From: Acidobacteriota bacterium
GTDB lineage: Bacteria; Acidobacteriota; Terriglobia; Versatilivoradales; Versatilivoraceae
DNA: 64,000 nt
NCBI GenBank assembly: GCA_028875575.1
Contig: JAPPDF010000067.1
Location: 1 to 64,000, forward strand
Reading direction: 5' to 3'
This document shows, in pieces, positions 1 to 64,000 of this stretch. The notes below the pieces were generated by a model. That model saw only the letters and a program-made list of their open reading frames with translations. It did not search any database and was not told where the DNA came from. How positions within the stretch are numbered: the stretch's first letter is position 1; each line of letters opens with the position of its first letter. The translations under genes and the position numbers were made by a program.

Positions 1-415
1 GCTCTATCCTCCTCGATCGATACCCTATCAGCGTGTAAACCATGTTTGCGGTTTATGATGTAAAGGATGAATGCGGTCTGTACCACTCTATCACTCCCCC
101 CTTGAGGGGGAATCGCAGAAGCCGAGCCGAATGGCGATGGCTGATGCGGTGGGGGGGCGAGCCTCTGCTTCGCGGCAGAATAGCGAAAATTCAACGCGAT
201 GAAAAGAAGCGTCCCGGCCACCGCCATGTTCCGGACCGGGCCTGTTCCGATCTTCCGCCACGAACCGACTCGGAGGTCCGGCCGCCCGGTTGACGCGACC
301 GGAGGAGCAGGATATGGTACGGCGGCAAACCAGCCCACCGAAAACCTGGGCCGGCCCTTGACCTGCTCCTCAACCACTCCCGCCACGGAACCGCCGTGCC
401 GGTCTGTTGAAGCTC
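1..415. other. Non-coding leader with GC hairpin
   Basis: I see no convincing gene here. Short frames have no ribosome binding site and read through low-complexity G/C runs. A hairpin of five C and five G around CTTGA lies at 96-110, and C/G-rich simple sequence continues to about 175. The hairpin resembles the CTCCCC-TTAA-GGGGAG palindrome near 63.1 kb. The last 200 bases lead into the acyl-CoA ligase without a clear promoter. Confidence 0.4.
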
Positions 416-1963
416 ATGAATCTCTCCCTCTTGTTGAGCCGCGCCGCCCGGGCCCACCCGGACAGGCCGGCTTTGGTTCAGGGTGACAGAATCCTGAATT
501 ACGAGGAGTTCAACCGGCGGACGGGCCGATTGGCCGGCGCCTTGAAAGTCCTGGGCGTCCGGATGGGAGACCGCGTAGCCATCCTCCAGCACAACGGGCC
601 TCCCTTTCTGGAGACCCTGTTCGCTCTTTTCCGCCTGGGGGCCGTGGCCGTCCCCATCAACGTCAGGCTCCATCCGCGCGAGGTTCGTTACATCCTGGAG
701 CAGAGCCAGACCGCAGCCGTGATCCATGGAGACTTTATCAACCCCCGCATTTCGCAAGCCCGCCGGGAAACCTCGGTTCGTCACTGGATCAGTACCGGCG
801 AGCGTGCTTCCACGGACACCCTCGGCTACGAGGATCTGCTGGCTCAGACTGCCGAACTCCCGGACGATGTCGAGCTGGAGGAGAACGCTCTGGCCTGGCT
901 CTTCTACACTTCCGGCACCACCGGCAAGCCCAAGGGAGCCATGCTCTCCCACCGCAACCTGCTGGCCATGACCATGAGCTTCTTCGCCGACCACTACGTC
1001 CCCGACGAGACCGACGTGGCGCTCCATGCGGCTCCTCTCTCTCACGGCAGCGGCCTCTATGCGCTTCCACTGGTGGCCCGGGGCGTCACCAACATTCTTC
1101 ACGATTCGGTGGGGTTCAGCCCTGCCCTGGTGTTCGAGGAGATCACCCGCTGGAAGGTCACCCTCATTCCCTTTCTGGCCCCCACTCAGGTCAAACGACT
1201 GGCGGAGGAGTCGGTCGGCCCCAGCCACGACCTTTCCAGCCTGCGGGCCATTGCCTGGGGCGGAGCCCCCATGTACGTGGAAGACGCCCGACGGGCTGTC
1301 GCCCGCTTCGGGCCCATCCTGACCGAGCTCTACGGACTGGGAGAGTCTCCCATGACCATCACCGCCCTCAGCCGACGGGCCATGGGGGCGGAACTGGAGA
1401 AGGCGCCGGCGCTGCTCACCGCGGGATTGCCGCGCACCGACGTGGAAGTCCGCGTTGTGGACGGCGCCGGCCAACCGCTGCCCGCGGGAAGCGCCGGCGA
1501 GGTCCTGGTGCGGGGCGGCGTGGTCATGAAGGGTTACTGGAACAATCCTCAGGCCACCGCCGAGACCTTGCGCGGGGGGTGGCTGCACACCGGGGACATC
1601 GGCTACCTGGATGAACGGGGATATCTCTTCCTGGTGGACCGCAAAAACGACATGATCCTCTCCGGGGGGTCCAACATCTACCCGCGAGAGGTCGAAGAAG
1701 CCCTGATGGAACACCCTCAGGTGGCCGAGGTGGCCGTGTTCGGCGTGTCCGATCCGGAATGGGGAGAATCGGTGAAAGCAGCCGTCAGGCCGCGCAACCC
1801 GCAAGCCCCGCCCCCGGCCGCTGAACTGATTGCCTTCTGCCGGGAGCGCATCGCCAGCTTCAAGAAGCCGAGATGGGTGGTCTTCGTGAATGAAATTCCC
1901 AAGAACGCCTACGGGAAAACGCTACGGCGGGAACTGCGGGAACGCTTCGGCTCCGCGGATTGA
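416..1963 (+). CDS. AMP-dependent acyl-CoA ligase
   Basis: Adenylate-forming enzyme of the acyl-CoA synthetase (ANL) family, expected to activate a carboxylic acid to an acyl-AMP and then an acyl-CoA in the cytoplasm. The sequence shows the TSGTTGKPKG phosphate-binding loop near residue 165, a YGLGES adenine motif near 305, the TGDIGY motif near 392, the hinge region with GGSNIYPREVEE near 420, and the C-terminal NAYGK lysine near 500. The ATG at 416 gives 515 residues, a normal length; an in-frame TTG lies nine bases upstream. It precedes hyuA-like and hyuB-like genes on the same strand, so it may activate an acid they release. The substrate cannot be read from the sequence. Confidence 0.9.
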   Translation: MNLSLLLSRAARAHPDRPALVQGDRILNYEEFNRRTGRLAGALKVLGVRMGDRVAILQHNGPPFLETLFALFRLGAVAVPINVRLHPREVRYILEQSQTAAVIHGDFINPRISQARRETSVRHWISTGERASTDTLGYEDLLAQTAELPDDVELEENALAWLFYTSGTTGKPKGAMLSHRNLLAMTMSFFADHYVPDETDVALHAAPLSHGSGLYALPLVARGVTNILHDSVGFSPALVFEEITRWKVTLIPFLAPTQVKRLAEESVGPSHDLSSLRAIAWGGAPMYVEDARRAVARFGPILTELYGLGESPMTITALSRRAMGAELEKAPALLTAGLPRTDVEVRVVDGAGQPLPAGSAGEVLVRGGVVMKGYWNNPQATAETLRGGWLHTGDIGYLDERGYLFLVDRKNDMILSGGSNIYPREVEEALMEHPQVAEVAVFGVSDPEWGESVKAAVRPRNPQAPPPAAELIAFCRERIASFKKPRWVVFVNEIPKNAYGKTLRRELRERFGSAD

Positions 1964-2024
1964 CCCGCACATCTCACCGGGAGACCGGAAAGCAAGCCAT
2001 GGAATGCAGCTACGGGAGACCGGC

Positions 2025-4121
2025 ATGAAACCGATAGGGCCGATCCGGCTGGGGGCCGACGTCGGGGGGACTTTTACCGACGTGGTCCTGGCCGACGCCG
2101 GGGGAAACGTCTGGACCGCCAAGGTCCCCTCGACGCCCCCCGACTTCGAAACCGCCGTGCTCAACGGTATCTCGCAGTTGCTCCAAACCACCGCGGCTTC
2201 CGGGTCGGAGGTGGCCGAAGTGGTTCACGGAACCACCGTGGCCACCAACGCCATCCTGGAGCGCCGCGGGGCGCTGACGGCCCTGATCACCACGCGGGGG
2301 TTCCGGGACGTGCTGGAGCTGCGCCGCATCCGGGCCCCCCAGATGTATGACCTCTTTTTCCAGAAACCTCCCGAGCTGGTGGAGCGCTATCTGAGGTACG
2401 AGCTGGGGGAGCGCCTTTCGGCCAGGGGCGAGGTTCTGGCCGAGGTGGACCCGAACGACCTGAACCGCATCGCCCGCAGCTTGAAGGCAGAGAAGGTCGA
2501 ATCGGTAGCCGTGTGCCTGCTGCACGCCTACGCCTGGCCCGAGCACGAAAACCTGGTGGGAGAATTTCTGCGCCGGCAACTGCCCGAGGTTCAGCTCTCA
2601 CTCTCCTCGGAGGTGCTTCGCGAACGCAAGGAATACGAACGCACCGCCACCACCGTGGTCAATGCCTACGTGCGGCCGGTCATGCGCGGCTACCTGGCGG
2701 CCATGAGGTCTGGATTGGAAGACCTGGACATCCATTCGCCCCTGCTGATCATGCAGTCGGCCGGGGGGTTGACCCCGGAAGAGGAGGCGGCCCGCCGTCC
2801 CGTCTACATGCTGGAATCGGGCCCGGCCGCCGGGGTGCTGGCCTCCCAGGCCACGGCGCGCCACCTGGGCCTGGAGAACGTCATTACGCTGGATATGGGG
2901 GGAACCACCGCCAAGGCCTCCCTGATCGAGGAGGGCCGGGTGCGCTACAGCCCCGAATACGAGGTCGGCGCCTCCCTCTCGGCGGGCAACCGCCTGACGG
3001 GCGGAGGCGGCGAGCTCATTCGGGCTCCCAGCATCGACCTCGCCGAAGTGGGCTCCGGCGGGGGCAGCATCGCCTATCTGGACGGAGCCGGCGGGGTCCG
3101 GGTGGGTCCGCGCAGCGCCGGGGCCATCCCCGGACCTGCCTGCTATTCCCGCGGCGGGGAGGAACCGACCGTCACCGACGCCAACGTGGTGCTGGGGTAC
3201 ATCCGTCCCGGCCGACTGGCCAACGGGGACATCGCCATCGACCCGGATGCCGCCGCCAGCGCCGTTCGGGACGGGATCGCCACCCCTCTGGGAATGGATT
3301 TGCTGCAAGCGGCCGAGGGCATCCACCGGATTGCCAACGCCAGGACCATGCGGGCCCTGCGGGCCGTCTCCACCGAGCGGGGCCGGGACCCGCGAGAGTT
3401 CGTGTTGATGGCCTTCGGCGGATCCGGCCCCGTCCATGCGGCCGGTCTGGCCCGGGAGCTGCACATCCGCAAGGTCATCGTTCCACCCCTGCCGGGCCTG
3501 TTCAGCGCTCTGGGCCTGCTGGCATCGGGAGTGGAGCACCACGACGTCAGGAGCTGCCTGCTTCTCGCCGCCGACGCCGAGGCGGCAAGCCTGGAGGACA
3601 TTCGGCAGGAGCTGAGGCAGAAGATGCTGGCCCGCTTCGAAGCCGAGGGCTACGCTCCCTCCCGGATCACCTTGAGCTGGAGCGCCGACCTGCGCTTTCA
3701 GGGACAGGCCTCCGAAATCCGCCTGGAGCTTCCGGGCGACGCCCTGGACGGACCCGGGATCCAGGCCTTGAACGAGGACTTCGAAGCCGAACACGAGCGG
3801 CTTTACGGCCACCGGTCGGACCCCGAAAACCCCACTGAAATCATTGCCGTGCGCCTGGTGGGGCAGGTGGCCGCCCCCGGGCGGGAGGCGGGGTTCATAC
3901 CTAGGGCCTCCGCCCTTGCGACCCAGTCCCGCCGGCAGGCCTATTTCGGCGCCGACGGCGGCCTCATCGACACTCCGGTGGTGGCCCGCTCGGACCTTTC
4001 CGGAACCGTCAGGGGACCCCTGTTGATCGACGAATACGACTCCACCATCGTCGTCCCCCCCTTCATGTCGGTCCGGCGGGACGAACACGGGAACGTGGTC
4101 ATGGAGGTGGAGGATGAGTAA
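2025..4121 (+). CDS. Hydantoinase/oxoprolinase subunit A
   Basis: HyuA-family ATPase subunit (about 698 residues) of a hydantoinase/5-oxoprolinase/acetone-carboxylase-type enzyme, which uses ATP to open a cyclic amide or activate a related substrate. The actin-like fold signatures are visible: DVGGTFTD near residue 10, GTTVATNAI near 69, LESGPAAGV near 265 and DMGGTTAK near 290. The frame is open from 1890, but the ATG at 2025 has GGGAG about seven bases upstream and begins right before the phosphate loop, so I chose it. It overlaps the next gene by eight bases, indicating translational coupling. Family membership is clear; the substrate is not. Confidence 0.9.
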   Translation: MKPIGPIRLGADVGGTFTDVVLADAGGNVWTAKVPSTPPDFETAVLNGISQLLQTTAASGSEVAEVVHGTTVATNAILERRGALTALITTRGFRDVLELRRIRAPQMYDLFFQKPPELVERYLRYELGERLSARGEVLAEVDPNDLNRIARSLKAEKVESVAVCLLHAYAWPEHENLVGEFLRRQLPEVQLSLSSEVLRERKEYERTATTVVNAYVRPVMRGYLAAMRSGLEDLDIHSPLLIMQSAGGLTPEEEAARRPVYMLESGPAAGVLASQATARHLGLENVITLDMGGTTAKASLIEEGRVRYSPEYEVGASLSAGNRLTGGGGELIRAPSIDLAEVGSGGGSIAYLDGAGGVRVGPRSAGAIPGPACYSRGGEEPTVTDANVVLGYIRPGRLANGDIAIDPDAAASAVRDGIATPLGMDLLQAAEGIHRIANARTMRALRAVSTERGRDPREFVLMAFGGSGPVHAAGLARELHIRKVIVPPLPGLFSALGLLASGVEHHDVRSCLLLAADAEAASLEDIRQELRQKMLARFEAEGYAPSRITLSWSADLRFQGQASEIRLELPGDALDGPGIQALNEDFEAEHERLYGHRSDPENPTEIIAVRLVGQVAAPGREAGFIPRASALATQSRRQAYFGADGGLIDTPVVARSDLSGTVRGPLLIDEYDSTIVVPPFMSVRRDEHGNVVMEVEDE

Positions 4122-5889
4122 GGCCGACATCACGGCCGGTAACGGATCCGGCGGAGAGGCCTCCGTCGATCCCATCACCCGGGAGATCATCCAGAACGCG
4201 CTGGCCTCCGCCGCCGACGAGATGGCCCTGGCCCTCTACCGGACCGCCTACTCCACCATCGTCCGCGATTGCCTGGACTACTCGACCTCTCTTTGCAACG
4301 CCGAGGGCGAGATGATCGCCCAGGGTGTCACCACCCCCCTGCACCTGGGCACGGTTCCCTACGCCATGGAGACCCTCTTCCGGAAGTATGGAGAGAACAT
4401 GTGCCCGGGCGACGTCTTCATTCTCAACGACCCCTTCGACGGGGGCATGCACATTCCCGACATCTTCATCGTGAAGCCCATCTTCTGGAAGGACCGCCTG
4501 GCGGCCTTTGCCGTGAGCACGGCTCACCATCTCGACCTGGGGGGACGCCTCCCCGGCAGTTCGGCCTGCGACAACACCGAAATCTTTCAGGACGGGCTGC
4601 GGATTCCCTGGTTGAAGCTCTACCGTCGCGGAGAGCCCGATGAGGCTCTCTTCGCCCTGCTCAGAACCAACGTGCGGGTGCCGCGCATGACCATCGGGGA
4701 TGTGCAGGCCCAGATCGCCGCCTGCCACATCGGGGAGAGGGGCATCCACGAGCTCATCCGGCGCTACGGGCTGGAGACCTTCACCCGCTGCGCGTCCGAG
4801 ATGATCGCCTACACCGAACGGCTGCTTCGGCGGGAAATCGCCTCCTGGCCGGACGGCCGCTACTCCTTTACCGACCACATGGACAGCGACGGCGTGGGCG
4901 GACCCCCTGTACCTCTGAAGGTCACCTTGACGGTGGAGGGAGACTCCCTGACCGCCGATTTCACCGGCTCCGCTCCCCAGGTCCGGGGAGCCATCAACTG
5001 CACGCTCTCCTTCACCGCCTCGGTGGTGGCCCTCTCCGTCCGTTCGGTCATGCGGGAGGAGGTTCCCAACACCGCCGGACTCTTCAAGCCGCTGCGCATC
5101 GTGGCTCCTCCGGGCACAGTGGTGCACGGGGTCATGCCGGCGGCTTCCTCCATGAGGGGAATCACCGGATTCCGCCTGGCCGATACCATGTTCGGCGCCC
5201 TGGCCGGCATTCTGCCGGACCGCGTCTTTGCGGCCAGCGAGGGAGGCAACACCCTGGTGATCATCGGCGGCCTGCGGGAACAAGGCGGCCGCCGGACTCC
5301 CTATGTCTACTACGAGCTGCTCTCCGGGACCTGGGGAGGCCGTCCCGACCGCGACGGCAACGACGGGTTGTGCAACATCGCCAATGTAGCCGCCAACATT
5401 CCGGTGGAACAGGCCGAGTGCGAATACCCCGTCCACATCGAACGCTACGGGATGGTGACCGACAGCGGAGGGGCCGGCCGATTCCGCGGGGGGCTCGGCA
5501 TCGAGCGGGAATGGCGCCTGCTGGAAGGGGAAGCCCATCTGGCCATCCGCTCCGACCGCAGGGACCATCCCCCCTACGGACTCTCTGGCGGCCTGTCTGG
5601 AAGGGGCTCCATCAACGAGCTGCGGGGGAAAGAGGAGACCAGGGTCCTGCCGACCATGATCTCGACTTCGATCAAGGAAGGCGAACGCATCTACCACCGG
5701 CAGGCGGGCGGCGGCGGCTGGGGCAACCCGCTGGAGCGGTCCCCCCAGGCGGTTGAGCAAGACGTCAGGAACGGCAAGGTCTCACTGGCAGCCGCCCGGC
5801 AGGACTATGGGGTGGCGATCGACGAGCAGACCGGGAAGGTGGACCGGGCTGCCACACGGGAATTGAGGGACGTTGGGAGTCGCCGTTAG
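4114..5889 (+). CDS. Hydantoinase/oxoprolinase subunit B
   Basis: HyuB-family subunit (591 residues), partner of the preceding HyuA-like protein. The typical NDPFDGGMHIPD metal-site region lies near residues 106-117, and the glycine-rich GGGGWGNP motif near 531 is characteristic of the C-terminal part of the family. The start ATG lies inside the last codons of the upstream gene, with GGAGGTGGAGG just before it. The pair forms an operon with the acyl-CoA ligase. Its end overlaps by four bases with a convergent antitoxin gene. Possible activities include 5-oxoprolinase, N-methylhydantoinase or caprolactamase; the sequence alone does not decide between them. Confidence 0.9.
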   Translation: MSKADITAGNGSGGEASVDPITREIIQNALASAADEMALALYRTAYSTIVRDCLDYSTSLCNAEGEMIAQGVTTPLHLGTVPYAMETLFRKYGENMCPGDVFILNDPFDGGMHIPDIFIVKPIFWKDRLAAFAVSTAHHLDLGGRLPGSSACDNTEIFQDGLRIPWLKLYRRGEPDEALFALLRTNVRVPRMTIGDVQAQIAACHIGERGIHELIRRYGLETFTRCASEMIAYTERLLRREIASWPDGRYSFTDHMDSDGVGGPPVPLKVTLTVEGDSLTADFTGSAPQVRGAINCTLSFTASVVALSVRSVMREEVPNTAGLFKPLRIVAPPGTVVHGVMPAASSMRGITGFRLADTMFGALAGILPDRVFAASEGGNTLVIIGGLREQGGRRTPYVYYELLSGTWGGRPDRDGNDGLCNIANVAANIPVEQAECEYPVHIERYGMVTDSGGAGRFRGGLGIEREWRLLEGEAHLAIRSDRRDHPPYGLSGGLSGRGSINELRGKEETRVLPTMISTSIKEGERIYHRQAGGGGWGNPLERSPQAVEQDVRNGKVSLAAARQDYGVAIDEQTGKVDRAATRELRDVGSRR

Positions 5890-6122
5890 ATGATGGCTTC
5901 CCAATCGGAGAGATCTGAGGCTGGGGCCACGAGATCCTCGTGGATCTTGCCACTGTCACTCATGGAACCCAGCCAGTTGCCGGCTGGGTTGGAAGGGGGA
6001 GGAAGGATCCGGGCAACCGGCTTGCCGAACCGGGTCACCAGCACCGGCTTGCCGGTCTTGGCTACGCGGTCCAGAACTGCCCGGCAGGTCGCTTTGAATT
6101 TGGATATCTGGATTTCCTGCAT
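5886..6122 (-). CDS. Phd/YefM-type antitoxin (orphan)
   Basis: Small 78-residue protein with the Phd/YefM N-terminal fold: ISKFKATCRAVLDRV followed by GKPVLVTRFGKPVARI, the usual order of the DNA-binding half of prevent-host-death antitoxins. In complete modules a toxin gene follows immediately, but here the antitoxin stop codon overlaps the end of the convergent hyuB-like gene and no toxin can be read. It is therefore an orphan antitoxin, or a repressor kept for another reason. A set of overlapping palindromes lies directly upstream of the start codon and is a likely autoregulatory operator. Confidence 0.75.
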   Translation of the reverse strand: MQEIQISKFKATCRAVLDRVAKTGKPVLVTRFGKPVARILPPPSNPAGNWLGSMSDSGKIHEDLVAPASDLSDWEAII

Positions 6123-6129
6123 GAGCCGA

Positions 6130-6156
6130 TTGGACCATGGTCCAAGACCATAGTCT
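6130..6156. promoter_or_regulatory. Palindromic operator of Phd-type antitoxin
   Basis: A perfect 16-base palindrome, TTGGACCATGGTCCAA (6130-6145), lies eight bases upstream of the antitoxin start. It overlaps TGGTC-CAA-GACCA (6138-6150) and AGAC-CATA-GTCT (6145-6156). Such arrays are typical of antitoxin autoregulation by Phd family proteins. The structure is seen directly; its role is inferred from position. Confidence 0.6.
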
Positions 6157-6251
6157 ATTTTTCAAGTGTGCTCGGTTCCACTCTTCCCGAAGAGGTTTGG
6201 CTCTACCAAGATGGTCCCCCATGGACCTTTCCTGCCCCCGCTGCCACAGGG

Positions 6252-7406
6252 CTATCGCCGGGCTTGAGCGGTGGCGGTTCCGGCAGATCCTTCAGGCAGC
6301 GCGTCGCACAGGTGGAGCGCCACCAGCGGATAGAGGGTCCCGCTGAAGGCGATGAAGTGGTAGTTATCGGTGTTGAGAGAACGGGTCCACCAACGACCCG
6401 ACTCACGCTGATTCGACAGCAGCCACCGGACACCCTTTTGGACCCTGGGGTCCCGGGCACTGACTCCGGCTTCGCGTAGCGCGATGAGAGCCAAGCCCGT
6501 CTGGTGGCCGTCGCTGGGGGGATCGGTGAACTCCTTCTCCGCCCTGAGCTTCTCGGCCCGGTTCCCGTTGCCCCACTGCTCGGGCTCGGCAAAGGCGCGC
6601 AGCGCCCAGCCGCCGTCGGCCCGCTGCTTGCTCCAGATCATCTCGATGATCCGCTCCTTCTCGCCCTCCTCCAGCAGGCCATCCAACTTGGCCGAGGCCC
6701 ACAGGAGCACCACCCGCCCGTAGTCGTGCGGGGGCTCGACCCGGCGCAGATAGTCCTGCAACCGCTTCACGCCGGCCTTCAGTCCCTCGTCGGTCAGGCC
6801 TGCCAGCCAACCCGGAGCCGTCCCCACCGCCAAGGCTGCCACGGTGGCTTCCTGAAAGGCGCTCGACTCCAGCGGCGGCCAGCACAGAGCGGCCTTCCAC
6901 TCGCCGGTGGGAAGCTGGCGCTCGAACAACTGTTTCAGAGCCTGCCTGGTATCGTCCGACAAGGTTCCCGACACATGGGCGTCCCATTCAGCCAGGCCGC
7001 GGGCAAGGTAGATCATTTGCGAGTCGCCCAGCTTGCGCTCCTGGCCCAGTCGGGCGGTTCCTTCCCGCAGCACCTTCCCGAAGAAGTCGCGCAGTTCCCC
7101 GGCGGGTTGTCCCAAGGACTGGGTCAGCGAGGGGCGAAGGGCCATGTAGCTTCCGTTGGTGTGGCAGGTCACGCACTTGTGTCCGCGGCTCCAGGCGGTG
7201 GCCCCCTGGTCGAGAAAATCCAGGGCACGCTGCACCGAGACCTCCGCGAGCTTGGGCTCATCGGCGTCCAGCCTGGGGATCCGGATGGACTCGAACTCAT
7301 ACTGATACTTGAACTTCTCCTCCGCCCCGGCAACCCCGGCCCCTCCCAACAACAGGAGAACTCCCAAGCCACCGGCCAGCCATGCTCTCTTCATTGTTCG
7401 ACCCAT
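6252..7406 (-). CDS. Exported haem-c motif protein with alpha-toroid repeats
   Basis: Exported 384-residue protein with a signal peptide (residues 5-28, ending AGVAGAEE). A single c-type haem motif, CVTCH, lies at residues 78-82. The rest resembles the alpha/alpha toroid of the prenyltransferase/squalene-cyclase superfamily, with repeated WAR/GGW-type segments such as QRADGGWALRAF and ESGRWWTRSLN. The start at 7406 has GAGGTGG about seven bases upstream; an ATG at 7394 is weaker. The toroid lacks an obvious DxDD catalytic motif, so cyclase activity is doubtful. I infer a periplasmic electron-transfer or binding role. Similar proteins are generally annotated only as squalene-cyclase-like. Confidence 0.7.
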   Translation of the reverse strand: MGRTMKRAWLAGGLGVLLLLGGAGVAGAEEKFKYQYEFESIRIPRLDADEPKLAEVSVQRALDFLDQGATAWSRGHKCVTCHTNGSYMALRPSLTQSLGQPAGELRDFFGKVLREGTARLGQERKLGDSQMIYLARGLAEWDAHVSGTLSDDTRQALKQLFERQLPTGEWKAALCWPPLESSAFQEATVAALAVGTAPGWLAGLTDEGLKAGVKRLQDYLRRVEPPHDYGRVVLLWASAKLDGLLEEGEKERIIEMIWSKQRADGGWALRAFAEPEQWGNGNRAEKLRAEKEFTDPPSDGHQTGLALIALREAGVSARDPRVQKGVRWLLSNQRESGRWWTRSLNTDNYHFIAFSGTLYPLVALHLCDALPEGSAGTATAQARR

Positions 7407-7474
7407 TGCCCGCCACCTCGCTTCCTATCAATTTCGTCAGGAATCAGGCCGCTCCAGACGGCCCCGCCCCCTCA

Positions 7475-8512
7475 TCATCGCAAATTCCGCCGCAACTCGT
7501 CCATGCTTCTCACCGGTGCCCAGGACAAAGTGTCGATGGACTCCTCGGCAGCCAAGCCCAGGCAGTGCAGCCTGGCCATATCTTCGGCCGGCACTCCCGA
7601 GAAAGGCTTCCCCTCCAGTTGGTCCAGGAAGTCCGACAAACACTCACGCAAACCGGGCCATCCGGCAAAGGGCCGCAGAGCCGAGACCACTCGATCCACC
7701 CGCCAGTCCGGGTCGGACCGATTTCGAAGTCTCAACTCTCCGGTGAAGAGATCCGCAAAGAGGTCTCCGTCCCGCCCCTGGACCTCGACCCAGGTCTCGG
7801 GGCCCTGAACGCTGGAGATGTTGGCTTGAAAGGTTCCCCAGACCCCGCCGTAGTCCAGCTGGGTCAGGGCGTAGGCCTGCATGCGACCTTCGGTTCCCCG
7901 GCCATCCTGAACCAGCACTCCCTGAGGTTGAGAAGCCAGCATCGCGTCCAGGACGTCCACATACCAGGGTGCCAGCACAAGGGGCAGGCTGAGGCCGGCT
8001 CCCGGCCGGGCATTCCAGTTGCCGTTCATCCGGATCCTGGCGGTCTGCGGCTCTCCGATGGCGCCCTCGGCCAGCCTTTGGGCGGCTGCGGCCACCACCG
8101 GAAGAAATCTCAGCTCCAGGTCGGCCTGCTGGATCTGGGTCGCTCCCAGCAATGCCTCCAGTACCGGAGCGATCCGGTCCCGACGGTGCGACACGGGAGG
8201 CTCGTAGAAAAAGGGAATCCCCGAACCGATCGCAGCCAGCAGGCTCGACTCGTGCACGGCTTCGGGAAGAGCCATCAGCACGCCATCCAGACCGCCGGCG
8301 GCCAGCATGGCCTCGAAGTGAGGATAGATACGGACCCGGCTGCCCAGTTCCTCCCGAATACGCTGCCGGGTGGCCTGGCTGGGAGCCGAAGCGGCCACAA
8401 CCTTGCCCCTGCCATCAGCCCGCAGGGCCGGCATGTAAGCCTCGCGAGCCCAGTTGCCGTAACCGGCGAGGCCGATGCGCAGCGGGTTGGTGGCTGAGTC
8501 TCGTGTCGTCAA
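7475..8512 (-). CDS. Gfo/Idh/MocA family oxidoreductase
   Basis: 345-residue NAD(P)-dependent dehydrogenase-like protein. The N-terminal Rossmann motif GLAGYGNWA (near residue 14) and the LDGVLMALPEAVHESSL segment match the nucleotide-binding half of the Gfo/Idh/MocA family. The EKP motif that usually carries the catalytic lysine reads YEPPVSHR here, so the lysine seems absent; the protein may be an atypical dehydrogenase or a binding protein. Translation appears to start at a TTG (8512) six bases after GGGAG. No signal peptide is seen, so it should be cytoplasmic. It lies 68 bases upstream of the haem/toroid gene on the same strand. Confidence 0.7.
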   Translation of the reverse strand: MTTRDSATNPLRIGLAGYGNWAREAYMPALRADGRGKVVAASAPSQATRQRIREELGSRVRIYPHFEAMLAAGGLDGVLMALPEAVHESSLLAAIGSGIPFFYEPPVSHRRDRIAPVLEALLGATQIQQADLELRFLPVVAAAAQRLAEGAIGEPQTARIRMNGNWNARPGAGLSLPLVLAPWYVDVLDAMLASQPQGVLVQDGRGTEGRMQAYALTQLDYGGVWGTFQANISSVQGPETWVEVQGRDGDLFADLFTGELRLRNRSDPDWRVDRVVSALRPFAGWPGLRECLSDFLDQLEGKPFSGVPAEDMARLHCLGLAAEESIDTLSWAPVRSMDELRRNLR

Positions 8513-8559
8513 TGCGGTCTCCCGCGGGAAACGATTCGTATTTTGGCGCGATATTGGGA

Positions 8560-8866
8560 AAGGCCTGCGTTCCCGGACCCGGCAACTAATTCGCCGCTTC
8601 GCGGCTACGGCAGCGCGGGGTTCAAACGACCCCGGGCTCTATTGATAGGGCGACTCTGTCGGCGTCGTTCTGGAGAGGCCGAGAGATTCGATACCCCGCC
8701 TCTAATCCGCCGCATACGCGGCTGCGACAGTGCGGGCCACACACGACCCCGGGCTCCCGCCCGGGGCTACCCTGAGCCGCAGCTTCGCTGCTCTATAAGG
8801 ATGGCTTGTAACAGGCGTTCCCTCGGGTTACCCACGTCAACCGCAGCTTCGCAGCTCTCTCTAAAA
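8560..8866. repeat. Compound palindromic repeat, copy A
   Basis: Intergenic tract of small stem-loops such as GCCGCTTCGCGGC, CGCATACGCG, CCCCGGGCTCCCGCCCGGGG and GCAGCTTCGCAGC. Its first part occurs twice in tandem (about 8571-8640 and 8700-8770). An inverted copy lies at 22917-23096; over 8761-8855 roughly nine bases in ten agree by eye. No protein-coding signal is visible; the short frames across it lack ribosome binding sites. Confidence 0.75.
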
Positions 8867-8979
8867 TTCCGATTCTGGGGGTACGGAACGATTTTTTGAC
8901 TAATGGGCTCTTTTTAGTGGCCCTTCGTGGATAACTCTTTTTGTGTCCCCTTGCTGATCGCGAGCCGGCATTGGCGGAG

Positions 8980-10176
8980 CTACCCGGGTCGCGCGTCAAA
9001 TCCCAGCAGGGACTCCACCTTGCGGGCGGCCGCCAGCAGGGCCGCGTCCGCCATGGGACGGGCCGACAACTGCAGGCCCAGCGGCAGCCCCTCGGGGGAC
9101 AGCGCCGCCGGCAACGTTACCGTGGGACACCCCGTATAGGTCCACAGCAGGCTGAAGCGGGGATCGCCGGTGATGGCCAGGGCCCGGTGTGCAGCTCCCT
9201 CTGCCGACGGAGACAGGACCAGGTCCACCTCATCCAATAGAGCCGACATCCTGACCGTCAGCCCGCGCCGGTGCTCCTGAATCCGATCCAGGTCTTCGGA
9301 AGTGACCGCTCTCCCCTCCAGCAGCAGGGCACGCAGCTTGGGGGGATAGCGATCCCCGTGGCGGGCCATCAACTCCGCTTGGCCTCGGGCCCCTTCGGAG
9401 GCAATCAGGTCGAAGTGGTTCCGGTAGGCGCGTGCACACTCTTCGGGCAGGCTCACCGTCCTGACCTCGCATCCCCCGGCGGCCAAACGGTCTCCGGCCT
9501 GCGACAACGCCCTCAGCATGACGTCCCCGGCGGGCTCGGTGTGCAGGTCCGGCGCCAGTCCGATGCTCAGGCGCCCCGGTTCCCCTGCCGCGGGCTCTCC
9601 CAACAGGGCCGAGGCGGCCTTTACCATGTCGAAAACTCCGCGGGTGAATAAACCGACCGTATCCACGCTGGGGGAAAAGGGAAAGACGCCGGTGACAGGC
9701 AGCCGTCCGTAGGTGGGCTTGAACCCCGTCACCCCGCAGTAGCTGGCCGGACGATTGACCGAAGCCACCGTCTGGGAACCCAGCCCCAACCGAACCATCC
9801 CGCAGGCCACGGCCGCGGCCGAGCCGCTGCTGGAGCCCCCGGGAGTGTGGCTGGGGTTCCAGGGATTGCGGGTGGCTCCGGGATCCAGAAAAGCCAGGCT
9901 GGTGGTGACGGTCTTGGACAGGACGAAAGCGCCCAGAGACAGCAGGCGCTCCACCACGCCTGCGTGTTCCCGGGCCGGCGTCTCCGGAAGAAAGTCCACG
10001 TTGCAGCGGGTCGGCATTCCCTGGACATCGATGATGTCCTTGACCCCCAGCGACCAGCCGCTCAGCGGCCCGCCGCCGCTCCGCTCGTGACGCTGCTGGG
10101 CTCCGTCGAGGTCCCAGTCCACCAGGGCCCTGACGGTTCCCTCCCAACGCCGGATGGCTGCAAGCTCTTTTTCCAT
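8980..10176 (-). CDS. Amidase signature family hydrolase
   Basis: 398-residue amidase signature enzyme, hydrolysing a carboxamide through a Ser-cisSer-Lys triad. The lysine is K46 in GVKDIID, the cis-serine is likely S115 in PGGSSSGS, and the nucleophile S139 sits 24 residues later, the usual spacing. The two residues before the nucleophile are Val-Ala (GSQTVASV) instead of the common Gly-Gly or Ala-Gly. The SYCGVTGFKPTYGR motif follows. I chose the ATG at 10176, preceded by GGGGAAC; an upstream in-frame start would add 19 unrelated residues. It stands alone, divergent from the DMT transporter gene. The substrate is unknown. Confidence 0.88.
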   Translation of the reverse strand: MEKELAAIRRWEGTVRALVDWDLDGAQQRHERSGGGPLSGWSLGVKDIIDVQGMPTRCNVDFLPETPAREHAGVVERLLSLGAFVLSKTVTTSLAFLDPGATRNPWNPSHTPGGSSSGSAAAVACGMVRLGLGSQTVASVNRPASYCGVTGFKPTYGRLPVTGVFPFSPSVDTVGLFTRGVFDMVKAASALLGEPAAGEPGRLSIGLAPDLHTEPAGDVMLRALSQAGDRLAAGGCEVRTVSLPEECARAYRNHFDLIASEGARGQAELMARHGDRYPPKLRALLLEGRAVTSEDLDRIQEHRRGLTVRMSALLDEVDLVLSPSAEGAAHRALAITGDPRFSLLWTYTGCPTVTLPAALSPEGLPLGLQLSARPMADAALLAAARKVESLLGFDARPG

Positions 10177-10274
10177 GCCTGTTCCCCGATACCGCCTCTC
10201 AGCCAAGCCGCCGGGAACCTTGGGTATAATCATCCGGAAGCGATCGCGCCCGACCCGACTCGCCGACCGACCTC

Positions 10275-11180
10275 ATGCAACCCATCGCCCTGCTGCTGAT
10301 CCTTGTCTCCGCGGTCATTCACGTGGGATGGAACACCCTCGGCAAGCGAAGCCAACCCAGCGGCGCCCTCTTCCTGGCCGCCAACCTGGTGGGTTGCCTC
10401 TGTCTGCTGCCGGGGCTGGCCTACCATATCCCGAAAATTCCCGCGATTCTAGCGGAATTGTGGCCTCTGCTGGCGGTGAGCAGTTGCGCCACCGTCATCT
10501 ATTACCGCAGTCTGGCCACCGCCTACAACTCCGGGGATCTCTCCCTGGCCTATCCGCTCTCCCGATCCTCCCCGCTGTTTATCGTGGCGGTCATGTTCCT
10601 GCTGGGGCGAGGCGCGGAGATCAGCACCGCCTGCCTGGCCGGCATCGTGCTGGTGCTGGCGGGCTGCATACTCCTGCCCATGAGACATATGGCCGACTTC
10701 AAAGGCAGCCACTACCTCAGCCGCGTCTTCCTGGCGGCCCTGCTGGCGGCCCTGGCCACCACCGCCTACTCCATCGCCGACGAGCAGGCCTTGCGGCTCC
10801 TGGTCTCGGGGCGGTCAGGACCATTGTCCAACCTCGAGGCCAGCCTGGTCTTCGCCGCCCTGTGGGCCCTCTCCTCCAGCGGTCTGCAGGCGGTGGTGGT
10901 GTTGGCCCGCAAGCGGGAGCGGGCCTCCTTCCTGGAGCTGATTCGCCGGAGGTCCCGAATTTATGTTCCCTTGGGACTGGGCATCAACCTGGGCTACCTG
11001 CTCATCCTGGCCGCCATGACCTGGAGCCATAACGTCAGCTACGTGGTGGCCTTCCGCCAGATCAGCATTCCCCTGGGGGCCCTGTTGGGCATCTTCTGGC
11101 TCAAGGAGCCGCTTCCCCTTCCCAAGGCCGTGGGCCTGCTGATTCTGCTCGGCGGCCTGACCCTGGTGGCCGCCGGATGA
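10275..11180 (+). CDS. EamA/DMT-family transporter
   Basis: 301-residue integral membrane protein with about ten hydrophobic helices arranged as two EamA-type halves; the first begins at residue 5 and the last segment is LLILLGGLTLVAAG. Proteins of the drug/metabolite transporter superfamily move amino acids, sugars or metabolites across the inner membrane. The motif SLAYPLSRSSPLF near residue 90 and FRQISIPLGALLGIFWLKEPL near 255-275 are typical of the helix 4/9 regions. A TATAAT hexamer at 10225-10230 may be its -10 box, but no clear -35 is seen. No SD precedes the ATG. Confidence 0.85.
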   Translation: MQPIALLLILVSAVIHVGWNTLGKRSQPSGALFLAANLVGCLCLLPGLAYHIPKIPAILAELWPLLAVSSCATVIYYRSLATAYNSGDLSLAYPLSRSSPLFIVAVMFLLGRGAEISTACLAGIVLVLAGCILLPMRHMADFKGSHYLSRVFLAALLAALATTAYSIADEQALRLLVSGRSGPLSNLEASLVFAALWALSSSGLQAVVVLARKRERASFLELIRRRSRIYVPLGLGINLGYLLILAAMTWSHNVSYVVAFRQISIPLGALLGIFWLKEPLPLPKAVGLLILLGGLTLVAAG

Positions 11181-11208
11181 AAGCCCCGGGAAGCACACTT
11201 CAAAGGGA

Positions 11209-11237
11209 GTGACATTGATCCGGGGCTCTTGTATATT
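11209..11237 (+). promoter_or_regulatory. Promoter of PSD1 cytochrome gene
   Basis: GTGACA (11209-11214) and TATATT (11232-11237) are separated by 17 bases, a good sigma-70-type spacing, about 70 bases upstream of the DUF1549/DUF1553 gene start. The hexamers are seen; promoter activity is inferred. Confidence 0.45.
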
Positions 11238-11308
11238 TTGACTCATCCTTCAATCGGCAGCCTGGTCTCGCCGCCCGGGACGGTGGGGGCCGGCCGCGGG
11301 GAGCGCTG

Positions 11309-13864
11309 ATGGACTGGCCATCGACATATTCCGGCCCAATTCGGACAGCCCGAAGGAAGTTGGCGGGAGTCTGCCTGGTGGCGACCCTGCTGCTGTTGGC
11401 CGGGGTTCCGGGTCACGCCTCCGTGGACTTTCAGGACCAGGTGCTGCCCGTCCTGCAGGAGAACTGCCTTCCCTGCCACGACCGCCACACCCGAACCAGC
11501 GGATTTTCGGTGGATAGCCTCGACTCGGTGCTGGCGGGAGGCGCGCGCCACGGGGCCGCCGTCATGCCTGGAGCCCCCGGGCAGAGCCCCCTGATACAGG
11601 TGCTGCGCGGCCAGATAGAGCCGCGCATGCCGCTGGGCCGGGCCTTCTCCGAAGACCGGATCCAACTCATCGAGCAGTGGATCGGTGGGCTCTCCGCCAC
11701 TCCCCGGGGGGACTCGCCGGAGGAGCCTTACTGGGCCTACGTCAAACCCGCTGCCGGGCTGCCGCCCGAGGTCAAGGGCTCGCCCTGGATCCGGAACGGC
11801 ATCGATTCCTTCATTCTGGAACGCCTGCAGGAGGAGGGACTCTCACCCGCGCCCCCCGCCTCCCGCAGGACCCTTATCCGCAGGTTGTTCTTCGACCTGT
11901 TGGGAGTGCCGCCCGACCCGGCCGAGGTGGAGGCCTTCGCCGACGATCCCTCCCCCAACGCCTATGAAGCCCTGGTGGACCGTCTGCTGGCCGATCCGCG
12001 CTACGGGGAGCGCTGGGGGCGCCACTGGCTGGACCTGGCCCGTTACTCCGACACCAACGGTTACGAAGGCGATCCGGAGTACTACCACACCTGGCGCTAC
12101 CGGGACTACGTCATCGATGCCTTCAATGCCGACAAACCCTACAACCTGTTCGTGAAGGAACAGTTGGCGGGGGACGAGTTCTTCGAGATGATGTCGGCTG
12201 GAGCGCTGCCGCCTCCGGACCCTGAATCGGTGGTGGCCCTGACTTTTCTGCGCCTGGCCCCCTTCACCGAGCCCCGTGGCGAAGAGGACCGGCATGTCCT
12301 GCTCAGCGAAATGACCTCCACCGTCGGTTCCGTCTTTCTGGGGCTGACGGTGGGCTGTGCCCAATGCCACGACCACAAGTACGACCTGCTGCCCACCAGG
12401 GACTTCTACCGGCTCAAGGCCTTTTTCGCCACGGTGCAGATCGATCCCCCGCGCCCCGGGGACATCCAGCAACTGGGAGGCCCGCAACCCGCCAGTTTCG
12501 TCAATCCGGCCCGCAAGGAGCGGTGGGACCGGGAGCGGACCGCACTGGAACAACAGTTGCAGACCACCGAAACGTCATTCGCCCTCTTTTACGAACCGCT
12601 GCTGGAGCGACTGAAAGCCTACAGGATGGAGGCCGCCCGCGACCGCCTGGCCTCCCCTGAGCCCGAACCGCCTACCTTCAAGGACCTGAAGAAAGCCATC
12701 CGGGACGACCAGGGCTACCGGAAGTTTTCCATTGAAGAACACCGGCAGTTCACCGACTTCAGACACCGCGTTCTTCGGCTCAAGAACAGCATCGAGCGGC
12801 GCAAGCCGCTGGCCATGTCCTTGAGAAACGCCGACGGCCCCCCCTACGGCCCCAACGTCTCCACCACCTACGTCCTGGAGCGGGGTCATTGGAACCGCAA
12901 GGGAGAACCGGTGGAACCGGGATTCCCCAGCGCCATCGAGGGCCACTCCCAACCGGCCCCCATCGACCGGGATCCCTTCGGGCGCTACCCGACCAGGGGC
13001 CGCCGACTGGCACTGGCAAAGTGGATCGCCAGCCCCGAGAATCCCCTGACGGCCCGGGTGATGGTCAATCGCCTCTGGCAGTGGCACTTCGGGAGGGGCA
13101 TCGTGGACACGCCCAGCGACTTCGGCAAGAACGGGGCGGCCCCGACCCATCCCCGCCTGCTGGACTGGCTGGCGCGCGAGCTGGTGGAGAGAAACTGGAG
13201 TCTCAAGTCCATGCATCGACTCATGGTGACTTCCGGCGCCTACCGGCAGTCTTCGCTGCACTCCGATCCCGAGGCCACCCGGATCGACCCGCAAAATCGG
13301 TACCTGTGGCGCTTCCAGCGCCGCCGCCTGGAGGGAGAAGCCGTCCGGGACAGCATCTTGACGGCCAGCGGCAGGCTCAACGGCGACCGCAGCGGGCCTC
13401 CCGTCTTTCCTCCCCTGCCCCCCGGGCTTGACGAAGCCCAGAAGGTCCAGGGCACCAACACCTGGGAGACCATGTCCGGCCCCCGGGGCCGCAAGCGAAG
13501 CGTCTACATCTTTCAGCGACGGTCTCTGAGCATGCCCCTGATGGAATCCTTCGACGCGCCGGTTCCCAACGCCTCCTGCGCCCGGCGGGAGACTTCGGTC
13601 TCGGTTCTCCAGGCGCTGACCATGTACGACGGGGAGTTCGTGAACGAAGAAGCGCGCCACTTCGCCGAGCGGGTCAAGCGTGAAAGCGGCGGCGATCCTG
13701 CCTCCCGGATCCGCCAAGCCTTCCGGATCGCCCTGGGCCGGGATCCCCGGCCCGAGGAAACGGCACGGTCGAGGCAACTATTGGAGAAGAGCCCGTCCGG
13801 CGACGGCTTGACAGCCCTCTGCCGGGTGCTGCTGAACAGCAACGAGTTTGTGTATGTCGATTAG
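11309..13864 (+). CDS. DUF1549/DUF1553 (PSD1) cytochrome c protein
   Basis: 851-residue exported protein of the planctomycete-type PSD1 family. A signal anchor spans about residues 17-37. An N-terminal cytochrome-like domain (PSC1) has CLPCH at 53-57; DUF1549 follows with a second motif, CAQCH, near 350; and DUF1553 with the ENPLTARVMVNRLWQWHFGRGIV signature region lies in the C-terminal third. The ATG has GGGGAG upstream. The next gene encodes a DUF1501 protein, the usual partner. The family is often linked to periplasmic carbohydrate breakdown and redox chemistry, but no reaction is established that I can name with confidence. Confidence 0.9.
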   Translation: MDWPSTYSGPIRTARRKLAGVCLVATLLLLAGVPGHASVDFQDQVLPVLQENCLPCHDRHTRTSGFSVDSLDSVLAGGARHGAAVMPGAPGQSPLIQVLRGQIEPRMPLGRAFSEDRIQLIEQWIGGLSATPRGDSPEEPYWAYVKPAAGLPPEVKGSPWIRNGIDSFILERLQEEGLSPAPPASRRTLIRRLFFDLLGVPPDPAEVEAFADDPSPNAYEALVDRLLADPRYGERWGRHWLDLARYSDTNGYEGDPEYYHTWRYRDYVIDAFNADKPYNLFVKEQLAGDEFFEMMSAGALPPPDPESVVALTFLRLAPFTEPRGEEDRHVLLSEMTSTVGSVFLGLTVGCAQCHDHKYDLLPTRDFYRLKAFFATVQIDPPRPGDIQQLGGPQPASFVNPARKERWDRERTALEQQLQTTETSFALFYEPLLERLKAYRMEAARDRLASPEPEPPTFKDLKKAIRDDQGYRKFSIEEHRQFTDFRHRVLRLKNSIERRKPLAMSLRNADGPPYGPNVSTTYVLERGHWNRKGEPVEPGFPSAIEGHSQPAPIDRDPFGRYPTRGRRLALAKWIASPENPLTARVMVNRLWQWHFGRGIVDTPSDFGKNGAAPTHPRLLDWLARELVERNWSLKSMHRLMVTSGAYRQSSLHSDPEATRIDPQNRYLWRFQRRRLEGEAVRDSILTASGRLNGDRSGPPVFPPLPPGLDEAQKVQGTNTWETMSGPRGRKRSVYIFQRRSLSMPLMESFDAPVPNASCARRETSVSVLQALTMYDGEFVNEEARHFAERVKRESGGDPASRIRQAFRIALGRDPRPEETARSRQLLEKSPSGDGLTALCRVLLNSNEFVYVD

Positions 13865-13899
13865 CGGGCCCGTGCCTTCGAGGGACAATCATGGAAAAG

Positions 13900-13947
13900 A
13901 GGAATCCACCAAGGAGCACGAAGAACTACGAAGGAACACGAAGAAAC
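13900..13947. repeat. Short ACGAAG-type degenerate repeat
   Basis: Between the PSD1 and DUF1501 genes is an imperfect tandem of GGAGCACGAAGAAC-like units. A related tract, in the opposite orientation, occurs near 50150-50200. It is probably dispersed simple sequence; I see no gene in it. Confidence 0.4.
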
Positions 13948-13988
13948 TGATAAAATGAATGGCCGATTGCTGATGAAGGAGTTGGATC

Positions 13989-15455
13989 ATGAATGAGGAA
14001 CACCGGAACCGCATCGCCGGGCCGGGGCTGCAGGCTTTGTCCCGGCGGGACTTTCTCTGCCGTTCCTGCAACGGGATCGGGGCCCTGGCCCTGGCCGGCA
14101 TGCTGGCGGACGAGCTGCCGGCGGGAACCCCGGGCGCGGCGGGACCTCCCCTACCCCATTCCGGGCGCAAGGCCAAGCACTGCATCTTCATGTTCATGGC
14201 GGGAGGGGTCAGCCACGTGGACAGCTTCGACTACAAGCCGGCTCTGCAGAAATTGGCCGGGCAGAAGCTGCCCCCCTTGAGCGGTCTTTCCGGAGAGATC
14301 CAGGGCTATCTCAACAAGCCTCACCGGGTCATTCCCAGCGCCTTTGAGTTCAAGCGCTACGGCCAGTCGGGCCGCGCCATCTCCAGTCTCTTTCCCCGCA
14401 TCGGCCAATGCGCGGACGACCTGGCCTTCGTCTACGGGATCGAGGTCGAGAACAACAACCACGGCCCCGCCACCATGCACGTCACCACCGGGTCCCAGTT
14501 TCAGGGCAGCGCTTCGGTGGGTTCCTGGGTCACCTATGGACTCGGCAGCCCCAACCGGAATCTACCCGGCTACATGGTGATTCAAGACCCCAGGGGCGCC
14601 CCGGTGAACGGCGCCGCCGTCTGGGGGAGCGGCTATCTGCCCGCGGCCTACCAGGGTACCGTGCTGCGCTCCAGCGGCACCCCCATCCTGCACCTCGACC
14701 TTCCCGGCGGAGTGGACCGCTCCCAGCAGCGCCGGGAGTTCGACCTGCTCCACTTCCTCAACTCCCGGCACCTGGACCAGCGGCCCGGGGCTTCCGAGCT
14801 GGAGGCCAGGATCAGCGCCTACGAGCTGGCCTACCGCATGCAGGCCTCGGCCCCGGAAGCGGTGGACCTGTCGGAAGAGCCGGCCCACACCCGCCGTCTC
14901 TACGGCCTCGACAATCCCGTCACCGAGGGGTTTGGTCGCCAGTGCCTGCTGGCCAGGCGGATGGTGGAACGGGGGGTACGCTATACGCTGCTGGTTCACG
15001 GCGTGGAGATCAACAAGCACAGTTGGGACGATCACACCAACGTGGAGGGACGCATGCGGAACCACGCCGCCGAGGTCGACCTGCCGGTGGCGGGACTGCT
15101 GCAGGACCTCAAGCAACGGGGACTGCTGGAGGAGACGCTGGTGGTTTGGGCCTCGGAAATGGGCCGCACTCCCTTCCTCAACGACCTCGAGTCCAAAACT
15201 CCCGGCCGCGACCACAACCAGTTCGCCCTGGTCATGTGGATGGCCGGTGGAGACGTCAAGGGCGGCGCCACTGCCGGAGCCACCGACGAGTTCGGCGTCA
15301 AGGCCCTGGAAGAACAGATCCCCCTGCGCGACGTGCACGCCACCATCCTCAACCTGCTGGGCCTGGACGACATGCGCCTGACCTACCTCCATGGCGGCCG
15401 CTTCCGCCGCCTCACCGACATCGGCGGCCGCGTGCTCCACGAAATCATCGCGTGA
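13989..15455 (+). CDS. DUF1501 family exported protein
   Basis: 488-residue protein of the DUF1501 family, a sulfatase/alkaline-phosphatase-fold relative found beside PSD1 proteins. A twin-arginine signal is visible (LSRRDFLCRS, then a hydrophobic stretch to about residue 45), so it should be exported folded. The FMFMAGGVSHVDSFDYKP segment near 65 and the VWASEMGRTPFLN segment near 390 match the family. The ATG lies eight bases after AAGGAG. The gap to the upstream PSD1 gene is 124 bases with no terminator, so the two are probably cotranscribed. A second DUF1501 gene lies at 31.1 kb. Confidence 0.9.
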   Translation: MNEEHRNRIAGPGLQALSRRDFLCRSCNGIGALALAGMLADELPAGTPGAAGPPLPHSGRKAKHCIFMFMAGGVSHVDSFDYKPALQKLAGQKLPPLSGLSGEIQGYLNKPHRVIPSAFEFKRYGQSGRAISSLFPRIGQCADDLAFVYGIEVENNNHGPATMHVTTGSQFQGSASVGSWVTYGLGSPNRNLPGYMVIQDPRGAPVNGAAVWGSGYLPAAYQGTVLRSSGTPILHLDLPGGVDRSQQRREFDLLHFLNSRHLDQRPGASELEARISAYELAYRMQASAPEAVDLSEEPAHTRRLYGLDNPVTEGFGRQCLLARRMVERGVRYTLLVHGVEINKHSWDDHTNVEGRMRNHAAEVDLPVAGLLQDLKQRGLLEETLVVWASEMGRTPFLNDLESKTPGRDHNQFALVMWMAGGDVKGGATAGATDEFGVKALEEQIPLRDVHATILNLLGLDDMRLTYLHGGRFRRLTDIGGRVLHEIIA

Positions 15456-15554
15456 CAATTAAGGCAGTGGCCAGTGGTTAGTGGTCAGTGTTTAGCCCCG
15501 GGAGGTCATGGTGTATAATAGAGGGCAACCCATAACGACAAGGAACGCAACGGA

Positions 15555-15836
15555 ATGACCACGGCTGTTTTCGATACTCTGCAAGCCGCCCGCCAGCTTG
15601 AAGATGCCGGCATCGAAAACAAACAGGCCGAAGCCATCGTGACCACCATGGCCAAGGCTTTCGACGATTCTGTCGCCACCAAGGCCGATCTGACCGCCCT
15701 CAAGGCCGAACTAAAGGCCGATATCCAGCAGGTCAAGGCCGACCTCAAGGCCGAACTTGCCACCGCAGTCAACCGGATGCTGCTGGCGCAACTCGCCATT
15801 GCCGGACTGCTCTTTGCCGCTCTCAAGCTGTTTTAG
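15555..15836 (+). CDS. Small coiled-coil protein with C-terminal membrane helix
   Basis: 93-residue protein. The middle third is a heptad-like repeat of Lys-Ala-Asp/Glu-Leu (TKADLTALKAELKADIQQVKADLK), strongly predicting a coiled coil, and residues 75-93 form one hydrophobic helix at the C-terminus. The layout resembles bacterial DUF1640/CCDC90-type proteins. A TATAAT hexamer at 15514-15519 lies 36 bases upstream, and a GTGGTTAGTGGTCAGTG simple repeat lies just before it. It is flanked by the convergent symporter operon and has no obvious partner. Its function is unknown; oligomerisation at the inner membrane is a fair inference. Confidence 0.7.
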   Translation: MTTAVFDTLQAARQLEDAGIENKQAEAIVTTMAKAFDDSVATKADLTALKAELKADIQQVKADLKAELATAVNRMLLAQLAIAGLLFAALKLF

Positions 15837-15865
15837 CCAAGCCTTCAATTTCAGGTTGAATTACG

Positions 15866-17347
15866 TCACAGGTCCATGACCCGGTCCACGTCCGGGTCCA
15901 GCTTCTGGGGCTTGGAGAGGAGGGAGATCCCGAAGAACAGGGTGAGGGAGACCAGCAGGGCGATGGCGCCGGCGTCGATGCGGAAGGGGATCTGGATCTT
16001 GAGCAGCTTGACCCCCAGATTGATGACCAGGCTGGAGATCATGGCCGTGTTGGCGGCCAGGGAGGTGGCCCGCTTCCAGTTGAAGCCGATGGTCACCACC
16101 GGGACCAGGGCCGCCGCAAAGGTGCCCCAGCCAAAGGCTCCCAGGATGGCCACCAGGTCGCCGGAGTAGACGGCGATCAGGGATGCGACCAGGGCGATGA
16201 CCACCGTGGCCGTGCGGGCCCAGAGCAGTTCGTTCTTCAGCGACCGCCCCCGCAGGGACTGGGGAATGTCGTGGACGATGGCGGCCGAGCCGATGTTCAG
16301 GAAGCCGTCGGCGGTGGACATGATGGCGGCGAACAGGGCCGCGAAGACCAGGCCGGCCAGCAGCGGATGGGTATAGGCCTGCAGGAACTGGGGCGCCGCG
16401 GCATCGATCCCCGGCAGTTCGGGATGGCTGCCCGACAGCACCAGGGTTCTCATGGCCAGGCCGATCCCCAGCCAGAGGAGCGCGGTCAGCGAATACCCCA
16501 CCACAGAAATGGGCAGGGTGCGGCGCACATCCCCCACCCGCTTGCTCATCATCAGCTTGGTAATCACGTGAGGCTGACCCGAGGCCCCCAGGGTGAAGAG
16601 GAAATACCAGGAGAGGCACCCCAGCATGCCCACCGACCCCCAGGGGCTGATGGCTTCGGGGTCGTCGGCTCCGATGGTCAGCGACATGCCGGCAAAGCCG
16701 TCCGGTACGGCGGTGGTGGCCGCCACCAGCACCAGCAGGGCCGCAATCACCATGATGAAGCCTTGAATCACGTCGGTATAGACCGAGGCGATGATGCCGC
16801 CGGTGACGCAGTAGAACACCAGGACCGCGAACGACACGGTCACGCAGGCTTCCAGGCTCAAGCGGCCGATCGGAGTATTGGCGATGATGTCCTGCAGGAC
16901 GGTGGCCATGGCCAGGATCTGGGTCCCCAGGTAGCCCATCACACCCAGCAGGATGGCGAGGGAGGTCAGCAGGCGGGTGAGCTGGCTGTTGTAGCGGGCG
17001 GCCACCACGTCCGGCAGCGACACCGACTCTTTCAACTCGGCCAGCAGGCGGATGCGCTTCCCCAAGAGGTAAAAGGAGATGCAGGTGCCCATGGGGGCGC
17101 TGATCACCATCCACAGGGAGCTCATTCCCATGTGGTAGACCAGCCCCGGGCCGCCCACGAAGCCGAATCCGCTCATGATGCTGGAAAAGACGGCGAAACC
17201 GGTGACGATCACCCCCAGGTTGCGGCCGGCCATGAAGAAGTCCGCACTGGATCGGGTCCGCCGAAGGGCCCACAGGCCCACCGCGATGCAAATTCCCATG
17301 TAGAAAACCACCGAGAACAGGATGGTGACGCCTCGGTCCGTTTCCAT
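15866..17347 (-). CDS. Sodium/solute symporter (SSF family)
   Basis: 493-residue transporter of the sodium:solute symporter family with about thirteen hydrophobic helices. The GFGFVGGPGLVYHMG region near residue 60-75 and the AAIMSTADGFLNIGSAAIVHDI region near 340-360 match the conserved SSF signatures that shape the Na+ and substrate sites. It would import an organic solute such as a carboxylate, amino acid or sugar using the sodium gradient. It is the last gene of a five-gene operon; its start overlaps the stop of the preceding small membrane protein by one base, so the two are translationally coupled. The neighbours suggest an organic acid or hydroxy-acid substrate. Confidence 0.9.
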   Translation of the reverse strand: METDRGVTILFSVVFYMGICIAVGLWALRRTRSSADFFMAGRNLGVIVTGFAVFSSIMSGFGFVGGPGLVYHMGMSSLWMVISAPMGTCISFYLLGKRIRLLAELKESVSLPDVVAARYNSQLTRLLTSLAILLGVMGYLGTQILAMATVLQDIIANTPIGRLSLEACVTVSFAVLVFYCVTGGIIASVYTDVIQGFIMVIAALLVLVAATTAVPDGFAGMSLTIGADDPEAISPWGSVGMLGCLSWYFLFTLGASGQPHVITKLMMSKRVGDVRRTLPISVVGYSLTALLWLGIGLAMRTLVLSGSHPELPGIDAAAPQFLQAYTHPLLAGLVFAALFAAIMSTADGFLNIGSAAIVHDIPQSLRGRSLKNELLWARTATVVIALVASLIAVYSGDLVAILGAFGWGTFAAALVPVVTIGFNWKRATSLAANTAMISSLVINLGVKLLKIQIPFRIDAGAIALLVSLTLFFGISLLSKPQKLDPDVDRVMDL

Positions 17348-17952
17348 CAGCGATGCTCCTCAGGCGATTCGGGGTCCGTCAGGGAGTTGCTGCCCGTCGG
17401 CGGGGTGTCGACCAGCTCCCGGAAGCGGCGGCTGTCCTCCTTGCGGAACACCCAGTCCTCGAACTTCAAGCTGTAGACCAGTACGAAATAGAGGGGGAAC
17501 GGCCACAGAACCCACAGCATGACGGCCGTGGGCGGCGGCAGCGACACCAGCAGCCGGGTGGGATCCTTCACGTAGTCCTGGTAGGTGAGAACCAGGGCCA
17601 TGAAGACGGCCAGGTAGAGGACGCCGCCCAGCAGGAGAGCTCTTCTCTTGGCCCGGGAAGAACCCCTGGCTCCCCGCAGACCAAAGCCCAGGCAAGCCAC
17701 GAAAAGCAGAAGCTGCAAAACCCCGAAGGCCGCCCCCAGCCACAGGACCTGGGCATGGCGCTCGCCGGTCCCGCCTTGCCGCATGGTCCTCAGCTCCCCG
17801 TGCCCATACCCCTGGCTGTCGGGAGGCTCTTCCCAAAAGAGCGCCACCCCCACCACCAGGCACAGTGCCAGCAGCAGTCCGAAAAGGACCCAGTGCAGCC
17901 AATCGGAGTCAGGGGTTCGGGTGGTGGTCAAGGGAAAGGGGTGCTCCTTCAA
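17347..17952 (-). CDS. Small membrane protein coupled to symporter
   Basis: 201-residue protein with four hydrophobic segments (about residues 20-42, 65-90, 100-122 and 138-160) and a charged C-terminal tail. The segment PLYFVLVYSLKFEDWVFRKED near the last helix is notable. It does not match a family I can name. Because its stop overlaps the SSF symporter start, it may be an accessory subunit, as small membrane proteins are in some symporter operons. Its start is nine bases beyond the SDR stop, so it belongs to the same transcript. Confidence 0.7.
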   Translation of the reverse strand: MKEHPFPLTTTRTPDSDWLHWVLFGLLLALCLVVGVALFWEEPPDSQGYGHGELRTMRQGGTGERHAQVLWLGAAFGVLQLLLFVACLGFGLRGARGSSRAKRRALLLGGVLYLAVFMALVLTYQDYVKDPTRLLVSLPPPTAVMLWVLWPFPLYFVLVYSLKFEDWVFRKEDSRRFRELVDTPPTGSNSLTDPESPEEHR

Positions 17953-17961
17953 TCGATTGAG

Positions 17962-18735
17962 TCAGAGCATTCGCTCCACGTTGCCGCAGACGCTGAGCGC
18001 CTGGCCCGTGATCGCGGCTCCCGCCTCCGAACAGAGGAAGAGGGCCATGTTGGCGATCTCGTCGGGGTCTACCATTCTGCGAAGCGAGACCTGCCTCAGG
18101 TGCTCCGCCTCCAATTCGTCATAGGTTTTCTGGATAGCCGCCGCCTTGGCGGCGATGACCGCGCGGATGCGGCCCCCCTCCACCATACCGGGCAGCAGGG
18201 CGTTCACCCGAATCCCGTGAGGGCCCTGTTCCATGGCCAGGCTCTGGGTGAAGCCCACCACGGCCCACTTGGAAGCGGCATAGGGGGTTCGCATGGGATA
18301 CCCCAGCCGGCCGGCCACCGAGGAAAGGTTGATGATCGAGCCACCTCCCGCCTGCTTCAGAAGGGGCACGGCCAAGCGGGCGCAAAGGAACTGGCCGGTG
18401 ATGTTGACGTCCAGGGTCCGGCTCCAGTCCTCCGGGCTCACCTCCTCCACCGGCGCGGTGGGGCCGGCAATGCCGGCATTGTTGATCAGCACATCCAGCC
18501 CGCCCAAATGAGCCGCCAATTCGGCGAAGACTCGCTCCACGTCGGCAGGGACAGCCACGTCGGCCCGGGTGAATCCCACTCCCGGAAGCTCCCGGAGCAG
18601 ATCTGCACCCCGATCCGCGGCAACGTCGCAGACATGCACACCGGCCCCCTGCCCCAGAAAGGCAGCCGCAATCCTGCGGCCGATCCCGGAAGCTCCGGCC
18701 GTCACCAGCACCCGTGTTCCCTCTCGAATCTTCAT
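17962..18735 (-). CDS. SDR family NAD(P)-dependent oxidoreductase
   Basis: 257-residue short-chain dehydrogenase. The nucleotide motif GASGIGRR lies near residue 14, NNAGIAG near 85, a catalytic serine in NLSSVAG near 135, and YAASK (Tyr and Lys of the active site) near 150. The fold and length are standard. It begins four bases inside the end of the 3-hydroxyacyl-CoA dehydrogenase-like gene, so the two are coupled. It probably oxidises or reduces a hydroxyl in the same pathway; the substrate is unknown. No signal peptide is present. Confidence 0.88.
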   Translation of the reverse strand: MKIREGTRVLVTAGASGIGRRIAAAFLGQGAGVHVCDVAADRGADLLRELPGVGFTRADVAVPADVERVFAELAAHLGGLDVLINNAGIAGPTAPVEEVSPEDWSRTLDVNITGQFLCARLAVPLLKQAGGGSIINLSSVAGRLGYPMRTPYAASKWAVVGFTQSLAMEQGPHGIRVNALLPGMVEGGRIRAVIAAKAAAIQKTYDELEAEHLRQVSLRRMVDPDEIANMALFLCSEAGAAITGQALSVCGNVERML

Positions 18736-19733
18736 GGTTCGCTCGTTGGTTGCTTGCCGATCCCCTGCCCGCGGCTTGCGTCAGGGGGCTCCGATTCCTG
18801 GTGGAACAGCCGCAGCAGTGCCAGAAAGCGGCGGTCTCGCTCCGACACCTTTGCTTCCACCACCTCCGGGGTGTAGCTGTAGATCCCCTCCCCGCTCTTG
18901 ACTCCGAAACGGCCCGACCGGACCGCCTGCTCCAGCGCGGCCGGAAGCTGCCGGTCGGATCGGACGTCCAACACCAGGTTCTCGAACACGCTGGCGGTGA
19001 CATCCAGGCCCGCGAAGTCGATGACCTCCAGCGGACCGATAGCGGCCAGGCGGAAACCGATGGTGCTCTTCACCGCCCGATCGATCTCCTCGGGATCCGC
19101 CACGCCCCGGTCCAGCAGGTCCAGGATCTCGCGCAGCATGGCAATCTGGATGCGGTTGACCAGAAAGCCGGGAACTTCCTTCTTCAGTTGCACCGGGGAT
19201 TTACCGACCTGTCGCAGCAGGGCCAGGGTGGCTTCGACGGCCTCGGTTCCGGTCTTCTCCCCCGGAACCACCTCCACCAGCGGCACGATGTGGGGCGGGT
19301 TGAACCAGTGGGTGATCAGCGCCTGCCGGGGACGGCTCAGATCGGCGGCAAGGTCGGAGATGGGGAAACTGGAGGTGTTGCTGGCCAGGATAGTCTCGGC
19401 CGAAACCTGGGGCTCGATCCGGCTGAACAGCCGCCGCTTGACCTCCAGGTCCTCGGCAACCGCCTCGACCACGAACTCGGCGCCCTGAACCGCGTCGGCC
19501 TCGGTCTCACAGACCCTGAATTGGGCCAGCGAGGGTTCAATGGCATCCTCCTCGCCGAAACCGGCTTGGGCAGCCGTCCTCAGGTTCTGCTCGATTCGGC
19601 CGGCCACCGACCCCCGCACCTCGGGCGACTGGTCGTAGCCGCTGACCCGGCAGCCGCCCACCGCAAAGGCCTGGGCGATGCCATGCCCCATGGTTCCCAG
19701 CCCCAGCACCGCGATATTTCTGATGGTGGACAA
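18732..19733 (-). CDS. 3-hydroxyacyl-CoA dehydrogenase-like enzyme
   Basis: Rossmann-fold dehydrogenase (333 residues from the chosen start). The N-terminus has GLGTMGHGIAQAF, the middle has SNTSSFPISDLA and the family motif HWFNPPHIVPLVEVV, and the C-terminal helical domain follows. The family includes 3-hydroxybutyryl-CoA dehydrogenase, L-gulonate/carnitine dehydrogenase and crystallin-like enzymes; at this size it may act on a free hydroxy acid. I chose a TTG at 19733, which follows GGTGAGGAG, over an ATG at 19793 inside the upstream gene. The gap to that gene is then 13 bases. It overlaps the SDR gene by four bases. Confidence 0.88.
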   Translation of the reverse strand: MSTIRNIAVLGLGTMGHGIAQAFAVGGCRVSGYDQSPEVRGSVAGRIEQNLRTAAQAGFGEEDAIEPSLAQFRVCETEADAVQGAEFVVEAVAEDLEVKRRLFSRIEPQVSAETILASNTSSFPISDLAADLSRPRQALITHWFNPPHIVPLVEVVPGEKTGTEAVEATLALLRQVGKSPVQLKKEVPGFLVNRIQIAMLREILDLLDRGVADPEEIDRAVKSTIGFRLAAIGPLEVIDFAGLDVTASVFENLVLDVRSDRQLPAALEQAVRSGRFGVKSGEGIYSYTPEVVEAKVSERDRRFLALLRLFHQESEPPDASRGQGIGKQPTSEP

Positions 19734-19746
19734 GAGTCGGTTCTCC

Positions 19747-21411
19747 TCACCCCCAGGGATCGGGAGCCAGAGCCTCCATGTCGGTGACCGCATCCAGCAC
19801 CACCGGACAGTCGGCCTGCAGGGCCTCCTCCAGAGCCGGGACGACCCCCTCGGGCTGCTCTACCCGGATGCCCCGGCAACCCAGGGACTCGGCCATGGCG
19901 GCGATGTTCAGGTCCCTGAACTGCCACATCTCCAACCCCTGGCGCTGCACCCCTCCGTAGGCGCTGGCGAATATCTCGGTCTCCTGATTGAGAGAACGAT
20001 TGTCGTTCACCACGATCACGGGATGGATGCCGTAACGGAGGGCCGTCTCCAACTCGGACAGGTGGTAGTAGAAACCACCGTCTCCGGTGAAGCAGACCAC
20101 CGGTCGTTGGGGCGCGGCGCACTTGGCCCCGATGGCCGCCGGCAGGCCCCAGCCCAAGGATCCGGCAGCCCGGATGTAGGTCTGACCGGGGTGGTGCAAC
20201 TCGATGTGGGTTCCGGACCAGATCCCCGAGTGGCCGGTATCCGAGACCAGGATCGCGTCCTCGGGCAAGGCCGATTGTATCTCCTTGCAGAGGCGCTCCG
20301 GGCGCATGGGCACCGCCGGCGACGAACGCAGGGGAGCCACCTCCGAACGCCATTCGGCCACTACCTGCTCCACCCGCGAGAGCCACCCGGAGTCGGGCGG
20401 CCGGGAGGCCAGGGCGGCATTCAACTCCTGCAGCCCGACCTTGGCGTCGCCCCACAAGCTGCAGAGGTTGGGATAGTTGCGGCCCAGTTCTCCGGGCTCG
20501 ATGTCCAGTTGAAGGACCCGAGTCCCCTTGGGCGGGATGCGCCAACTGTTGGTGACCTGCCCCCCGGTGCGGCTGCCGATGAAGAAAACCAGGTCGGCCT
20601 CGGCCACCAGCCGGTTGGCGCAGGCGCGCGAATAGGAGCCCACCACGCCGATGGACAGGGAGTGGTTCTCCGGAAGGGTCCCCTTGGCGTTCAGCGAGGT
20701 CGCCACCGGGATGGAGAGTTTTTCCGCCAACTGTCTCACTTCAGCCTGAGCGCCCGAAAGGGTGACACCGCCTCCGGCAACGATGACCGGCCGACGACTG
20801 CGACTCAACAGGTCGGCCGCCTGCCGCAGGCTGTCGGGCTCCGGTCGCGGGCGGATGGCCGGAAATCGAGCGAACCGGGACTCGAAGACGGGATCCAGGT
20901 CCGCCTCTCCCTCGATAGCCTGCCCGAAGTTCCCCCCGAGCTCCAGGTGAACCGGAGCCGGACATCCTGTGGTGGCTTCCCGGAAGGCCTGGCGGAGCAG
21001 GTCGGGCAGGCGCTGGGGCAGATCCACCTGAACATTGAACTTGCTCAGGGGCTCGAACAGTGGAAAATCATCCACTTCCTGGTAGACGCCGCGGTGCTTG
21101 CTCTCGGGAAGCCGGCCACCGGTGACGGCAATGACTGGGACGCCGGCCAGATAGGGGTCCCGCAGGCCTGCCGCCAGGTTGGCCGCGCCGATGGTCTGGG
21201 CCATGGCCACCCCGGGCTTGCCCGAGATTCGAGCGTAGCCGTCGGCCATGTAGACGGCCGCCTTCTCGCTATGGGCCGTGACCCGCACGATATCGAGGTC
21301 TTCCATTTCAGCCAGGGCCGGCGTCAGGATGGTGGGGACCAGAAAGACGTGGGTGACTTCATAGGCCTGCATGGCCTTGGCGAAATAGCGGGATCCCGTC
21401 ATGGGTGGCAT
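19747..21411 (-). CDS. Thiamine diphosphate-dependent enzyme (ALS-like)
   Basis: 554-residue enzyme of the acetolactate-synthase/benzoylformate-decarboxylase family. The conserved glutamate that activates ThDP is E49 in TAHSEKAAVYMADG, and the C-terminal ThDP motif GDGGF...NDNRSL spans about residues 443-475. It would decarboxylate or carboligate a 2-oxo acid. It lacks the transit or FAD-loop features that would mark a true acetolactate synthase, and there is no regulatory subunit gene beside it. The start ATG lies six bases after AAGGA. It is the first gene of the operon and diverges from the isomerase-like gene at 21.5 kb. Confidence 0.88.
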   Translation of the reverse strand: MPPMTGSRYFAKAMQAYEVTHVFLVPTILTPALAEMEDLDIVRVTAHSEKAAVYMADGYARISGKPGVAMAQTIGAANLAAGLRDPYLAGVPVIAVTGGRLPESKHRGVYQEVDDFPLFEPLSKFNVQVDLPQRLPDLLRQAFREATTGCPAPVHLELGGNFGQAIEGEADLDPVFESRFARFPAIRPRPEPDSLRQAADLLSRSRRPVIVAGGGVTLSGAQAEVRQLAEKLSIPVATSLNAKGTLPENHSLSIGVVGSYSRACANRLVAEADLVFFIGSRTGGQVTNSWRIPPKGTRVLQLDIEPGELGRNYPNLCSLWGDAKVGLQELNAALASRPPDSGWLSRVEQVVAEWRSEVAPLRSSPAVPMRPERLCKEIQSALPEDAILVSDTGHSGIWSGTHIELHHPGQTYIRAAGSLGWGLPAAIGAKCAAPQRPVVCFTGDGGFYYHLSELETALRYGIHPVIVVNDNRSLNQETEIFASAYGGVQRQGLEMWQFRDLNIAAMAESLGCRGIRVEQPEGVVPALEEALQADCPVVLDAVTDMEALAPDPWG

Positions 21412-21507
21412 GGGTGTCCTTCAGGTCGGACTTGACGCCCGGCGTCGCTGGCGCGAATATTACTCTGCCGCTGCCTTTAGACACAACCCCGTTGCTGAGG
21501 TCGAAGC

Positions 21508-22500
21508 ATGAGACAGGACACTCGGGAACTATGGATGTACGGCAATCCACCTGACCGCCGGGATTTCCTTCGGACTTCAGCCCACCTGATGCTGCTGGGA
21601 GCAGGCTGGAGCTGCGCCTCCGGGGGAGGCGGCGGCGAGACGCCATCCGGACAGGCGGAAGACAAGGAGGCTCGCATGAAACTATCGCTGTCGGCCCGGG
21701 TTGCGGAGAGCTTTTCCAACAAGGAAGAGGCCTCGTTGAACCTGGCGGAACTCATTGACCTGGCCCGGAACCACGGGTATCGGGCCCTCTGCATGCGGGC
21801 CTCCCAGGCAGGCATCCATTCGCCGCCCGAACAAGTAGCCGACATGAGCCGCCGGATCGGGAAGGCCGGCCTCACGGTCTCCATGGTTACCGGAGACTTC
21901 GCCGTGCCCCGCAACGACGAGCTGGGTCCGGCCGGCCTGCGCGACATCGCGCCCTACCTGGACCTGGCGGAAACCTTTGGAGCCGACCTGATCCGGATCT
22001 GCATGAAGAAGGAAGAAGACATTCCCTGGGCCCGGAAAGCCTCCGACATCGCTGCCGAGCGCGGCATCCGCCTGGCCCACCAGTCCCACTGCTCCAGCCT
22101 GTTCGAGACCGTGGAGGGCTCCCTTCAAGTGCTGGAGAAGGTGGACCGGCCCAACTTCGGGATCATCTACGAACCCGCCAACTGGATGATCGCGGGAGAG
22201 GATTACGGCCGGGAGACCATAAAAAGGCTGGGACCACACCTATTCAACGTCTACGTCCAGAACCACCGCCTCAATCCCGAGGGAGAGGGGATGGTCCGGA
22301 CCTGGAACCGAGGCCCGGTCCGACTGGACCACATCGGCCTGTGGGAATCGGGAGGGATCGACTTCGACGAGGTCTTCCAGGGCCTGGCGGACGTCCAATA
22401 CCGGGGCTTCGTCACCGTGCACCAGGCCTTCGCGGGCATCATGTCGGTGGCCGAAGCCGCCCGCCGCAGCGCGACGTTCCTGGAACCCTGGATGGAGTGA
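21508..22500 (+). CDS. Exported sugar-phosphate isomerase/epimerase-like protein
   Basis: 330-residue protein with an xylose-isomerase-like TIM barrel. The N-terminus carries a twin-arginine-type signal (DRRDFLRTS) followed by a hydrophobic run and a cysteine in GAGWSCASG that could be lipidated, so the protein is likely exported and possibly anchored. The barrel has typical metal-binding-region segments HQSHCSSL, IYEPANWM and TVHQAF. An inner ATG at 21676 would give a cytoplasmic form, but GAGG upstream of 21508 supports the longer start. It may act on a sugar or polyol in the periplasm. It stands alone between the ThDP operon and an antitoxin. Confidence 0.8.
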   Translation: MRQDTRELWMYGNPPDRRDFLRTSAHLMLLGAGWSCASGGGGGETPSGQAEDKEARMKLSLSARVAESFSNKEEASLNLAELIDLARNHGYRALCMRASQAGIHSPPEQVADMSRRIGKAGLTVSMVTGDFAVPRNDELGPAGLRDIAPYLDLAETFGADLIRICMKKEEDIPWARKASDIAAERGIRLAHQSHCSSLFETVEGSLQVLEKVDRPNFGIIYEPANWMIAGEDYGRETIKRLGPHLFNVYVQNHRLNPEGEGMVRTWNRGPVRLDHIGLWESGGIDFDEVFQGLADVQYRGFVTVHQAFAGIMSVAEAARRSATFLEPWME

Positions 22501-22526
22501 AGAGGGCAAATAGTAGTCGGGACACC

Positions 22527-22790
22527 TCAGAGGAGATCTTGGGGCTTGGTAGCCGGGTCTGCGATATTCGGGAAGTCCTCGTCCAAGGGCCTCAAACGGG
22601 ACAAGACGTCGGCAAGTTTGGGACGTTTTTGAACAGGCACGACGACCAGACAATCCCCTTCCCTGCTAATCCGCACTTCGTCTGCGTTCAATTCGAGCTC
22701 TCGCGGAATTCGAACAGCCTGGTCGCAGCCGATTCGAAACAGCCGCGCACGGTGCGCTGTAGTCGGTAGGTTCGGTTTTTTGTTCGGCAT
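22527..22790 (-). CDS. AbrB/VapB-like antitoxin (orphan)
   Basis: 87-residue protein with a SpoVT/AbrB-type swapped-hairpin N-terminus: ARLFRIGCDQAVRIPRELELNADEVRI is the pattern of VapB/VagC antitoxins. Residues after 45 form the toxin-binding tail. I chose the ATG at 22790 over a TTG twelve bases upstream. A VapC PIN toxin normally follows with a short overlap, but only the convergent isomerase gene lies there, so the antitoxin appears orphan or its toxin was lost. Confidence 0.7.
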   Translation of the reverse strand: MPNKKPNLPTTAHRARLFRIGCDQAVRIPRELELNADEVRISREGDCLVVVPVQKRPKLADVLSRLRPLDEDFPNIADPATKPQDLL

Positions 22791-22822
22791 AAGATCAGGC
22801 AAACACCACGGAAATTACTGCC

Positions 22823-22842
22823 GCCGCCTTCGCGGCTTTTTT
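22823..22842 (+). terminator. Rho-independent terminator
   Basis: GCCGC-CTTC-GCGGC followed by six T on the + strand. It would stop transcripts coming from the isomerase-like gene at 21508-22500, about 320 bases downstream. The stem is short, and the site adjoins a region of related palindromes, so it could equally be one of them. Confidence 0.45.
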
Positions 22843-22916
22843 GGAACCCCAGGCTGGTGCCCGCTATTCCAATATTTCAAACAACCCTGTCCCCCTGCAG
22901 CGTTGTGGGTTAGGGG

Positions 22917-23096
22917 AGAGCTGCGAAGCTGCGGTTGACGTGGTTAGCCAAGGAAACGCTTACTACAAGCCATCCTTATCGAGCAGCGTAGCTGCGGCTT
23001 AGGGTAGCCCCGGGTGGAAGCCCGGGGTCGTCTGATCCCGCGCTACCGTAGCCGCGTACGCGGCGAATTAAGAGCCGGGTCCCGGAACGCAGCGCC
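22917..23096. repeat. Compound palindromic repeat, copy B (inverted)
   Basis: Reverse-oriented copy of the tract at 8560-8866, lacking the tandem internal duplication. It contains GCCGCGTACGCGGC, CCCCGGGTGGAAGCCCGGGG, GCAGCGTAGCTGC and AGCTGCGAAGCT palindromes in the same order, inverted. It lies between the AbrB-like antitoxin and the hydroxyacid dehydrogenase. No gene is seen in it. Confidence 0.75.
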
Positions 23097-23154
23097 TCTC
23101 CAAAACAACACCAAGCAGTGGCGGCTTCTCAAGAGATCCCGGCTCTCGGCGGCC

Positions 23155-24156
23155 CTAATACCACCTGGCCTTATCAACCAGGTTGCGCAGGGGTTTGCCG
23201 GCGGCGAAACGGCGCACGTTGTCCAGTAGAACTCCTAGGTGGCGCTCGGCGATTCTGGGAGTGGCCGCAGCCACGTGCGGCGTGACGATCACGTTGTCCA
23301 TCTTCCAGAGCGGATGGTCCGGGGGAAGGGGCTCAGTCTCGAAGACATCCAGTCCGGCGCCCGCGATCTCGCCCGCTTGCAGCGCATCGGTCAGGTCTGC
23401 CAGGTCCACAATCATCCCACGGCCGATGTTGATGAAGTAGGCGTCCGGCTTCATCTGTCGAAAGAGAGGCCGGCGGAACAGCTTTTCGGTCTCCGGCGTG
23501 TGCGGGGCCGCAACCACCACGAAATCGCTGGCGGAGAGCAGGTCGGGCAGGCGGTCCGGCCTCCACAGGGCCTCCACCCCATCCGGGGCCTGCTGTTGCT
23601 GGGGATCCACGGCAAGCACCCGCATCCCGAAGGCCAGTCCTCGCCGGGCGATTTCGGAGCCGATGCTACCCAGACCGACGATTCCCAGGGTCGAATCCGG
23701 AAGATGCCGGTGGGCGCGGTCCATGCCGCTGACGCTCGAGGGTCCCAGGACAAAACCCGAGCGTTCGGCCTCCCCGCCCGCCGCTTCCCAGTGAGAGCGG
23801 AGCTGCTGCCGAATGTACAGGGGGAAATTGCGGGCGAAGCAGATGATGTAGCCGAAGACGTGGTCGGCAATGACGTCGGCATAGATCCCGCGCATGTTGG
23901 TGAGCCGGCAGGGGTGGTCCACCAGCGCCGGGAACATGTAGTGCTCCAGGCTGGCGGTGGGAGACTGTACCCAACTCAAACGCCCTGCAGCCGCCAGCAG
24001 CGGCGGCGTGAGCTTTCCGAAAAAGGCGTCGGCGTCGGCGATCTCCCGCAGGGCCGCCTCCTCCCCGTCGGCGTTCACCACCGACATGGGCCCGGCGGCC
24101 TCCACGATCTTTTGGAGCCGTTCCGCTTCAACCGCTGGATAAATCAGCATCTTCAT
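23155..24156 (-). CDS. D-2-hydroxyacid dehydrogenase
   Basis: 333-residue NAD-dependent dehydrogenase of the D-isomer-specific 2-hydroxyacid family. GLGSIGSEIA near residue 183 is the nucleotide loop; the active-site arginine is in INIGRGMIVD, the glutamate in DVFETEPL and the histidine in VTPHVAAA. It interconverts a 2-hydroxy acid and a 2-oxo acid in the cytoplasm. The start ATG has GAGGTG five bases upstream. Directly upstream on the same strand lie a truncated PIN toxin and a disrupted antitoxin. A distant paralogue lies at 52.6 kb. Confidence 0.9.
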   Translation of the reverse strand: MKMLIYPAVEAERLQKIVEAAGPMSVVNADGEEAALREIADADAFFGKLTPPLLAAAGRLSWVQSPTASLEHYMFPALVDHPCRLTNMRGIYADVIADHVFGYIICFARNFPLYIRQQLRSHWEAAGGEAERSGFVLGPSSVSGMDRAHRHLPDSTLGIVGLGSIGSEIARRGLAFGMRVLAVDPQQQQAPDGVEALWRPDRLPDLLSASDFVVVAAPHTPETEKLFRRPLFRQMKPDAYFINIGRGMIVDLADLTDALQAGEIAGAGLDVFETEPLPPDHPLWKMDNVIVTPHVAAATPRIAERHLGVLLDNVRRFAAGKPLRNLVDKARWY

Positions 24157-24171
24157 GACGACACCTCAGCG

Positions 24172-24258
24172 TCACAGTCCCAAAACCTGCCTGAGTCTGG
24201 AGAAATTGGATTCTTGCCAATAGCGATTCGAATCGAGAACAGCGCGCTCAGCTTTCAT
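24172..24258 (-). pseudogene. Truncated PIN-domain toxin remnant
   Basis: A 28-codon frame starts with an ATG that overlaps the antitoxin tail, as toxin genes do in these modules, and begins MKAERAVLDSN. This is the first strand of a PIN nuclease including the first catalytic aspartate. The usual I/VxxSA continuation is missing; after RYWQESNFSRLRQVLGL it stops. It appears to be what remains after deletion of most of a toxin gene. The sequence is seen directly; the family is inferred from the first eleven residues and the position. Confidence 0.5.
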
Positions 24259-24508
24259 CGGCCAGTAGCGCTTCGAGCTCGGTCCCGGTTAAGCCGTTGC
24301 CGGATGCCTCCTAGCCCAGGGTGTCCATAGTCACTGTCGAACGCTCCCAGGCAGCGCCGCGAAGCCGCTCATAGTGTTGCACTGACATCATCACGGCGAC
24401 CGAACGACCTTTCCGGGTCACCCTCACAGGCGCACACTGCACGGCGTCCAGCAATTTGCTGAAGCGGTTCTTGGCATCCGTTGCGTTGATCTCTTTCATG
24501 AAGGCCAT
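24248..24508 (-). pseudogene. Phd/YefM antitoxin interrupted by amber codon
   Basis: The first 65 codons encode a Phd/YefM antitoxin (NATDAKNRFSKLLDAV, then VRVTRKGRSVAVMMSVQHYERLR). A TAG at 24311-24313 ends it, but the same frame continues for 20 codons as EASGNGLTGTELEALLADES before TGA at 24248, which looks like the normal C-terminus of such antitoxins. A point mutation in the toxin-binding tail is the simplest reading. The DNA-binding half could still be made. The toxin gene that follows is also truncated, so the whole module is decaying. Confidence 0.6.
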
Positions 24509-24552
24509 TGCAGCGAGTGGAGCCTTGTCTCATGATTCGGACAACCCGGTCC

Positions 24553-25842
24553 TCACACCGACCAAGGCTCCCGATACTCCTTGGTCAGCATGGCGTTGGC
24601 TTCGGGGTCGTTGAGAATGGTTTCGGTCTTCGGATCAAGGTGAAGCACCCGTTGGGTCAGGTAGGCGATGTCGCCCAGATGGCTGAGTGCGCAGGAGAGA
24701 TGGGCCACCTCGGCCGAGGCGTTGGGCTGCTTGCGCGAACGCACGCAGTCCACGAAATTGGCAAAGTGCTCCTCCTTGCCGATGCCGCCGCGCATGCCCG
24801 GACCCTTTTCCTCCTTCTTGCCCAGGTAGACCTGAAAATAGCCCCGCCGGGAAAACACCATGAAGCCTTCGGTGCCGTAGAAGGCATTGCCGCTGTCGAA
24901 GCCGTAGCGGCCGTAGGGCGTCCAGCCGCGGTCCTCGTAGAGCAGCACCTTGTCGTCCGGATATTGGAAGGCCACCATCATGTTGTCGGGGTATTCCCGC
25001 AATCCTTTCAGGTCGATGCGGCTGCCGTGGGCAGTGATCCTGATGGGCAGGCCCTTGGGATTCAGCCCGAAACGGGCCATGTCCAGGTCGTGGCTGCCGT
25101 CGTTGCCGATGTCGCCGTTGCCGTAGTCCCGGTGCCACTGCCAATAGTTGTGAAAGCGGTTGGCGTTAAAGGGCCGCTTGGGAGCCGGGCCCAACCACAG
25201 GTCGTAGTCGACCCCGGGCGGGACCGGGCCGTCCGGAACCGGAGTGCGATGCCTGTGGCGCTGCAGGTTCCAGGCCTTGGACATCTTGACTTCCCCGATC
25301 ACCCCCGCCTTCAACAGCTCACCGGCCTTGAGCGTCACCGGGCTTGAGCGCATCTGGGTGCCTTGCTGCACGATGCGGCCGTGCTTCCTGGCCGTGTCCA
25401 GTATTACCCGTCCCTCCCGAAACACGTGGCTGGCCGGTTTCTCCACGTAGAGATCCTTGCCCGCCCGCAGCGCCCGAACCGCTATGGGAGCATGCCAGTG
25501 GTGAGGGGTGGCGATCACCATGGCATCGATGGCGGGGTCGTCCAGCAGATGGCGAAAGTCGACCACCACCTTGGGCTTGCGCCCGGTGGCCTGCTTGACG
25601 GTTTCGGCGGCGCGCTCTCGGAACTTCACGTCCACGTCGCAGACCGCCAGGCAGTCCGTATCGGGCCGCGCCAGGATGCGCTTCAGATGGCTGAAACCGA
25701 TCCCCCGCAGTCCGATGACGGCCATCCCCAGGCGGTCATTGGCGGACCAGGCGCGACCGGTCGCCAACACAGGGCCTAGCGCGCCCAGGGCGGCCCCTCG
25801 GGCCGACCGGGATAAAAAGGTGCGTCGGGTGAGTGGTCTCAA
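24553..25842 (-). CDS. Tat-exported Gfo/Idh/MocA oxidoreductase
   Basis: 429-residue protein with a twin-arginine signal (LTRRTFLSRSARGAALG) followed by a Gfo/Idh/MocA domain: GLRGIGFSHLKRI nucleotide loop, ATPHHWHAPI and a VEKPASHV segment with the catalytic-type lysine, then NGDIGNDGSHDLDMARFGL, where the HDLD matches the catalytic region. It probably reaches the periplasm with NAD(P) already bound. I chose TTG at 25842, seven bases after AAGGAGG; the frame stays open upstream to a GTG without SD. A close paralogue lies at 27.9-29.2 kb; the two share nearly all motifs. Confidence 0.88.
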   Translation of the reverse strand: MRPLTRRTFLSRSARGAALGALGPVLATGRAWSANDRLGMAVIGLRGIGFSHLKRILARPDTDCLAVCDVDVKFRERAAETVKQATGRKPKVVVDFRHLLDDPAIDAMVIATPHHWHAPIAVRALRAGKDLYVEKPASHVFREGRVILDTARKHGRIVQQGTQMRSSPVTLKAGELLKAGVIGEVKMSKAWNLQRHRHRTPVPDGPVPPGVDYDLWLGPAPKRPFNANRFHNYWQWHRDYGNGDIGNDGSHDLDMARFGLNPKGLPIRITAHGSRIDLKGLREYPDNMMVAFQYPDDKVLLYEDRGWTPYGRYGFDSGNAFYGTEGFMVFSRRGYFQVYLGKKEEKGPGMRGGIGKEEHFANFVDCVRSRKQPNASAEVAHLSCALSHLGDIAYLTQRVLHLDPKTETILNDPEANAMLTKEYREPWSV

Positions 25843-25887
25843 CAGAGTTCCTCCTTGGGAAAGCACAACTACCTGTCGTCACGCCGG

Positions 25888-26181
25888 CTACGCAAATTCA
25901 AGCGCTTTGAACGCACTGAGGTCGACCTCTTGCCGCGCCGCCCATAAATCATGGTTGTCTTGCATCAACAGCCAACTCTCCGGAGACCGGCCAATGACTT
26001 TGGACAGCTTGAGCGCCATAGTTGGCGTCACACTGCCCTTGCCGTTGATAATACGGCTCATTACGGATTCACTGACCTGCAATTTGTAGGCGAGTTCCTT
26101 TGCGCTGATGTCAAAGGGCTCCAGGTAAACCCGCTTGATGAACACTCCTGGATGCATGGGGTTATGTTGCTGAATGCTCAT
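25888..26181 (-). CDS. higA: HigA-type antitoxin
   Basis: 97-residue helix-turn-helix protein of the HigA/VapI family: HPGVFIKRVYLEPFDISAKELAYKLQVSESVMSRIINGK is the typical N-terminal XRE domain, and ALKLSKVIGRSPESWLLMQDNHDLW completes the pattern. It neutralises the HigB toxin encoded just upstream and represses the operon. Its ATG overlaps the toxin stop codon by one base (TAATG). The toxin-first order is typical of higBA. Confidence 0.88.
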   Translation of the reverse strand: MSIQQHNPMHPGVFIKRVYLEPFDISAKELAYKLQVSESVMSRIINGKGSVTPTMALKLSKVIGRSPESWLLMQDNHDLWAARQEVDLSAFKALEFA

Positions 26182-26459
26182 TAGTGATAGTCCTCGTAGT
26201 TGACAGCATAGGCGTCACCGTCCGAAAACTCGAATACGACACGCCAGTTGCCACTCACATGGATAGCCCACTGTCCCTCCCTGTCGCCCTTTAGCGGGTG
26301 AAGACGCCAACCTGGAATGTTCATATCGTTGATGCTGAACGCGGTGTGAAGCGCCTGCAATCGCTCCTCAATTCGCGCTTTGTGGGTTGGCTGAATACCA
26401 GCTGCGCTGCCGCTGGTGAAGAATTTCTCCAATCCCTTATGCTTGAAGCTCTTGATCAC
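26181..26459 (-). CDS. higB: HigB-type RelE-superfamily toxin
   Basis: 92-residue toxin of the HigB/RelE superfamily, expected to cleave ribosome-bound mRNA. VIKSFKHKGLEKFF at the start, GWRLHPLKGDREGQWAIHVSGNWRVVFEF in the middle and YEDYH at the end match the family, whose C-terminal histidine/tyrosine region is typical. I chose the GTG at 26459 because family members begin there and a palindromic operator lies 17 bases upstream; a TTG at 26498 would add 13 residues that overlap the palindrome. It is complete and paired with an intact antitoxin, the only whole module in this window. Confidence 0.85.
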   Translation of the reverse strand: MIKSFKHKGLEKFFTSGSAAGIQPTHKARIEERLQALHTAFSINDMNIPGWRLHPLKGDREGQWAIHVSGNWRVVFEFSDGDAYAVNYEDYH

Positions 26460-26476
26460 CGCAACTAGTGATTTAC

Positions 26477-26488
26477 ACTTGCGCAAGT
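26477..26488. promoter_or_regulatory. Palindromic operator upstream of higBA
   Basis: ACTTGCGCAAGT is a perfect 12-base palindrome ending 17 bases before the GTG start of higB. The position fits autoregulation by HigA. The palindrome is seen; binding is inferred. Confidence 0.5.
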
Positions 26489-26494
26489 TAGAAT

Positions 26495-26617
26495 TCAATC
26501 AAGTTCAGTATACCACTCTAGATTTCCGCTCAGCCATCGAAATTGATAGGAAAGGGCTTCGTCCAGCGCCGAACACCCTGCTTCGGTCCAGGTTACCCGG
26601 CGCTGTTGACCAACCAT
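26495..26617 (-). pseudogene. Truncated RelE/ParE-type toxin remnant
   Basis: A 40-codon frame starting 25 bases before the stop of the upstream antitoxin reads RRVTWTEAGCSALDEALSYQ near its start, like the first strand and helix of ParE/RelE toxins (V-x-W-T-E-x-A pattern). It ends at codon 40, less than half the usual length, next to the higBA operator. The overlap with the antitoxin is normal for such modules. It is probably a deleted toxin gene. The match is short, so I give moderate confidence. Confidence 0.4.
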
Positions 26618-26790
26618 TTCTTGCGAAGCTCTCTGACTACCTCTTGGTGAGATATCGTCCGTCCGCCTTTGGCGTCGGCCTGGCCGCGCTCAATGGATTG
26701 CAAGACATACAAGTGGTACTGCACGTCGTCCAGACTACAGTCGTCGGGTAGACGGTCAAGTAGCGCTTGAACACTCCGCTTGACTTGCAT
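26593..26790 (-). CDS. Small antitoxin of RelE/ParE-type module
   Basis: 65-residue acidic protein (QALLDRLPDDCSLDDVQYHLYVLQSIERGQADAKGGRTISHQEV) of the short antitoxin type that often precedes ParE/RelE toxins. Its ATG begins one base after the stop codon of the isomerase-like gene, and the SD (GGAGGTG) is made of that gene's last codons, so the two are translated from the same mRNA. The toxin that follows is truncated. Function is inferred from resemblance and order; the fold is not obvious from sequence. Confidence 0.6.
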   Translation of the reverse strand: MQVKRSVQALLDRLPDDCSLDDVQYHLYVLQSIERGQADAKGGRTISHQEVVRELRKKWLVNSAG

Positions 26791-26791
26791 T

Positions 26792-27862
26792 TCACACCTC
26801 CGCTTCCACCTTGCGAATCATCTCGTTCAGGTTGCGGTAGTTGATCTTCATGGCCTCTACGCGGGAACCGCTGGGGGGGCGGAAGTGGGTGGCCAGGGAG
26901 AGGAAGACGTCACAGCCGTGGTCGCGCATGCCGCGCAGGATGGTGAGGTAGTCCACGTCGCCGTCGCCCAGGGGCCGGTATTCGAATTTGAGCTTGTGGC
27001 CGTCGATCACGTGCAGGTCCTTGAGGTGGAGCCCGTGGAGATAGGGCCGAATGTTGCTGAAGCCGGCGGTGGCCACGTCCCACTCGCCGCAGTTCCAGCA
27101 GTCGGCCGGCCCCCACATCACCGTGAGTCGGCGGGAGCCCACCCGTTCCACCAGGCTGCGGAAGTTGCCGGTGGTGTTGGTGTAGTTCCAGGGCATCATG
27201 GAGAGGGCCACGTCCACCTGGTAGCGCTCGGCCTCCTCCGCCACCAGGGTGAAGGCCTTCACCAGCTTCTCCATGTCCACTTCGGCGATGACTCCGCCCC
27301 GGGTGAGCCAGCGCATGGGCCAGGTGGGCTTGCCGCTGGAGTACTCGCCCGGCCAGGCGAAGGTGAAGGCGCCCACGGCGCCCACGCCGATGCGGGAGGC
27401 GATCTGCATGGAGCGAACCAGGTGGTTGAAGTCCTTCTTGAACCCCTGGTGATCCGCCATGGTCTTGAGATCCAGATCGGTCAGGTGAATGTGCTTGAAG
27501 GGATTGCCGGCGTTGAGCAGAAAGATCTCAAGGCCCTGCCGCTCCACCCTCTGGGCCATGCGGTCGGCGGCTGCGTCGCTCATCTGGGCTATCTCGGTCT
27601 CGTTGAGCAGACGGTTGAACCAGACATGGTCCACCCCGATCTCTTTGGCCTGGGCCAACTCCTCGTCAAAGGGCAGCCTCAACTCGGGAATGTACATGGC
27701 CAGTCGGAAGCGGTGTCCGGTGGCGGTCTTCCCAGGCGGTCCCGAGGACCCACCGGGTGCCGAGGCGGCCCGGGCCTGGCCGGCCCCGCCGGTCAATAGA
27801 GCACCGGCGGCCACACCCAGGCCGGCGCGTTCGATGGTGGTCAGGAATTCTCTTCGTTTCAT
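26792..27862 (-). CDS. Tat-exported xylose-isomerase-like TIM barrel protein
   Basis: 356-residue protein with a twin-arginine signal (MKRREFLTTIERAGLG, cleavage after about residue 32) and a sugar-phosphate isomerase/epimerase-type barrel. VDHVWFNRLLNETE, AFTFAWPGEYSSG, VMWGPADCWNCGEW and GLHLKDLHVIDG are strand/loop segments typical of the family. The frame is open to 28099, but the ATG at 27862 with AAGGAGA upstream is clearly the start. It lies 32 bases downstream of a Tat-exported oxidoreductase gene, suggesting a periplasmic pathway for a sugar or polyol. The final codons supply the SD of a small antitoxin. Confidence 0.82.
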   Translation of the reverse strand: MKRREFLTTIERAGLGVAAGALLTGGAGQARAASAPGGSSGPPGKTATGHRFRLAMYIPELRLPFDEELAQAKEIGVDHVWFNRLLNETEIAQMSDAAADRMAQRVERQGLEIFLLNAGNPFKHIHLTDLDLKTMADHQGFKKDFNHLVRSMQIASRIGVGAVGAFTFAWPGEYSSGKPTWPMRWLTRGGVIAEVDMEKLVKAFTLVAEEAERYQVDVALSMMPWNYTNTTGNFRSLVERVGSRRLTVMWGPADCWNCGEWDVATAGFSNIRPYLHGLHLKDLHVIDGHKLKFEYRPLGDGDVDYLTILRGMRDHGCDVFLSLATHFRPPSGSRVEAMKINYRNLNEMIRKVEAEV

Positions 27863-27894
27863 CTCATCTCTCCTTGCAGAAGGGGATCCCCGGA

Positions 27895-29205
27895 CTACAG
27901 CCCTTCCACGCTCCAGGGTTCCCGGTAGTCCTTGGTCAACATGGCGTCGGCCCGGGCATTGTTGGAGAAGCGCTCGCTCTCCGGGTTGAAATGCAGCACC
28001 TGTGAAAGCCGGTAGGCAATCTCCCCCAGGTGGATCAGGGCGCAGGAAAGGTGGGCTTCCCGAGCGGGAGCGGTGGGGCGGGAGCGGTCGCGCACGCACT
28101 GGAGAAACTGGGCCATGTTCTGGCGACCGGTCTCGGCCAGGCTCCCTTCCTTCATGCCCTCTCCCTTGTGCTCTTTCTTGCCCATGTAGACCTGAAAATA
28201 TCCTCGCCGCGAGAGCACCATGTACCCCTCGGTCCCGTAGAAGGTGTTGCCGCTGTCATAACCATGGAGCCCATAGGGCGTCCAGAGGCGTTCCTCGTAG
28301 AGGAGCACCTTTCCCTGACCATACTGGTAGGCCACCATCATGTTGTCCGGATACTCCCGCGCCCCTGCCAGGTCGATTTGGCTTCCATGGGCGGTGATGC
28401 GCTCGGGGTGAGTGTCGACGCCCAGCGCCCAGCGGGCAAGGTCCAGATCGTGGGCCCCGTCGTCGCCGATGTCTCCGTTGCTGTAGTCGCGGAAGAGTCT
28501 CCAGTTGCGATGGAATCGATTGGGGTTGAAGGGGCGGCGGGGGGCCGGACCCAGCCACATCTCGTAGTCGACTCCCTCGGGAACCGGCCCATCCGGCGCC
28601 ATCGGGCGCTCGATCTGCCGCTGCACGTTCCAGGCCTTGGTCGTCTTGACCTCGCCCAGGGTCCCGGCAGCCAGGATCTCGCCGGCCCGGGCCAGCAGCG
28701 GGCTGGCCCGCATCTGGGTTCCGTGCTGAAAGATTCGATTGTATTTCCGTTCCGCCTCGACCAGCAGCTGACCCTCCCGAAAGACGTGGCTGGCGGCCTT
28801 TTCGACATAGACGTCCTTGCCGGCCTTCATGGCCCTCAGGGCCATGGGGGCGTGCCAGTGGTGGGGAGTGGCGATGACGATGGCGTCGATAGAGGAGTCG
28901 GCCAAAACGTTGCGGAAGTCGCTTTCCAGCTTGGGCGTCTGGCCTTTTGCATCCTTGACCGTCTCCGTAGCCTTCTGCAGAACCGCCGGGTCCACGTCGC
29001 AGAGGGCCACAATGTGGGCATCGGTCCGGTTGGCCAGGGTCCTGACGTGAAAGTGGCCCATGCCGTTGATGCCGATCACGGCCACATTCACCTTCTCGTT
29101 GGGCGAGCCGGATCCGGACCGGATTGCCAGAGTGCCCATCACCCCCAGAGCGGCCGATCCGCCCAGCGAGTAGGACAGGATCCTGCGACGAGTAATCGTT
29201 TTCAT
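27895..29205 (-). CDS. Tat-exported Gfo/Idh/MocA oxidoreductase (paralogue)
   Basis: 436-residue twin of the protein at 24.6 kb. A twin-arginine signal (TRRRILSYSLGGSAALGV) precedes the nucleotide loop GINGMGHFHVRTL, the ATPHHWHAPM segment, a lysine in VEKAASHVFREG and the NGDIGDDGAHDLDLARWAL catalytic region. Here EKA replaces the common EKP. ATG at 29205 lies after GGAG and gives the expected signal peptide; the longer open frame upstream is out of character. It is transcribed after the MFS transporter gene and before the exported isomerase-like gene, with gaps of 71 and 32 bases. Confidence 0.88.
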   Translation of the reverse strand: MKTITRRRILSYSLGGSAALGVMGTLAIRSGSGSPNEKVNVAVIGINGMGHFHVRTLANRTDAHIVALCDVDPAVLQKATETVKDAKGQTPKLESDFRNVLADSSIDAIVIATPHHWHAPMALRAMKAGKDVYVEKAASHVFREGQLLVEAERKYNRIFQHGTQMRASPLLARAGEILAAGTLGEVKTTKAWNVQRQIERPMAPDGPVPEGVDYEMWLGPAPRRPFNPNRFHRNWRLFRDYSNGDIGDDGAHDLDLARWALGVDTHPERITAHGSQIDLAGAREYPDNMMVAYQYGQGKVLLYEERLWTPYGLHGYDSGNTFYGTEGYMVLSRRGYFQVYMGKKEHKGEGMKEGSLAETGRQNMAQFLQCVRDRSRPTAPAREAHLSCALIHLGEIAYRLSQVLHFNPESERFSNNARADAMLTKDYREPWSVEGL

Positions 29206-29276
29206 AGTCCTGTATCTCCGTTGACGCCGGCCGGCGGCGCCCTCTATGCCTCTACCTTCTCCCCGCATCCCGCCGC

Positions 29277-30575
29277 TCAATCCTGCAACCTGTGGTCGGA
29301 ACTCTTGGGCGCAAACAAGATCACGACGACTCCGACCCCGTAGATGAAACTGGTCACCCTTCCGATGCGGGCATAGTCCCCGTCGAAGTGAGCAATCAGC
29401 CATCCGGCCAACAAAACGGCTACCGCCGTCAGGATGCGACCGAAATTGAAGCTGACCCCGGCGCCGGTGGAACGGGCCGCGGTGGGAAAAAGCTCGGGCA
29501 GGAACAGCGGCAACCATCCGAAGTAGACCCCGGAGAAGAATCCCAGGACCGAAGCCCAAATCAGAAAAGTATCATCGGTGGGAGTCAGCAGCCAGAACAT
29601 GTACTGGCTGGAAAATAGAGCTCCCAGACTCATCAGCAAATAGGTGCGATGCCGGCCCACCAGGCTGGCGATGACGCCCCCCAGGAGGCTTCCGATCGTC
29701 CCTGTCAGCGATCGGCAAAACTGAACCCAGGCTTTCAGGTGAGGGTCGGGCGGATCGGCGGCGGCGCCGGCCTCGCCGGCCCAGGGGATCATCCAGTTGG
29801 AGGCGCCCCACCCCCCCAGCAACGGAACGGTCCCCAATGCGATACCGATCAGGGTCAACCGTCGCAGAGGCGGCCGGAAGACCTCGGCGGTGGCTTTGGA
29901 CGGCTTTCCCGGGTCGGGCAGCGGAGCCCGTCGTTGCGCCAACCAGCGGGGCGACTCCGGAACCGCGGCCAGAACGAACAGCCCCAAGACGACGGGCGCC
30001 GCCCCCACCACCATCACCCAGCGCCAGGTGTCCGGGGTGATTTCAACTCCCGTGGCGGTCCAGGCCATCAGGAGCAGGCCCACGTTGGCCGCCGTCCCCA
30101 TGATGCCCGCCAGGATCGGTCGTGAGAGATCGGACCAGGCCTCCGAGACAATGGCCACGCCATTGGGCCACATGCCCCCGATGCCCAGGCAGGTCAAAAA
30201 CCGTATGACCAGCAACTCGAAGGGACTTTGAGCCCACCATGCCAAGCCGGAAAAAATGGAGAGGCACAGAATGCTCCACCCCATGGCCCTGACACGGCCG
30301 AACCGGTCTCCCAACCGGCCAAAGAGCCAGCCCCCCGCGGCGGCGCCGAAGAGAAAGGCGCACACATACCAGGCGAACCACTTTCCAACCAGCGCCTCGT
30401 TGGTCGACTGAAGCAGGTCGATGGCCGCCGAACGCATGGCCAGGGCGGTGATGGACATCTGCACCCCGGCGAACATCCAGCCCAGAAAGGCCGTCACCAC
30501 GATCAGGTAGCGGCCGCCCGCGGATAGCGGTTGGGGAGAGGAACCCGACAGTCCCGCTGCTGAAGCATCCGGCAT
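29277..30575 (-). CDS. MFS transporter
   Basis: 432-residue major facilitator superfamily transporter with about twelve hydrophobic helices. The loop between helices 2 and 3 reads GWLFGRLGDRFGRVRAMG, a clear MFS signature, and PESPRWLAQRRAP near residue 215 is the sugar-porter-type motif after helix 6. LPELFPTAARSTGAGVSFNFGR is the matching signature late in the protein. ATG at 30575 follows AAGGTG. It likely imports a sugar or organic acid for the exported-dehydrogenase genes downstream. It stands first in that group; the VOC gene precedes it by 35 bases. Confidence 0.88.
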   Translation of the reverse strand: MPDASAAGLSGSSPQPLSAGGRYLIVVTAFLGWMFAGVQMSITALAMRSAAIDLLQSTNEALVGKWFAWYVCAFLFGAAAGGWLFGRLGDRFGRVRAMGWSILCLSIFSGLAWWAQSPFELLVIRFLTCLGIGGMWPNGVAIVSEAWSDLSRPILAGIMGTAANVGLLLMAWTATGVEITPDTWRWVMVVGAAPVVLGLFVLAAVPESPRWLAQRRAPLPDPGKPSKATAEVFRPPLRRLTLIGIALGTVPLLGGWGASNWMIPWAGEAGAAADPPDPHLKAWVQFCRSLTGTIGSLLGGVIASLVGRHRTYLLMSLGALFSSQYMFWLLTPTDDTFLIWASVLGFFSGVYFGWLPLFLPELFPTAARSTGAGVSFNFGRILTAVAVLLAGWLIAHFDGDYARIGRVTSFIYGVGVVVILFAPKSSDHRLQD

Positions 30576-30610
30576 GGTTGTCACCTTATTCCCTCGATTG
30601 TAGAGATTGG

Positions 30611-31021
30611 CTAAAACTTGACTCCCCGCCATTCGTCCTTGGCGGCGGTCACGTCCACCACGTTGCCGTCGGGGTCTTCGATCTTGAAGGCGCGATCGGG
30701 CAGCCGGCGGCGGTCCAGATCGATGCGCTCCTTGACGGTCTTGGAGGCCTCGGCGCCCCATTGGCGGCAACGCTGCCAGGCGGCCTCCAGGTCTTCCACC
30801 ATGACGCCGAAGTGCATATACTCGTCGCCTTCCTCGATGCGGGGTCGATCGCAGTCGGCGGGCTGTTGGATCAGGGTGATGTTGGTGACGCCGTCGGTCA
30901 GGTCCATGCCCAGGCGGCTGGGCCTATAGCCGATAAACTGCCACCCGAAGACACTCTCGTAGAAGCGACGGGATTCCTCCATGTCGCGGCAGCGGAGAGC
31001 CAGATGACGTATTCGAGCCAT
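30611..31021 (-). CDS. VOC family (glyoxalase-like) protein
   Basis: 136-residue protein of the vicinal oxygen chelate fold. It has the two-module beta-alpha-beta-beta-beta pattern: IRHLALRCRDMEESRRFYESVFGW begins module one and YMHFGVMVEDLEAAWQRC module two, with IEDPDGNVVDV near the end. Likely metal ligands are H6, H-F in YMHFGV and E-D in KIEDPDG. Such proteins include glyoxalase I, dioxygenases and epimerases; the reaction cannot be told. The ATG follows GGAGG by six bases. It probably heads or belongs to the MFS transcript. Confidence 0.8.
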   Translation of the reverse strand: MARIRHLALRCRDMEESRRFYESVFGWQFIGYRPSRLGMDLTDGVTNITLIQQPADCDRPRIEEGDEYMHFGVMVEDLEAAWQRCRQWGAEASKTVKERIDLDRRRLPDRAFKIEDPDGNVVDVTAAKDEWRGVKF

Positions 31022-31099
31022 AATGTGCCTCCAGAATCGGTTTCTTCGTGGGTATCTCTTGTCCCCAGCCTGTCGATCTTCGACTGAGGCGCGGTCGCG

Positions 31100-32443
31100 C
31101 TATATCAGCTCTTCGATCGGCCGGCCGGTGGTGTCGTCGAAGGAGTTGGCGATCTTGACGGGCCGGCCCACCGGGGTCATGTATTCCTTGGTCCAGTCGA
31201 TGCCCATGGCCTTGTAGATGGTGGCGAAGACGTCTCCCACGGAGATGGGACGCTCGGCCACGTATCCACCCCTCTCGTCGCTGGCTCCGATGACCTGCCC
31301 CCCCTGCAATCCCCCTCCGCCCAGGACCATGGACCAGCAGAAGGGCCAGTGGTCGCGGCCGTTGATGGGGTTGATCTCAGGCGTGCGGCCGAACTCGCCC
31401 ATGGCCATCACGATGGTGGATTCCAACAGCCCGCGCTGCTCCAGGTCCACCAGAAGAGCCGTCAGGGTCTGGTCCAGAGTGGGGCACAGCAGGGCCCGCA
31501 GCTTCTTGTCGTTCTCTCCTCCCGATCCCCGGCCGTGGGTGTCCCAGCCGCTGTCCAGGTTGTAGCCGGCCGCGGTGACGAAGCGGGAGCCGGCTTCCAC
31601 CAGGCGCCGGGCCAGCAGGGCGCTCTGACCGAATCCGTAGCGGCCGTAGGCGTCCTTGGTCGTCTCCGACTCCTGAGAGAGATCGAAGGCCCTCTTCATG
31701 GCCGGAGACAGGATCATCTCCATGGCCTTGTCCCGAAAGGTCTCCCGCGCCGCCGCTTCCGTCAGGACTTCCTTGCGGCGGTAGAGGCCGTCCACCACTT
31801 GCAGAAAGCCGCGGCGATCCTCGATCCGCTTCTCGGTGATGGATTTGGGAAGGGTGAGGTCCTTGAGCTTGAAGTCCTTCTTGCTGGGATCGGGGACCAC
31901 CAGAGGATTGTAGGCGGCTCCCAGGGAAGACGCTCCATAGTAGCTCTGGGTGAGGTGGGGCGCGCCCAGCACGTAGGGAGGAATGTCGTTGCGAGGCCCC
32001 AGCTCCCTGGCAATGATGGACCCCACGCTGGCAAACTCCATGGCCGGGGCCGGGCGGTGACCGCTGGTGATGTACTCCCGGCCCAGGGGATGGTCCACTT
32101 CCTCGTGGGTCATGGAGCGAATGATGGACAGCTTGTCCATGTGGCGGGCCATCCGAGGCAGGATCTCGGAAACCTGGATTCCGGGCACGTTGGTGCCGAT
32201 GGGCCGGAAACCGCTGCTGGGTTTCGGATCCCAGGTGTCGACCTGGCTGGGCCCCCCTTCCAGCAGGAGCAGGATACAGGCCTGGGCCTTGGCCGGGGAG
32301 GCCTTGACACCCGAAGCAGCCATCAGGCCCTTCATTTCGAGATACTGGCCCAGGTGGATCCCCACCAGGCTCAGAGACCCCACCCGCAGAAAGTGCCGGC
32401 GAGCCAGGCTCTCGCAAAAACTGTCGCATCCCCATCGGTTCAT
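31100..32443 (-). CDS. DUF1501 family exported protein (second copy)
   Basis: 447-residue DUF1501 protein. A twin-arginine-like motif (LARRHFLRVGSLSLVG) near residue 14 marks an export signal. ILLLLEGGPSQVDTWDPKP is the first metal-site region of the sulfatase-like fold; IVMAMGEFGRTPEINPINGRDHWPFCW near residue 350-375 is the second. It shares only family-level similarity with the copy at 14 kb. It follows the PSD1 gene by 22 bases and is the last gene of a three-gene operon. Confidence 0.9.
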   Translation of the reverse strand: MNRWGCDSFCESLARRHFLRVGSLSLVGIHLGQYLEMKGLMAASGVKASPAKAQACILLLLEGGPSQVDTWDPKPSSGFRPIGTNVPGIQVSEILPRMARHMDKLSIIRSMTHEEVDHPLGREYITSGHRPAPAMEFASVGSIIARELGPRNDIPPYVLGAPHLTQSYYGASSLGAAYNPLVVPDPSKKDFKLKDLTLPKSITEKRIEDRRGFLQVVDGLYRRKEVLTEAAARETFRDKAMEMILSPAMKRAFDLSQESETTKDAYGRYGFGQSALLARRLVEAGSRFVTAAGYNLDSGWDTHGRGSGGENDKKLRALLCPTLDQTLTALLVDLEQRGLLESTIVMAMGEFGRTPEINPINGRDHWPFCWSMVLGGGGLQGGQVIGASDERGGYVAERPISVGDVFATIYKAMGIDWTKEYMTPVGRPVKIANSFDDTTGRPIEELI

Positions 32444-32465
32444 GACCGGGACTCTCCTTATGAGT

Positions 32466-34973
32466 TCAGTGGTTGTTCAGGAACTGCTCCGAGTTCACCA
32501 CGGCCCACAGCAGATCTTCCACCGCCTCTCGCCGTGAATCCTGCCGCCGGATCATGTCTTTCAGCGCGGCCTGCTCGGCTTCCGTGGGGAAGCGGCACAG
32601 GGCGGCCAGGTACAGCTCTTCAAAAATGGCCTCATCGGAGGCTTTATGCTGCAGCAGGCGGTCCACCCGTCCTCCCTTCCGGGAGAGCTTGGCGGTGAAG
32701 GTCGGACCCGCCAACTGGTGCAGGGCCTGCAGCAGGCTGGGCTTCATGTCGCGTTCGGGAATAAAGCTCAGGTCGGGCTTCCCGTAGACGTTGAAGAAGT
32801 TTCCGTCTTCTCCCTTCACGCCGCTCACGTGGGAGATGGCCCTCAAGAGCACCTCGGTGTCCAGGGGGCGTGGAAGCGCCCTGGAATAGTTGACCCGGTC
32901 GTAGCGGTTGGTGGGGTTGGGATCTCCCGAAAGCTGATAGGTCCTGGACTCCACCATGAGACGAATCAGGGAACGCAGATCGTAGCCGCTCCTGACAAAG
33001 TAGCGGGCCAGGGCTTCCAGCAGCCTGGGATGGGTAGCCAGGTTGTTGGATCGAAAGTCGTCCACCGGATCCACGATCCCTCTTCCGAAAAAGTAGCCCC
33101 ACATGCGGTTGGCCATGGCCGGGGCGAAGTAGGGGTTTTCAGGAGAGGTCATCCACTCGGCCAGCGCCAGCCGCCAGTCCTCCCGCCGGTCCTCGGGCAC
33201 GGGACTCCCGTCCAGGAACCTGGGCTGAACCTCCTGTTTGCTGCGGGGGTGTATGACCTTGGCCCCCTTGCCGAACGTCCCGTAGCCTTCGGGATCGTCC
33301 ATGATCACGAAGTCCACTTGGGGAAATCCCGGATGGAGGTTGCTCAGTCGCCCGAAGAAGGCGGTCAGACCCCAGAACTGGTCCTGGCTCCAGGTCTCGT
33401 AGGGGTGGTCGTGGCACTGGGCGCAGTCCATTCGCCGGCCCAGGAAGACCCGGACCTGCTCCCCCATGGCATTCTGCGGCAGAGGCACGGCCGTGCCTCC
33501 CATATCCTCGTAGTGGCGGGAGGGGCCGTCGAAGCCCTGGGCGGCCACCCGCTCCCGGGCGAACTGATCGTAGGGCTTGTTCTCGGCAATGGCCCGGCGA
33601 ACCCAGTCCTTGTAGACCGGGCTGATCACCCGCAGGAAGTCGTAGAAGCGCCAGGACCAGTGATCCACGAACTCGGGCGACCGGAGCAGCAGGTCGATGA
33701 GCCGGCTCCGCTTCTGCGGGTCCGGGTCGGCCAGGAACCGGCGCACGCGATGGACGGGAGGCAGCCTGCCGGTCAGGTCCAGGCAGAGACGCCGCAGAAA
33801 CTCGGCGTCGGAGGAGAGCGGTGAGGGAACCAGGTGAAATTTGCGGGCCTTGGCGAAGACATGGTCGTCAATGAAGTTGTGGCGGGGAACCTCGGGATAG
33901 GCCGCCACCGGCTCCTCGATCACACCCACGGTGGCGCTGGCGCTCTGCCCGCCGGCCAGCACCTGGATGGAGGTCTCGCCCACGCGCCGCCCCGTCAACC
34001 GGCCATCGGGTCCCACCGAAACCACTTCCGGGTTGTTGGACAGGTAACGCACCTGGCGGGTGAAATCCTCCCGGGTGCCGTCAGCCCAATGGGCGGTGAC
34101 CAGCAGTTGCCTCGCCCCTCCCTTCTGCAGCACCACCTGACCGGGCCTGACCGCCACCCGCTCCAGGGCCGTGGATCGAGAGCCATTCCTGGACCCGTAG
34201 ACCGCGCCCCCGGCGACCCAGTCCCGGATGCGCCCATAGTCGGGGGAGTCTTTGCGGAGCCGTTGGCCGCCCCCGTGGGGCACCGCCAGGCTGGCTTTGA
34301 GCAGCAACAGGCTCCGGTCGGGATCCTCCATGCGGATCCGGGGCACCTTCTCGCCGGTCTCGGCCGTGAGGACGTGGAAGGCACCGCCCTCCGCAATCCA
34401 GCCGTAATCCTCCCGGGGAGCAGCAGCGTTCTTGGAGAGCTTGAACCCGCCCTGCCCGGTGACGCTGCCGTGGCACTCGGTGCTGTTGCAGCCCCGCTTG
34501 GTGAGAATCCTGGCGATTTCGGGGTCGAAACGAAGAGGAGGGCTTATGGTCGAATCCCGCACCTGCACGGCCGCCCGCAGAACCTGACCCGAGGACTGGA
34601 CGGTCAGCAGCGTCCGGCCGTCGGATCGCGCCTTCACCCGGCCCCGGGCATCGATCTCGGCCAAGGCGGGATCGGCAATAGTGAATCGGCTGCCCTCGGT
34701 CAGGTCACGCTCCAGACCGTCGGCATAGGTTCCGATGACCAGAAGCTGCTGGGCGGCGCCCTTGCCCCGCAGTCGCACCTCTTCGGGCAGGAGCCTGACG
34801 GACAGCAGGCGGGCGGCGGGGGACGACTCTGCGCCCGTCTTCAGGCCGGCGGACCCAAGAGTCGCCGGCCAGCCCAACAGCCCTATCGACAAGGCGATTG
34901 TGCAGAGATCGGACCAGGGGAGAGTTCTCCCCAACCGCCCCGGACTCCTGTTCCCTGTTCTCATCCTGTCCAT
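32466..34973 (-). CDS. DUF1549/DUF1553 protein with Ig-like domains
   Basis: 835-residue exported protein. A signal peptide lies at about residues 22-42. Two BIG2-like Ig domains (about 55-140 and 255-345) flank a cytochrome-like segment with GCNSTECHGS, a CX4CH motif (C162, C167, H168) typical of the family. DUF1549, with CAQCH later in the chain, and DUF1553 follow. This architecture differs from the copy at 11.3 kb, which has a CXXCH domain and no Ig domains. I chose ATG at 34973 after GAAGGA; it begins eight bases after the previous gene's stop. The frame is open much further upstream, but only as antisense shadow. Confidence 0.88.
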   Translation of the reverse strand: MDRMRTGNRSPGRLGRTLPWSDLCTIALSIGLLGWPATLGSAGLKTGAESSPAARLLSVRLLPEEVRLRGKGAAQQLLVIGTYADGLERDLTEGSRFTIADPALAEIDARGRVKARSDGRTLLTVQSSGQVLRAAVQVRDSTISPPLRFDPEIARILTKRGCNSTECHGSVTGQGGFKLSKNAAAPREDYGWIAEGGAFHVLTAETGEKVPRIRMEDPDRSLLLLKASLAVPHGGGQRLRKDSPDYGRIRDWVAGGAVYGSRNGSRSTALERVAVRPGQVVLQKGGARQLLVTAHWADGTREDFTRQVRYLSNNPEVVSVGPDGRLTGRRVGETSIQVLAGGQSASATVGVIEEPVAAYPEVPRHNFIDDHVFAKARKFHLVPSPLSSDAEFLRRLCLDLTGRLPPVHRVRRFLADPDPQKRSRLIDLLLRSPEFVDHWSWRFYDFLRVISPVYKDWVRRAIAENKPYDQFARERVAAQGFDGPSRHYEDMGGTAVPLPQNAMGEQVRVFLGRRMDCAQCHDHPYETWSQDQFWGLTAFFGRLSNLHPGFPQVDFVIMDDPEGYGTFGKGAKVIHPRSKQEVQPRFLDGSPVPEDRREDWRLALAEWMTSPENPYFAPAMANRMWGYFFGRGIVDPVDDFRSNNLATHPRLLEALARYFVRSGYDLRSLIRLMVESRTYQLSGDPNPTNRYDRVNYSRALPRPLDTEVLLRAISHVSGVKGEDGNFFNVYGKPDLSFIPERDMKPSLLQALHQLAGPTFTAKLSRKGGRVDRLLQHKASDEAIFEELYLAALCRFPTEAEQAALKDMIRRQDSRREAVEDLLWAVVNSEQFLNNH

Positions 34974-34981
34974 GCGGTCCT

Positions 34982-37003
34982 TCAGTTGCCCGGAGAAAGC
35001 ACTTGGCTGACGGCCGATCCGCCTTCCGCGGGGTGGAGCACCATCATGGGGATTCGGGCCACGGGTATCGATGCTCCCATCTTTCCCTCCCAGATGGGCC
35101 GAAAGGGATCCTCCCCGGTCATCTTGCGATAGCGGTTCAGCCGGCCGGGTTGAACCGGACGCAGGTGGAACCGGAGCCACCGGGGAGTGGCCGTTGGGGG
35201 CGCGTCCGGACGAACCGCCAGCAGCAGGGTGACCACCTGGTCTTCCGCGGCAAAGACCTCCTTGCGGCCCTGTTCCTGGGGCAGTCCCAGCTCCGGCCCC
35301 ATATCGGCTCCCGGTAGCACCTCGACCCCCTCGGGGAGGTTGTCCACCGAGACCGCCAGGTCTCCGGCAAACCCCTCCTCCCGGCTGATAATGACGCTCA
35401 CCTTCTTGGCCTCGCCGGGATAGAGATTGACTCGATCCAGCTCGATCATCCAATCGAGCATTTCCCGGCCCAGAATGTTCAGAACCTCCGCCACCTCGAC
35501 CTCGCCCACGTGGGGCACCTGGGGACGCACCAGGAGCCGATAGCGGAATCCGGCCCCTCCCTTGCGGCGGGTCACATCCCGAACCCGGATCAGGTAGGAT
35601 CCGCTCTCCGGGAGGCTGAAGACCATCTTGGACTCTGCCGTCTTCCAGAACCACATGTTCTGGGAGGCCTGCCGCTTGTAAATATTGTTGACCAGTTCCC
35701 GGCCTGCCTCGTCGACGACCTCGATGCGCGGATTGAAGTAGGGGTAGTGGCGCTCGGGAGTCTCGATCTCGAAAGCCAGGTCCCCCGCCTCCTCCAATTC
35801 GAAACGGAAATGGTCCACGTCGGCGGGAAAGTCGATGGCTCCCTCGACAATGGAGGGAATGGCAACGGTGAGGGCCTGCCTGGCAGCGTCGTTGGGCTCC
35901 TGTTCCTGGACAATGGCGGCTGGGTCGGCGGCGGCAGGGCCGGTCGGACTCTCCTCGCCGCTCAGACCCATCAGGTCCCTCAACTGCTTTTCCAATACGG
36001 CCAGTGTCGCCTGGCGGGCCGATCCTCCCGATCGAGCCTGCAATCGGACCAGGCGGTCCGGCTCCAGCCTGCGGGTGAAGCCTCGCTCCTGCCATCGGTT
36101 CGCGGCCAGCTTGTCAAGGCCCCGGGCCCGGACCAGCGGAGGAAAGTCGGCGGGAGCACCGATCTGCAACTGGTAGGAGGCGCCCGGCTCCCCCTTGACT
36201 TCCAGGGTGTAGGAGCCGCCTTTCGCGAAGCGGTGGATCAACCTGGGCTTGTAGGCCGAGATGAACTTGTGGAAGACGGCGGTATTGGCGGCGCCCAGCT
36301 TCACCCGGCGCTCGGCATCGAACCAGCTCTGGCCGGGCCCGGAGAGTTCCAGAGAAAACCCCGGAGCCCTCCGTAGGTCCCCCCACAAACGCTGCACGCC
36401 TTCCACCACCTCGAAGGCCAACTCCTGGTCCTGATGGGCCTCGAACCGGTAGAAGTCGGCCTGGCCCTCTTCGGCAATCCGCCCGCTGAGGGCCGAGGGA
36501 ACGGCTATGGACTGAGCTTCCTTCGCAGTCCCATGCTCCTCGGCCGTCTCCTGGAGGGTGGGCATGGGAACCACCCAGAAGATCAGCTCGTTCGAGACGC
36601 CCTTGGACGAAATCAGCCTCAAGGCGTGGGGGCCCCTTTTGACTCCCGGGTCGATATTGACGGCCGCCACCACCCGTTGCCCCGGGATGTCCTTGACCTT
36701 GCGCCCCTCCTTCATCCTGGCCGAGCCGGGCTCCACCCGGACTACCCGACCCTGGATGGCGTCGGTGTCGGCCCAGAGAGCGTGGGCCCCCTCCAGGTTC
36801 CTTCCCAGGATCTCGATCTCCACGCTGCTCCCCGGCTGCCCGCCCAGAGGAAACATGTGGATGGCTTCAGGATCGGTGGGCTGGAGCCCGGCGGCGCCGG
36901 ATTCAGCCTGCGGAACTCCCGACAGGAGAAGCGCAATAACCGCACAACCCCAATATCCTGCCGCCTTTCGCCGGAATGCCACGGCTTCGCCTCGATGGAA
37001 CAC
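34982..37003 (-). CDS. Exported PPC-domain protein of PSD1 operon
   Basis: 673-residue exported protein. A signal peptide spans about residues 12-37. An N-terminal IPT/TIG-like domain (FPLGGQPGSSVEIEILGRNL) is followed by two bacterial pre-peptidase-type (PPC) beta domains, recognisable from GRIAEEGQADFYRFEAHQDQE near 170 and FPADVDHFRFELEEAGDL near 390. It has no catalytic motif. Proteins like this commonly lead PSD1/DUF1501 operons and may bind substrate or cell-surface polymer. A GTG at 36982 with GAGG upstream is an alternative start to the GTG at 37003. Confidence 0.8.
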   Translation of the reverse strand: MFHRGEAVAFRRKAAGYWGCAVIALLLSGVPQAESGAAGLQPTDPEAIHMFPLGGQPGSSVEIEILGRNLEGAHALWADTDAIQGRVVRVEPGSARMKEGRKVKDIPGQRVVAAVNIDPGVKRGPHALRLISSKGVSNELIFWVVPMPTLQETAEEHGTAKEAQSIAVPSALSGRIAEEGQADFYRFEAHQDQELAFEVVEGVQRLWGDLRRAPGFSLELSGPGQSWFDAERRVKLGAANTAVFHKFISAYKPRLIHRFAKGGSYTLEVKGEPGASYQLQIGAPADFPPLVRARGLDKLAANRWQERGFTRRLEPDRLVRLQARSGGSARQATLAVLEKQLRDLMGLSGEESPTGPAAADPAAIVQEQEPNDAARQALTVAIPSIVEGAIDFPADVDHFRFELEEAGDLAFEIETPERHYPYFNPRIEVVDEAGRELVNNIYKRQASQNMWFWKTAESKMVFSLPESGSYLIRVRDVTRRKGGAGFRYRLLVRPQVPHVGEVEVAEVLNILGREMLDWMIELDRVNLYPGEAKKVSVIISREEGFAGDLAVSVDNLPEGVEVLPGADMGPELGLPQEQGRKEVFAAEDQVVTLLLAVRPDAPPTATPRWLRFHLRPVQPGRLNRYRKMTGEDPFRPIWEGKMGASIPVARIPMMVLHPAEGGSAVSQVLSPGN

Positions 37004-37459
37004 GGATCTGGCGGAAGTATACCGGAGTGAGCCCCTCGTCTCAATCTTCGAGGATCATCCGGGAAGGGCTGCGAACGGTAAAAGAGATATTCACGACCGA
37101 GCAGGAAGAATGACCGCGCAGCAGTTCTCTTCGTCTGGGCATCGCCTGTGCGAGAACCCCGCACAGCATCTATTTCCACGATTTTCGTGAAACGCTCCGG
37201 CGCAGGCCGTCGCATCCGCCGGGCGGTCGCGGATTTGGCGTGGGTCGATGAGATCCTGCACGCCCTCCGGGCGTACATTCCGCCATAGCGGGGCCGTCAC
37301 TGCCAGGAAGGGAGGCTCTGGGGAAGGAGTTGACCTGGAAGGTTCTTGCGAGAACCAGGAGAGGAACTCAGCGATCCACTGAGTCGGGGAAAATCTCCCG
37401 TTGAGTTCAGCAGAGTTGATTGCTCGATAGCAAGAGGCTTGGGAACGTTCTGGACGGTC
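37004..37459. other. Intergenic region with duplicated flank
   Basis: No gene is recognised. A 33-codon + strand frame near 37187-37288 has no ribosome binding site or family match. From about 37406 to 37510 the DNA resembles 38971-39075 (TTCAGCAGAGTTGATTGCT against TTCAGCAAAGTTGATTGCT and more), which is the 3' flank of the neighbouring thioredoxin gene, so this region is part of a segmental duplication. Confidence 0.4.
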
Positions 37460-38740
37460 CTAACCTGGCCTCAACGAGCGAAGGTCTTCCAATGTAATCT
37501 CGACATCAAGCCCCTTGGTGTTTCCGAATTCCTCAAGGTGGTCCACCGCCTTCTCGATCAGGGAAGTGACGGGAGGGAACAGGGCGGGCAGTCGGGATAG
37601 AATCTTGCCGTCCTCGCCGACCAGCACGTAGCTCGGATAGCCCTCGATGCGCAAGACACGCTCAAAGTCGCTCCCCTTGCCTGCATGCCAGTTCGTCCAA
37701 GGCATCGGTTCATCCTCGATAAACCGGGTCACGGTCCCAAGATCTTCGTCCCCGCTGATCGCGACGATGGCAAACCGATCGGCCGGCAGCTTGGCAACCA
37801 GTTCCCGAAGCTTGGGAAAGGCTTCGACGCACGGCCCGCACCAGGTTGCCCAAAAATCGAGCAGCACGATGCGGCCGCGATAGTCCGACAGTCGTTCCTC
37901 GACGCCGTCGAGCCGCCTGCCCGTCACGTCCGGCAGCACGGCGCCCACGGTCCCTTGGCGCAGGCTGCGAAGCAACTCCGCCTCCGCCTCGTTCAGCGTT
38001 TGAGGAGTTGCGGTGCCGCCACGGTCCAATCCCAGGAACTTCTCCGCCTCCACGCCGGCGCTCAATCCGGTGGCCACCTCGATCGCCCGCTGACGCAGGA
38101 CCTCCCGATCATCGGCCGACAGCACCAACTGCTGGTTGGCGGCACGCATCATTCCGGCTGCCACGTAATACTTGCCGTTGGCACGCAATACGGGGTCTTC
38201 CGCCTCGGACGCCATTTCCTCGAAGAACTTTGCAACTTGCGGCCCGTAAGGAGTCTGAGAGTAATAGATCTCGCTCAGCACCCGAGGCCACTCCTGGTAG
38301 TCGGGTGCGTAGGCGAGGAGAGCCTTCGCGCCGATGTAGAAGTACCGGCCGGATTCTTCGAGGGCATTCATCGGCCTCACGAGAAACTCCGCCGCTTCCA
38401 TTGTCTTGTCATGGGTACCGCCCAATTTCAGGATGGCGGTGGCTGCAGCTAAAGCAGGATCGAAGTCAGGGGGCTTTGGAAGACCATCTCTCATTTCACG
38501 AGGCGACCTGCCCTGCTGAGCGCCCTTCCTGTAATGCTCCCGACTGTCTTTCTGCCAGGCGCGCTCCTGGTCGAGGAACTCTTGCACCACGGCCCAGTCC
38601 GCCCCGATCTCAGGTGGCTCAGCATCCGGAGCGACTGCGCGCTGGCACGACCCCATCGGAGTCACCAGCGCCGCCGCAACAAGGATCCAACCGAGCGAAC
38701 GCCATCGAAGCGTGCGTGGGGCGCTGATCTCGTTTTCCAT
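37460..38740 (-). CDS. Thioredoxin-fold lipoprotein (TlpA-like)
   Basis: 426-residue protein. A signal peptide with a cysteine at the lipobox (ALVTPMGSCQRA) suggests a membrane-anchored lipoprotein. Residues 45-260 form a helical region with no family I recognise. The C-terminal third is a TlpA/ResA-like thioredoxin domain with the WCGPC active site in LLDFWATWCGPCVEAFPK, so it probably reduces or exchanges periplasmic disulfides. The ATG at 38740 follows AAAGG; an upstream ATG would add nine residues before the signal. The thioredoxin domain is nearly identical in DNA to that of the next gene, although the N-terminal parts are unrelated. Confidence 0.82.
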   Translation of the reverse strand: MENEISAPRTLRWRSLGWILVAAALVTPMGSCQRAVAPDAEPPEIGADWAVVQEFLDQERAWQKDSREHYRKGAQQGRSPREMRDGLPKPPDFDPALAAATAILKLGGTHDKTMEAAEFLVRPMNALEESGRYFYIGAKALLAYAPDYQEWPRVLSEIYYSQTPYGPQVAKFFEEMASEAEDPVLRANGKYYVAAGMMRAANQQLVLSADDREVLRQRAIEVATGLSAGVEAEKFLGLDRGGTATPQTLNEAEAELLRSLRQGTVGAVLPDVTGRRLDGVEERLSDYRGRIVLLDFWATWCGPCVEAFPKLRELVAKLPADRFAIVAISGDEDLGTVTRFIEDEPMPWTNWHAGKGSDFERVLRIEGYPSYVLVGEDGKILSRLPALFPPVTSLIEKAVDHLEEFGNTKGLDVEITLEDLRSLRPG

Positions 38741-39052
38741 CGCGTGGCCTTTCAGGTGAACGGGCATGAATAGGGGACGTTGTTCAATTACTGGAATTAC
38801 TTCGATCGGCCGCTGTTGAATTGCTTTGATTCAGTAACGTCTCCTACTGGCTCTTTACAGGTTATTCCAGTAATTCAAAAACGTCCCCAGCGCTCAAGGT
38901 TTATGCCCCTTCGCTGCGGCAGCGATTGAGTGCGTGCCTCAATGCGGCACTTGAAGGGTCCATTGCCGATTTCAGCAAAGTTGATTGCTTCAGGGCGAAG
39001 GGCATGTGAACGTCTCGGCGGCGTCAATCCGGATGGGTGGAGCGAAGGTCTT
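38741..39052. other. Intergenic region with ECF sigma echo
   Basis: No intact gene. 38923-38954 matches 27 of 32 bases with 40380-40411, part of the ECF sigma factor remnant, and in the minus strand it reads KCRIEARTQS, like KRRIDARARS in that remnant. The segment after it, 38971-39052, resembles the DNA before 37460. Together these suggest that a sigma-thioredoxin unit was duplicated and decayed. Confidence 0.4.
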
Positions 39053-40198
39053 TCAATTCAGACTCGCCATGAAGTCCCGGGTGCTTCCGGATTTACCCAG
39101 CTGTTCCACCACCTTCTCAATCAGGGAAATGAACCGGGAGTCCATTGCGCCGGTTCGGGTCAAGATGGTGCCGTTCTCGTCGGCCAGCACGTAGGTAGGA
39201 TAGGATCTGGTACCCAGTAAACGCCCGAGGACACTCTCCTTGCCCGCGTGCCAGTTCGTCCAAGGCATGGGTTCATCCTGAATAAACCTGGTCACGGTCC
39301 CAAGCTCTTCGTCCGCGCTGATCGCGACGAGAGCGAACTGGTCCGCCGGCAGCTCGGCAACCAGTTCCCGAAGCTTCGGCAGATGTGCGATGCACGGCCC
39401 GCACCAGGTTGCCCAGAAATTGAGCAGCACGATGCGGCCCCGATAGTCCGACAGTGCTTCCTCGATTCCGTCGATCCGCCTGCCCTTCACGTCCGGCAAC
39501 GTGCGGGGCCGTAGACTGCGAAACACCTCCGCCTCCGTGCCTGCCAATGCTTGAGATATCGGAGTGGCGGCGGCGTAGACCTGCATGATCTTCTCCTCCT
39601 TCCATGCAAGGTCATCGATCTTGTAATCTGCCGGAATTTTGAAGACCGATGGTTCAGGCTCGGCGAACCGGATGTCGTAGAGTTCTCTGACTTGCCTTCC
39701 TCGACCGAACTTGGTCTCCGTTTTGACCCTCAGGTTGGCCTCTCTCGCCACCCAAACTTTGCCGGCAGACTCCTCTGAATTGCCCGGGGACAAGACAGGC
39801 ATTGCCAGGCAATCGAGCCCCGCAATAACTCCCTCGTCAACTGCCCTGTCAGGTCTTAACACAAAAGGGCGGAACGGTCCTGGCCGGACTTGTTTCAGGG
39901 TTGCTTCCTTGAGACGGTGGTTCAACACATAGGTTCTTCGAGTCGAGGAATCCATGAGAGTCGATCCATGTGTTGTTGGATTTTTTCCTTTGACTCGCGC
40001 CATGGTATCCAGCACCGAACCGGAGGAGGAACGGAAGTAGGTGCCCTCTTCCCGCATGACCTCCATTTCGCTTCCATCGGACTGAATGAGGTAGTGAACG
40101 CTTCGCTGCTTGGCGATTACGGGCACGAATTGAGCCCGCAGCTCGGTCGCCCAGCAGAACACAAATACCAGGCAAGTGACCAAAGTGGTGATTTTCAT
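39053..40198 (-). CDS. LolA-like and thioredoxin fusion protein
   Basis: 381-residue exported protein (signal peptide about residues 1-22). Residues 30-205 resemble the separate 212-residue protein at 43.2 kb: both have a repeated-turn beta structure ending in PADYKI/PEDYTI, similar to LolA or MucB-type lipid-binding folds. Residues 235-381 are a TlpA-like thioredoxin domain with WCGPC in LLNFWATWCGPCIAHL. The ATG follows GAGAGGTG. The fusion of an envelope sensor-like domain to a redox domain is unusual. The exact ligand is unknown; LolA resemblance is by fold-like pattern, not close identity. Confidence 0.72.
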   Translation of the reverse strand: MKITTLVTCLVFVFCWATELRAQFVPVIAKQRSVHYLIQSDGSEMEVMREEGTYFRSSSGSVLDTMARVKGKNPTTHGSTLMDSSTRRTYVLNHRLKEATLKQVRPGPFRPFVLRPDRAVDEGVIAGLDCLAMPVLSPGNSEESAGKVWVAREANLRVKTETKFGRGRQVRELYDIRFAEPEPSVFKIPADYKIDDLAWKEEKIMQVYAAATPISQALAGTEAEVFRSLRPRTLPDVKGRRIDGIEEALSDYRGRIVLLNFWATWCGPCIAHLPKLRELVAELPADQFALVAISADEELGTVTRFIQDEPMPWTNWHAGKESVLGRLLGTRSYPTYVLADENGTILTRTGAMDSRFISLIEKVVEQLGKSGSTRDFMASLN

Positions 40199-40349
40199 GC
40201 AACACCTCTCTTTCTCTCGCTAACACTACCAGGCTGAGTGAATCGCCGGCGGTTGTGACTCGAACTTGGCTCCGAGTCCGCTTTTTGCCCCTATACCCCT
40301 ATAAACAGTCGAAACGGCGATGGATTACAATTTTTTTCGGAACGGCCCT

Positions 40350-40575
40350 TCAGGACTGTCTGAAGCCCTGCGACGAAATCGATCGAGCGCGTGCATCAAT
40401 GCGGCGTTTGAGCAGTGCGATGGCACGGTTCATGCGGACGCGACATTGCTGCGGGAGACAAGAAGGCGTCGTGAATTTTCCTTGTTCGAGAATCCCTGGT
40501 ACAGACGCAGCTTGACGACCTGGCGGTAGGTTCCTGGCAGCAGATCGATCATCTCCCTTCGGAATGTCACCACAC
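40350..40575 (-). pseudogene. ECF sigma factor remnant (region 4)
   Basis: Two adjoining frames together encode sigma region 4: REMIDLLPGTYRQVVKLRLYQGFSNKE in one frame, running to VASA and a TGA at 40430-40432, and RMNRAIALLKRRIDARARS in the next frame after a shift near 40435. This is the helix-turn-helix and C-terminal helix of an ECF sigma factor, with region 2 absent. It starts within the last codons of the BlaR1-type gene. A degraded echo occurs near 38.9 kb. It is a disabled regulator of the neighbouring genes. Confidence 0.6.
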
Positions 40576-40577
40576 GG

Positions 40578-42701
40578 TCATCCTGTCCCCGGGGGATCAA
40601 GAACGAACTTGATGGTGATGGTGGTAACCACCTCGACCAATTCTCCCTGACGGAGGGTCGGTTTGTACTTCCACTGTTTCACGGCGTCTACAACCGAAGC
40701 AGCCACATGACCGTAAAGTCTCGGTTCTCCATCGATTGTCCTCAGGGCTTGGACTGAACCGTCTTTCCCAATGCTGGCTTCGAGCACCAGCAACCCTTCG
40801 ATTCCGATAGAGAACGCCCCGGATGGACAGGGCGGTTCCAACCGGTACAGGATCTTCTTCCGCTGCTCGTCCTCGTTGACCCGAACTCGCTCCGACGATG
40901 GTTGTGTGTCAAACGCGGACGGCGATTCAAATTCCAGGGCATGCGATGGAATCCGGCGCGGAGGCGCAGGGGTCGGAAACTTCGCCGGCACGGTTCCCCA
41001 GGTATCGCCGTCTGCGAACTGAACACCCAACACGCCAACCGTGAATTCCTCGGGAATCTCTTCTATCGGGAAGTAGATCACGTATGGATGAAACACACGA
41101 TTGTCCGGGTCCGAGCGTAGCCAATTTTGAGGAGGGAAGTGTCTAAATGGGCCACGAAGGAATCTTTGGGCACGTTTTCCAGGCATACGGTCGGTCGAGA
41201 ACGATCCGTGGGGTTCCATGTCAAGCTGATACATCTCGGCGTGCACTGTACGCCGGAGGGGGGCATGGCGGAACTTCAACCGTACAGCAGTGATCTTCCT
41301 GGCCGTTCGACTGGATAAGCTGACACGCGGCAGGAGCAGGTAGACGCCTACCTGCTCGACCTTCATCGCCCTCAAACCGGCATCGGTGATGAGAATCGGA
41401 CTGCCTGGCGAATTTAGAAACGCTATCGGTAATTCCGGACTCTGCTCGATTTGCTGCAAGGTGATAGTGGGAGGAGGAGATCCTATCCGGTTGTTACGCA
41501 TGGATTCATCGACCAGCGGTCCGCATTCGCTGCCGGACATGCGCACCACCGCACTCACGTCTTTCGGAATCCCTTCCCGACTGGTTTGGATCCGTGGTGA
41601 GTATCTATTGGTCGCACCGCTCCAGGCCGCGTAGGCATCACGGTTCACAAAACCCGCACCCAAGGAAAAGACGGCCAGCCCCCCCACCAGTCCAATGATC
41701 AAGGCGCGTTCCGGGGTGCCGAGCTTTCTCGGTGGCTCGGTGGAAAGGAGATGTTTCATCCGTCTTTTGAGGCTTGCGCCGCCAATGGAAGAAATCCCAA
41801 CCAGCCGCTGTTCCACGCAGGCCCTGGCAACCTTTAAAACTCCCGAGACATAGGTCTCCGGAGATTTCCCAAGCCGTACGACTTCCTCATCGCAGGCTCG
41901 CTCCCTCTCCTCGAACAACTTCCGGTCGATGAGCCAGGCAAGAGGATAAAACCACAACAAAACCGTAATCGCCTTCTGCAGCACTACAGCCAGGTTGTCC
42001 CTGCGCTCCACGTGTAGCAGTTCGTGGAGCATGACCGCTTCCAGTTCCTCGTCGCTCAAGCGGCTTGCGGCGGCTTCGGGCAACAAGACCGTAGGTCTCC
42101 GAATTCCCCAAAGTCCTGCCACGGTGACTTTGTCCGAAACGAGGATATCGACGTCCCGATTCAACAGAAGCCAGGAGCGGACTCGCTTCAGGACCTGCGT
42201 TTCTCTGGAAGAGACGAGCGCAAAGCGGGTCTTGACGGCCCAGGCCAGGCTCAAAGAGCCCCTCGCCCAACGAAAAGCAAAGAATACGAACCCCGCCAGC
42301 CAAGTCAGCGTGAGCGCGCAATACAGTTCGTTGTGGTCTTCAGCGGACACGGGCTGACCGGCAATGGGCTGGCCCAGCAGCAAGGGCTTGAGGATTTCAT
42401 AAGCGGGTCTTCCCGGGTCGATGGCTTGAGCCCCATGGGTTGACTGTTCCGGGAGTGGAGGAGAAAGGGATGGTGCCGCGGAAGGAATTTCCGATACCAG
42501 CCATGCCAACAGGACCGAGGGAACGAGCAGCTTGAACGCGGCCAGCAGCCAGAACCAGTAACGGGTACTTGCCGGCGCCCGCTTGAGCAACCGGACACCC
42601 AATGCCAGCAATCCGACGAAGAGAGTTGCCTCCCAAAGGTGGACCAAGACATTGGGCCACAGCCAGGAAGACAACTCTGCCAGCCACGGGTGCGTGTTCA
42701 T
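40578..42701 (-). CDS. M56/BlaR1-type sensor peptidase with TonB C-terminus
   Basis: 707-residue membrane protein. Four hydrophobic helices surround a cytoplasmic zinc-peptidase domain with HELLH at 226-230 and ERERACDEEVV at 265-275, the M56/BlaR1 catalytic pattern. Residues about 360-620 are an extracytoplasmic region with no penicillin-binding-domain motifs (no SxxK/KTG), so the ligand is unlikely to be a beta-lactam. The C-terminus (about 620-700) is a TonB-type domain. The protein probably senses an envelope signal and cleaves the BlaI-like repressor encoded 44 bases upstream. The gene is followed directly by the ECF sigma remnant. Confidence 0.85.
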   Translation of the reverse strand: MNTHPWLAELSSWLWPNVLVHLWEATLFVGLLALGVRLLKRAPASTRYWFWLLAAFKLLVPSVLLAWLVSEIPSAAPSLSPPLPEQSTHGAQAIDPGRPAYEILKPLLLGQPIAGQPVSAEDHNELYCALTLTWLAGFVFFAFRWARGSLSLAWAVKTRFALVSSRETQVLKRVRSWLLLNRDVDILVSDKVTVAGLWGIRRPTVLLPEAAASRLSDEELEAVMLHELLHVERRDNLAVVLQKAITVLLWFYPLAWLIDRKLFEERERACDEEVVRLGKSPETYVSGVLKVARACVEQRLVGISSIGGASLKRRMKHLLSTEPPRKLGTPERALIIGLVGGLAVFSLGAGFVNRDAYAAWSGATNRYSPRIQTSREGIPKDVSAVVRMSGSECGPLVDESMRNNRIGSPPPTITLQQIEQSPELPIAFLNSPGSPILITDAGLRAMKVEQVGVYLLLPRVSLSSRTARKITAVRLKFRHAPLRRTVHAEMYQLDMEPHGSFSTDRMPGKRAQRFLRGPFRHFPPQNWLRSDPDNRVFHPYVIYFPIEEIPEEFTVGVLGVQFADGDTWGTVPAKFPTPAPPRRIPSHALEFESPSAFDTQPSSERVRVNEDEQRKKILYRLEPPCPSGAFSIGIEGLLVLEASIGKDGSVQALRTIDGEPRLYGHVAASVVDAVKQWKYKPTLRQGELVEVVTTITIKFVLDPPGTG

Positions 42702-42745
42702 GGGAGATAGCGCTCCTCACTTCCTCGCAGGCTCCTGCCCGGAAC

Positions 42746-43165
42746 TCACTCGGGTTTCGGATCCAAGTCAGTGGTCCCCGCTCGGCGGGTCTTTCTTTCC
42801 TTGAGGATCCCTTCCAGTTCCCTCAGGTCTTCCAGCGTCAGTTTGCCCGTGTCGGCCAGATGTGACATCACCGGTAGAGGTGAACCGCTGAACATCTCCA
42901 GAAAATCGTGCACCAAACGGCGGTAGGCCTGCCTTCGGGTGATGACCGGGACAAAGACATAAGCGTTCCCGATCTTTCGCTGTTTTCGCAGGGCTCCTTT
43001 TGCCTCCAGGCGAAAGACCAGCGTTTGGACGGTCGTATAAGCGAGCTTTTTGCTAACAGGCAGCTCCTCCAGAATCTCCCTGATGGACGCCCTGCCGAGT
43101 TTCCAGAGCGCTTCCATCGCCTTGAGTTCAAGAGGCGAGAGTTTGATATGGTTCCCCTTTGTCAA
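42746..43165 (-). CDS. BlaI/MecI/CopY-family transcriptional repressor
   Basis: 139-residue winged-helix repressor of the BlaI/MecI family. ELKAMEALWKLGRASIREILEELP and LAYTTVQTLVFRLEAKGAL are the typical DNA-binding helices, and residues 75-125 form the dimerisation part. The TTG start at 43165 lies five to six bases after a perfect AAAGGAGGTG; the frame is open upstream, but without such a signal. It is encoded between a LolA-like gene and the BlaR1-like sensor, and a partly palindromic site over the promoter of this group fits its operator. It is probably inactivated by proteolysis when the sensor is triggered. Confidence 0.9.
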   Translation of the reverse strand: MTKGNHIKLSPLELKAMEALWKLGRASIREILEELPVSKKLAYTTVQTLVFRLEAKGALRKQRKIGNAYVFVPVITRRQAYRRLVHDFLEMFSGSPLPVMSHLADTGKLTLEDLRELEGILKERKTRRAGTTDLDPKPE

Positions 43166-43178
43166 GAAGACACCTCCT

Positions 43179-43817
43179 TTACCTCTTATTGCCGAGAACA
43201 GGACTGGTATTGGTGATCGTGTAGTCCTCCGGAATCGCAAAAACCGACGCACTCGGTTCCCCCTGCCGGAAATCAAAGAATTCCCTGATCAGGCGGGCTC
43301 CACCAGGAAAGGTGAAGTCAGACTTGACAATTAATTGCAGGTCCTCGGAAAACCAGGACCCACCGGGGGACAATTGGCCATTCACCAAGACCGGTTTGCC
43401 CACGCACTCCACACCATTGATGACTCGCCTGCCCAAGGGTTCCGATCCTGGTGGAACCCTGAAGGGAGAGGGCAGCAGCGGAAGCGGCAACTGTCTCATG
43501 AGCCGCGCCGTCTTCCGATCGTGATTGATGAGATACACGTTGCCGGTGGCGGCATCCTTGAAGTGTGCCCGTCCGGTTGGCTGCCCATCCTCGACGTTGA
43601 TCCGGGTCCTCATCTCCGAACCTGAGGACGCACGAAACAGTACACCGACGGACTCTTCCAGCAGTTCCTCCGAACCATCCGGTAGCGTTCGATAGGTGAG
43701 CTCTTTGAATTGAGCTGTCAAGGGGAGCCACTGCCCTTGCAGCAACAGGGGAAGGGTCAATGCGAGAACAAGTGTGGCGCAAAACGACAGATATCTGCTC
43801 GTTGTCTTTCCGTTCAT
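43179..43817 (-). CDS. Exported LolA-like protein
   Basis: 212-residue protein with a signal peptide (about residues 1-30). The rest is beta-rich, with GVLFRASSGSEMRTRINV, GNVYLINHDRKTARLM and IREFFDFRQGEPSASVFAIPEDYTI, and is homologous in order and length to the first half of the fusion protein at 39.1 kb. I chose ATG at 43817 after GGAGGTG; the frame upstream to 43898 is unrelated. It is the first gene of the BlaI/BlaR1 group, about 110 bases behind a good promoter. It may bind lipid or a lipoprotein; that is inferred from the fold pattern only. Confidence 0.7.
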   Translation of the reverse strand: MNGKTTSRYLSFCATLVLALTLPLLLQGQWLPLTAQFKELTYRTLPDGSEELLEESVGVLFRASSGSEMRTRINVEDGQPTGRAHFKDAATGNVYLINHDRKTARLMRQLPLPLLPSPFRVPPGSEPLGRRVINGVECVGKPVLVNGQLSPGGSWFSEDLQLIVKSDFTFPGGARLIREFFDFRQGEPSASVFAIPEDYTITNTSPVLGNKR

Positions 43818-43932
43818 TGTGTCACCTCCAAAGGATCTGACGTCCCTGATAGAGTGCGATCCATAGCCACAACATCGGTCGAAGGGAAAACCGTTCATTC
43901 AAAGCAAGCAACTTTTCTACAGAGATAAAGTA

Positions 43933-43961
43933 ATTATACCTATATATGTAGTAGTCATCAA
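43933..43961 (-). promoter_or_regulatory. Promoter of LolA-like/BlaI/BlaR1 group
   Basis: On the minus strand, TTGATG (43956-43961) and TATAAT (43933-43938) are separated by exactly 17 bases, a near-consensus sigma-70 promoter. Transcription would start near 43926 and give a leader of about 110 bases. It lies in the most A/T-rich stretch of this region. Confidence 0.65.
43937..43950. promoter_or_regulatory. Candidate BlaI-type operator
   Basis: TACATATATAGGTA on the minus strand matches its own reverse complement at 12 of 14 positions, has the TAC...GTA edges typical of BlaI/MecI sites, and fills the spacer of the promoter up to the -10 box. Repressor binding here would block transcription. 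The match is seen; binding is inferred. Confidence 0.5.
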
Positions 43962-44117
43962 CAAATTTTTTTATCCTCATGCGACCATCACAACGGTCTC
44001 TGATTAAACGATGGAGCCATTCCCACGCGTTAGGACCTTGAGTTGCAAGAAACCCTTCTCTCGTGACCGCCACACATGTTGCCGCGAGGGGCGCCCGGCC
44101 TCTGCACCGGACTCCGC

Positions 44118-45197
44118 TTACCGGGCGCCGGCTAGCTGCATGGGGTGGTGGAGCCGGTAGTGCCAGGCCAGCACGTCCCGGCCGAAGTCTCCGTCGAAGT
44201 CTCTCCAGACGGAGTGGCTGTGGTTGTTGTTGTTCTGGGTATTGTCGTATTCGATCAGAAAGGAAGGGGCCTGCACCCGGTAGTAGTCACCGGCTCCCGG
44301 CTTCACCGAGCCGGCCCAGGCAAAGAAGAGCTGGTCTGAAGGGGTTTTCCGGGCCTTTTGCATCCGTCGCTCGGCGACCTCGTCCGGAAGGATGTTGGCA
44401 TACTCGCCGATCAGGGCCATCAACCGGTCCACCTGGGCGGCGGTCATTTCCGAGGCCGCCAACCCTGGCGGCTGGCCTTCCAGTTTGGCCCGCGAATCCG
44501 CCTTGGTGAGGACATCGGGATAGGCCGTGTCGGCCACCACCGCCTTGCCGAGCTGCTTGGCGTTCAGAGACCGGACCAGGGCACGCGCCAGGTCTTCCTC
44601 CTTGGCCAGGGCTCTCATGCCCTGATAGCGGCCCGCCAGCACCCGGTGGGGGTTGGCTCCCAGGAAGGTGGGGCTGGCCGAAACCAAGCGCCCTTCCTTG
44701 AAAGTAAAATTCAGGGAAATATGGTGCCCCTCCACCCGGAAGCCCCAGGTTCCCTGCAGCGACGGCTTGCCGAAAACACTGAAGTAGTACTTGTCGATGT
44801 CGCGGTTTCCGGTGGTGTCCTTCTCCAGCACCCGAAGGATCTCCTCCAGGGTCTGGACCGCCATCACCTTGGCGAAACCGGCCTGGCTCAGGCCGGCGGC
44901 CAGCAGAGCATCGGCCAGACGGCGCTGCTCGGGTGCCATGCCCTTGTAGTTCACTCCTTTTCTGGCGTAGCCGTACTCCCTGGCGAAAGCGCTGTCCGGG
45001 AAGAAGTGCCACACCGTCCGGGTCTCGTGGCTGAAGTCGTAGACCACTTTGGCCCGCTGCTCCTCGGAGAGCGAGTCCACAAACCGAGTGGCGGTTTCAT
45101 ACAGGACGGTCTCGGTCCTGGTTCGGTGGTGGGCCGCCACAAGGGCCAGGGCGCAAACGGCCAGCGCGCAGAGTCGGAAAGTCGTGGGCTTGGTCAT
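44118..45197 (-). CDS. DUF3500 family exported protein
   Basis: 359-residue exported protein of the DUF3500 family. A signal peptide covers about residues 1-22. The family pattern is clear: SLSEEQRAKVVYDFSHETRTVWHFFP, GVNYKGMAPEQRRLADALL, SVFGKPSLQGTWGFRVEGHHISLNFTF and YDNTQNNNNHSHSVWRDFDGDFG, the last being rich in Asn, His and Asp that could bind metal. The function of the family is not established. The ATG has GGAGG upstream. It is 72 bases downstream of the HpaI-like aldolase gene and may be transcribed with it. Confidence 0.85.
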   Translation of the reverse strand: MTKPTTFRLCALAVCALALVAAHHRTRTETVLYETATRFVDSLSEEQRAKVVYDFSHETRTVWHFFPDSAFAREYGYARKGVNYKGMAPEQRRLADALLAAGLSQAGFAKVMAVQTLEEILRVLEKDTTGNRDIDKYYFSVFGKPSLQGTWGFRVEGHHISLNFTFKEGRLVSASPTFLGANPHRVLAGRYQGMRALAKEEDLARALVRSLNAKQLGKAVVADTAYPDVLTKADSRAKLEGQPPGLAASEMTAAQVDRLMALIGEYANILPDEVAERRMQKARKTPSDQLFFAWAGSVKPGAGDYYRVQAPSFLIEYDNTQNNNNHSHSVWRDFDGDFGRDVLAWHYRLHHPMQLAGAR

Positions 45198-45269
45198 GCC
45201 ACCCTCCTGGTGTTGTCGGTTGATTTTTCTGAATCATACTCCAAGCGGGACACCGATCCTAGCCCGCCC

Positions 45270-46031
45270 TCACTCCTTGGCCTGCTGAAGGTAGTTCTTG
45301 ACCGCCGGGCCCAGCACCGACTCGATGGAAACGGCGATGAAGCGGGCGCCCTTTTGCCGCCACACCCGGGCGGTCTCCACGTTGCGCACCATGAGTCCCA
45401 GAGCCACATCGGTAGGGGCTACGGCGTCGGCGATGCGCTGCATGGCTGCCTGGACCTCGGGGTGCTGGGCCTGCCCCGGCAGGCCCAGTGACTGGGACAG
45501 ATCGGAAGGCCCGATGAAGACGACGTCGATCCCGCCCACCTTCAGGATTTCAGGCAGGTTATCCACCGCCTGGATGGTCTCGATCTGCAAAACCACCAGG
45601 GTCTCGGCGTTGGCCCGTTCCGTGTACTCCCCCAGCGACTGGGTCTGTCCGTAGTCGGCGGCCCGCACTCCCGCCAGACCGCGGATTCCCAGGGGTTGGT
45701 ATTTCACCGAGCGGACGGCGGCCTCGGCCTCGGCCGCCGTCTGCACCCAGGGCACCAGCAGTCCCTGGGCTCCGGTGTCCAGAAACCTCAGAATTATGGG
45801 TTGCTGATTGGTGGTAACCCGGACGATGGGAGTCACCCCCCGCAACTCCGCCGCCCGCGTCATGTTCTCGCAGTCCCGCGGCTCTACCGTGCCGTGTTCG
45901 GCGTCGAAGACCAGAAAGTCCCAGCCCTGATATCCCAGGAATTCAATCAGCCCCGGATCGGGATAACGCACGAAACTCCCGAAGACGGTCTCACCGGCCT
46001 TCAACTTGGCTTTGGTTGTGTTCTTCTGCAA
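45270..46031 (-). CDS. HpcH/HpaI-family aldolase
   Basis: 253-residue metal-dependent class II aldolase of the HpcH/HpaI (2-keto-3-deoxy-acid aldolase) family. The catalytic-type histidine lies in FDAEHG near residue 47, a metal-binding glutamate in LQIET near 149 and an aspartate in FIGPSDLSQSLG near 175. It cleaves or forms a 4-hydroxy-2-oxo acid such as 2-keto-3-deoxy-rhamnonate or 4-hydroxy-2-oxoheptanedioate. The frame starts at TTG (46031) after AGGGGGG. It lies last in the iol-type operon, 65 bases behind iolG, so it may cleave a product of inositol or sugar-acid breakdown. Confidence 0.88.
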   Translation of the reverse strand: MQKNTTKAKLKAGETVFGSFVRYPDPGLIEFLGYQGWDFLVFDAEHGTVEPRDCENMTRAAELRGVTPIVRVTTNQQPIILRFLDTGAQGLLVPWVQTAAEAEAAVRSVKYQPLGIRGLAGVRAADYGQTQSLGEYTERANAETLVVLQIETIQAVDNLPEILKVGGIDVVFIGPSDLSQSLGLPGQAQHPEVQAAMQRIADAVAPTDVALGLMVRNVETARVWRQKGARFIAVSIESVLGPAVKNYLQQAKE

Positions 46032-46096
46032 ATAGCACCCCCCTCTGATCTATCCTGCCTGCCCGGACCGGTCAAGGACGCCGGCCGTCTCGCATT

Positions 46097-47113
46097 TCAT
46101 CCAGGGTTACCGACGCTTACCGGCCGGTTTTCCCGATAGGACCTCCAGGCCGCCAACCCCAGTTCCACCGCACGCCGCCCGGCCCGGCCCGTGACCGGCG
46201 GCTTGGAGTCCTCCAGCACCGATACGACAAACGCCTTCATCTCGGCAAGATAGGACTCCTGGTAGCGTTCCAGGAAAAAATAGAGGGGGAGCGGCCCCTG
46301 AACCCCCTGGCCATTGCTGTACACGGCTTGATGGGAGGTGCGGTTGCCCACCACCACCTGCCCTTCCGAACCGAAGACCTCCACCCGCTGGTCGTAACCG
46401 TAGACGGCCCGGCGGCTGTTGTCGATGGCGCCCAGGGCGCCGCCGGCGAAGCGCAGCATCACCATGGCCGTATCCAGATCGCCGGCCTGGCCGATGGCCG
46501 GGTCTATCAAGGTGCTTCCCGTGGCATAGAGCTCCTCGATCTCGTCTCCGGCCAGGTAACCGGCGATATCGAAGTCGTGGATGGTCATGTCCAGGAAGAT
46601 TCCGCCCGAGGCCTTCACGTACTCTGCGGGAGGGGGTTCGGGATCCCGGCTGGTGACGCGCACCAGGTGGGGTGTCCCGATCCTGCCGGCGGCCACGGCC
46701 TCCCGCGCCTGGTGAAAGCTGGGATCGAAGCGCCGGTTGAATCCCACTTGCAGCTTCACCTCGAACTCTCGTACCGCCTCCAGAGCGTCATCGATCTGCT
46801 GCAGATCCAGCGCCAGCGGCTTCTCGCAGAAAATATGCTTTCCCGCCGCGGCGGCTTCCCGGATCAGTTCGGGATGGGTGGGCGTGCTGGAGCAGATGAC
46901 CACCGCATCGATGGAGGGATCCTCCATAATGCGGGCCGTCTCCGGGGTGGAGGCGGGAATCCCGAATTCGGCGGCGCAGCGCTCGGCGGCCTTCAGGGAA
47001 ATGTCCACCACCACCGACAGGCGGGCTTCCGGGATGCGGCGGGTCAGATTGTGGGCGTGGATTAGCCCGATGCGGCCGGCACCGATCAGGCCCAGGTTGA
47101 GCTGAGCAACCAA
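46097..47113 (-). CDS. iolG: Inositol 2-dehydrogenase-like oxidoreductase
   Basis: 338-residue cytoplasmic Gfo/Idh/MocA protein of the inositol 2-dehydrogenase type. GAGRIGLIHAHNL is the nucleotide loop, FCEKPLAL holds the catalytic lysine near residue 96, and FLDMTIHDFDIAGYLAG near 170-186 has the D-x3-H motif of IolG. It would oxidise myo-inositol to 2-keto-myo-inositol with NAD. It begins at a TTG (47113) after GAGG. Its upstream neighbours, an iolE-like gene 30 bases away and iolD, support the assignment. Other iol genes (iolB, iolC) are not in the window. Confidence 0.85.
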   Translation of the reverse strand: MVAQLNLGLIGAGRIGLIHAHNLTRRIPEARLSVVVDISLKAAERCAAEFGIPASTPETARIMEDPSIDAVVICSSTPTHPELIREAAAAGKHIFCEKPLALDLQQIDDALEAVREFEVKLQVGFNRRFDPSFHQAREAVAAGRIGTPHLVRVTSRDPEPPPAEYVKASGGIFLDMTIHDFDIAGYLAGDEIEELYATGSTLIDPAIGQAGDLDTAMVMLRFAGGALGAIDNSRRAVYGYDQRVEVFGSEGQVVVGNRTSHQAVYSNGQGVQGPLPLYFFLERYQESYLAEMKAFVVSVLEDSKPPVTGRAGRRAVELGLAAWRSYRENRPVSVGNPG

Positions 47114-47143
47114 GAATAGAACCTCACAGAGAACTACACTCGA

Positions 47144-48031
47144 TTATCCGATCCCGATGGCCCTCAGATACTCCCGGGTTCGCTTGGCGATGGGCAAGGG
47201 CTTGTCAAAGGAAGCGGGATACATGTCCTGCTCCACGATGGCATAGCCGTTGTAGTCGATCTCCTGCAGCACCCGGCACAGAGCCGGGAAATCCACCACT
47301 CCCTGCGATGGCTCGCAGAACAGGTCCATGCCCACCGCGTGGGCAAAGGGAATGTTCTCTTCGGCCACTTTCCGCTGCAGATCGGGGCGAACGCTCTTGA
47401 GATGGAGATAGGGAATCCGGCGGTGGTGGCGCCGAAGAAAGCTGATCGGATCGCCTCCCCGGTAGGCATGATGGCCGGTGTCCAGGCAGAGCACCACTCG
47501 CTCGGGATCGGTCTGGCTCAGCAGCCTTTCGATCTGGTCCTCGTATTCCACGTGGGTTTCGGCGTGAGGATGAAACACCACCTGCAGGCCGAACCGTTCC
47601 CTGACCAGGTCCACCACGTAATGGACCCGGTCGACCAGGTGCTTCCAGGCCTCATCGTCCAGGGTGCCGGGAGCGGTGGCCTCGCCCGTCCAGAGATTGG
47701 TATAGGTGTCGTCGATCAGGATGAGGTACTCGGCGCCCAGATAGGCCAGGGACTCCCCCGCGCCCAGGATCTGCTTCTCCAGACCCGGCCAGGCGGCATC
47801 GTCTTCCAGGTGTCCCATGGCGAAGGTGCCCGATGCCCGCAGACCGCGCTTTGCCAGCTCGTTCTGAAGCGTGGCCCGATCGGTGGGCAGATAGCCGTAG
47901 GGCCCCAGCTCCGTCCACTGATAGCCGGCTTCGGCGATTTCGTCCAGGCAGCGTTGCCAGGGAATTTGCTTGTCGTCGCTGGGAAACCAGACACCCCAGC
48001 TATCGGGGGCACTGCCGATCTTGACGTCCAT
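47144..48031 (-). CDS. IolE-like sugar-phosphate isomerase/epimerase
   Basis: 295-residue cytoplasmic TIM-barrel protein of the xylose-isomerase-like family. The start KIGSAPDSWGVWFPSDD, ELGPYGYLPTD near 40, HPHAETHVEYEDQIERLL near 145, and LDTGHHAYRGGD near 175 give the metal-ligand region of the IolE/inosose-dehydratase relatives. Between iolD and iolG it probably acts on 2-keto-myo-inositol or its product. I chose ATG at 48031, 26 bases after the iolD stop; the frame stays open to 48160 but lies inside iolD. The assignment to IolE is by context and pattern, not close identity. Confidence 0.75.
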   Translation of the reverse strand: MDVKIGSAPDSWGVWFPSDDKQIPWQRCLDEIAEAGYQWTELGPYGYLPTDRATLQNELAKRGLRASGTFAMGHLEDDAAWPGLEKQILGAGESLAYLGAEYLILIDDTYTNLWTGEATAPGTLDDEAWKHLVDRVHYVVDLVRERFGLQVVFHPHAETHVEYEDQIERLLSQTDPERVVLCLDTGHHAYRGGDPISFLRRHHRRIPYLHLKSVRPDLQRKVAEENIPFAHAVGMDLFCEPSQGVVDFPALCRVLQEIDYNGYAIVEQDMYPASFDKPLPIAKRTREYLRAIGIG

Positions 48032-48057
48032 GGCGGTTCCGGCCCTCCCAGACCGTT

Positions 48058-49956
48058 TCAATAATAGAAGCGCTGCAGCCGCGCCCTTTCGTTTTCGTAC
48101 TCCTCCCGGCGCTTGCGAGTCTCCGGATCCCCGCTCACCTCGGCCGCGGCCACATCCCACCAGATGCCGGCGCCCGGAGGCGTCCGATACTTTTCGGTAT
48201 CCACCACGATGACGCAGGGCTGCGACTTCTTTCTGGCCTCCTGCAAGGCTTCCCGAAACTCATCGGTAGTGTAGACGTGCATGGCGTGGGCCCCCAGGCT
48301 CTGGGCGTTGTGAGCGAAGTCGATGGGCACGAAGTCGGCATCCAGACGATTGGTCTCCTGGTCGCGGCCCCGGAACTCGTTCCCGAAGCTGTGTCCCGCC
48401 CGAGCCAGCTGCAGGCCGCGAATGCACTGGTAACCATGGTTCTCGGAGATGACCAGAGTGATCTTCAGCTTCTCCTGAACGGCGGTCATCAGCTCCATGG
48501 GATTCATCAGATAGGTGCCATCGCCCACAAAGACATACACTTCCCCTTCCGGCTGGGCCATGCGCACGCCCAATCCCGCCGGGATCTCGTACCCCATGCA
48601 GGAATAGCCGAATTCCACGTGGCAGGTTCTGCCGCCGGTGGCATCCCACAGCTTCAGCAGATCGCCGGGAGGATTGCCGGCGGCAGCCACGATGGTATCC
48701 CCCGAACGAGCCTCCTGGTTGAGAACGCCCACCAGTTGGGCCTGGCTCATGGCTTCTCCCTCGACCGGTTGATAGACTTCGTTTTCCAGTTGACTCCGCC
48801 ACTCCCGCTTCCACCCGGCAACCTCCCGGACGTAGTCGGCCCGCGGCCTCACCCCGGCGGCCAGGGCCGCCTCGGTGAGGGCTTCCAGCCCGGCCCGCGC
48901 GTCCGCCAACAGGGGCACCGACCCCTGCTTGTAGGCATCGTGAGGCCCCACGTTCAGGCTGATGAACTTCACCTCCGGGTTCTGAAAGGCCGATTGGGAT
49001 CCGGTGGCGAAATCGGTGAGCCGAGTGCCCACGCAAATGAGCAGGTCGGCCTGGCTGGCCACCTTGCCGGCGCAGGGATTCCCGGTCACCCCGTAACCGC
49101 CCAGGCCTACTTCGGATTCCTCCCGCAACGCACCTTTTCCCGCAAAGGTCTCGCCCACGGGAATCCCGAGCTCGTTTGAAAAACGCTGCAGCGCCTCGCA
49201 GGCCTCCGAGTAGTGGACCCCGCCACCGGCGATCACCATGGGGCGCCTGGCTTGCTTCAACAGGTCGACCGCTTCCCGAATCCGGTCGGGATCGGGCAGG
49301 CGGCGCTCAACCAGCCAGGTCCTCTCTTCGAAAAAGGCCGACGGGTAGTCGTAGGCGTGAGCCTGCACATCCTGGGGCAGCGACAGGGTGACGGTTCCGG
49401 TCTCGACCGGATCGGTCAGCACCCGCATGGCCTCCGGCAGGGCCGTCAGGAGTTGCTCGGGCCGCGAGATCCGGTCGAAGAAACGGCTGACGGGGCGGAA
49501 ACAGTCGTTCACGCTCACATCGGCCGACACCGGATGCTCGAGCTCCTGCAGCACCGGGCCCTGGTGGCGGGTCACGTAGTAGTCCGAGGGCAGCAGCAGG
49601 ACCGGCAATCGATTGATGGTGGCCGTGGCCGCCCCCGTCAGCATGTTGGTGGCCCCCGGCCCGATGGAGGAGGTGCAGGCCATGGTGGCCAGGCGGTAGT
49701 TGGCCTTGGCGTACCCGGCAGCCGTATGCACCATGGATTGCTCGTTGCAGGGCTGATAGTAGGGGAGATCGGCTCCGTACTCGTAGAGCGCCTGCCCCAA
49801 GCCGGCCACGTTGCCATGGCCGAAGATGCCGAAGACGGCCGGGATCAGGCGGCGGGACCGCCCGTCGCGCCGGCTGAACTGCACCTGAAGAAATTTCACC
49901 AGGGCTTGCGCGACCGTCAGTCGAACCGTTCGCTGCGGACTCTGTTGCAACATCAT
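48058..49956 (-). CDS. iolD: Trihydroxycyclohexane-1,2-dione hydrolase
   Basis: 632-residue thiamine diphosphate-dependent hydrolase that opens the ring of 3D-trihydroxycyclohexane-1,2-dione in myo-inositol catabolism. The activating glutamate is in YYQPCNEQSMVHTAAGYAKA near residue 72; GDGTYLMNPMELMTAVQEKLKITLVI near 478 is the ThDP-binding motif; and FRGRDQETNRLDADFVPIDFA near 535 is typical of IolD. The ATG at 49956 (or the next ATG) follows GGGGAGG; the frame is open to 50040 without a start signal. It leads the operon iolD-iolE-like-iolG-aldolase, with gaps of 26, 30 and 65 bases. Confidence 0.88.
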   Translation of the reverse strand: MMLQQSPQRTVRLTVAQALVKFLQVQFSRRDGRSRRLIPAVFGIFGHGNVAGLGQALYEYGADLPYYQPCNEQSMVHTAAGYAKANYRLATMACTSSIGPGATNMLTGAATATINRLPVLLLPSDYYVTRHQGPVLQELEHPVSADVSVNDCFRPVSRFFDRISRPEQLLTALPEAMRVLTDPVETGTVTLSLPQDVQAHAYDYPSAFFEERTWLVERRLPDPDRIREAVDLLKQARRPMVIAGGGVHYSEACEALQRFSNELGIPVGETFAGKGALREESEVGLGGYGVTGNPCAGKVASQADLLICVGTRLTDFATGSQSAFQNPEVKFISLNVGPHDAYKQGSVPLLADARAGLEALTEAALAAGVRPRADYVREVAGWKREWRSQLENEVYQPVEGEAMSQAQLVGVLNQEARSGDTIVAAAGNPPGDLLKLWDATGGRTCHVEFGYSCMGYEIPAGLGVRMAQPEGEVYVFVGDGTYLMNPMELMTAVQEKLKITLVISENHGYQCIRGLQLARAGHSFGNEFRGRDQETNRLDADFVPIDFAHNAQSLGAHAMHVYTTDEFREALQEARKKSQPCVIVVDTEKYRTPPGAGIWWDVAAAEVSGDPETRKRREEYENERARLQRFYY

Positions 49957-50284
49957 CCTAACCTCCCCTTCTCTTGCCTGATAGACCCCTGTTTCGCTCG
50001 GTATGATCCGCCCCGTCATTTGCGGCGGGGGCGTGGCCACGTAAAAAGTGAATAGTGGTTAGTGGTTAGTTATTTGATCTGCACGATAAGCATCTTGTTG
50101 ATCTCAGCGTCGAGTATGAGTCGTTCAATTTACGTCGACGGAGATCCTCAGTCTTCGTGTTCACTTGTATCCATTCGTGGATCATCTTCATTATCGATCA
50201 GCGGTTTTCCTCGAAGGGTCCGCACGGCACGACTGGGGCACGGCTCACCCCTCTCCGGCCGGGCTGCCGGCACCCTTCAAGAGG
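49957..50284. other. Intergenic region with simple repeats
   Basis: No gene is recognised. GTGGTTAGTGGTTAGT at about 50053-50069 resembles AGTGGTTAGTGGTCAGTG near 15470-15490. A tract near 50150-50200 reads, on the minus strand, like the ACGAAG-type repeat at 13.9 kb. The iolD promoter must lie here but is not obvious. Confidence 0.35.
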
Positions 50285-51571
50285 CTACTGCCAACGGAAC
50301 CACCGCAAGGCCAGCAGGAAACTGACACTTCCCCAGGCCGCCATCACCAGCAGATCCGGCAAGCTGGCGGCCAGGGGAAGTCCTTCATTGATGTTGGCCC
50401 GCAAGGCATCGTTGAGCGCCGTCAGCGGCAAGGCCTGAATGACCGGCTGCCAGAACTCGGGGAAGCGGGTGGCGGCGAAAAAGGTCCCCGAGAGCAGCCA
50501 CATGGGCAGCATCACCAGGTTCATCAACCCCGAGACTCCTTCGATGGTTCGGGTGCGGGCTGCCACCAGCAGTCCGAGGCCCGCGAAGGACATGGACCCC
50601 AGCAGCGAAATGACCCCCAGTTCCAGGATCGAACCATGAACGGAAACGCCGAAGGCCATCCAACCGAAGCTGATCACGGCCACCACCTCCAGCGCCAGGA
50701 AAATCAGGCGCGACAGCATGAACGACAGCAGAAAGTGGGTCCTGCGCATGGGGGTGGCCGCCAGCAGCTTCAGCAGCTTGCGGGTGCGTGCCTGCACCAC
50801 CGCGAAGCCCAGGCCCCACATGCCGCTCCCCATCAGGTTCAATCCCACCAACCCGGGAATCAGAAAATCAATGTAGCGGGCTCCGGCCTGGGCCACGGCT
50901 TCGTCCCTGACCCGGGCGACATCTTCCCGTCCCATGCCCCGCTGCAGGGCGTCGTCCAGGACCAGGCGGGCAACCCGGCTGTCGGGCCGAGTCGGGTCGT
51001 AACGGTAAACCAGGCCCTCCGAATCCAAATCAGGAAGGGGCGGAGGGAGCGAGACCGTCTCTCCGGCCTCGGGACTCCCGGTCGCCGCAGCCTCCGACGG
51101 AGCAGGCTCCAGCACCAGCGCCACCCTGCCCGTACGCAGCGCCCGCGCCGCCTCCTCCGGCGACAGCAGGACAGCCTCGATATCGGAACGCCCTTCCAGC
51201 CATTCCATCAGCCGGCCGGAACTCGAGCCCGGCCCCTGGCGCCCGTCGGCTTCCACGGCTACCTGGACAGTTGCCGGACCCGTTTCGCGGAAGGCGATTC
51301 CCAGCGCGACGGCCAGCAGAACGGGAAAAACGAAGACCCAGAAGACAGCCTCGGGTTCCCTCACGAACTCCCGAATCCTGGCCAGCGTGAGCTCCAGCAG
51401 CGGATTGACCGGGCGGTAGCGGCTGGCCCCGGGAAGCGGTCGCGCTGCGCCAGGATCGGACGCCTCGAGATCGGGGGCGGCGCCGGTCAACGGTCCGGTC
51501 TCCACCGCATCGGCGGGCGGCAGCCTATGCTCCGGCGAGTGGCGGGGCTTGGCGCCAATGACATCAGGCAT
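50285..51571 (-). CDS. ABC-2 type transporter permease
   Basis: 428-residue membrane subunit of an ABC-2 exporter. A long N-terminal Pro/Ala-rich tail (about 1-60) precedes the first helix in EAVFWVFVFPVLLAVALG; an extracytoplasmic domain spans about 95-230, and five helices follow from GARYIDFLIPGLVGLNLM. PMRRTHFLLSFMLSRLIF is the coupling-helix region. The stop of the ATPase gene overlaps its start by eight bases, so the two form a pair. Such pairs export lipids, antibiotics or polymers; the substrate is unknown. Confidence 0.85.
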   Translation of the reverse strand: MPDVIGAKPRHSPEHRLPPADAVETGPLTGAAPDLEASDPGAARPLPGASRYRPVNPLLELTLARIREFVREPEAVFWVFVFPVLLAVALGIAFRETGPATVQVAVEADGRQGPGSSSGRLMEWLEGRSDIEAVLLSPEEAARALRTGRVALVLEPAPSEAAATGSPEAGETVSLPPPLPDLDSEGLVYRYDPTRPDSRVARLVLDDALQRGMGREDVARVRDEAVAQAGARYIDFLIPGLVGLNLMGSGMWGLGFAVVQARTRKLLKLLAATPMRRTHFLLSFMLSRLIFLALEVVAVISFGWMAFGVSVHGSILELGVISLLGSMSFAGLGLLVAARTRTIEGVSGLMNLVMLPMWLLSGTFFAATRFPEFWQPVIQALPLTALNDALRANINEGLPLAASLPDLLVMAAWGSVSFLLALRWFRWQ

Positions 51572-52526
51572 CTCGGAGCTTTCTCCCGGTGAGGGTCACA
51601 AAGACGTCTTCCAGAGTCGCCGTGTGTGTGGTCAAACCCACCAGCCTGGCCTCGTGAATCTTCACTTCAGCCAGCAGGGCCGGCAGGGCTTCAGCCACGC
51701 TGGAGACGGTAAGCAGGTAATTTCCGTCGCGGCTCCGCACCCCGCGTACGCCGGGCAGCCGCGAGAGCCGGTCGGCGGCGACGTAACCCTCCAGGCTGAA
51801 TTCCACGATCTCGTCGGCTCCCAACCATTCCACCAGCGCGTTGGGAGTGTCCAGCGCAATCACCTTCCCATGATCCATGATGGCCACCCGGTCGCACAGG
51901 CGGGAGGCCTCCTCCATGTAGTGGGTCGTCAGCAGTATGGTACCACCCCGGGAACGAAACTTTTCGATCAGATCCCAGAGCTGCAGCTTGGCTTGAGGAT
52001 CCAGTCCAGTAGTGGGTTCGTCCAGGAAGAGCACCTCGGGAGCCGCCACCAGCGCACAGGCGATGGCCAGCCGCTGCTTCTGGCCACCGGAAAGCTTTCC
52101 CACCCGGGCGTCCCGTTTCTCCTCCAGCTCAACCAGTCGGATGACTTCGTCGGGCTCCCATCCCCGCTTGTAAAGGCTGCGGAACATCGCAATGGTTTCC
52201 ACCACCGTCAAGCGATCGGCAAACTGTGTTTCCTGGAGCTGTACCGCCAGACGTTCCCTCAGAGCGCGGTCACTGCCTTCCCCCCAGCCTTGGCCCAGCA
52301 CCTCCACCCTGCCGCCGTCGGGAATGGTGAGACCCTCGAAGATCTCGACGGTGGTGGTCTTGCCGGCCCCATTGGGCCCCAGCAGGCCGAAACACTCTCC
52401 CATCCTGACTTCCAGGTGTATGCCGTCGACGGCCACGACCTCGCCGTAGCGTTTTACCAGGGACTCGCAACGGAGGGCAACTTCCCTGGAGGCGTTCGCG
52501 GTTAGCTTGGAGGCGGTGGCAGGCAT
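51564..52526 (-). CDS. ABC transporter ATP-binding protein
   Basis: 320-residue ATPase subunit of the ABC-2 exporter. Walker A is GPNGAGKTTT near residue 52, the signature LSGGQKQRL near 147, Walker B LFLDEPTTGLD near 165 and the switch histidine in LLTTHYMEEASRL near 195. The C-terminal 100 residues resemble the DUF4162-type tail of drug and lipid exporters. It energises export by the overlapping permease gene. It is followed by that gene with an eight-base overlap. Confidence 0.9.
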   Translation of the reverse strand: MPATASKLTANASREVALRCESLVKRYGEVVAVDGIHLEVRMGECFGLLGPNGAGKTTTVEIFEGLTIPDGGRVEVLGQGWGEGSDRALRERLAVQLQETQFADRLTVVETIAMFRSLYKRGWEPDEVIRLVELEEKRDARVGKLSGGQKQRLAIACALVAAPEVLFLDEPTTGLDPQAKLQLWDLIEKFRSRGGTILLTTHYMEEASRLCDRVAIMDHGKVIALDTPNALVEWLGADEIVEFSLEGYVAADRLSRLPGVRGVRSRDGNYLLTVSSVAEALPALLAEVKIHEARLVGLTTHTATLEDVFVTLTGRKLRDA

Positions 52527-52611
52527 GGGGGGCTGGGAGTCTTCTCCGACTATTCCGGTTCACCCAAGTGGCAACCGGCTCCGCGCTGCAGGCGAAGACC
52601 TGAGGGCGAAT

Positions 52612-53607
52612 TTACCGCCGCAGACTCCACTTGGGTGTGACGCCGGGATTGGCGCAGGCATCGGGCCAACGCCCCTCCCCCAGTCGAATCAGGGTCTCCA
52701 CCGACAGGCGCCAGAAGGAGTCCTTGCTGACGTCGGAACAGCCGGCCACGTGAGGGGTAAGGACCACGTTCTCCATTTCCAGCAGAGGACTGGTGGGAGC
52801 CAGGGGTTCCGGTTCGAAGACGTCCAGGCCTGCCGCCGCGATCCAACCGTGCTGCAAAGCCCGGATCAGGGCCTGCTCGTCGACGACCGGTCCCCGGCAG
52901 GTGTTGATGAGCACGGACTCCGACTTCATCGACCGCAACTGTGCTTCACCGATCAGGTGCCGGGTTCCCGAACTCAGGGGTGTGTGTAGGGAGACGAAAT
53001 CGGATTGGGAGAGCAGGCTCTCCATCTCGACCGGACGGACGCCCTCGGCCCTGATCACCTCCGGTTCGAGCAAGGGATCGCAGGCCAGCATCCGCAGCTT
53101 GAAACCCTGCATCTTGCGAGCCACGCTGCGGGCGATGCGGCCGAAGCCGATCAGGCCCAGGGTGTTTCCCCGCAGATGCCAGCGATGAATGTGCTCGCGG
53201 CGTTCCCAGCGCCCCGCTCTCAGGGCGCGATCGTGGGGCACGATCTGGCGGATCACGGCAAACAGCAGACCGATGGCATGGTCGGCCACTTCGTCGAAGA
53301 CGGCGGTGGGGGTGTGGGCCACGATGACGCCCTGACGGGTGGCCGCCTCCACCGGAACGTTGTCGAAACCGCTTCCTGTCCTCAGGATGGCTCCACAGCG
53401 CGACAGCTTTTGCAGGCGTTCGGCAGTGATGACCGGATTCCCGTAGAGCCAGACCACATCGGCATCGGCCGCCGCTCCCAACAGCTCCTCTCCGCATGTA
53501 CAGGGGTGAATCCGCAAGTCCACCCCCGCCTGCTGCAGGTCCTGTTTGACCCAGGAAGGCACCGGAACTCCGTCCGCCTCCACGTAGACAACGGTTAGGG
53601 GTTTCAC
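52612..53607 (-). CDS. CtBP-type D-2-hydroxyacid dehydrogenase
   Basis: 331-residue NAD-dependent dehydrogenase of the D-2-hydroxyacid family, most like the C-terminal-binding-protein/phosphoglycerate dehydrogenase branch. GFGRIARSVA near residue 155 is the NAD loop; the arginine is in INTCRGPVVDE, the glutamate in DVFEPEPL and the histidine in TPHVAGC. The start is a GTG at 53607 after GGAGGAGG. A good promoter lies about 200 bases upstream. It stands alone. It shares the fold but not close identity with the dehydrogenase at 23.2 kb. Confidence 0.88.
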   Translation of the reverse strand: MKPLTVVYVEADGVPVPSWVKQDLQQAGVDLRIHPCTCGEELLGAAADADVVWLYGNPVITAERLQKLSRCGAILRTGSGFDNVPVEAATRQGVIVAHTPTAVFDEVADHAIGLLFAVIRQIVPHDRALRAGRWERREHIHRWHLRGNTLGLIGFGRIARSVARKMQGFKLRMLACDPLLEPEVIRAEGVRPVEMESLLSQSDFVSLHTPLSSGTRHLIGEAQLRSMKSESVLINTCRGPVVDEQALIRALQHGWIAAAGLDVFEPEPLAPTSPLLEMENVVLTPHVAGCSDVSKDSFWRLSVETLIRLGEGRWPDACANPGVTPKWSLRR

Positions 53608-53805
53608 GGGGCTACCTCCTCCAGATACAGCCAAACCGGGGCGGGTAGACCAGGCGTTCCATCGGGAAAGCCTTGTCCCGGTCGGGCATCGGATTCAAAG
53701 CGGGGATGGCGATCTGCACCGGCCGGAGGCGTGAGCCTCAAACCGCCCTGCCGGCTTGTCCTTGGAAACTCAGGGCTGCGGGACCACCTGCCTGTTGCGG
53801 CCCGA

Positions 53806-53834
53806 CTTATAGCATGATCACCCGGGAGGCTCAA
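53806..53834 (-). promoter_or_regulatory. Promoter of CtBP-type dehydrogenase
   Basis: TTGAGC (53829-53834) and TATAAG (53806-53811) with a 17-base spacer on the minus strand. The leader would be about 190 bases. I see no riboswitch-like structure that I can name in it. Confidence 0.5.
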
Positions 53835-53847
53835 GGTCTATCGGCCT

Positions 53848-53875
53848 TTGGAAATCCAGCGGGACAGCGTACAAT
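53848..53875 (+). promoter_or_regulatory. Promoter of FG-GAP repeat gene
   Basis: TTGGAA (53848-53853) and TACAAT (53870-53875) with a 16-base spacer on the + strand, about 157 bases upstream of the ATG. It is back to back with the promoter of the dehydrogenase gene; the 53608-54038 region holds no other recognised gene. Confidence 0.45.
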
Positions 53876-54038
53876 GACGGGCCGTGGCCCGGGGGAATCC
53901 GGGAACACGCCAGGTCCGCCGGGGTCGGAATAGCGTCCCCAGCAAGCGCCTGTTCTCCGAAGGCCGGCCAGTTTCGCATCGGCCGAGCCTGTGGACGTCC
54001 CGGCGCCCGGGTCAAGCCATTTGGAGTTGGAGGAAGCG

Positions 54039-56921
54039 ATGAAATCACCAAAGCCATTCCGTTTACACAGCCGACTCGGCTCCGCCTGGTGGATGCTGGC
54101 AGGAGTTCTGGTTGCAGTTCCCTGGTCGCTTCACTCCTCGGAGCCACCTTCGGCGCTGGTTTGGCGTGAACACACCTTTGAGGATTTCGCCGACGGCCGA
54201 CTGGGCGACGGCGGGGCCAACACCTACGTCTCGGCTCGAGGCCGGGTCCAACTGGTGAACAGTTGGGATCTGAACCAGGACGGCTACCTGGACCTGGTGT
54301 TTTCCAATACCCATCCCCACCGGGAGGCGATGGATGCGGCCATCTACTGGGGCAACGGCAAGGACTTCGACGGTTCGCGCCGCTCCTTCGTCCCCAACGA
54401 CGGCGCCCAAAATGCCGCTGCCGCCGACCTGGACGGGGACGGTCAGATGGACCTGGTCCTGGCCAACTACACCAACGGGACCTGGGACGGCATGGATTCA
54501 TATGTCTATTACGGCGGCATCCAGGAGCTCGAGGCGCGCAAGGACGAATCTCAATGGGGCTTTCATCCCTTCGCCCGCAAGGTGACGCTGCCCAGCCGGG
54601 CCGCCCAGCACGCGGCCGTGGAGGATCTCAACAAGGACGGCTTCCCCGACATCGTTTTCGCTTTCTCGGCCGGTTTCTGGGAATATCGGGCCGCCACCGG
54701 AGGGTATGAGTCTCCCTCCAGAATCTACTGGGGCTCGGCCAACGGCTACAGCGGTGATCACCAGACCGACCTTCCGGCCCTGGGCGCCTCCTCGGTCGTT
54801 ATCGGGGACTTGAACCGGGACAATTGGCCCGACATCGTGCTGGCCAACCAGGGACGGGACGGCAATCCCGACGTGGACTCCTACGTCTACTGGGGCGGGG
54901 CCAAGGGGTTCGACGCCGCTCGCCGGACCAGCCTGCCCACCCACCAGGCCAACTGGGTGACTCTGGGGGACGTGAACAACGACGGGCGCCCGGACATCGT
55001 CTTCGCCAACGGCACGGGTCCCGTCTCCTTTGCCTACCTCAATGGCGCCAAGGGATTCAAGCCCGACCGGCGGCTGGAGCTGGCCACAAGCAACGCCAAA
55101 GCCTGCGCCGTGGCCGATCTGAACCGGGACGGCCGCAACGACGTCTTCTTTACCAACCACCACACCAGCAACAACCGTCTGACCCATTCCTACCTCTATT
55201 GGGGAGGGGAGAAGGGTTTCAGCGACGGGAGCCGGCAGGAATTCGAGACGGTGGGAGCCTGGGGAGTATCGGTGGCCGACCTGAACCACGACCAATTTCC
55301 CGAGATCATCGTCTCCAACTACAAGGAGCACTTTTCCTTCGACGTGCCCTCAGTCATTCTCTGGAACTCGGAGGGCACCTTTTCCGATGTTCGCCGCACC
55401 TCCCTCTTCACTCAGGGCGCGGTCGGCAACCTGGTCTCGGACTTCAACAAGGACGGCCATCCCGACCTGCTGTTCATGAACACCGTGTCCCGCTCCCGGG
55501 GGGGCGTGGTCCCCACCTACATCTACTGGGGCAACCGAGAGGGCCGGTATACGCCCGAAGACCGCCTTTCACTCCCCTCGGTCGACCCCTACGAGTGGGC
55601 CGCCGCCGACCTGAACGACGACGGCTGGGTCGACTTCCTGGTCTCCAACTTCGGGGAAACCGTCCGCTGGCGCCAGGAAAGCTATATCTACTGGGGGAGT
55701 TCCGAGGGCTTTTCGGTCGATAGCCGCTCGGCCCTCATGGGCGTGGGCAGCGCCGGGGCCTCCATCGCGGACCTGGACCAGGACGGTCACCTGGACGTCA
55801 TCCTCAGCAACTCTCCCCGGCCGGAAGACGGAGTCAAGGGAGCTTTCATCTATTGGGGGAATCCGGAGGGGTTTGTGGTGACCCAGCGGAGCGAAGTTCC
55901 CGGCGGAGGCACCTCCACCGTGGCCGATCTCAACCTGGACGGCAGGCCCGACCTGGTCTTCGGAGGCGGCGAGGGGGTGGGAATCTTCTGGAACGACGGC
56001 AGTCGCGAATTTTCCGAGAGCCGCAAGACCCTGATCCCCGACAGCAAGGGAATGCACGGATCCGAGGTGGCCGATGTCAATCGGGACTCTTATCTGGACG
56101 TGATCCTGACTCGGGGCGGTTCGCTGGGGAAACGCCAGACCACCGGTTTCGTCTATTGGGGGAATCCCAGCGGGGAATACAAGAGCGAGGATAGGCTCGA
56201 GTTCGCCACCGAGGGACTCATCACCCTGACGGTGGGCGACGTGAACCAGGACGGCTGGCTGGATTTCATCTGCCCCAGCTACAACACGGGCTCCAGCCGG
56301 GCCACCATGACCAAGATCTACCTGGGGGGACCGGACGGCATCAGCTCCGACCGCATGTTCGAGCTACCCAGCAACGCCGGAACCGGCAGCATGGTGGCCG
56401 ACTTCAACCGCGACGGCTACGCGGATATCCTCATTATTTGCCACCGGTCCGAGGGCGATCCCAACCGGATCGGATCCTTCGGCGACCACTTGACCGATTC
56501 CTATCTCTACTGGGGTAGTCCGGAGGGTTTCCGAGCCGATCATCGCCTGGAGATCCCCGTGCGCGGCCCCCACTTCGATTCGGTGGTGGATCTCGGCAAC
56601 ATCTATGATCGACGCCACGAGTTCACCTATATCTCGTCGGCCTTCAACTATGGCGACCGGAAGCCCGCCGACCTTGCCTGGCGGGGGCAAACGCCCCATG
56701 GAAGCAGCCTCCGCTTTCAGATTCGAACCGCCGCGGACGAGCAGGACCTGGAAAAGGCTCGCTGGGAAGGACCTGCCGGCCCCGGGTCCCACTTCGAGCA
56801 CTCTTCGGCCCTGGCGGACCGTCCCGAGGGCCACGGCTGGATCCAGTACCGGGCCTTCCTGAATACTCCGCACGGCGCGGTCTCGCCCATCCTGGAGGAG
56901 GTTGCCCTCACCTTTCGCTAG
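54039..56921 (+). CDS. FG-GAP/VCBS repeat exported protein
   Basis: 960-residue exported protein (signal anchor about residues 15-33). I count fourteen FG-GAP type calcium-binding loops of the form D-L/V-N-x-D-G-x-x-D, from DLNQDGYLDLV to DFNRDGYADIL, each in a unit of 50-60 residues that also repeats a YxYWG tryptophan motif. The layout predicts a beta-propeller or series of propellers binding Ca2+, as in adhesins and carbohydrate-binding surface proteins. No catalytic motif or ASPIC/UnbV tail is seen. ATG at 54039 lies six bases after GGAGGAAG. Confidence 0.85.
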   Translation: MKSPKPFRLHSRLGSAWWMLAGVLVAVPWSLHSSEPPSALVWREHTFEDFADGRLGDGGANTYVSARGRVQLVNSWDLNQDGYLDLVFSNTHPHREAMDAAIYWGNGKDFDGSRRSFVPNDGAQNAAAADLDGDGQMDLVLANYTNGTWDGMDSYVYYGGIQELEARKDESQWGFHPFARKVTLPSRAAQHAAVEDLNKDGFPDIVFAFSAGFWEYRAATGGYESPSRIYWGSANGYSGDHQTDLPALGASSVVIGDLNRDNWPDIVLANQGRDGNPDVDSYVYWGGAKGFDAARRTSLPTHQANWVTLGDVNNDGRPDIVFANGTGPVSFAYLNGAKGFKPDRRLELATSNAKACAVADLNRDGRNDVFFTNHHTSNNRLTHSYLYWGGEKGFSDGSRQEFETVGAWGVSVADLNHDQFPEIIVSNYKEHFSFDVPSVILWNSEGTFSDVRRTSLFTQGAVGNLVSDFNKDGHPDLLFMNTVSRSRGGVVPTYIYWGNREGRYTPEDRLSLPSVDPYEWAAADLNDDGWVDFLVSNFGETVRWRQESYIYWGSSEGFSVDSRSALMGVGSAGASIADLDQDGHLDVILSNSPRPEDGVKGAFIYWGNPEGFVVTQRSEVPGGGTSTVADLNLDGRPDLVFGGGEGVGIFWNDGSREFSESRKTLIPDSKGMHGSEVADVNRDSYLDVILTRGGSLGKRQTTGFVYWGNPSGEYKSEDRLEFATEGLITLTVGDVNQDGWLDFICPSYNTGSSRATMTKIYLGGPDGISSDRMFELPSNAGTGSMVADFNRDGYADILIICHRSEGDPNRIGSFGDHLTDSYLYWGSPEGFRADHRLEIPVRGPHFDSVVDLGNIYDRRHEFTYISSAFNYGDRKPADLAWRGQTPHGSSLRFQIRTAADEQDLEKARWEGPAGPGSHFEHSSALADRPEGHGWIQYRAFLNTPHGAVSPILEEVALTFR

Positions 56922-56951
56922 GAAGATCGCCGGCGGTAGCGATCCTGCCCC

Positions 56952-57743
56952 TCACTCGTCCCAGGTGCCGCGGGCGTTGATGCCGCCGTCGACGCACACG
57001 TATTCGCCGGTCATGAAGGACGCCCGATCGCTCACCAGGAAGACCAGCACGTTGGCGATCTCCTCCGGACCGGCTGTCCGACCCAGCGGATGGGCCGCGC
57101 CCAGCTTGGCTCTCAGCTCAGCCACGTCCCCGCCCGAGGCTTCAAAGGCCTCCTGCTGCAGGGGCGTGTCGACGCCGCCGGGACAGATGGCCAGCACCCG
57201 GATGTTGTCGACGGCAAAATCCAGGGCCAGGTTGCGGGTCAGGGAGAGAATGCCCCCCTTGCTGGCCGCGTAGGCCGGGACCTTCTTCATGGACTGCAGG
57301 CCCTGGACGCTGGCCATGTTGACGATCACGCCTCCAGCCCGAAGTCTCATTTGCGGAATGGCGAACTTGGACATCAGGAAGAAGCTCTTGAGATTGACGT
57401 CGATGATCCGATCCCAGAGCGCCTCCGGGGTGTCCACGGCATTGACGTAGGAGCTCGGCGGCTGGATTCCGACGTTGTTGACCAGAATGTCGACTCCCCC
57501 AAAGGTTTGGGCGGCATAGTCAACCACCTGGGCCGCCTCGCCGGAGTCGGCCACGTCTGCCGCCGCCGCCTGGACCACCAGCCCCTCTTCCTCGGCCATG
57601 GCCAGCAGTTCCCGGTTGGCCGCCTGATCGATATCGGCAAACACGACCGAGGCTCCCTCCCGACCCAGCCCCAGCGTGCAGGCGCGGCCGATGCCCTTGG
57701 CACCGCCGGTCACGATAGCCACCTTGCCTTTCAATCCGTCCAT
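56952..57743 (-). CDS. SDR family dehydrogenase
   Basis: 263-residue short-chain dehydrogenase. GGAKGIGRA near residue 13 binds the nucleotide, NNVGIQ near 90 is the structural motif, the catalytic serine is in NMASVQG near 145, and YAASK near 160 has the Tyr-Lys pair. GGVDTPL and VDGGI near the end are typical. The family includes glucose and 3-hydroxybutyrate dehydrogenases; the substrate cannot be told. The ATG follows GGAGG by six bases. It is convergent with the FG-GAP gene, separated by 30 bases. Confidence 0.88.
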   Translation of the reverse strand: MDGLKGKVAIVTGGAKGIGRACTLGLGREGASVVFADIDQAANRELLAMAEEEGLVVQAAAADVADSGEAAQVVDYAAQTFGGVDILVNNVGIQPPSSYVNAVDTPEALWDRIIDVNLKSFFLMSKFAIPQMRLRAGGVIVNMASVQGLQSMKKVPAYAASKGGILSLTRNLALDFAVDNIRVLAICPGGVDTPLQQEAFEASGGDVAELRAKLGAAHPLGRTAGPEEIANVLVFLVSDRASFMTGEYVCVDGGINARGTWDE

Positions 57744-57761
57744 GGAATGCCTCCTCTCATC

Positions 57762-58457
57762 TCATTGTAAGATCTCCCCCGGTGGGAGCGCCGGATCCCC
57801 CGGCGCCCCTCTCGGGCCGGAACTCTCGTCAACTTCCGGAATCAGGACGAGCCGGAACCGGACCTCCAATTCATCCTTCACCCGAATGGCGCCGGCGAAG
57901 GTACTCACCGGTTGAATGCCAAACAAGGTCTGCTTGAAGCGAGCCCTGCCCTTTACACGCATCCCGCCTGGCCTGCGTTCCAGTTGGCCGCGAACGGCGA
58001 GAGGACGGGTGGTCCCGCGAAGAGTCAGGTGACCACGCAGAACAAAATCGCCCTCATGAATTTCCATCTGCCGGGAGTCGAACCGGATCAGCGGGTGCCG
58101 AATGCTATGCAGAACTTGCTGGCTCTGCATCACCCTTTGGACTTCCGCGCGCTGGTCCTCGGCCAGTTCGGAATCCAGCACCTGAAGCTGCACCGCCTTG
58201 AAGCTGAGCTGAACGGTGTTTTGCTCGGGCGTGGCCGGATCGAAAGAGACCCGCCCCGAGGCCACCGGAGCACGGATCAGATGTCGGTGACCAAAACGGC
58301 CCAGCAGTCCGTCAGTACCCAGATGAATGGAAACCCGGCTTTGTTTAGGGTCCACCAGGTAGCGGGCACCCTGAGCAACCGGGTCCGAACCGGATGAAGC
58401 CAACCCGGCCGCCAGCAACGCAACCCGGCAAACCACCAACGCAGCCGGCAGGATCAT
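57762..58457 (-). CDS. YceI-like lipid-binding protein
   Basis: 231-residue protein of the YceI/lipocalin-like fold, with an N-terminal hydrophobic export segment (about 1-22). YLVDPKQSRVSIHLGTDG, FGHRHLIRAPVASGRVSFDP and LRGHLTLRGTTRPLAVRGQL are the family strands, and the last part KQTLFGIQPVSTFAGAIRVKDELEVRFRL closes the barrel. Such proteins bind isoprenoids or other amphiphiles in the periplasm. The extra C-terminal tail of about 25 residues is Pro/Gly rich. It lies 18 bases upstream of the SDR gene on the same strand. Confidence 0.8.
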   Translation of the reverse strand: MILPAALVVCRVALLAAGLASSGSDPVAQGARYLVDPKQSRVSIHLGTDGLLGRFGHRHLIRAPVASGRVSFDPATPEQNTVQLSFKAVQLQVLDSELAEDQRAEVQRVMQSQQVLHSIRHPLIRFDSRQMEIHEGDFVLRGHLTLRGTTRPLAVRGQLERRPGGMRVKGRARFKQTLFGIQPVSTFAGAIRVKDELEVRFRLVLIPEVDESSGPRGAPGDPALPPGEILQ

Positions 58458-58527
58458 CTTCTATGCCCGTTACAGTGGCAAGGGCCCGACCGTCCGATTG
58501 CGGGAGCTTGTTCCGGTTCGGTCCGCC

Positions 58528-58929
58528 TCATGGTTTTTGGGGGCGTTTGCTTTCCAGGTAGGAGGCAAAGCGGGGAACCGACACGCGCGCGCGTTCGTGC
58601 CAGCCTTCCGCGATCTTCTCGACTTCGTCGAAGGCTTCAAGCTGAAACCGGATTCTCCGCCCCGCGACCTCGACGATCCGGGTCTTCAGGGTGACTTTCA
58701 TGCCCAACGGGGTGGGGGCCAGGTGTTTCAGATCCATGGCCGTTCCCACCGTTTCTTCATCCTGTTGCAGCAACGGGGCCGCTGCCTGACGGGAGGCCAT
58801 CTCCAGCCACATGATCAGGGAGGGAGTCGAGAGCACGGGTTGGACCCCGGGACCCATGAAGCCGATGCACACCGGCTCGGTGACCACCTGAGTCTGCTCC
58901 AACCGAATATTCTGTTCAGGATTTGCCAT
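58528..58929 (-). CDS. Thioesterase family protein
   Basis: 133-residue hotdog-fold protein, most like the fluoroacetyl-CoA/acyl-CoA thioesterase group. STPSLIMWLEMASRQAAAPLL near residue 40-60 and VGTAMDLKHLAPTPLGMKVTLKTRIVEV are the helix and strands of the fold; the Thr and the Glu and His of MWLEMA and DLKHLAP are candidate active-site residues. It would hydrolyse an acyl-CoA. The ATG at 58929 follows AGGA; a longer start would add ten residues. It lies 70 bases upstream of the YceI-like gene. Confidence 0.72.
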   Translation of the reverse strand: MANPEQNIRLEQTQVVTEPVCIGFMGPGVQPVLSTPSLIMWLEMASRQAAAPLLQQDEETVGTAMDLKHLAPTPLGMKVTLKTRIVEVAGRRIRFQLEAFDEVEKIAEGWHERARVSVPRFASYLESKRPQKP

Positions 58930-59003
58930 GGGTCCTAGCCCGGGGCAGGTGCAAATCAACGGTCCAAAGGCCGCCCGGAATTCCTCCGAAGGCCCGCCCG
59001 GCT

Positions 59004-60020
59004 CTATTGGGAGGGTAATTGATATCCCGGTTTTTTGGTCCTGACCCGCTGGAGCTTGTCCCCCGAAGTGATGTAGAGCGTCTTGATCTCTTTTCCGCGG
59101 CCAAAACCCACGTTGGTCGGCAGATCGGGCGTACGAAGATAGTCGAGTTCCTTGCCCTCGGGAGAGTAGACGTAGATGCCGGGACGAGTCTGATCCCGAA
59201 CCGCCACATAGAGGTTCCCCTCCGCATCCACCACCAGTCCGTCGGGTCCGTCCTGCGGATAGTAGTCCACCAGCGTCTTCCTGAAGGTCGCAGTTCCCTC
59301 GGCACTCAGGTCGTAGGCCAACAGGGCCATTCTTCCCTTGTGGAAAGGAACGTCCTGCGAAAATTGGAAGATGTCGAAGTTGCCGTTGTCGTTGGACACC
59401 ACGTAGAGCGTCTTCTGGTCAGGCGAGACGCAGACTCCATTGGGTTTTCCCGCATCGGTGATGATCTGATGAATCGATCCGTCCGGGTCGATCCGGTAGA
59501 CAGCCATCACTCCCTGCTCCAGGGGCTCGTGGCCGACATAGCGGGGATCGGAGAAGTAGATCCGACCCTTGAGATCGATGCTGATGTCGTTGGGGGCATT
59601 GAACTGTCGCCCGTTATAGAAATTCCCGATGATCACGCTCTTGCCGGTTTTCATGTCCGTCCGAGTGACACGCCGCCCCCCGAAGTCGGCCCCTTCGGCC
59701 ACGATCATGTTCCCCCGGGCATCGAACTTGATGCCGTTGGACATGCCGCTGGGGGATCGATAGACGCTGACTTCACCCGTCTTGGGGTCGTACTTCATGA
59801 TGTGCCCCGCTTGCATACCCGCGGTGCGGGTAAAGGTGATGTCGCTGAAATAGATGGTGCCGTCGGGCGCGGCTGCCGCTCCCTCGGTAAGGACCCCGCC
59901 GGTGAACAGGGTCTCCAGGCTGTCGTACTCAAAATAGGCGGACTCGCCGGCGGCGACAGCCCCCCCGGCATGATGGATCATCGCCACCGACAAAATCAGA
60001 AACTGAACGGTTCGAAGCAT
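59004..60020 (-). CDS. SMP-30/gluconolactonase family protein
   Basis: 338-residue exported protein (signal peptide about residues 1-24) of the SMP-30/gluconolactonase six-bladed propeller family. The metal ligands are likely the glutamate in VLTEGAA, the asparagines in FNAPNDIS and PNGVCVS, and the aspartate in DGPDGLVVD. It would hydrolyse a sugar lactone, or serve as a sugar-binding protein, in the periplasm. The ATG follows GGAGGAAGG. It lies 74 bases upstream of the thioesterase gene. Confidence 0.85.
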   Translation of the reverse strand: MLRTVQFLILSVAMIHHAGGAVAAGESAYFEYDSLETLFTGGVLTEGAAAAPDGTIYFSDITFTRTAGMQAGHIMKYDPKTGEVSVYRSPSGMSNGIKFDARGNMIVAEGADFGGRRVTRTDMKTGKSVIIGNFYNGRQFNAPNDISIDLKGRIYFSDPRYVGHEPLEQGVMAVYRIDPDGSIHQIITDAGKPNGVCVSPDQKTLYVVSNDNGNFDIFQFSQDVPFHKGRMALLAYDLSAEGTATFRKTLVDYYPQDGPDGLVVDAEGNLYVAVRDQTRPGIYVYSPEGKELDYLRTPDLPTNVGFGRGKEIKTLYITSGDKLQRVRTKKPGYQLPSQ

Positions 60021-60240
60021 CGGTTCACCTTCCTCCAGGCTGGAACGACCTCATGACAGTTATCGAAACGGTGCCGGGTATTCTATCAACCTCTGTCAAA
60101 CGGCTCGGACAATCGCCCCTGCTCCTCCTGCGCCTCTCTTTTTTTGAAGGAAAGCTCCGCGGACGCGATAGAATAAACAAGCGAATCCTCTAGCAGCAGT
60201 GTTCACTTTCTTACGACTGGTCCTTTCCGTGAGGATCGAG

Positions 60241-61254
60241 GTGAGCTTGACCACCCGTCCCCCAAGATCAGCGGCGCTTGGAGTCGTTCTGGCCCTCTGC
60301 CTCGGGGGCTTGGGCATGCCGGCTTTCTGCAGTGCGACGGCTCTCCAGAAGTCTCAAAAACCCTCGAAACCCCAACTCAAGCGGCGGTCTCGCCTGGAGA
60401 TCCTGCAAACGCTCGTCAAGTCGAGGCGTTGGGACCAGGCCGAGAGGGTGGCCACCCGGCTCCTGGCGGGCTCCCCCCACAATCCGCAGGCCTTGTTCCT
60501 GGCGGGGATGGTCCAGTTTCGACAGGCCCGCTATGACCGCGCCATTCCCCATCTGAAGAGAGCTCAGGACCTTCGGCCCGAAATTCCAGGTCTGGGCAAG
60601 ACTCTGGCCATCTGCTACTTCTCGTCCAGGCAGCACCGGATGTTCGAGTCCCAAATGGAGCAGGCCTTCCTCCAGACCCCCACCGATCCCGAGCTTTCAT
60701 TCTTCTGGGGACTCCACCAGACATCAGTGAACGATAACCCCCAGGCCGCCGTCAGGGCTTTCGACAACGCTCTCCAACACAGACCCAGCTACGTTCAGGC
60801 CCTCTACCATCGAGGCCGCGCCTTCCAGAAAATGGGTCGAAAGGACAGGGCTCGCCAAGACTTCGAGGCAAGCATCGCCCTCATCGAGCAAACCTTCTTT
60901 CGAGGCTACAGCTATCCCTATCAGAGCATGGCCCGCCTGTTGCTGGAAGACTCGCCCAAGGGGGCCCTTCGCTTTGCCCTGAAATCGGTGGAAGCCCAGC
61001 CAAGGCTGAAGAACACCCACATCCTGGTCGGAGAAATCCACTGGCGCCTGGGCCAATTCAGGAAGGCTGCCCAGGCGTTTGAGGACGCCACCTACCTGGA
61101 CCCGGAGGATTCCCGGCTGCACTACTGGCTACATCTCCTCTACCAGCGGCTGGGAAGAAAGAAAGCCTCGAAAACGGCACTGGTGGAGTTTCACCGGTTG
61201 AATCCGTCCGGGAGCGGCATCTCGCAACCCGCCACGCCCGTGGCCACTCCCTGA
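60241..61254 (+). CDS. TPR-repeat exported protein
   Basis: 337-residue protein with a signal peptide (about residues 8-32) followed by at least five tetratricopeptide-like helical pairs between about 50 and 315, for example AQALYHRGRAFQKMGRKDRARQDFEA and VGEIHWRLGQFRKAAQAFEDATYLDPED. It probably acts as a protein-interaction scaffold outside the cytoplasm. I chose the GTG at 60241 after GAGGATCGAG; the frame is open to a GTG at 60199. TTGAAG and TAGAAT at 60144 and 60169 have too long a spacer (19) to be a convincing promoter. Confidence 0.75.
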   Translation: MSLTTRPPRSAALGVVLALCLGGLGMPAFCSATALQKSQKPSKPQLKRRSRLEILQTLVKSRRWDQAERVATRLLAGSPHNPQALFLAGMVQFRQARYDRAIPHLKRAQDLRPEIPGLGKTLAICYFSSRQHRMFESQMEQAFLQTPTDPELSFFWGLHQTSVNDNPQAAVRAFDNALQHRPSYVQALYHRGRAFQKMGRKDRARQDFEASIALIEQTFFRGYSYPYQSMARLLLEDSPKGALRFALKSVEAQPRLKNTHILVGEIHWRLGQFRKAAQAFEDATYLDPEDSRLHYWLHLLYQRLGRKKASKTALVEFHRLNPSGSGISQPATPVATP

Positions 61255-61819
61255 ATCCTTCCAATGGGCTTATGCCCCGGCTTACGTGCTGGCGCCGCTT
61301 CGCGGCTCCACTCCAACCGCCGGAGTTGCCGTCCGCACATCCGATAGTTCAAATGTCCCTGCCCCCCGCAGTGTCGTGGGTTCGGGGAGAGCTGCGGAGT
61401 TGCGGTTGGAGTCGTTTACCCGTTGCCGCCGTCGAGACTTTTTCAAAGGGAAAGCTGAGCTTCAACACGCTGGGGATCGGAAATCCCTTCTCCGGGATCT
61501 GGCTCAAACAGCGCAAGAATCGTACGAAATGGTGGGTGGCGGCATCACCGCTTTGCCTGATCGCGAATGGAACCATTGGGTTTTCGCAATAGTTCGAAAG
61601 CGGCGGCAGGATCTTTTCCGAGCGCGCCCAGGAACAGCGCGGACCCCCTGCAAAATTGAGAAAAGCCGACTCGGTTTCCCGCCTTCCCGGAGGGGAGGCC
61701 CATTCAGAATGACTTGATCGTCCAACCAAGTCCCATAGTGTATATAACTGACTTATCTACAGTATTTTATGAGCATGATTGAGCATCCATCCATTCCCGT
61801 AGCGTTCCCCACCGTACCC
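61255..61819. other. Intergenic region with partial palindromic repeat
   Basis: No gene is recognised; frames here have no SD and odd composition. 61350-61408 resembles 22885-22940 (CCCGCAGTGTCGTGGGTTCGGGGAGAGCTGCGGAGTTGCGGTTGG against the inverted repeat copy B flank), so it is a partial third copy of that repeat family. GGCGCCGCTTCGCGGC at about 61291-61306 is another of its stem-loops. No tRNA that could serve as an integrase target was found. Confidence 0.45.
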
Positions 61820-61849
61820 TTGCATCCCCCCTATTGCGGTGAGTATAAT
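61820..61849 (+). promoter_or_regulatory. Promoter of integrase gene
   Basis: TTGCAT (61820-61825) and TATAAT (61844-61849) with an 18-base spacer. A start about seven bases after the -10 box would fall on or next to the ATG at 61857, so the transcript may be leaderless. The hexamers are seen; the rest is inference. Confidence 0.5.
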
Positions 61850-61856
61850 GGTGGGT

Positions 61857-63053
61857 ATGACGCTTCCCAGACGCCCCCCGCAACGCAAGCCCCGCAGCCG
61901 TCATCCCGACAACGCGCTCACGCCCCTCTTTGTCCGCAGCGTGAGCCAGTCCGGACGCTATTGTGACGGCCAAGGGCTCTATCTCGATGTGCGTTCCTCA
62001 GGCAGCCGGGGCTGGATTCAGCGCCTCACCATCCGTGGCCGCCGCGCTGAGCTCGGACTGGGCGGATTCCCCCTGGTCTCGCTGAAGGAAGCCCGGGAGA
62101 AGGCGCTCGCCAACCGAAAGCTGGCCCGCGAAGGCGGCGATCCCCTCTCGGAGAAGCGGCGCAACGAGTCAACCCCCACCTTCGCCGAGGCGACCTACCA
62201 GGTCTACAACCAACTGCGGCCGGGCTGGCGGTCCCCTCAGCATGCTCAGTTGTGGCTGAGCAGCCTGGAGCGCTACGCTCTGCCCCGCATCGGCGGGATG
62301 CCGGTTTCCGAGGTAAGCAGTGCCGACGTGATCGGGATTCTGGCTCCGATCTGGCACGAGACGCCGCCCACGGCCCGGAAGCTGCGCCAGCGCATCCGCG
62401 CGGTCATGGAGTGGGCGGTGGCGATGGATCTTCGGCCCGACAACCCCTGCGACCGGATCGGCCCGGTGCTGGGAGCGCAGGGCAACGGGGTGAGCCACAG
62501 GCGGGCCTTGCCGCATCGGGAGGTGGCCGCGGCGATTGAGACGGTGCGGGCGTCGAGGGTGAGGCCGGTGGTGAAGCTGGCTTTCGAGTTTCTGGTGCTG
62601 ACGGCGGCACGCTCCGGGGAGGTTAGCGGGGCGGTCTGGACCGAGATGGACTGCGACCAGGGCGTGTGGAGCATCCCGGCCCCGCGCACCAAGGGGAATC
62701 GCGAACACCGGGTCCCGCTGTGCTGTCGTGCCCTGGGGATCCTGGAGGAGGCGCGGGCAATCGGTCGCGGCAGTCCGCTGGTGTTTCCGAGCCGGAGGGG
62801 CAAGCCGTTCGCGACCAAGACGCTGTCGGAACTGCTCGGGGAGCTGAAGATCGCGGCGGTGCCCCATGGCTTCCGGTCAAGCTTTCGGGACTGGGCGGCC
62901 GAGGAGACGGATCATCCTCGCGAAGTGGCGGAGGCTGCGCTGGCGCACAAGGCCCGCAGCCAGATCGAGGCGGCCTACCGCCGCTCGGACCTGTTCGAGC
63001 GCCGGCGCCGGCTCATGGATGATTGGGCCGGCTACCTGGCCGGCCCGAGTTGA
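61857..63053 (+). CDS. Tyrosine-type integrase (DUF4102 N-terminus)
   Basis: 398-residue site-specific recombinase. The N-terminal region resembles the DUF4102 arm-binding domain: YCDGQGLYLDVRSSGSRGWIQRLTIRGRR, then LGLGGFPLVSLKEAREKA. The catalytic residues follow the tyrosine-recombinase order: Arg in TAARSGEV near 268, His-x-x-Arg in PHGFRSSF near 340, His in ALAHKARS near 366, and the nucleophilic Tyr in AAYRRSD near 379. ATG at 61857 is preferred because the -10 box lies just before it. It usually integrates elements into tRNA genes, but none is seen here. A nested inverted repeat lies 50 bases downstream. Confidence 0.88.
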   Translation: MTLPRRPPQRKPRSRHPDNALTPLFVRSVSQSGRYCDGQGLYLDVRSSGSRGWIQRLTIRGRRAELGLGGFPLVSLKEAREKALANRKLAREGGDPLSEKRRNESTPTFAEATYQVYNQLRPGWRSPQHAQLWLSSLERYALPRIGGMPVSEVSSADVIGILAPIWHETPPTARKLRQRIRAVMEWAVAMDLRPDNPCDRIGPVLGAQGNGVSHRRALPHREVAAAIETVRASRVRPVVKLAFEFLVLTAARSGEVSGAVWTEMDCDQGVWSIPAPRTKGNREHRVPLCCRALGILEEARAIGRGSPLVFPSRRGKPFATKTLSELLGELKIAAVPHGFRSSFRDWAAEETDHPREVAEAALAHKARSQIEAAYRRSDLFERRRRLMDDWAGYLAGPS

Positions 63054-63104
63054 GGGCCGCAGGCCTCAGCAGCGCTTGATGGCCTTCGCGCCAGGGGATC
63101 TCTG

Positions 63105-63217
63105 TGGTGAGAGCGACCTCCCCTTAAGGGGAGTGTTTGTCGCGCGCCGCTGGAAGCGCCGGTGAACACTCCCCGATGGCGCATCAGCGCCGAAAAAGGT
63201 GGGGTCGCTCTCACCAC
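63105..63217. repeat. Nested inverted repeats behind integrase
   Basis: A perfect 15-base inverted repeat, GTGGTGAGAGCGACC at 63105-63119 and its complement at 63203-63217, encloses a 16-base palindrome CTCCCCTTAAGGGGAG (63119-63134) and a second 10-base stem (GGGGAGTGTT 63129-63138, AACACTCCCC 63166-63175). It may be a terminator-like or attachment-site structure; which of these cannot be told. Between 63218 and 63538 I see no gene. Confidence 0.6.
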
Positions 63218-63538
63218 CAGCACACCTCCCGTACGGCGCGCCGTTTCGTCGGGCGGGAGGGGGACCCGCGAGGCGCAGCCTCGCTTGGCTTTATCGCAGC
63301 AGGTGCGCAGAATCCGTGCCAACCCGCGTCCAATGTGGGTTTCCGGGCACAGCCTGGACCACAACGGGGAGGGCTTCGCCCTCTGAGAGAGAAGCGTTGC
63401 GGTGGTCAAAAGCGTGCGCCACCTGGTGAGCCACCCCCGCTTTGTAAGTGGGCCACCTCTACGACGCCACGTCCTTGACCCCCGGAGGCGGAAATCGTCG
63501 ATCCTTTCGCGGGCGTCGGAGGCCGGGTTTTCCTGCTC

Positions 63539-63769
63539 CTATTGGACGGCCTTCTCCATGACGTCATCGAAGCCGCCATGGCCTTCTACGGTGTCCCAAT
63601 CGGTTTGAGTGATGGCTTGGCGGAACATGAGGGCCTCTTTGTCGTCCTCGGCCATGTCTCCGGCCAGCCAGGGCACTGGCCCGATCGTTGCGGCTTGGGC
63701 ATCCGTCTTCAGGCCGGGAGTCTTTCCATTCCCCTCCCATACGGTCCACCGGCATCCGATGTCTTCCAT
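63539..63769 (-). CDS. Hypothetical small protein
   Basis: 76-residue acidic frame with no low-complexity runs, composition like that of a protein and few rare codons, which makes it more convincing than other short frames here. No family is recognised and no SD precedes the ATG. A second ATG within the frame (MAEDDKEALMFRQAITQ) would give 38 residues. It lies near the integrase and might belong to the same element. Confidence is low. Confidence 0.35.
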   Translation of the reverse strand: MEDIGCRWTVWEGNGKTPGLKTDAQAATIGPVPWLAGDMAEDDKEALMFRQAITQTDWDTVEGHGGFDDVMEKAVQ

Positions 63770-64000
63770 AAGTGTCTGAATAATCAGTCACTTGTCCCGA
63801 TCTAGGGCCTTGACTCAACCGATCCCGACTCGATACGATTGCTGTTGCTTCCACAACCTTGGAGGGGAGGAGGAGGTTGTGAGGGGACCTCACCGCCGGG
63901 GATCGGGACCCACCATGCGGTCGCGTTCTCCGGAAGAGGAGGGAGCGGGTCCAGGCGCGTTTCCTGTCGCGGGGCGGGGACAGCGGGGCCGGTCCGAAAC
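63770..64000. other. Unassigned end of window
   Basis: No gene recognised. CACAACCT at 63852-63859 pairs with AGGTTGTG at 63874-63881, giving a stem of eight with a 14-base loop. The following G-rich sequence continues past the window end. Confidence 0.3.

Follow-up and report, generated by a model that had tools for sequence, protein, structure and literature searches.

The window, the whole stretch of 64,000 nucleotides that was analysed, holds a block of five genes, all on the minus strand and correctly placed by an earlier note made from the sequence alone. In the direction of transcription they encode an exported LolA-fold protein of 212 amino acids (43179-43817), assigned from an AF2 model and Foldseek, a BlaI-family repressor of 139 amino acids (42746-43165; alignment A1), an M56 (BlaR1-type) membrane metalloprotease of 707 amino acids with an uncharacterised periplasmic region and a TonB_C C-terminus (40578-42701), a LolA-like/TlpA-type thioredoxin fusion of 381 amino acids (39053-40198) and a TlpA/ResA-type thioredoxin lipoprotein of 435 amino acids (37460-38767, alternative start 38740). 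The blaI gene starts with TTG, which is preceded by AGGAGG, and lies 44 bp upstream of the M56 gene. A comparison with the separate genome G005 gives dN/dS values of 0.28 for lol, 0.06 for blaI, 0.24 for M56 and 0.23 for the fusion, and these four are therefore real genes under constraint.

Three features were overlooked in the earlier note: a remnant of an ECF sigma gene (40588-40356) and a promoter-like element (40330-40294), both on the minus strand, and an inverted repeat before the lipoprotein gene. A search of Rfam gave no match in 37000-44500.

Genomic context

The contig that carries the G005 copy of the block comes from Candidatus Versatilivorator vitaminiformans; the G003 copy lies in SB0661_bin_38 and the G001 copy in OX638355. 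Ca. Versatilivorator belongs to the Acidobacteriota, Terriglobia. The flanking genes are a DUF3500 gene and a PSCyt-linked gene. Where the block is missing, the gap between these two is 815 bp in G004 and 247 bp in the sister genus (G008), and in G006 the space is occupied by other genes and a fragment from the N-terminal part of sigma. GC content is 0.56 over 40-44 kb compared with about 0.64 around it. From these gaps and the drop in GC, the block is an insertion, specific to this genus, that separates two genes which otherwise adjoin, and its site has had more than one history.

Conservation of the neighbourhood is divided. Pairs of blaI and M56 occur in six of the seven genomes of the genus, but in G001, G004 and G006 the fusion lies elsewhere, unlinked to such a pair, and a search of G006, which has the fusion, sigma copies and the element, detected no M56. 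More distant LolA-like homologues are not beside blaI or M56 in about 20 loci at class level.

The blaI-M56 operon

The repressor matches Penicillinase_R/BlaI (PF03965, 91 bits), in agreement with the earlier assignment. The M56 protein matches Peptidase_M56 (PF05569, 115 bits) and TonB_C (PF03544, 33 bits), with HELLH at residues 226-230 and several transmembrane-like segments. Domain and motif searches found no SxN motif, KTG motif or transpeptidase domain in this protein, so the description of it as an M56/BlaR1 sensor with a TonB-type C-terminus and without penicillin-binding motifs stands. Because the circuit is of the BlaR1/BlaI type but without a penicillin-binding sensor, a beta-lactam is unlikely to be its signal, as had been proposed. 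In the predicted structure the periplasmic region has a pLDDT of 43 with only the TonB_C part fairly confident, and the model was left unused.

The system shares with BlaR1/BlaI and MecR1/MecI a membrane zinc protease with HELLH, a winged-helix repressor of the BlaI family in the same operon as the protease, and an ACTACA-type half-site over the promoter. It differs in the sensor, where TonB_C and an unknown domain, or CarboxypepD_reg repeats, replace the penicillin-binding domain, and in that no beta-lactamase or PBP target gene adjoins it.

Several paralogous forms of the pair are found in the genus. The M56-TonB form is present in the window, G005:C406, G005:C463, G003 and G001, where the M56 reading frame is broken, while M56 is fused to a carboxypeptidase-regulatory protein of the 568-amino-acid type in G000:C91, G005:C25 and G004:C6. 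Relatives of M56-TonB in named genomes comprise three full-length members from the genus, and the remaining matches are TonB_C proteins without detectable M56. M56 is paired with BlaI in sister genera too, where the periplasmic parts are TonB_C, CarboxypepD_reg or DUF3738. One sister-genus locus (L045:643-2625) encodes an M56-DUF3738 fusion, which shows that the periplasmic domain of M56 is exchanged.

Upstream of the lol-blaI-M56 genes a sigma70-type promoter of the form TTGA(CA)-17-TATAAT is predicted, with ACTACA inside the spacer; in the window it reads TTGATG-17-TATAAT and overlaps the BlaI-like half-site (43933-43961, minus strand, before the LolA-like gene). The pattern TTGANNNNNACTACATATGAGGNTATNA, allowing at most three mismatches, has six matches in the seven genomes, each before an operon of this kind, and its reversed control has none. 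Position and sequence of the promoter are kept before paralogous blaI-M56 operons in G000, G001, G003 and G005. In the TACA/TGTA dyad at the blaI promoter the ACTACA half is conserved across the paralogous promoters and the right half is degenerate. This half-site is consistent with the TACA/TGTA operators known for the BlaI/MecI/CopY family (PMC7253601), and C. thermocellum has small BlaI regulons that are autoregulatory (PMC8457756). The conserved unit is (LolA-like)-blaI-M56 behind a sigma70-type promoter with a BlaI-like half-site. A literature search for BlaR1/BlaI in Acidobacteria gave no relevant paper. Swapped periplasmic parts (TonB_C, CarboxypepD_reg, DUF3738) in M56/BlaI switches, some of which lie beside sigma factors, suggest that BlaR1-type signalling extends past beta-lactams.

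The thioredoxin genes

The fusion consists of a LolA-like N-terminal half, with a hydrophobic N-terminus, and a TlpA/ResA-type thioredoxin with WCGPC. Its thioredoxin-type Pfam matches (PF00578/PF08534/PF13905), the WCGPC motif and an N-terminal half that aligns with the LolA-like family bear out the fusion that the earlier note described, and matches to PF08534, PF13905 and PF00578 do the same for the lipoprotein. Both thioredoxins share with TlpA, ResA and DsbE the WCGPC motif, an AhpC-TSA/Redoxin domain and the form of an exported protein or lipoprotein, but differ in that the thioredoxin is preceded, in the same protein, by either a LolA-like or a long N-terminal domain. The thioredoxin half of the lipoprotein gene, with its 3' flank, is a tandem duplicate of that of the fusion, with a spacing of about 1563 bp (37403-39099; direct repeats D1-D4).

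Directly before the lipoprotein gene is a MITE-like inverted repeat, GGGGACGTTGTTCAATTACTGGAATTAC, with 28-bp arms (38773-38888, no strand), ending 5 bp before the ATG. Further copies lie at several loci of the genus (L083, L085, L086 and L097) and also near 25113 (counted on the other strand).

The earlier note had joined all five genes in one BlaR1-controlled redox module, which amounts to a single BlaI regulon where the BlaR1-like M56 would act directly on the LolA-like, fusion and lipoprotein genes in an envelope redox response. The genes are on the same strand, and the fusion begins just 380 bp past M56 so that read-through is possible. G000 and G005 retain the order blaI-M56-thioredoxin, and G003 and G001 do so in part. 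However, no BlaI-like site was found before either thioredoxin gene, the fusion has a conserved element of its own, and it is separable from the operon, as its unlinked copies and the genome without detected M56 demonstrate. The model of a single BlaI regulon was rejected because the sites are absent before the thioredoxin genes; it is improbable, and direct BlaR1 control of a redox module is likewise unlikely. Common regulation of blaI and the thioredoxin genes gives way to what looks like separate regulation, with the BlaI-like promoter only before blaI-M56 operons and a different element before the fusion.

A sigma factor family and its linked element

The sigma gene in the window (40356-40588) is reduced to residues 118-195 with one frameshift, and regions 2 and 4 are not in one open frame. 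In tblastn it is 66% and 75% identical to the intact sigma factor of G006, which matches PF04542 and PF08281 (regions 2 and 4). Open frames are found in the C91, C67b, C25 and G001 copies, and dN/dS between C91 and C25 is 0.06. Close copies are confined to the genus among the 12 family genomes searched.

The remnant is followed, ahead of the fusion, by the promoter-like element TTGTAATCCATCGCCGTTTCGACTGTTTATAGGGGTA (40294-40330, minus strand; core match with 0 mismatches), an exact match to the element TTGTAATCCATCGCCGTTTCGA. With at most two mismatches the element occurs 35 times in the seven genomes and its reversed control not at all. Consensus, sigma adjacency and strand of the next gene were computed over 36 sites, and the wider consensus is AAAAAAATTGTAATaAATCcCCGTTTCGAcTGTTTATAGGGGTA. 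A copy of this one ECF sigma family, intact or truncated, lies 23-42 bp upstream of the element at 23 of the 36 sites; the other 13 are without adjoining sigma sequence and retain the same core. At 34 of the 36 sites the called gene that comes next shares the strand of the element, typically at a distance of 83-133 bp, and one exception of the two reflects a LolA-like gene, 127 bp downstream, that gene calling overlooked. The spacing of the element is not that of a textbook ECF -35/-10 pair.

When the window is compared with G005, 31 of 242 columns differ in the sigma remnant but only 2 of 139 in the element and 5' untranslated region (Fisher p 4e-5). This difference bears on whether the region is simply a recombination hot spot, where repeated sigma-cassette, LolA and thioredoxin sequences recombine, duplicate and decay between conserved genes, leaving neighbours that are functionally unrelated. 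Truncated sigma copies, internal deletions of LolA-like genes in G001, G003 and G004, the broken M56 frame in G001, the tandem thioredoxin duplication, the MITE-like element, the lower GC content (0.56) and differing inserts at the same site would all fit such a history. Against it, lol, blaI, M56 and the fusion are under purifying selection, and the element is far better conserved than the sigma remnant beside it; a hot spot is rather unlikely as the explanation.

The 37-45 bp element might also be a recombination target or another kind of repeat that moves together with the sigma gene and is no promoter. It is often joined to truncated sigma genes, and several contigs end nearby, as they do at repeats; on the other hand the core is unchanged at the 13 sites with no sigma alongside, and the element is nearly always oriented towards a gene start at the typical distance given above, which makes a mere repeat very improbable. 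From these sequence patterns we infer that the sigma family and the element are paired and that the element acts as a promoter. ECF sigma factors with a target promoter beside their own gene are comparable, with regions 2 and 4 and, in many loci, the element directly 3' of the sigma gene. The present family differs from them in being multi-copy and often truncated, with the element kept before unrelated exported proteins, and in that the sigma gene follows blaI-M56 in two loci.

Control of the block

The neighbouring thioredoxin (fusion) gene is most likely driven by the ECF sigma-linked cassette rather than by the M56/BlaI switch. There is an even chance, in our estimate, that the block consists of two regulatory units side by side, a lol/blaI/M56 operon and an ECF-sigma promoter cassette, with a possible indirect link between them. 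The first unit would be an autoregulated LolA-like/blaI/M56 operon in which BlaI represses the sigma70-type promoter. On sensing a periplasmic signal through its C-terminal part (TonB_C and an unknown domain, or carboxypeptidase-regulatory repeats in sister copies), M56 would be activated as a zinc protease, so that repression by BlaI is relieved. In the second unit the sigma gene is truncated and the element intact, and the element would drive the LolA-thioredoxin fusion with a sigma factor supplied in trans.

The indirect route would run from M56 through loss of BlaI to the sigma factor and on to the element-bearing genes. We infer the action of M56 on BlaI, the signal and this cascade from the known components and their order. 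A two-step cascade from M56/BlaI through sigma to exported proteins is plausible, and is proposed because the adjacency of blaI-M56 and sigma recurs in three arrangements: an intact sigma gene about 120 bp after blaI-M56 on the same strand (G000:C91 and G005:C25), sigma-element-LolA followed by blaI-M56 (G001, at 4.56 Mb), and a sigma stump after M56 (the window and G005:C406). Since the sigma gene in the window is broken, the M56 of the window could be linked to the fusion only through another sigma copy. A point against the cascade is G006, where sigma copies and the element occur but no M56 was detected.

Membership of the fusion in the element regulon is not fully conserved. In G001, G004 and G006 the stretch of about 260 bp upstream of the unlinked fusion copies contains no full element, and in G003 the element is about 2.1 kb upstream of the fusion, before the preceding gene.

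Genes downstream of the element

Genes next to the element usually encode exported proteins. They include ankyrin proteins (several loci), Sel1, NHL beta-propeller, LRR, TPR, CarboxypepD_reg, LolA-like and LolA-thioredoxin proteins and several unknowns. A crude hydropathy test finds an N-terminal hydrophobic segment in 25 of 30 downstream proteins compared with 17 of 72 background proteins, and none of the repeat families matches more than one of these 72. Of the five element sites in the window's own genome, two are before ankyrin genes; the genome has about seven such genes in all.

Members of this little-studied genus are presumably sponge symbionts. A literature search that combined sponge symbiont, ankyrin and ECF sigma found no paper. 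A defined element tied to one ECF sigma family would provide a testable regulon for the control of eukaryotic-like repeat proteins in uncultured sponge symbionts. Repeat proteins of this kind have been described as typical of sponge symbionts (PMC6306507).

A wider reading, possible but tentative, is a genus-specific two-tier envelope circuit. The M56/BlaI switch with its exchangeable periplasmic sensors would control the ECF sigma factor, and the element would have been copied as a cassette, often together with a sigma stump, before exported ankyrin, Sel1, NHL, LRR, LolA-like and thioredoxin proteins. If true, host-facing and envelope proteins would be under common control in these probable sponge symbionts.

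LolA-like proteins and small exported peptides

The designation LolA-like holds for the fold and not for the sequence family. The model of the stand-alone protein (AF2, pLDDT 85.5) matches solved LolA structures in Foldseek with a best E-value of 1.7e-7 and a TM-score of about 0.5 for several of them, but searches of Pfam and NCBIfam with the protein gave no match. The N-terminal half of the fusion has no family match either, and can be aligned with the LolA-like family. RseB also has a LolA/LolB-type fold. The protein shares with LolA and LolB the predicted fold and an export signal, but differs in lacking a match to the LolA sequence family, in having many paralogues and in being fused to a thioredoxin or found beside cysteine-rich peptides, and a role as lipoprotein carrier is only putative.

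The LolA-like gene before blaI is internally deleted or partial in G003, G001 and G004 (L087:13468-13705, L088:8730-8846 and L091:7395-7550), with blaI retained. Flags of internal stops had suggested that some LolA-like paralogues are pseudogenes or recoded; this was rejected, as the local tblastn alignments contain no internal stop.

Small exported cysteine-rich peptides (77-107 amino acids, 8-11 cysteines, no Pfam match) are encoded immediately upstream of LolA-like genes (L084:11168-11491, L084:7673-7906, L095:1714-1956, L098:3702-3950 and L102:7019-7333). None was found outside the genus in the 41 genomes searched, and three are clearly similar in sequence. These peptides are possibly clients of the LolA-like or LolA-thioredoxin proteins. 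The one at L098:3702-3950 is on the window's own contig, just past the end of the window.
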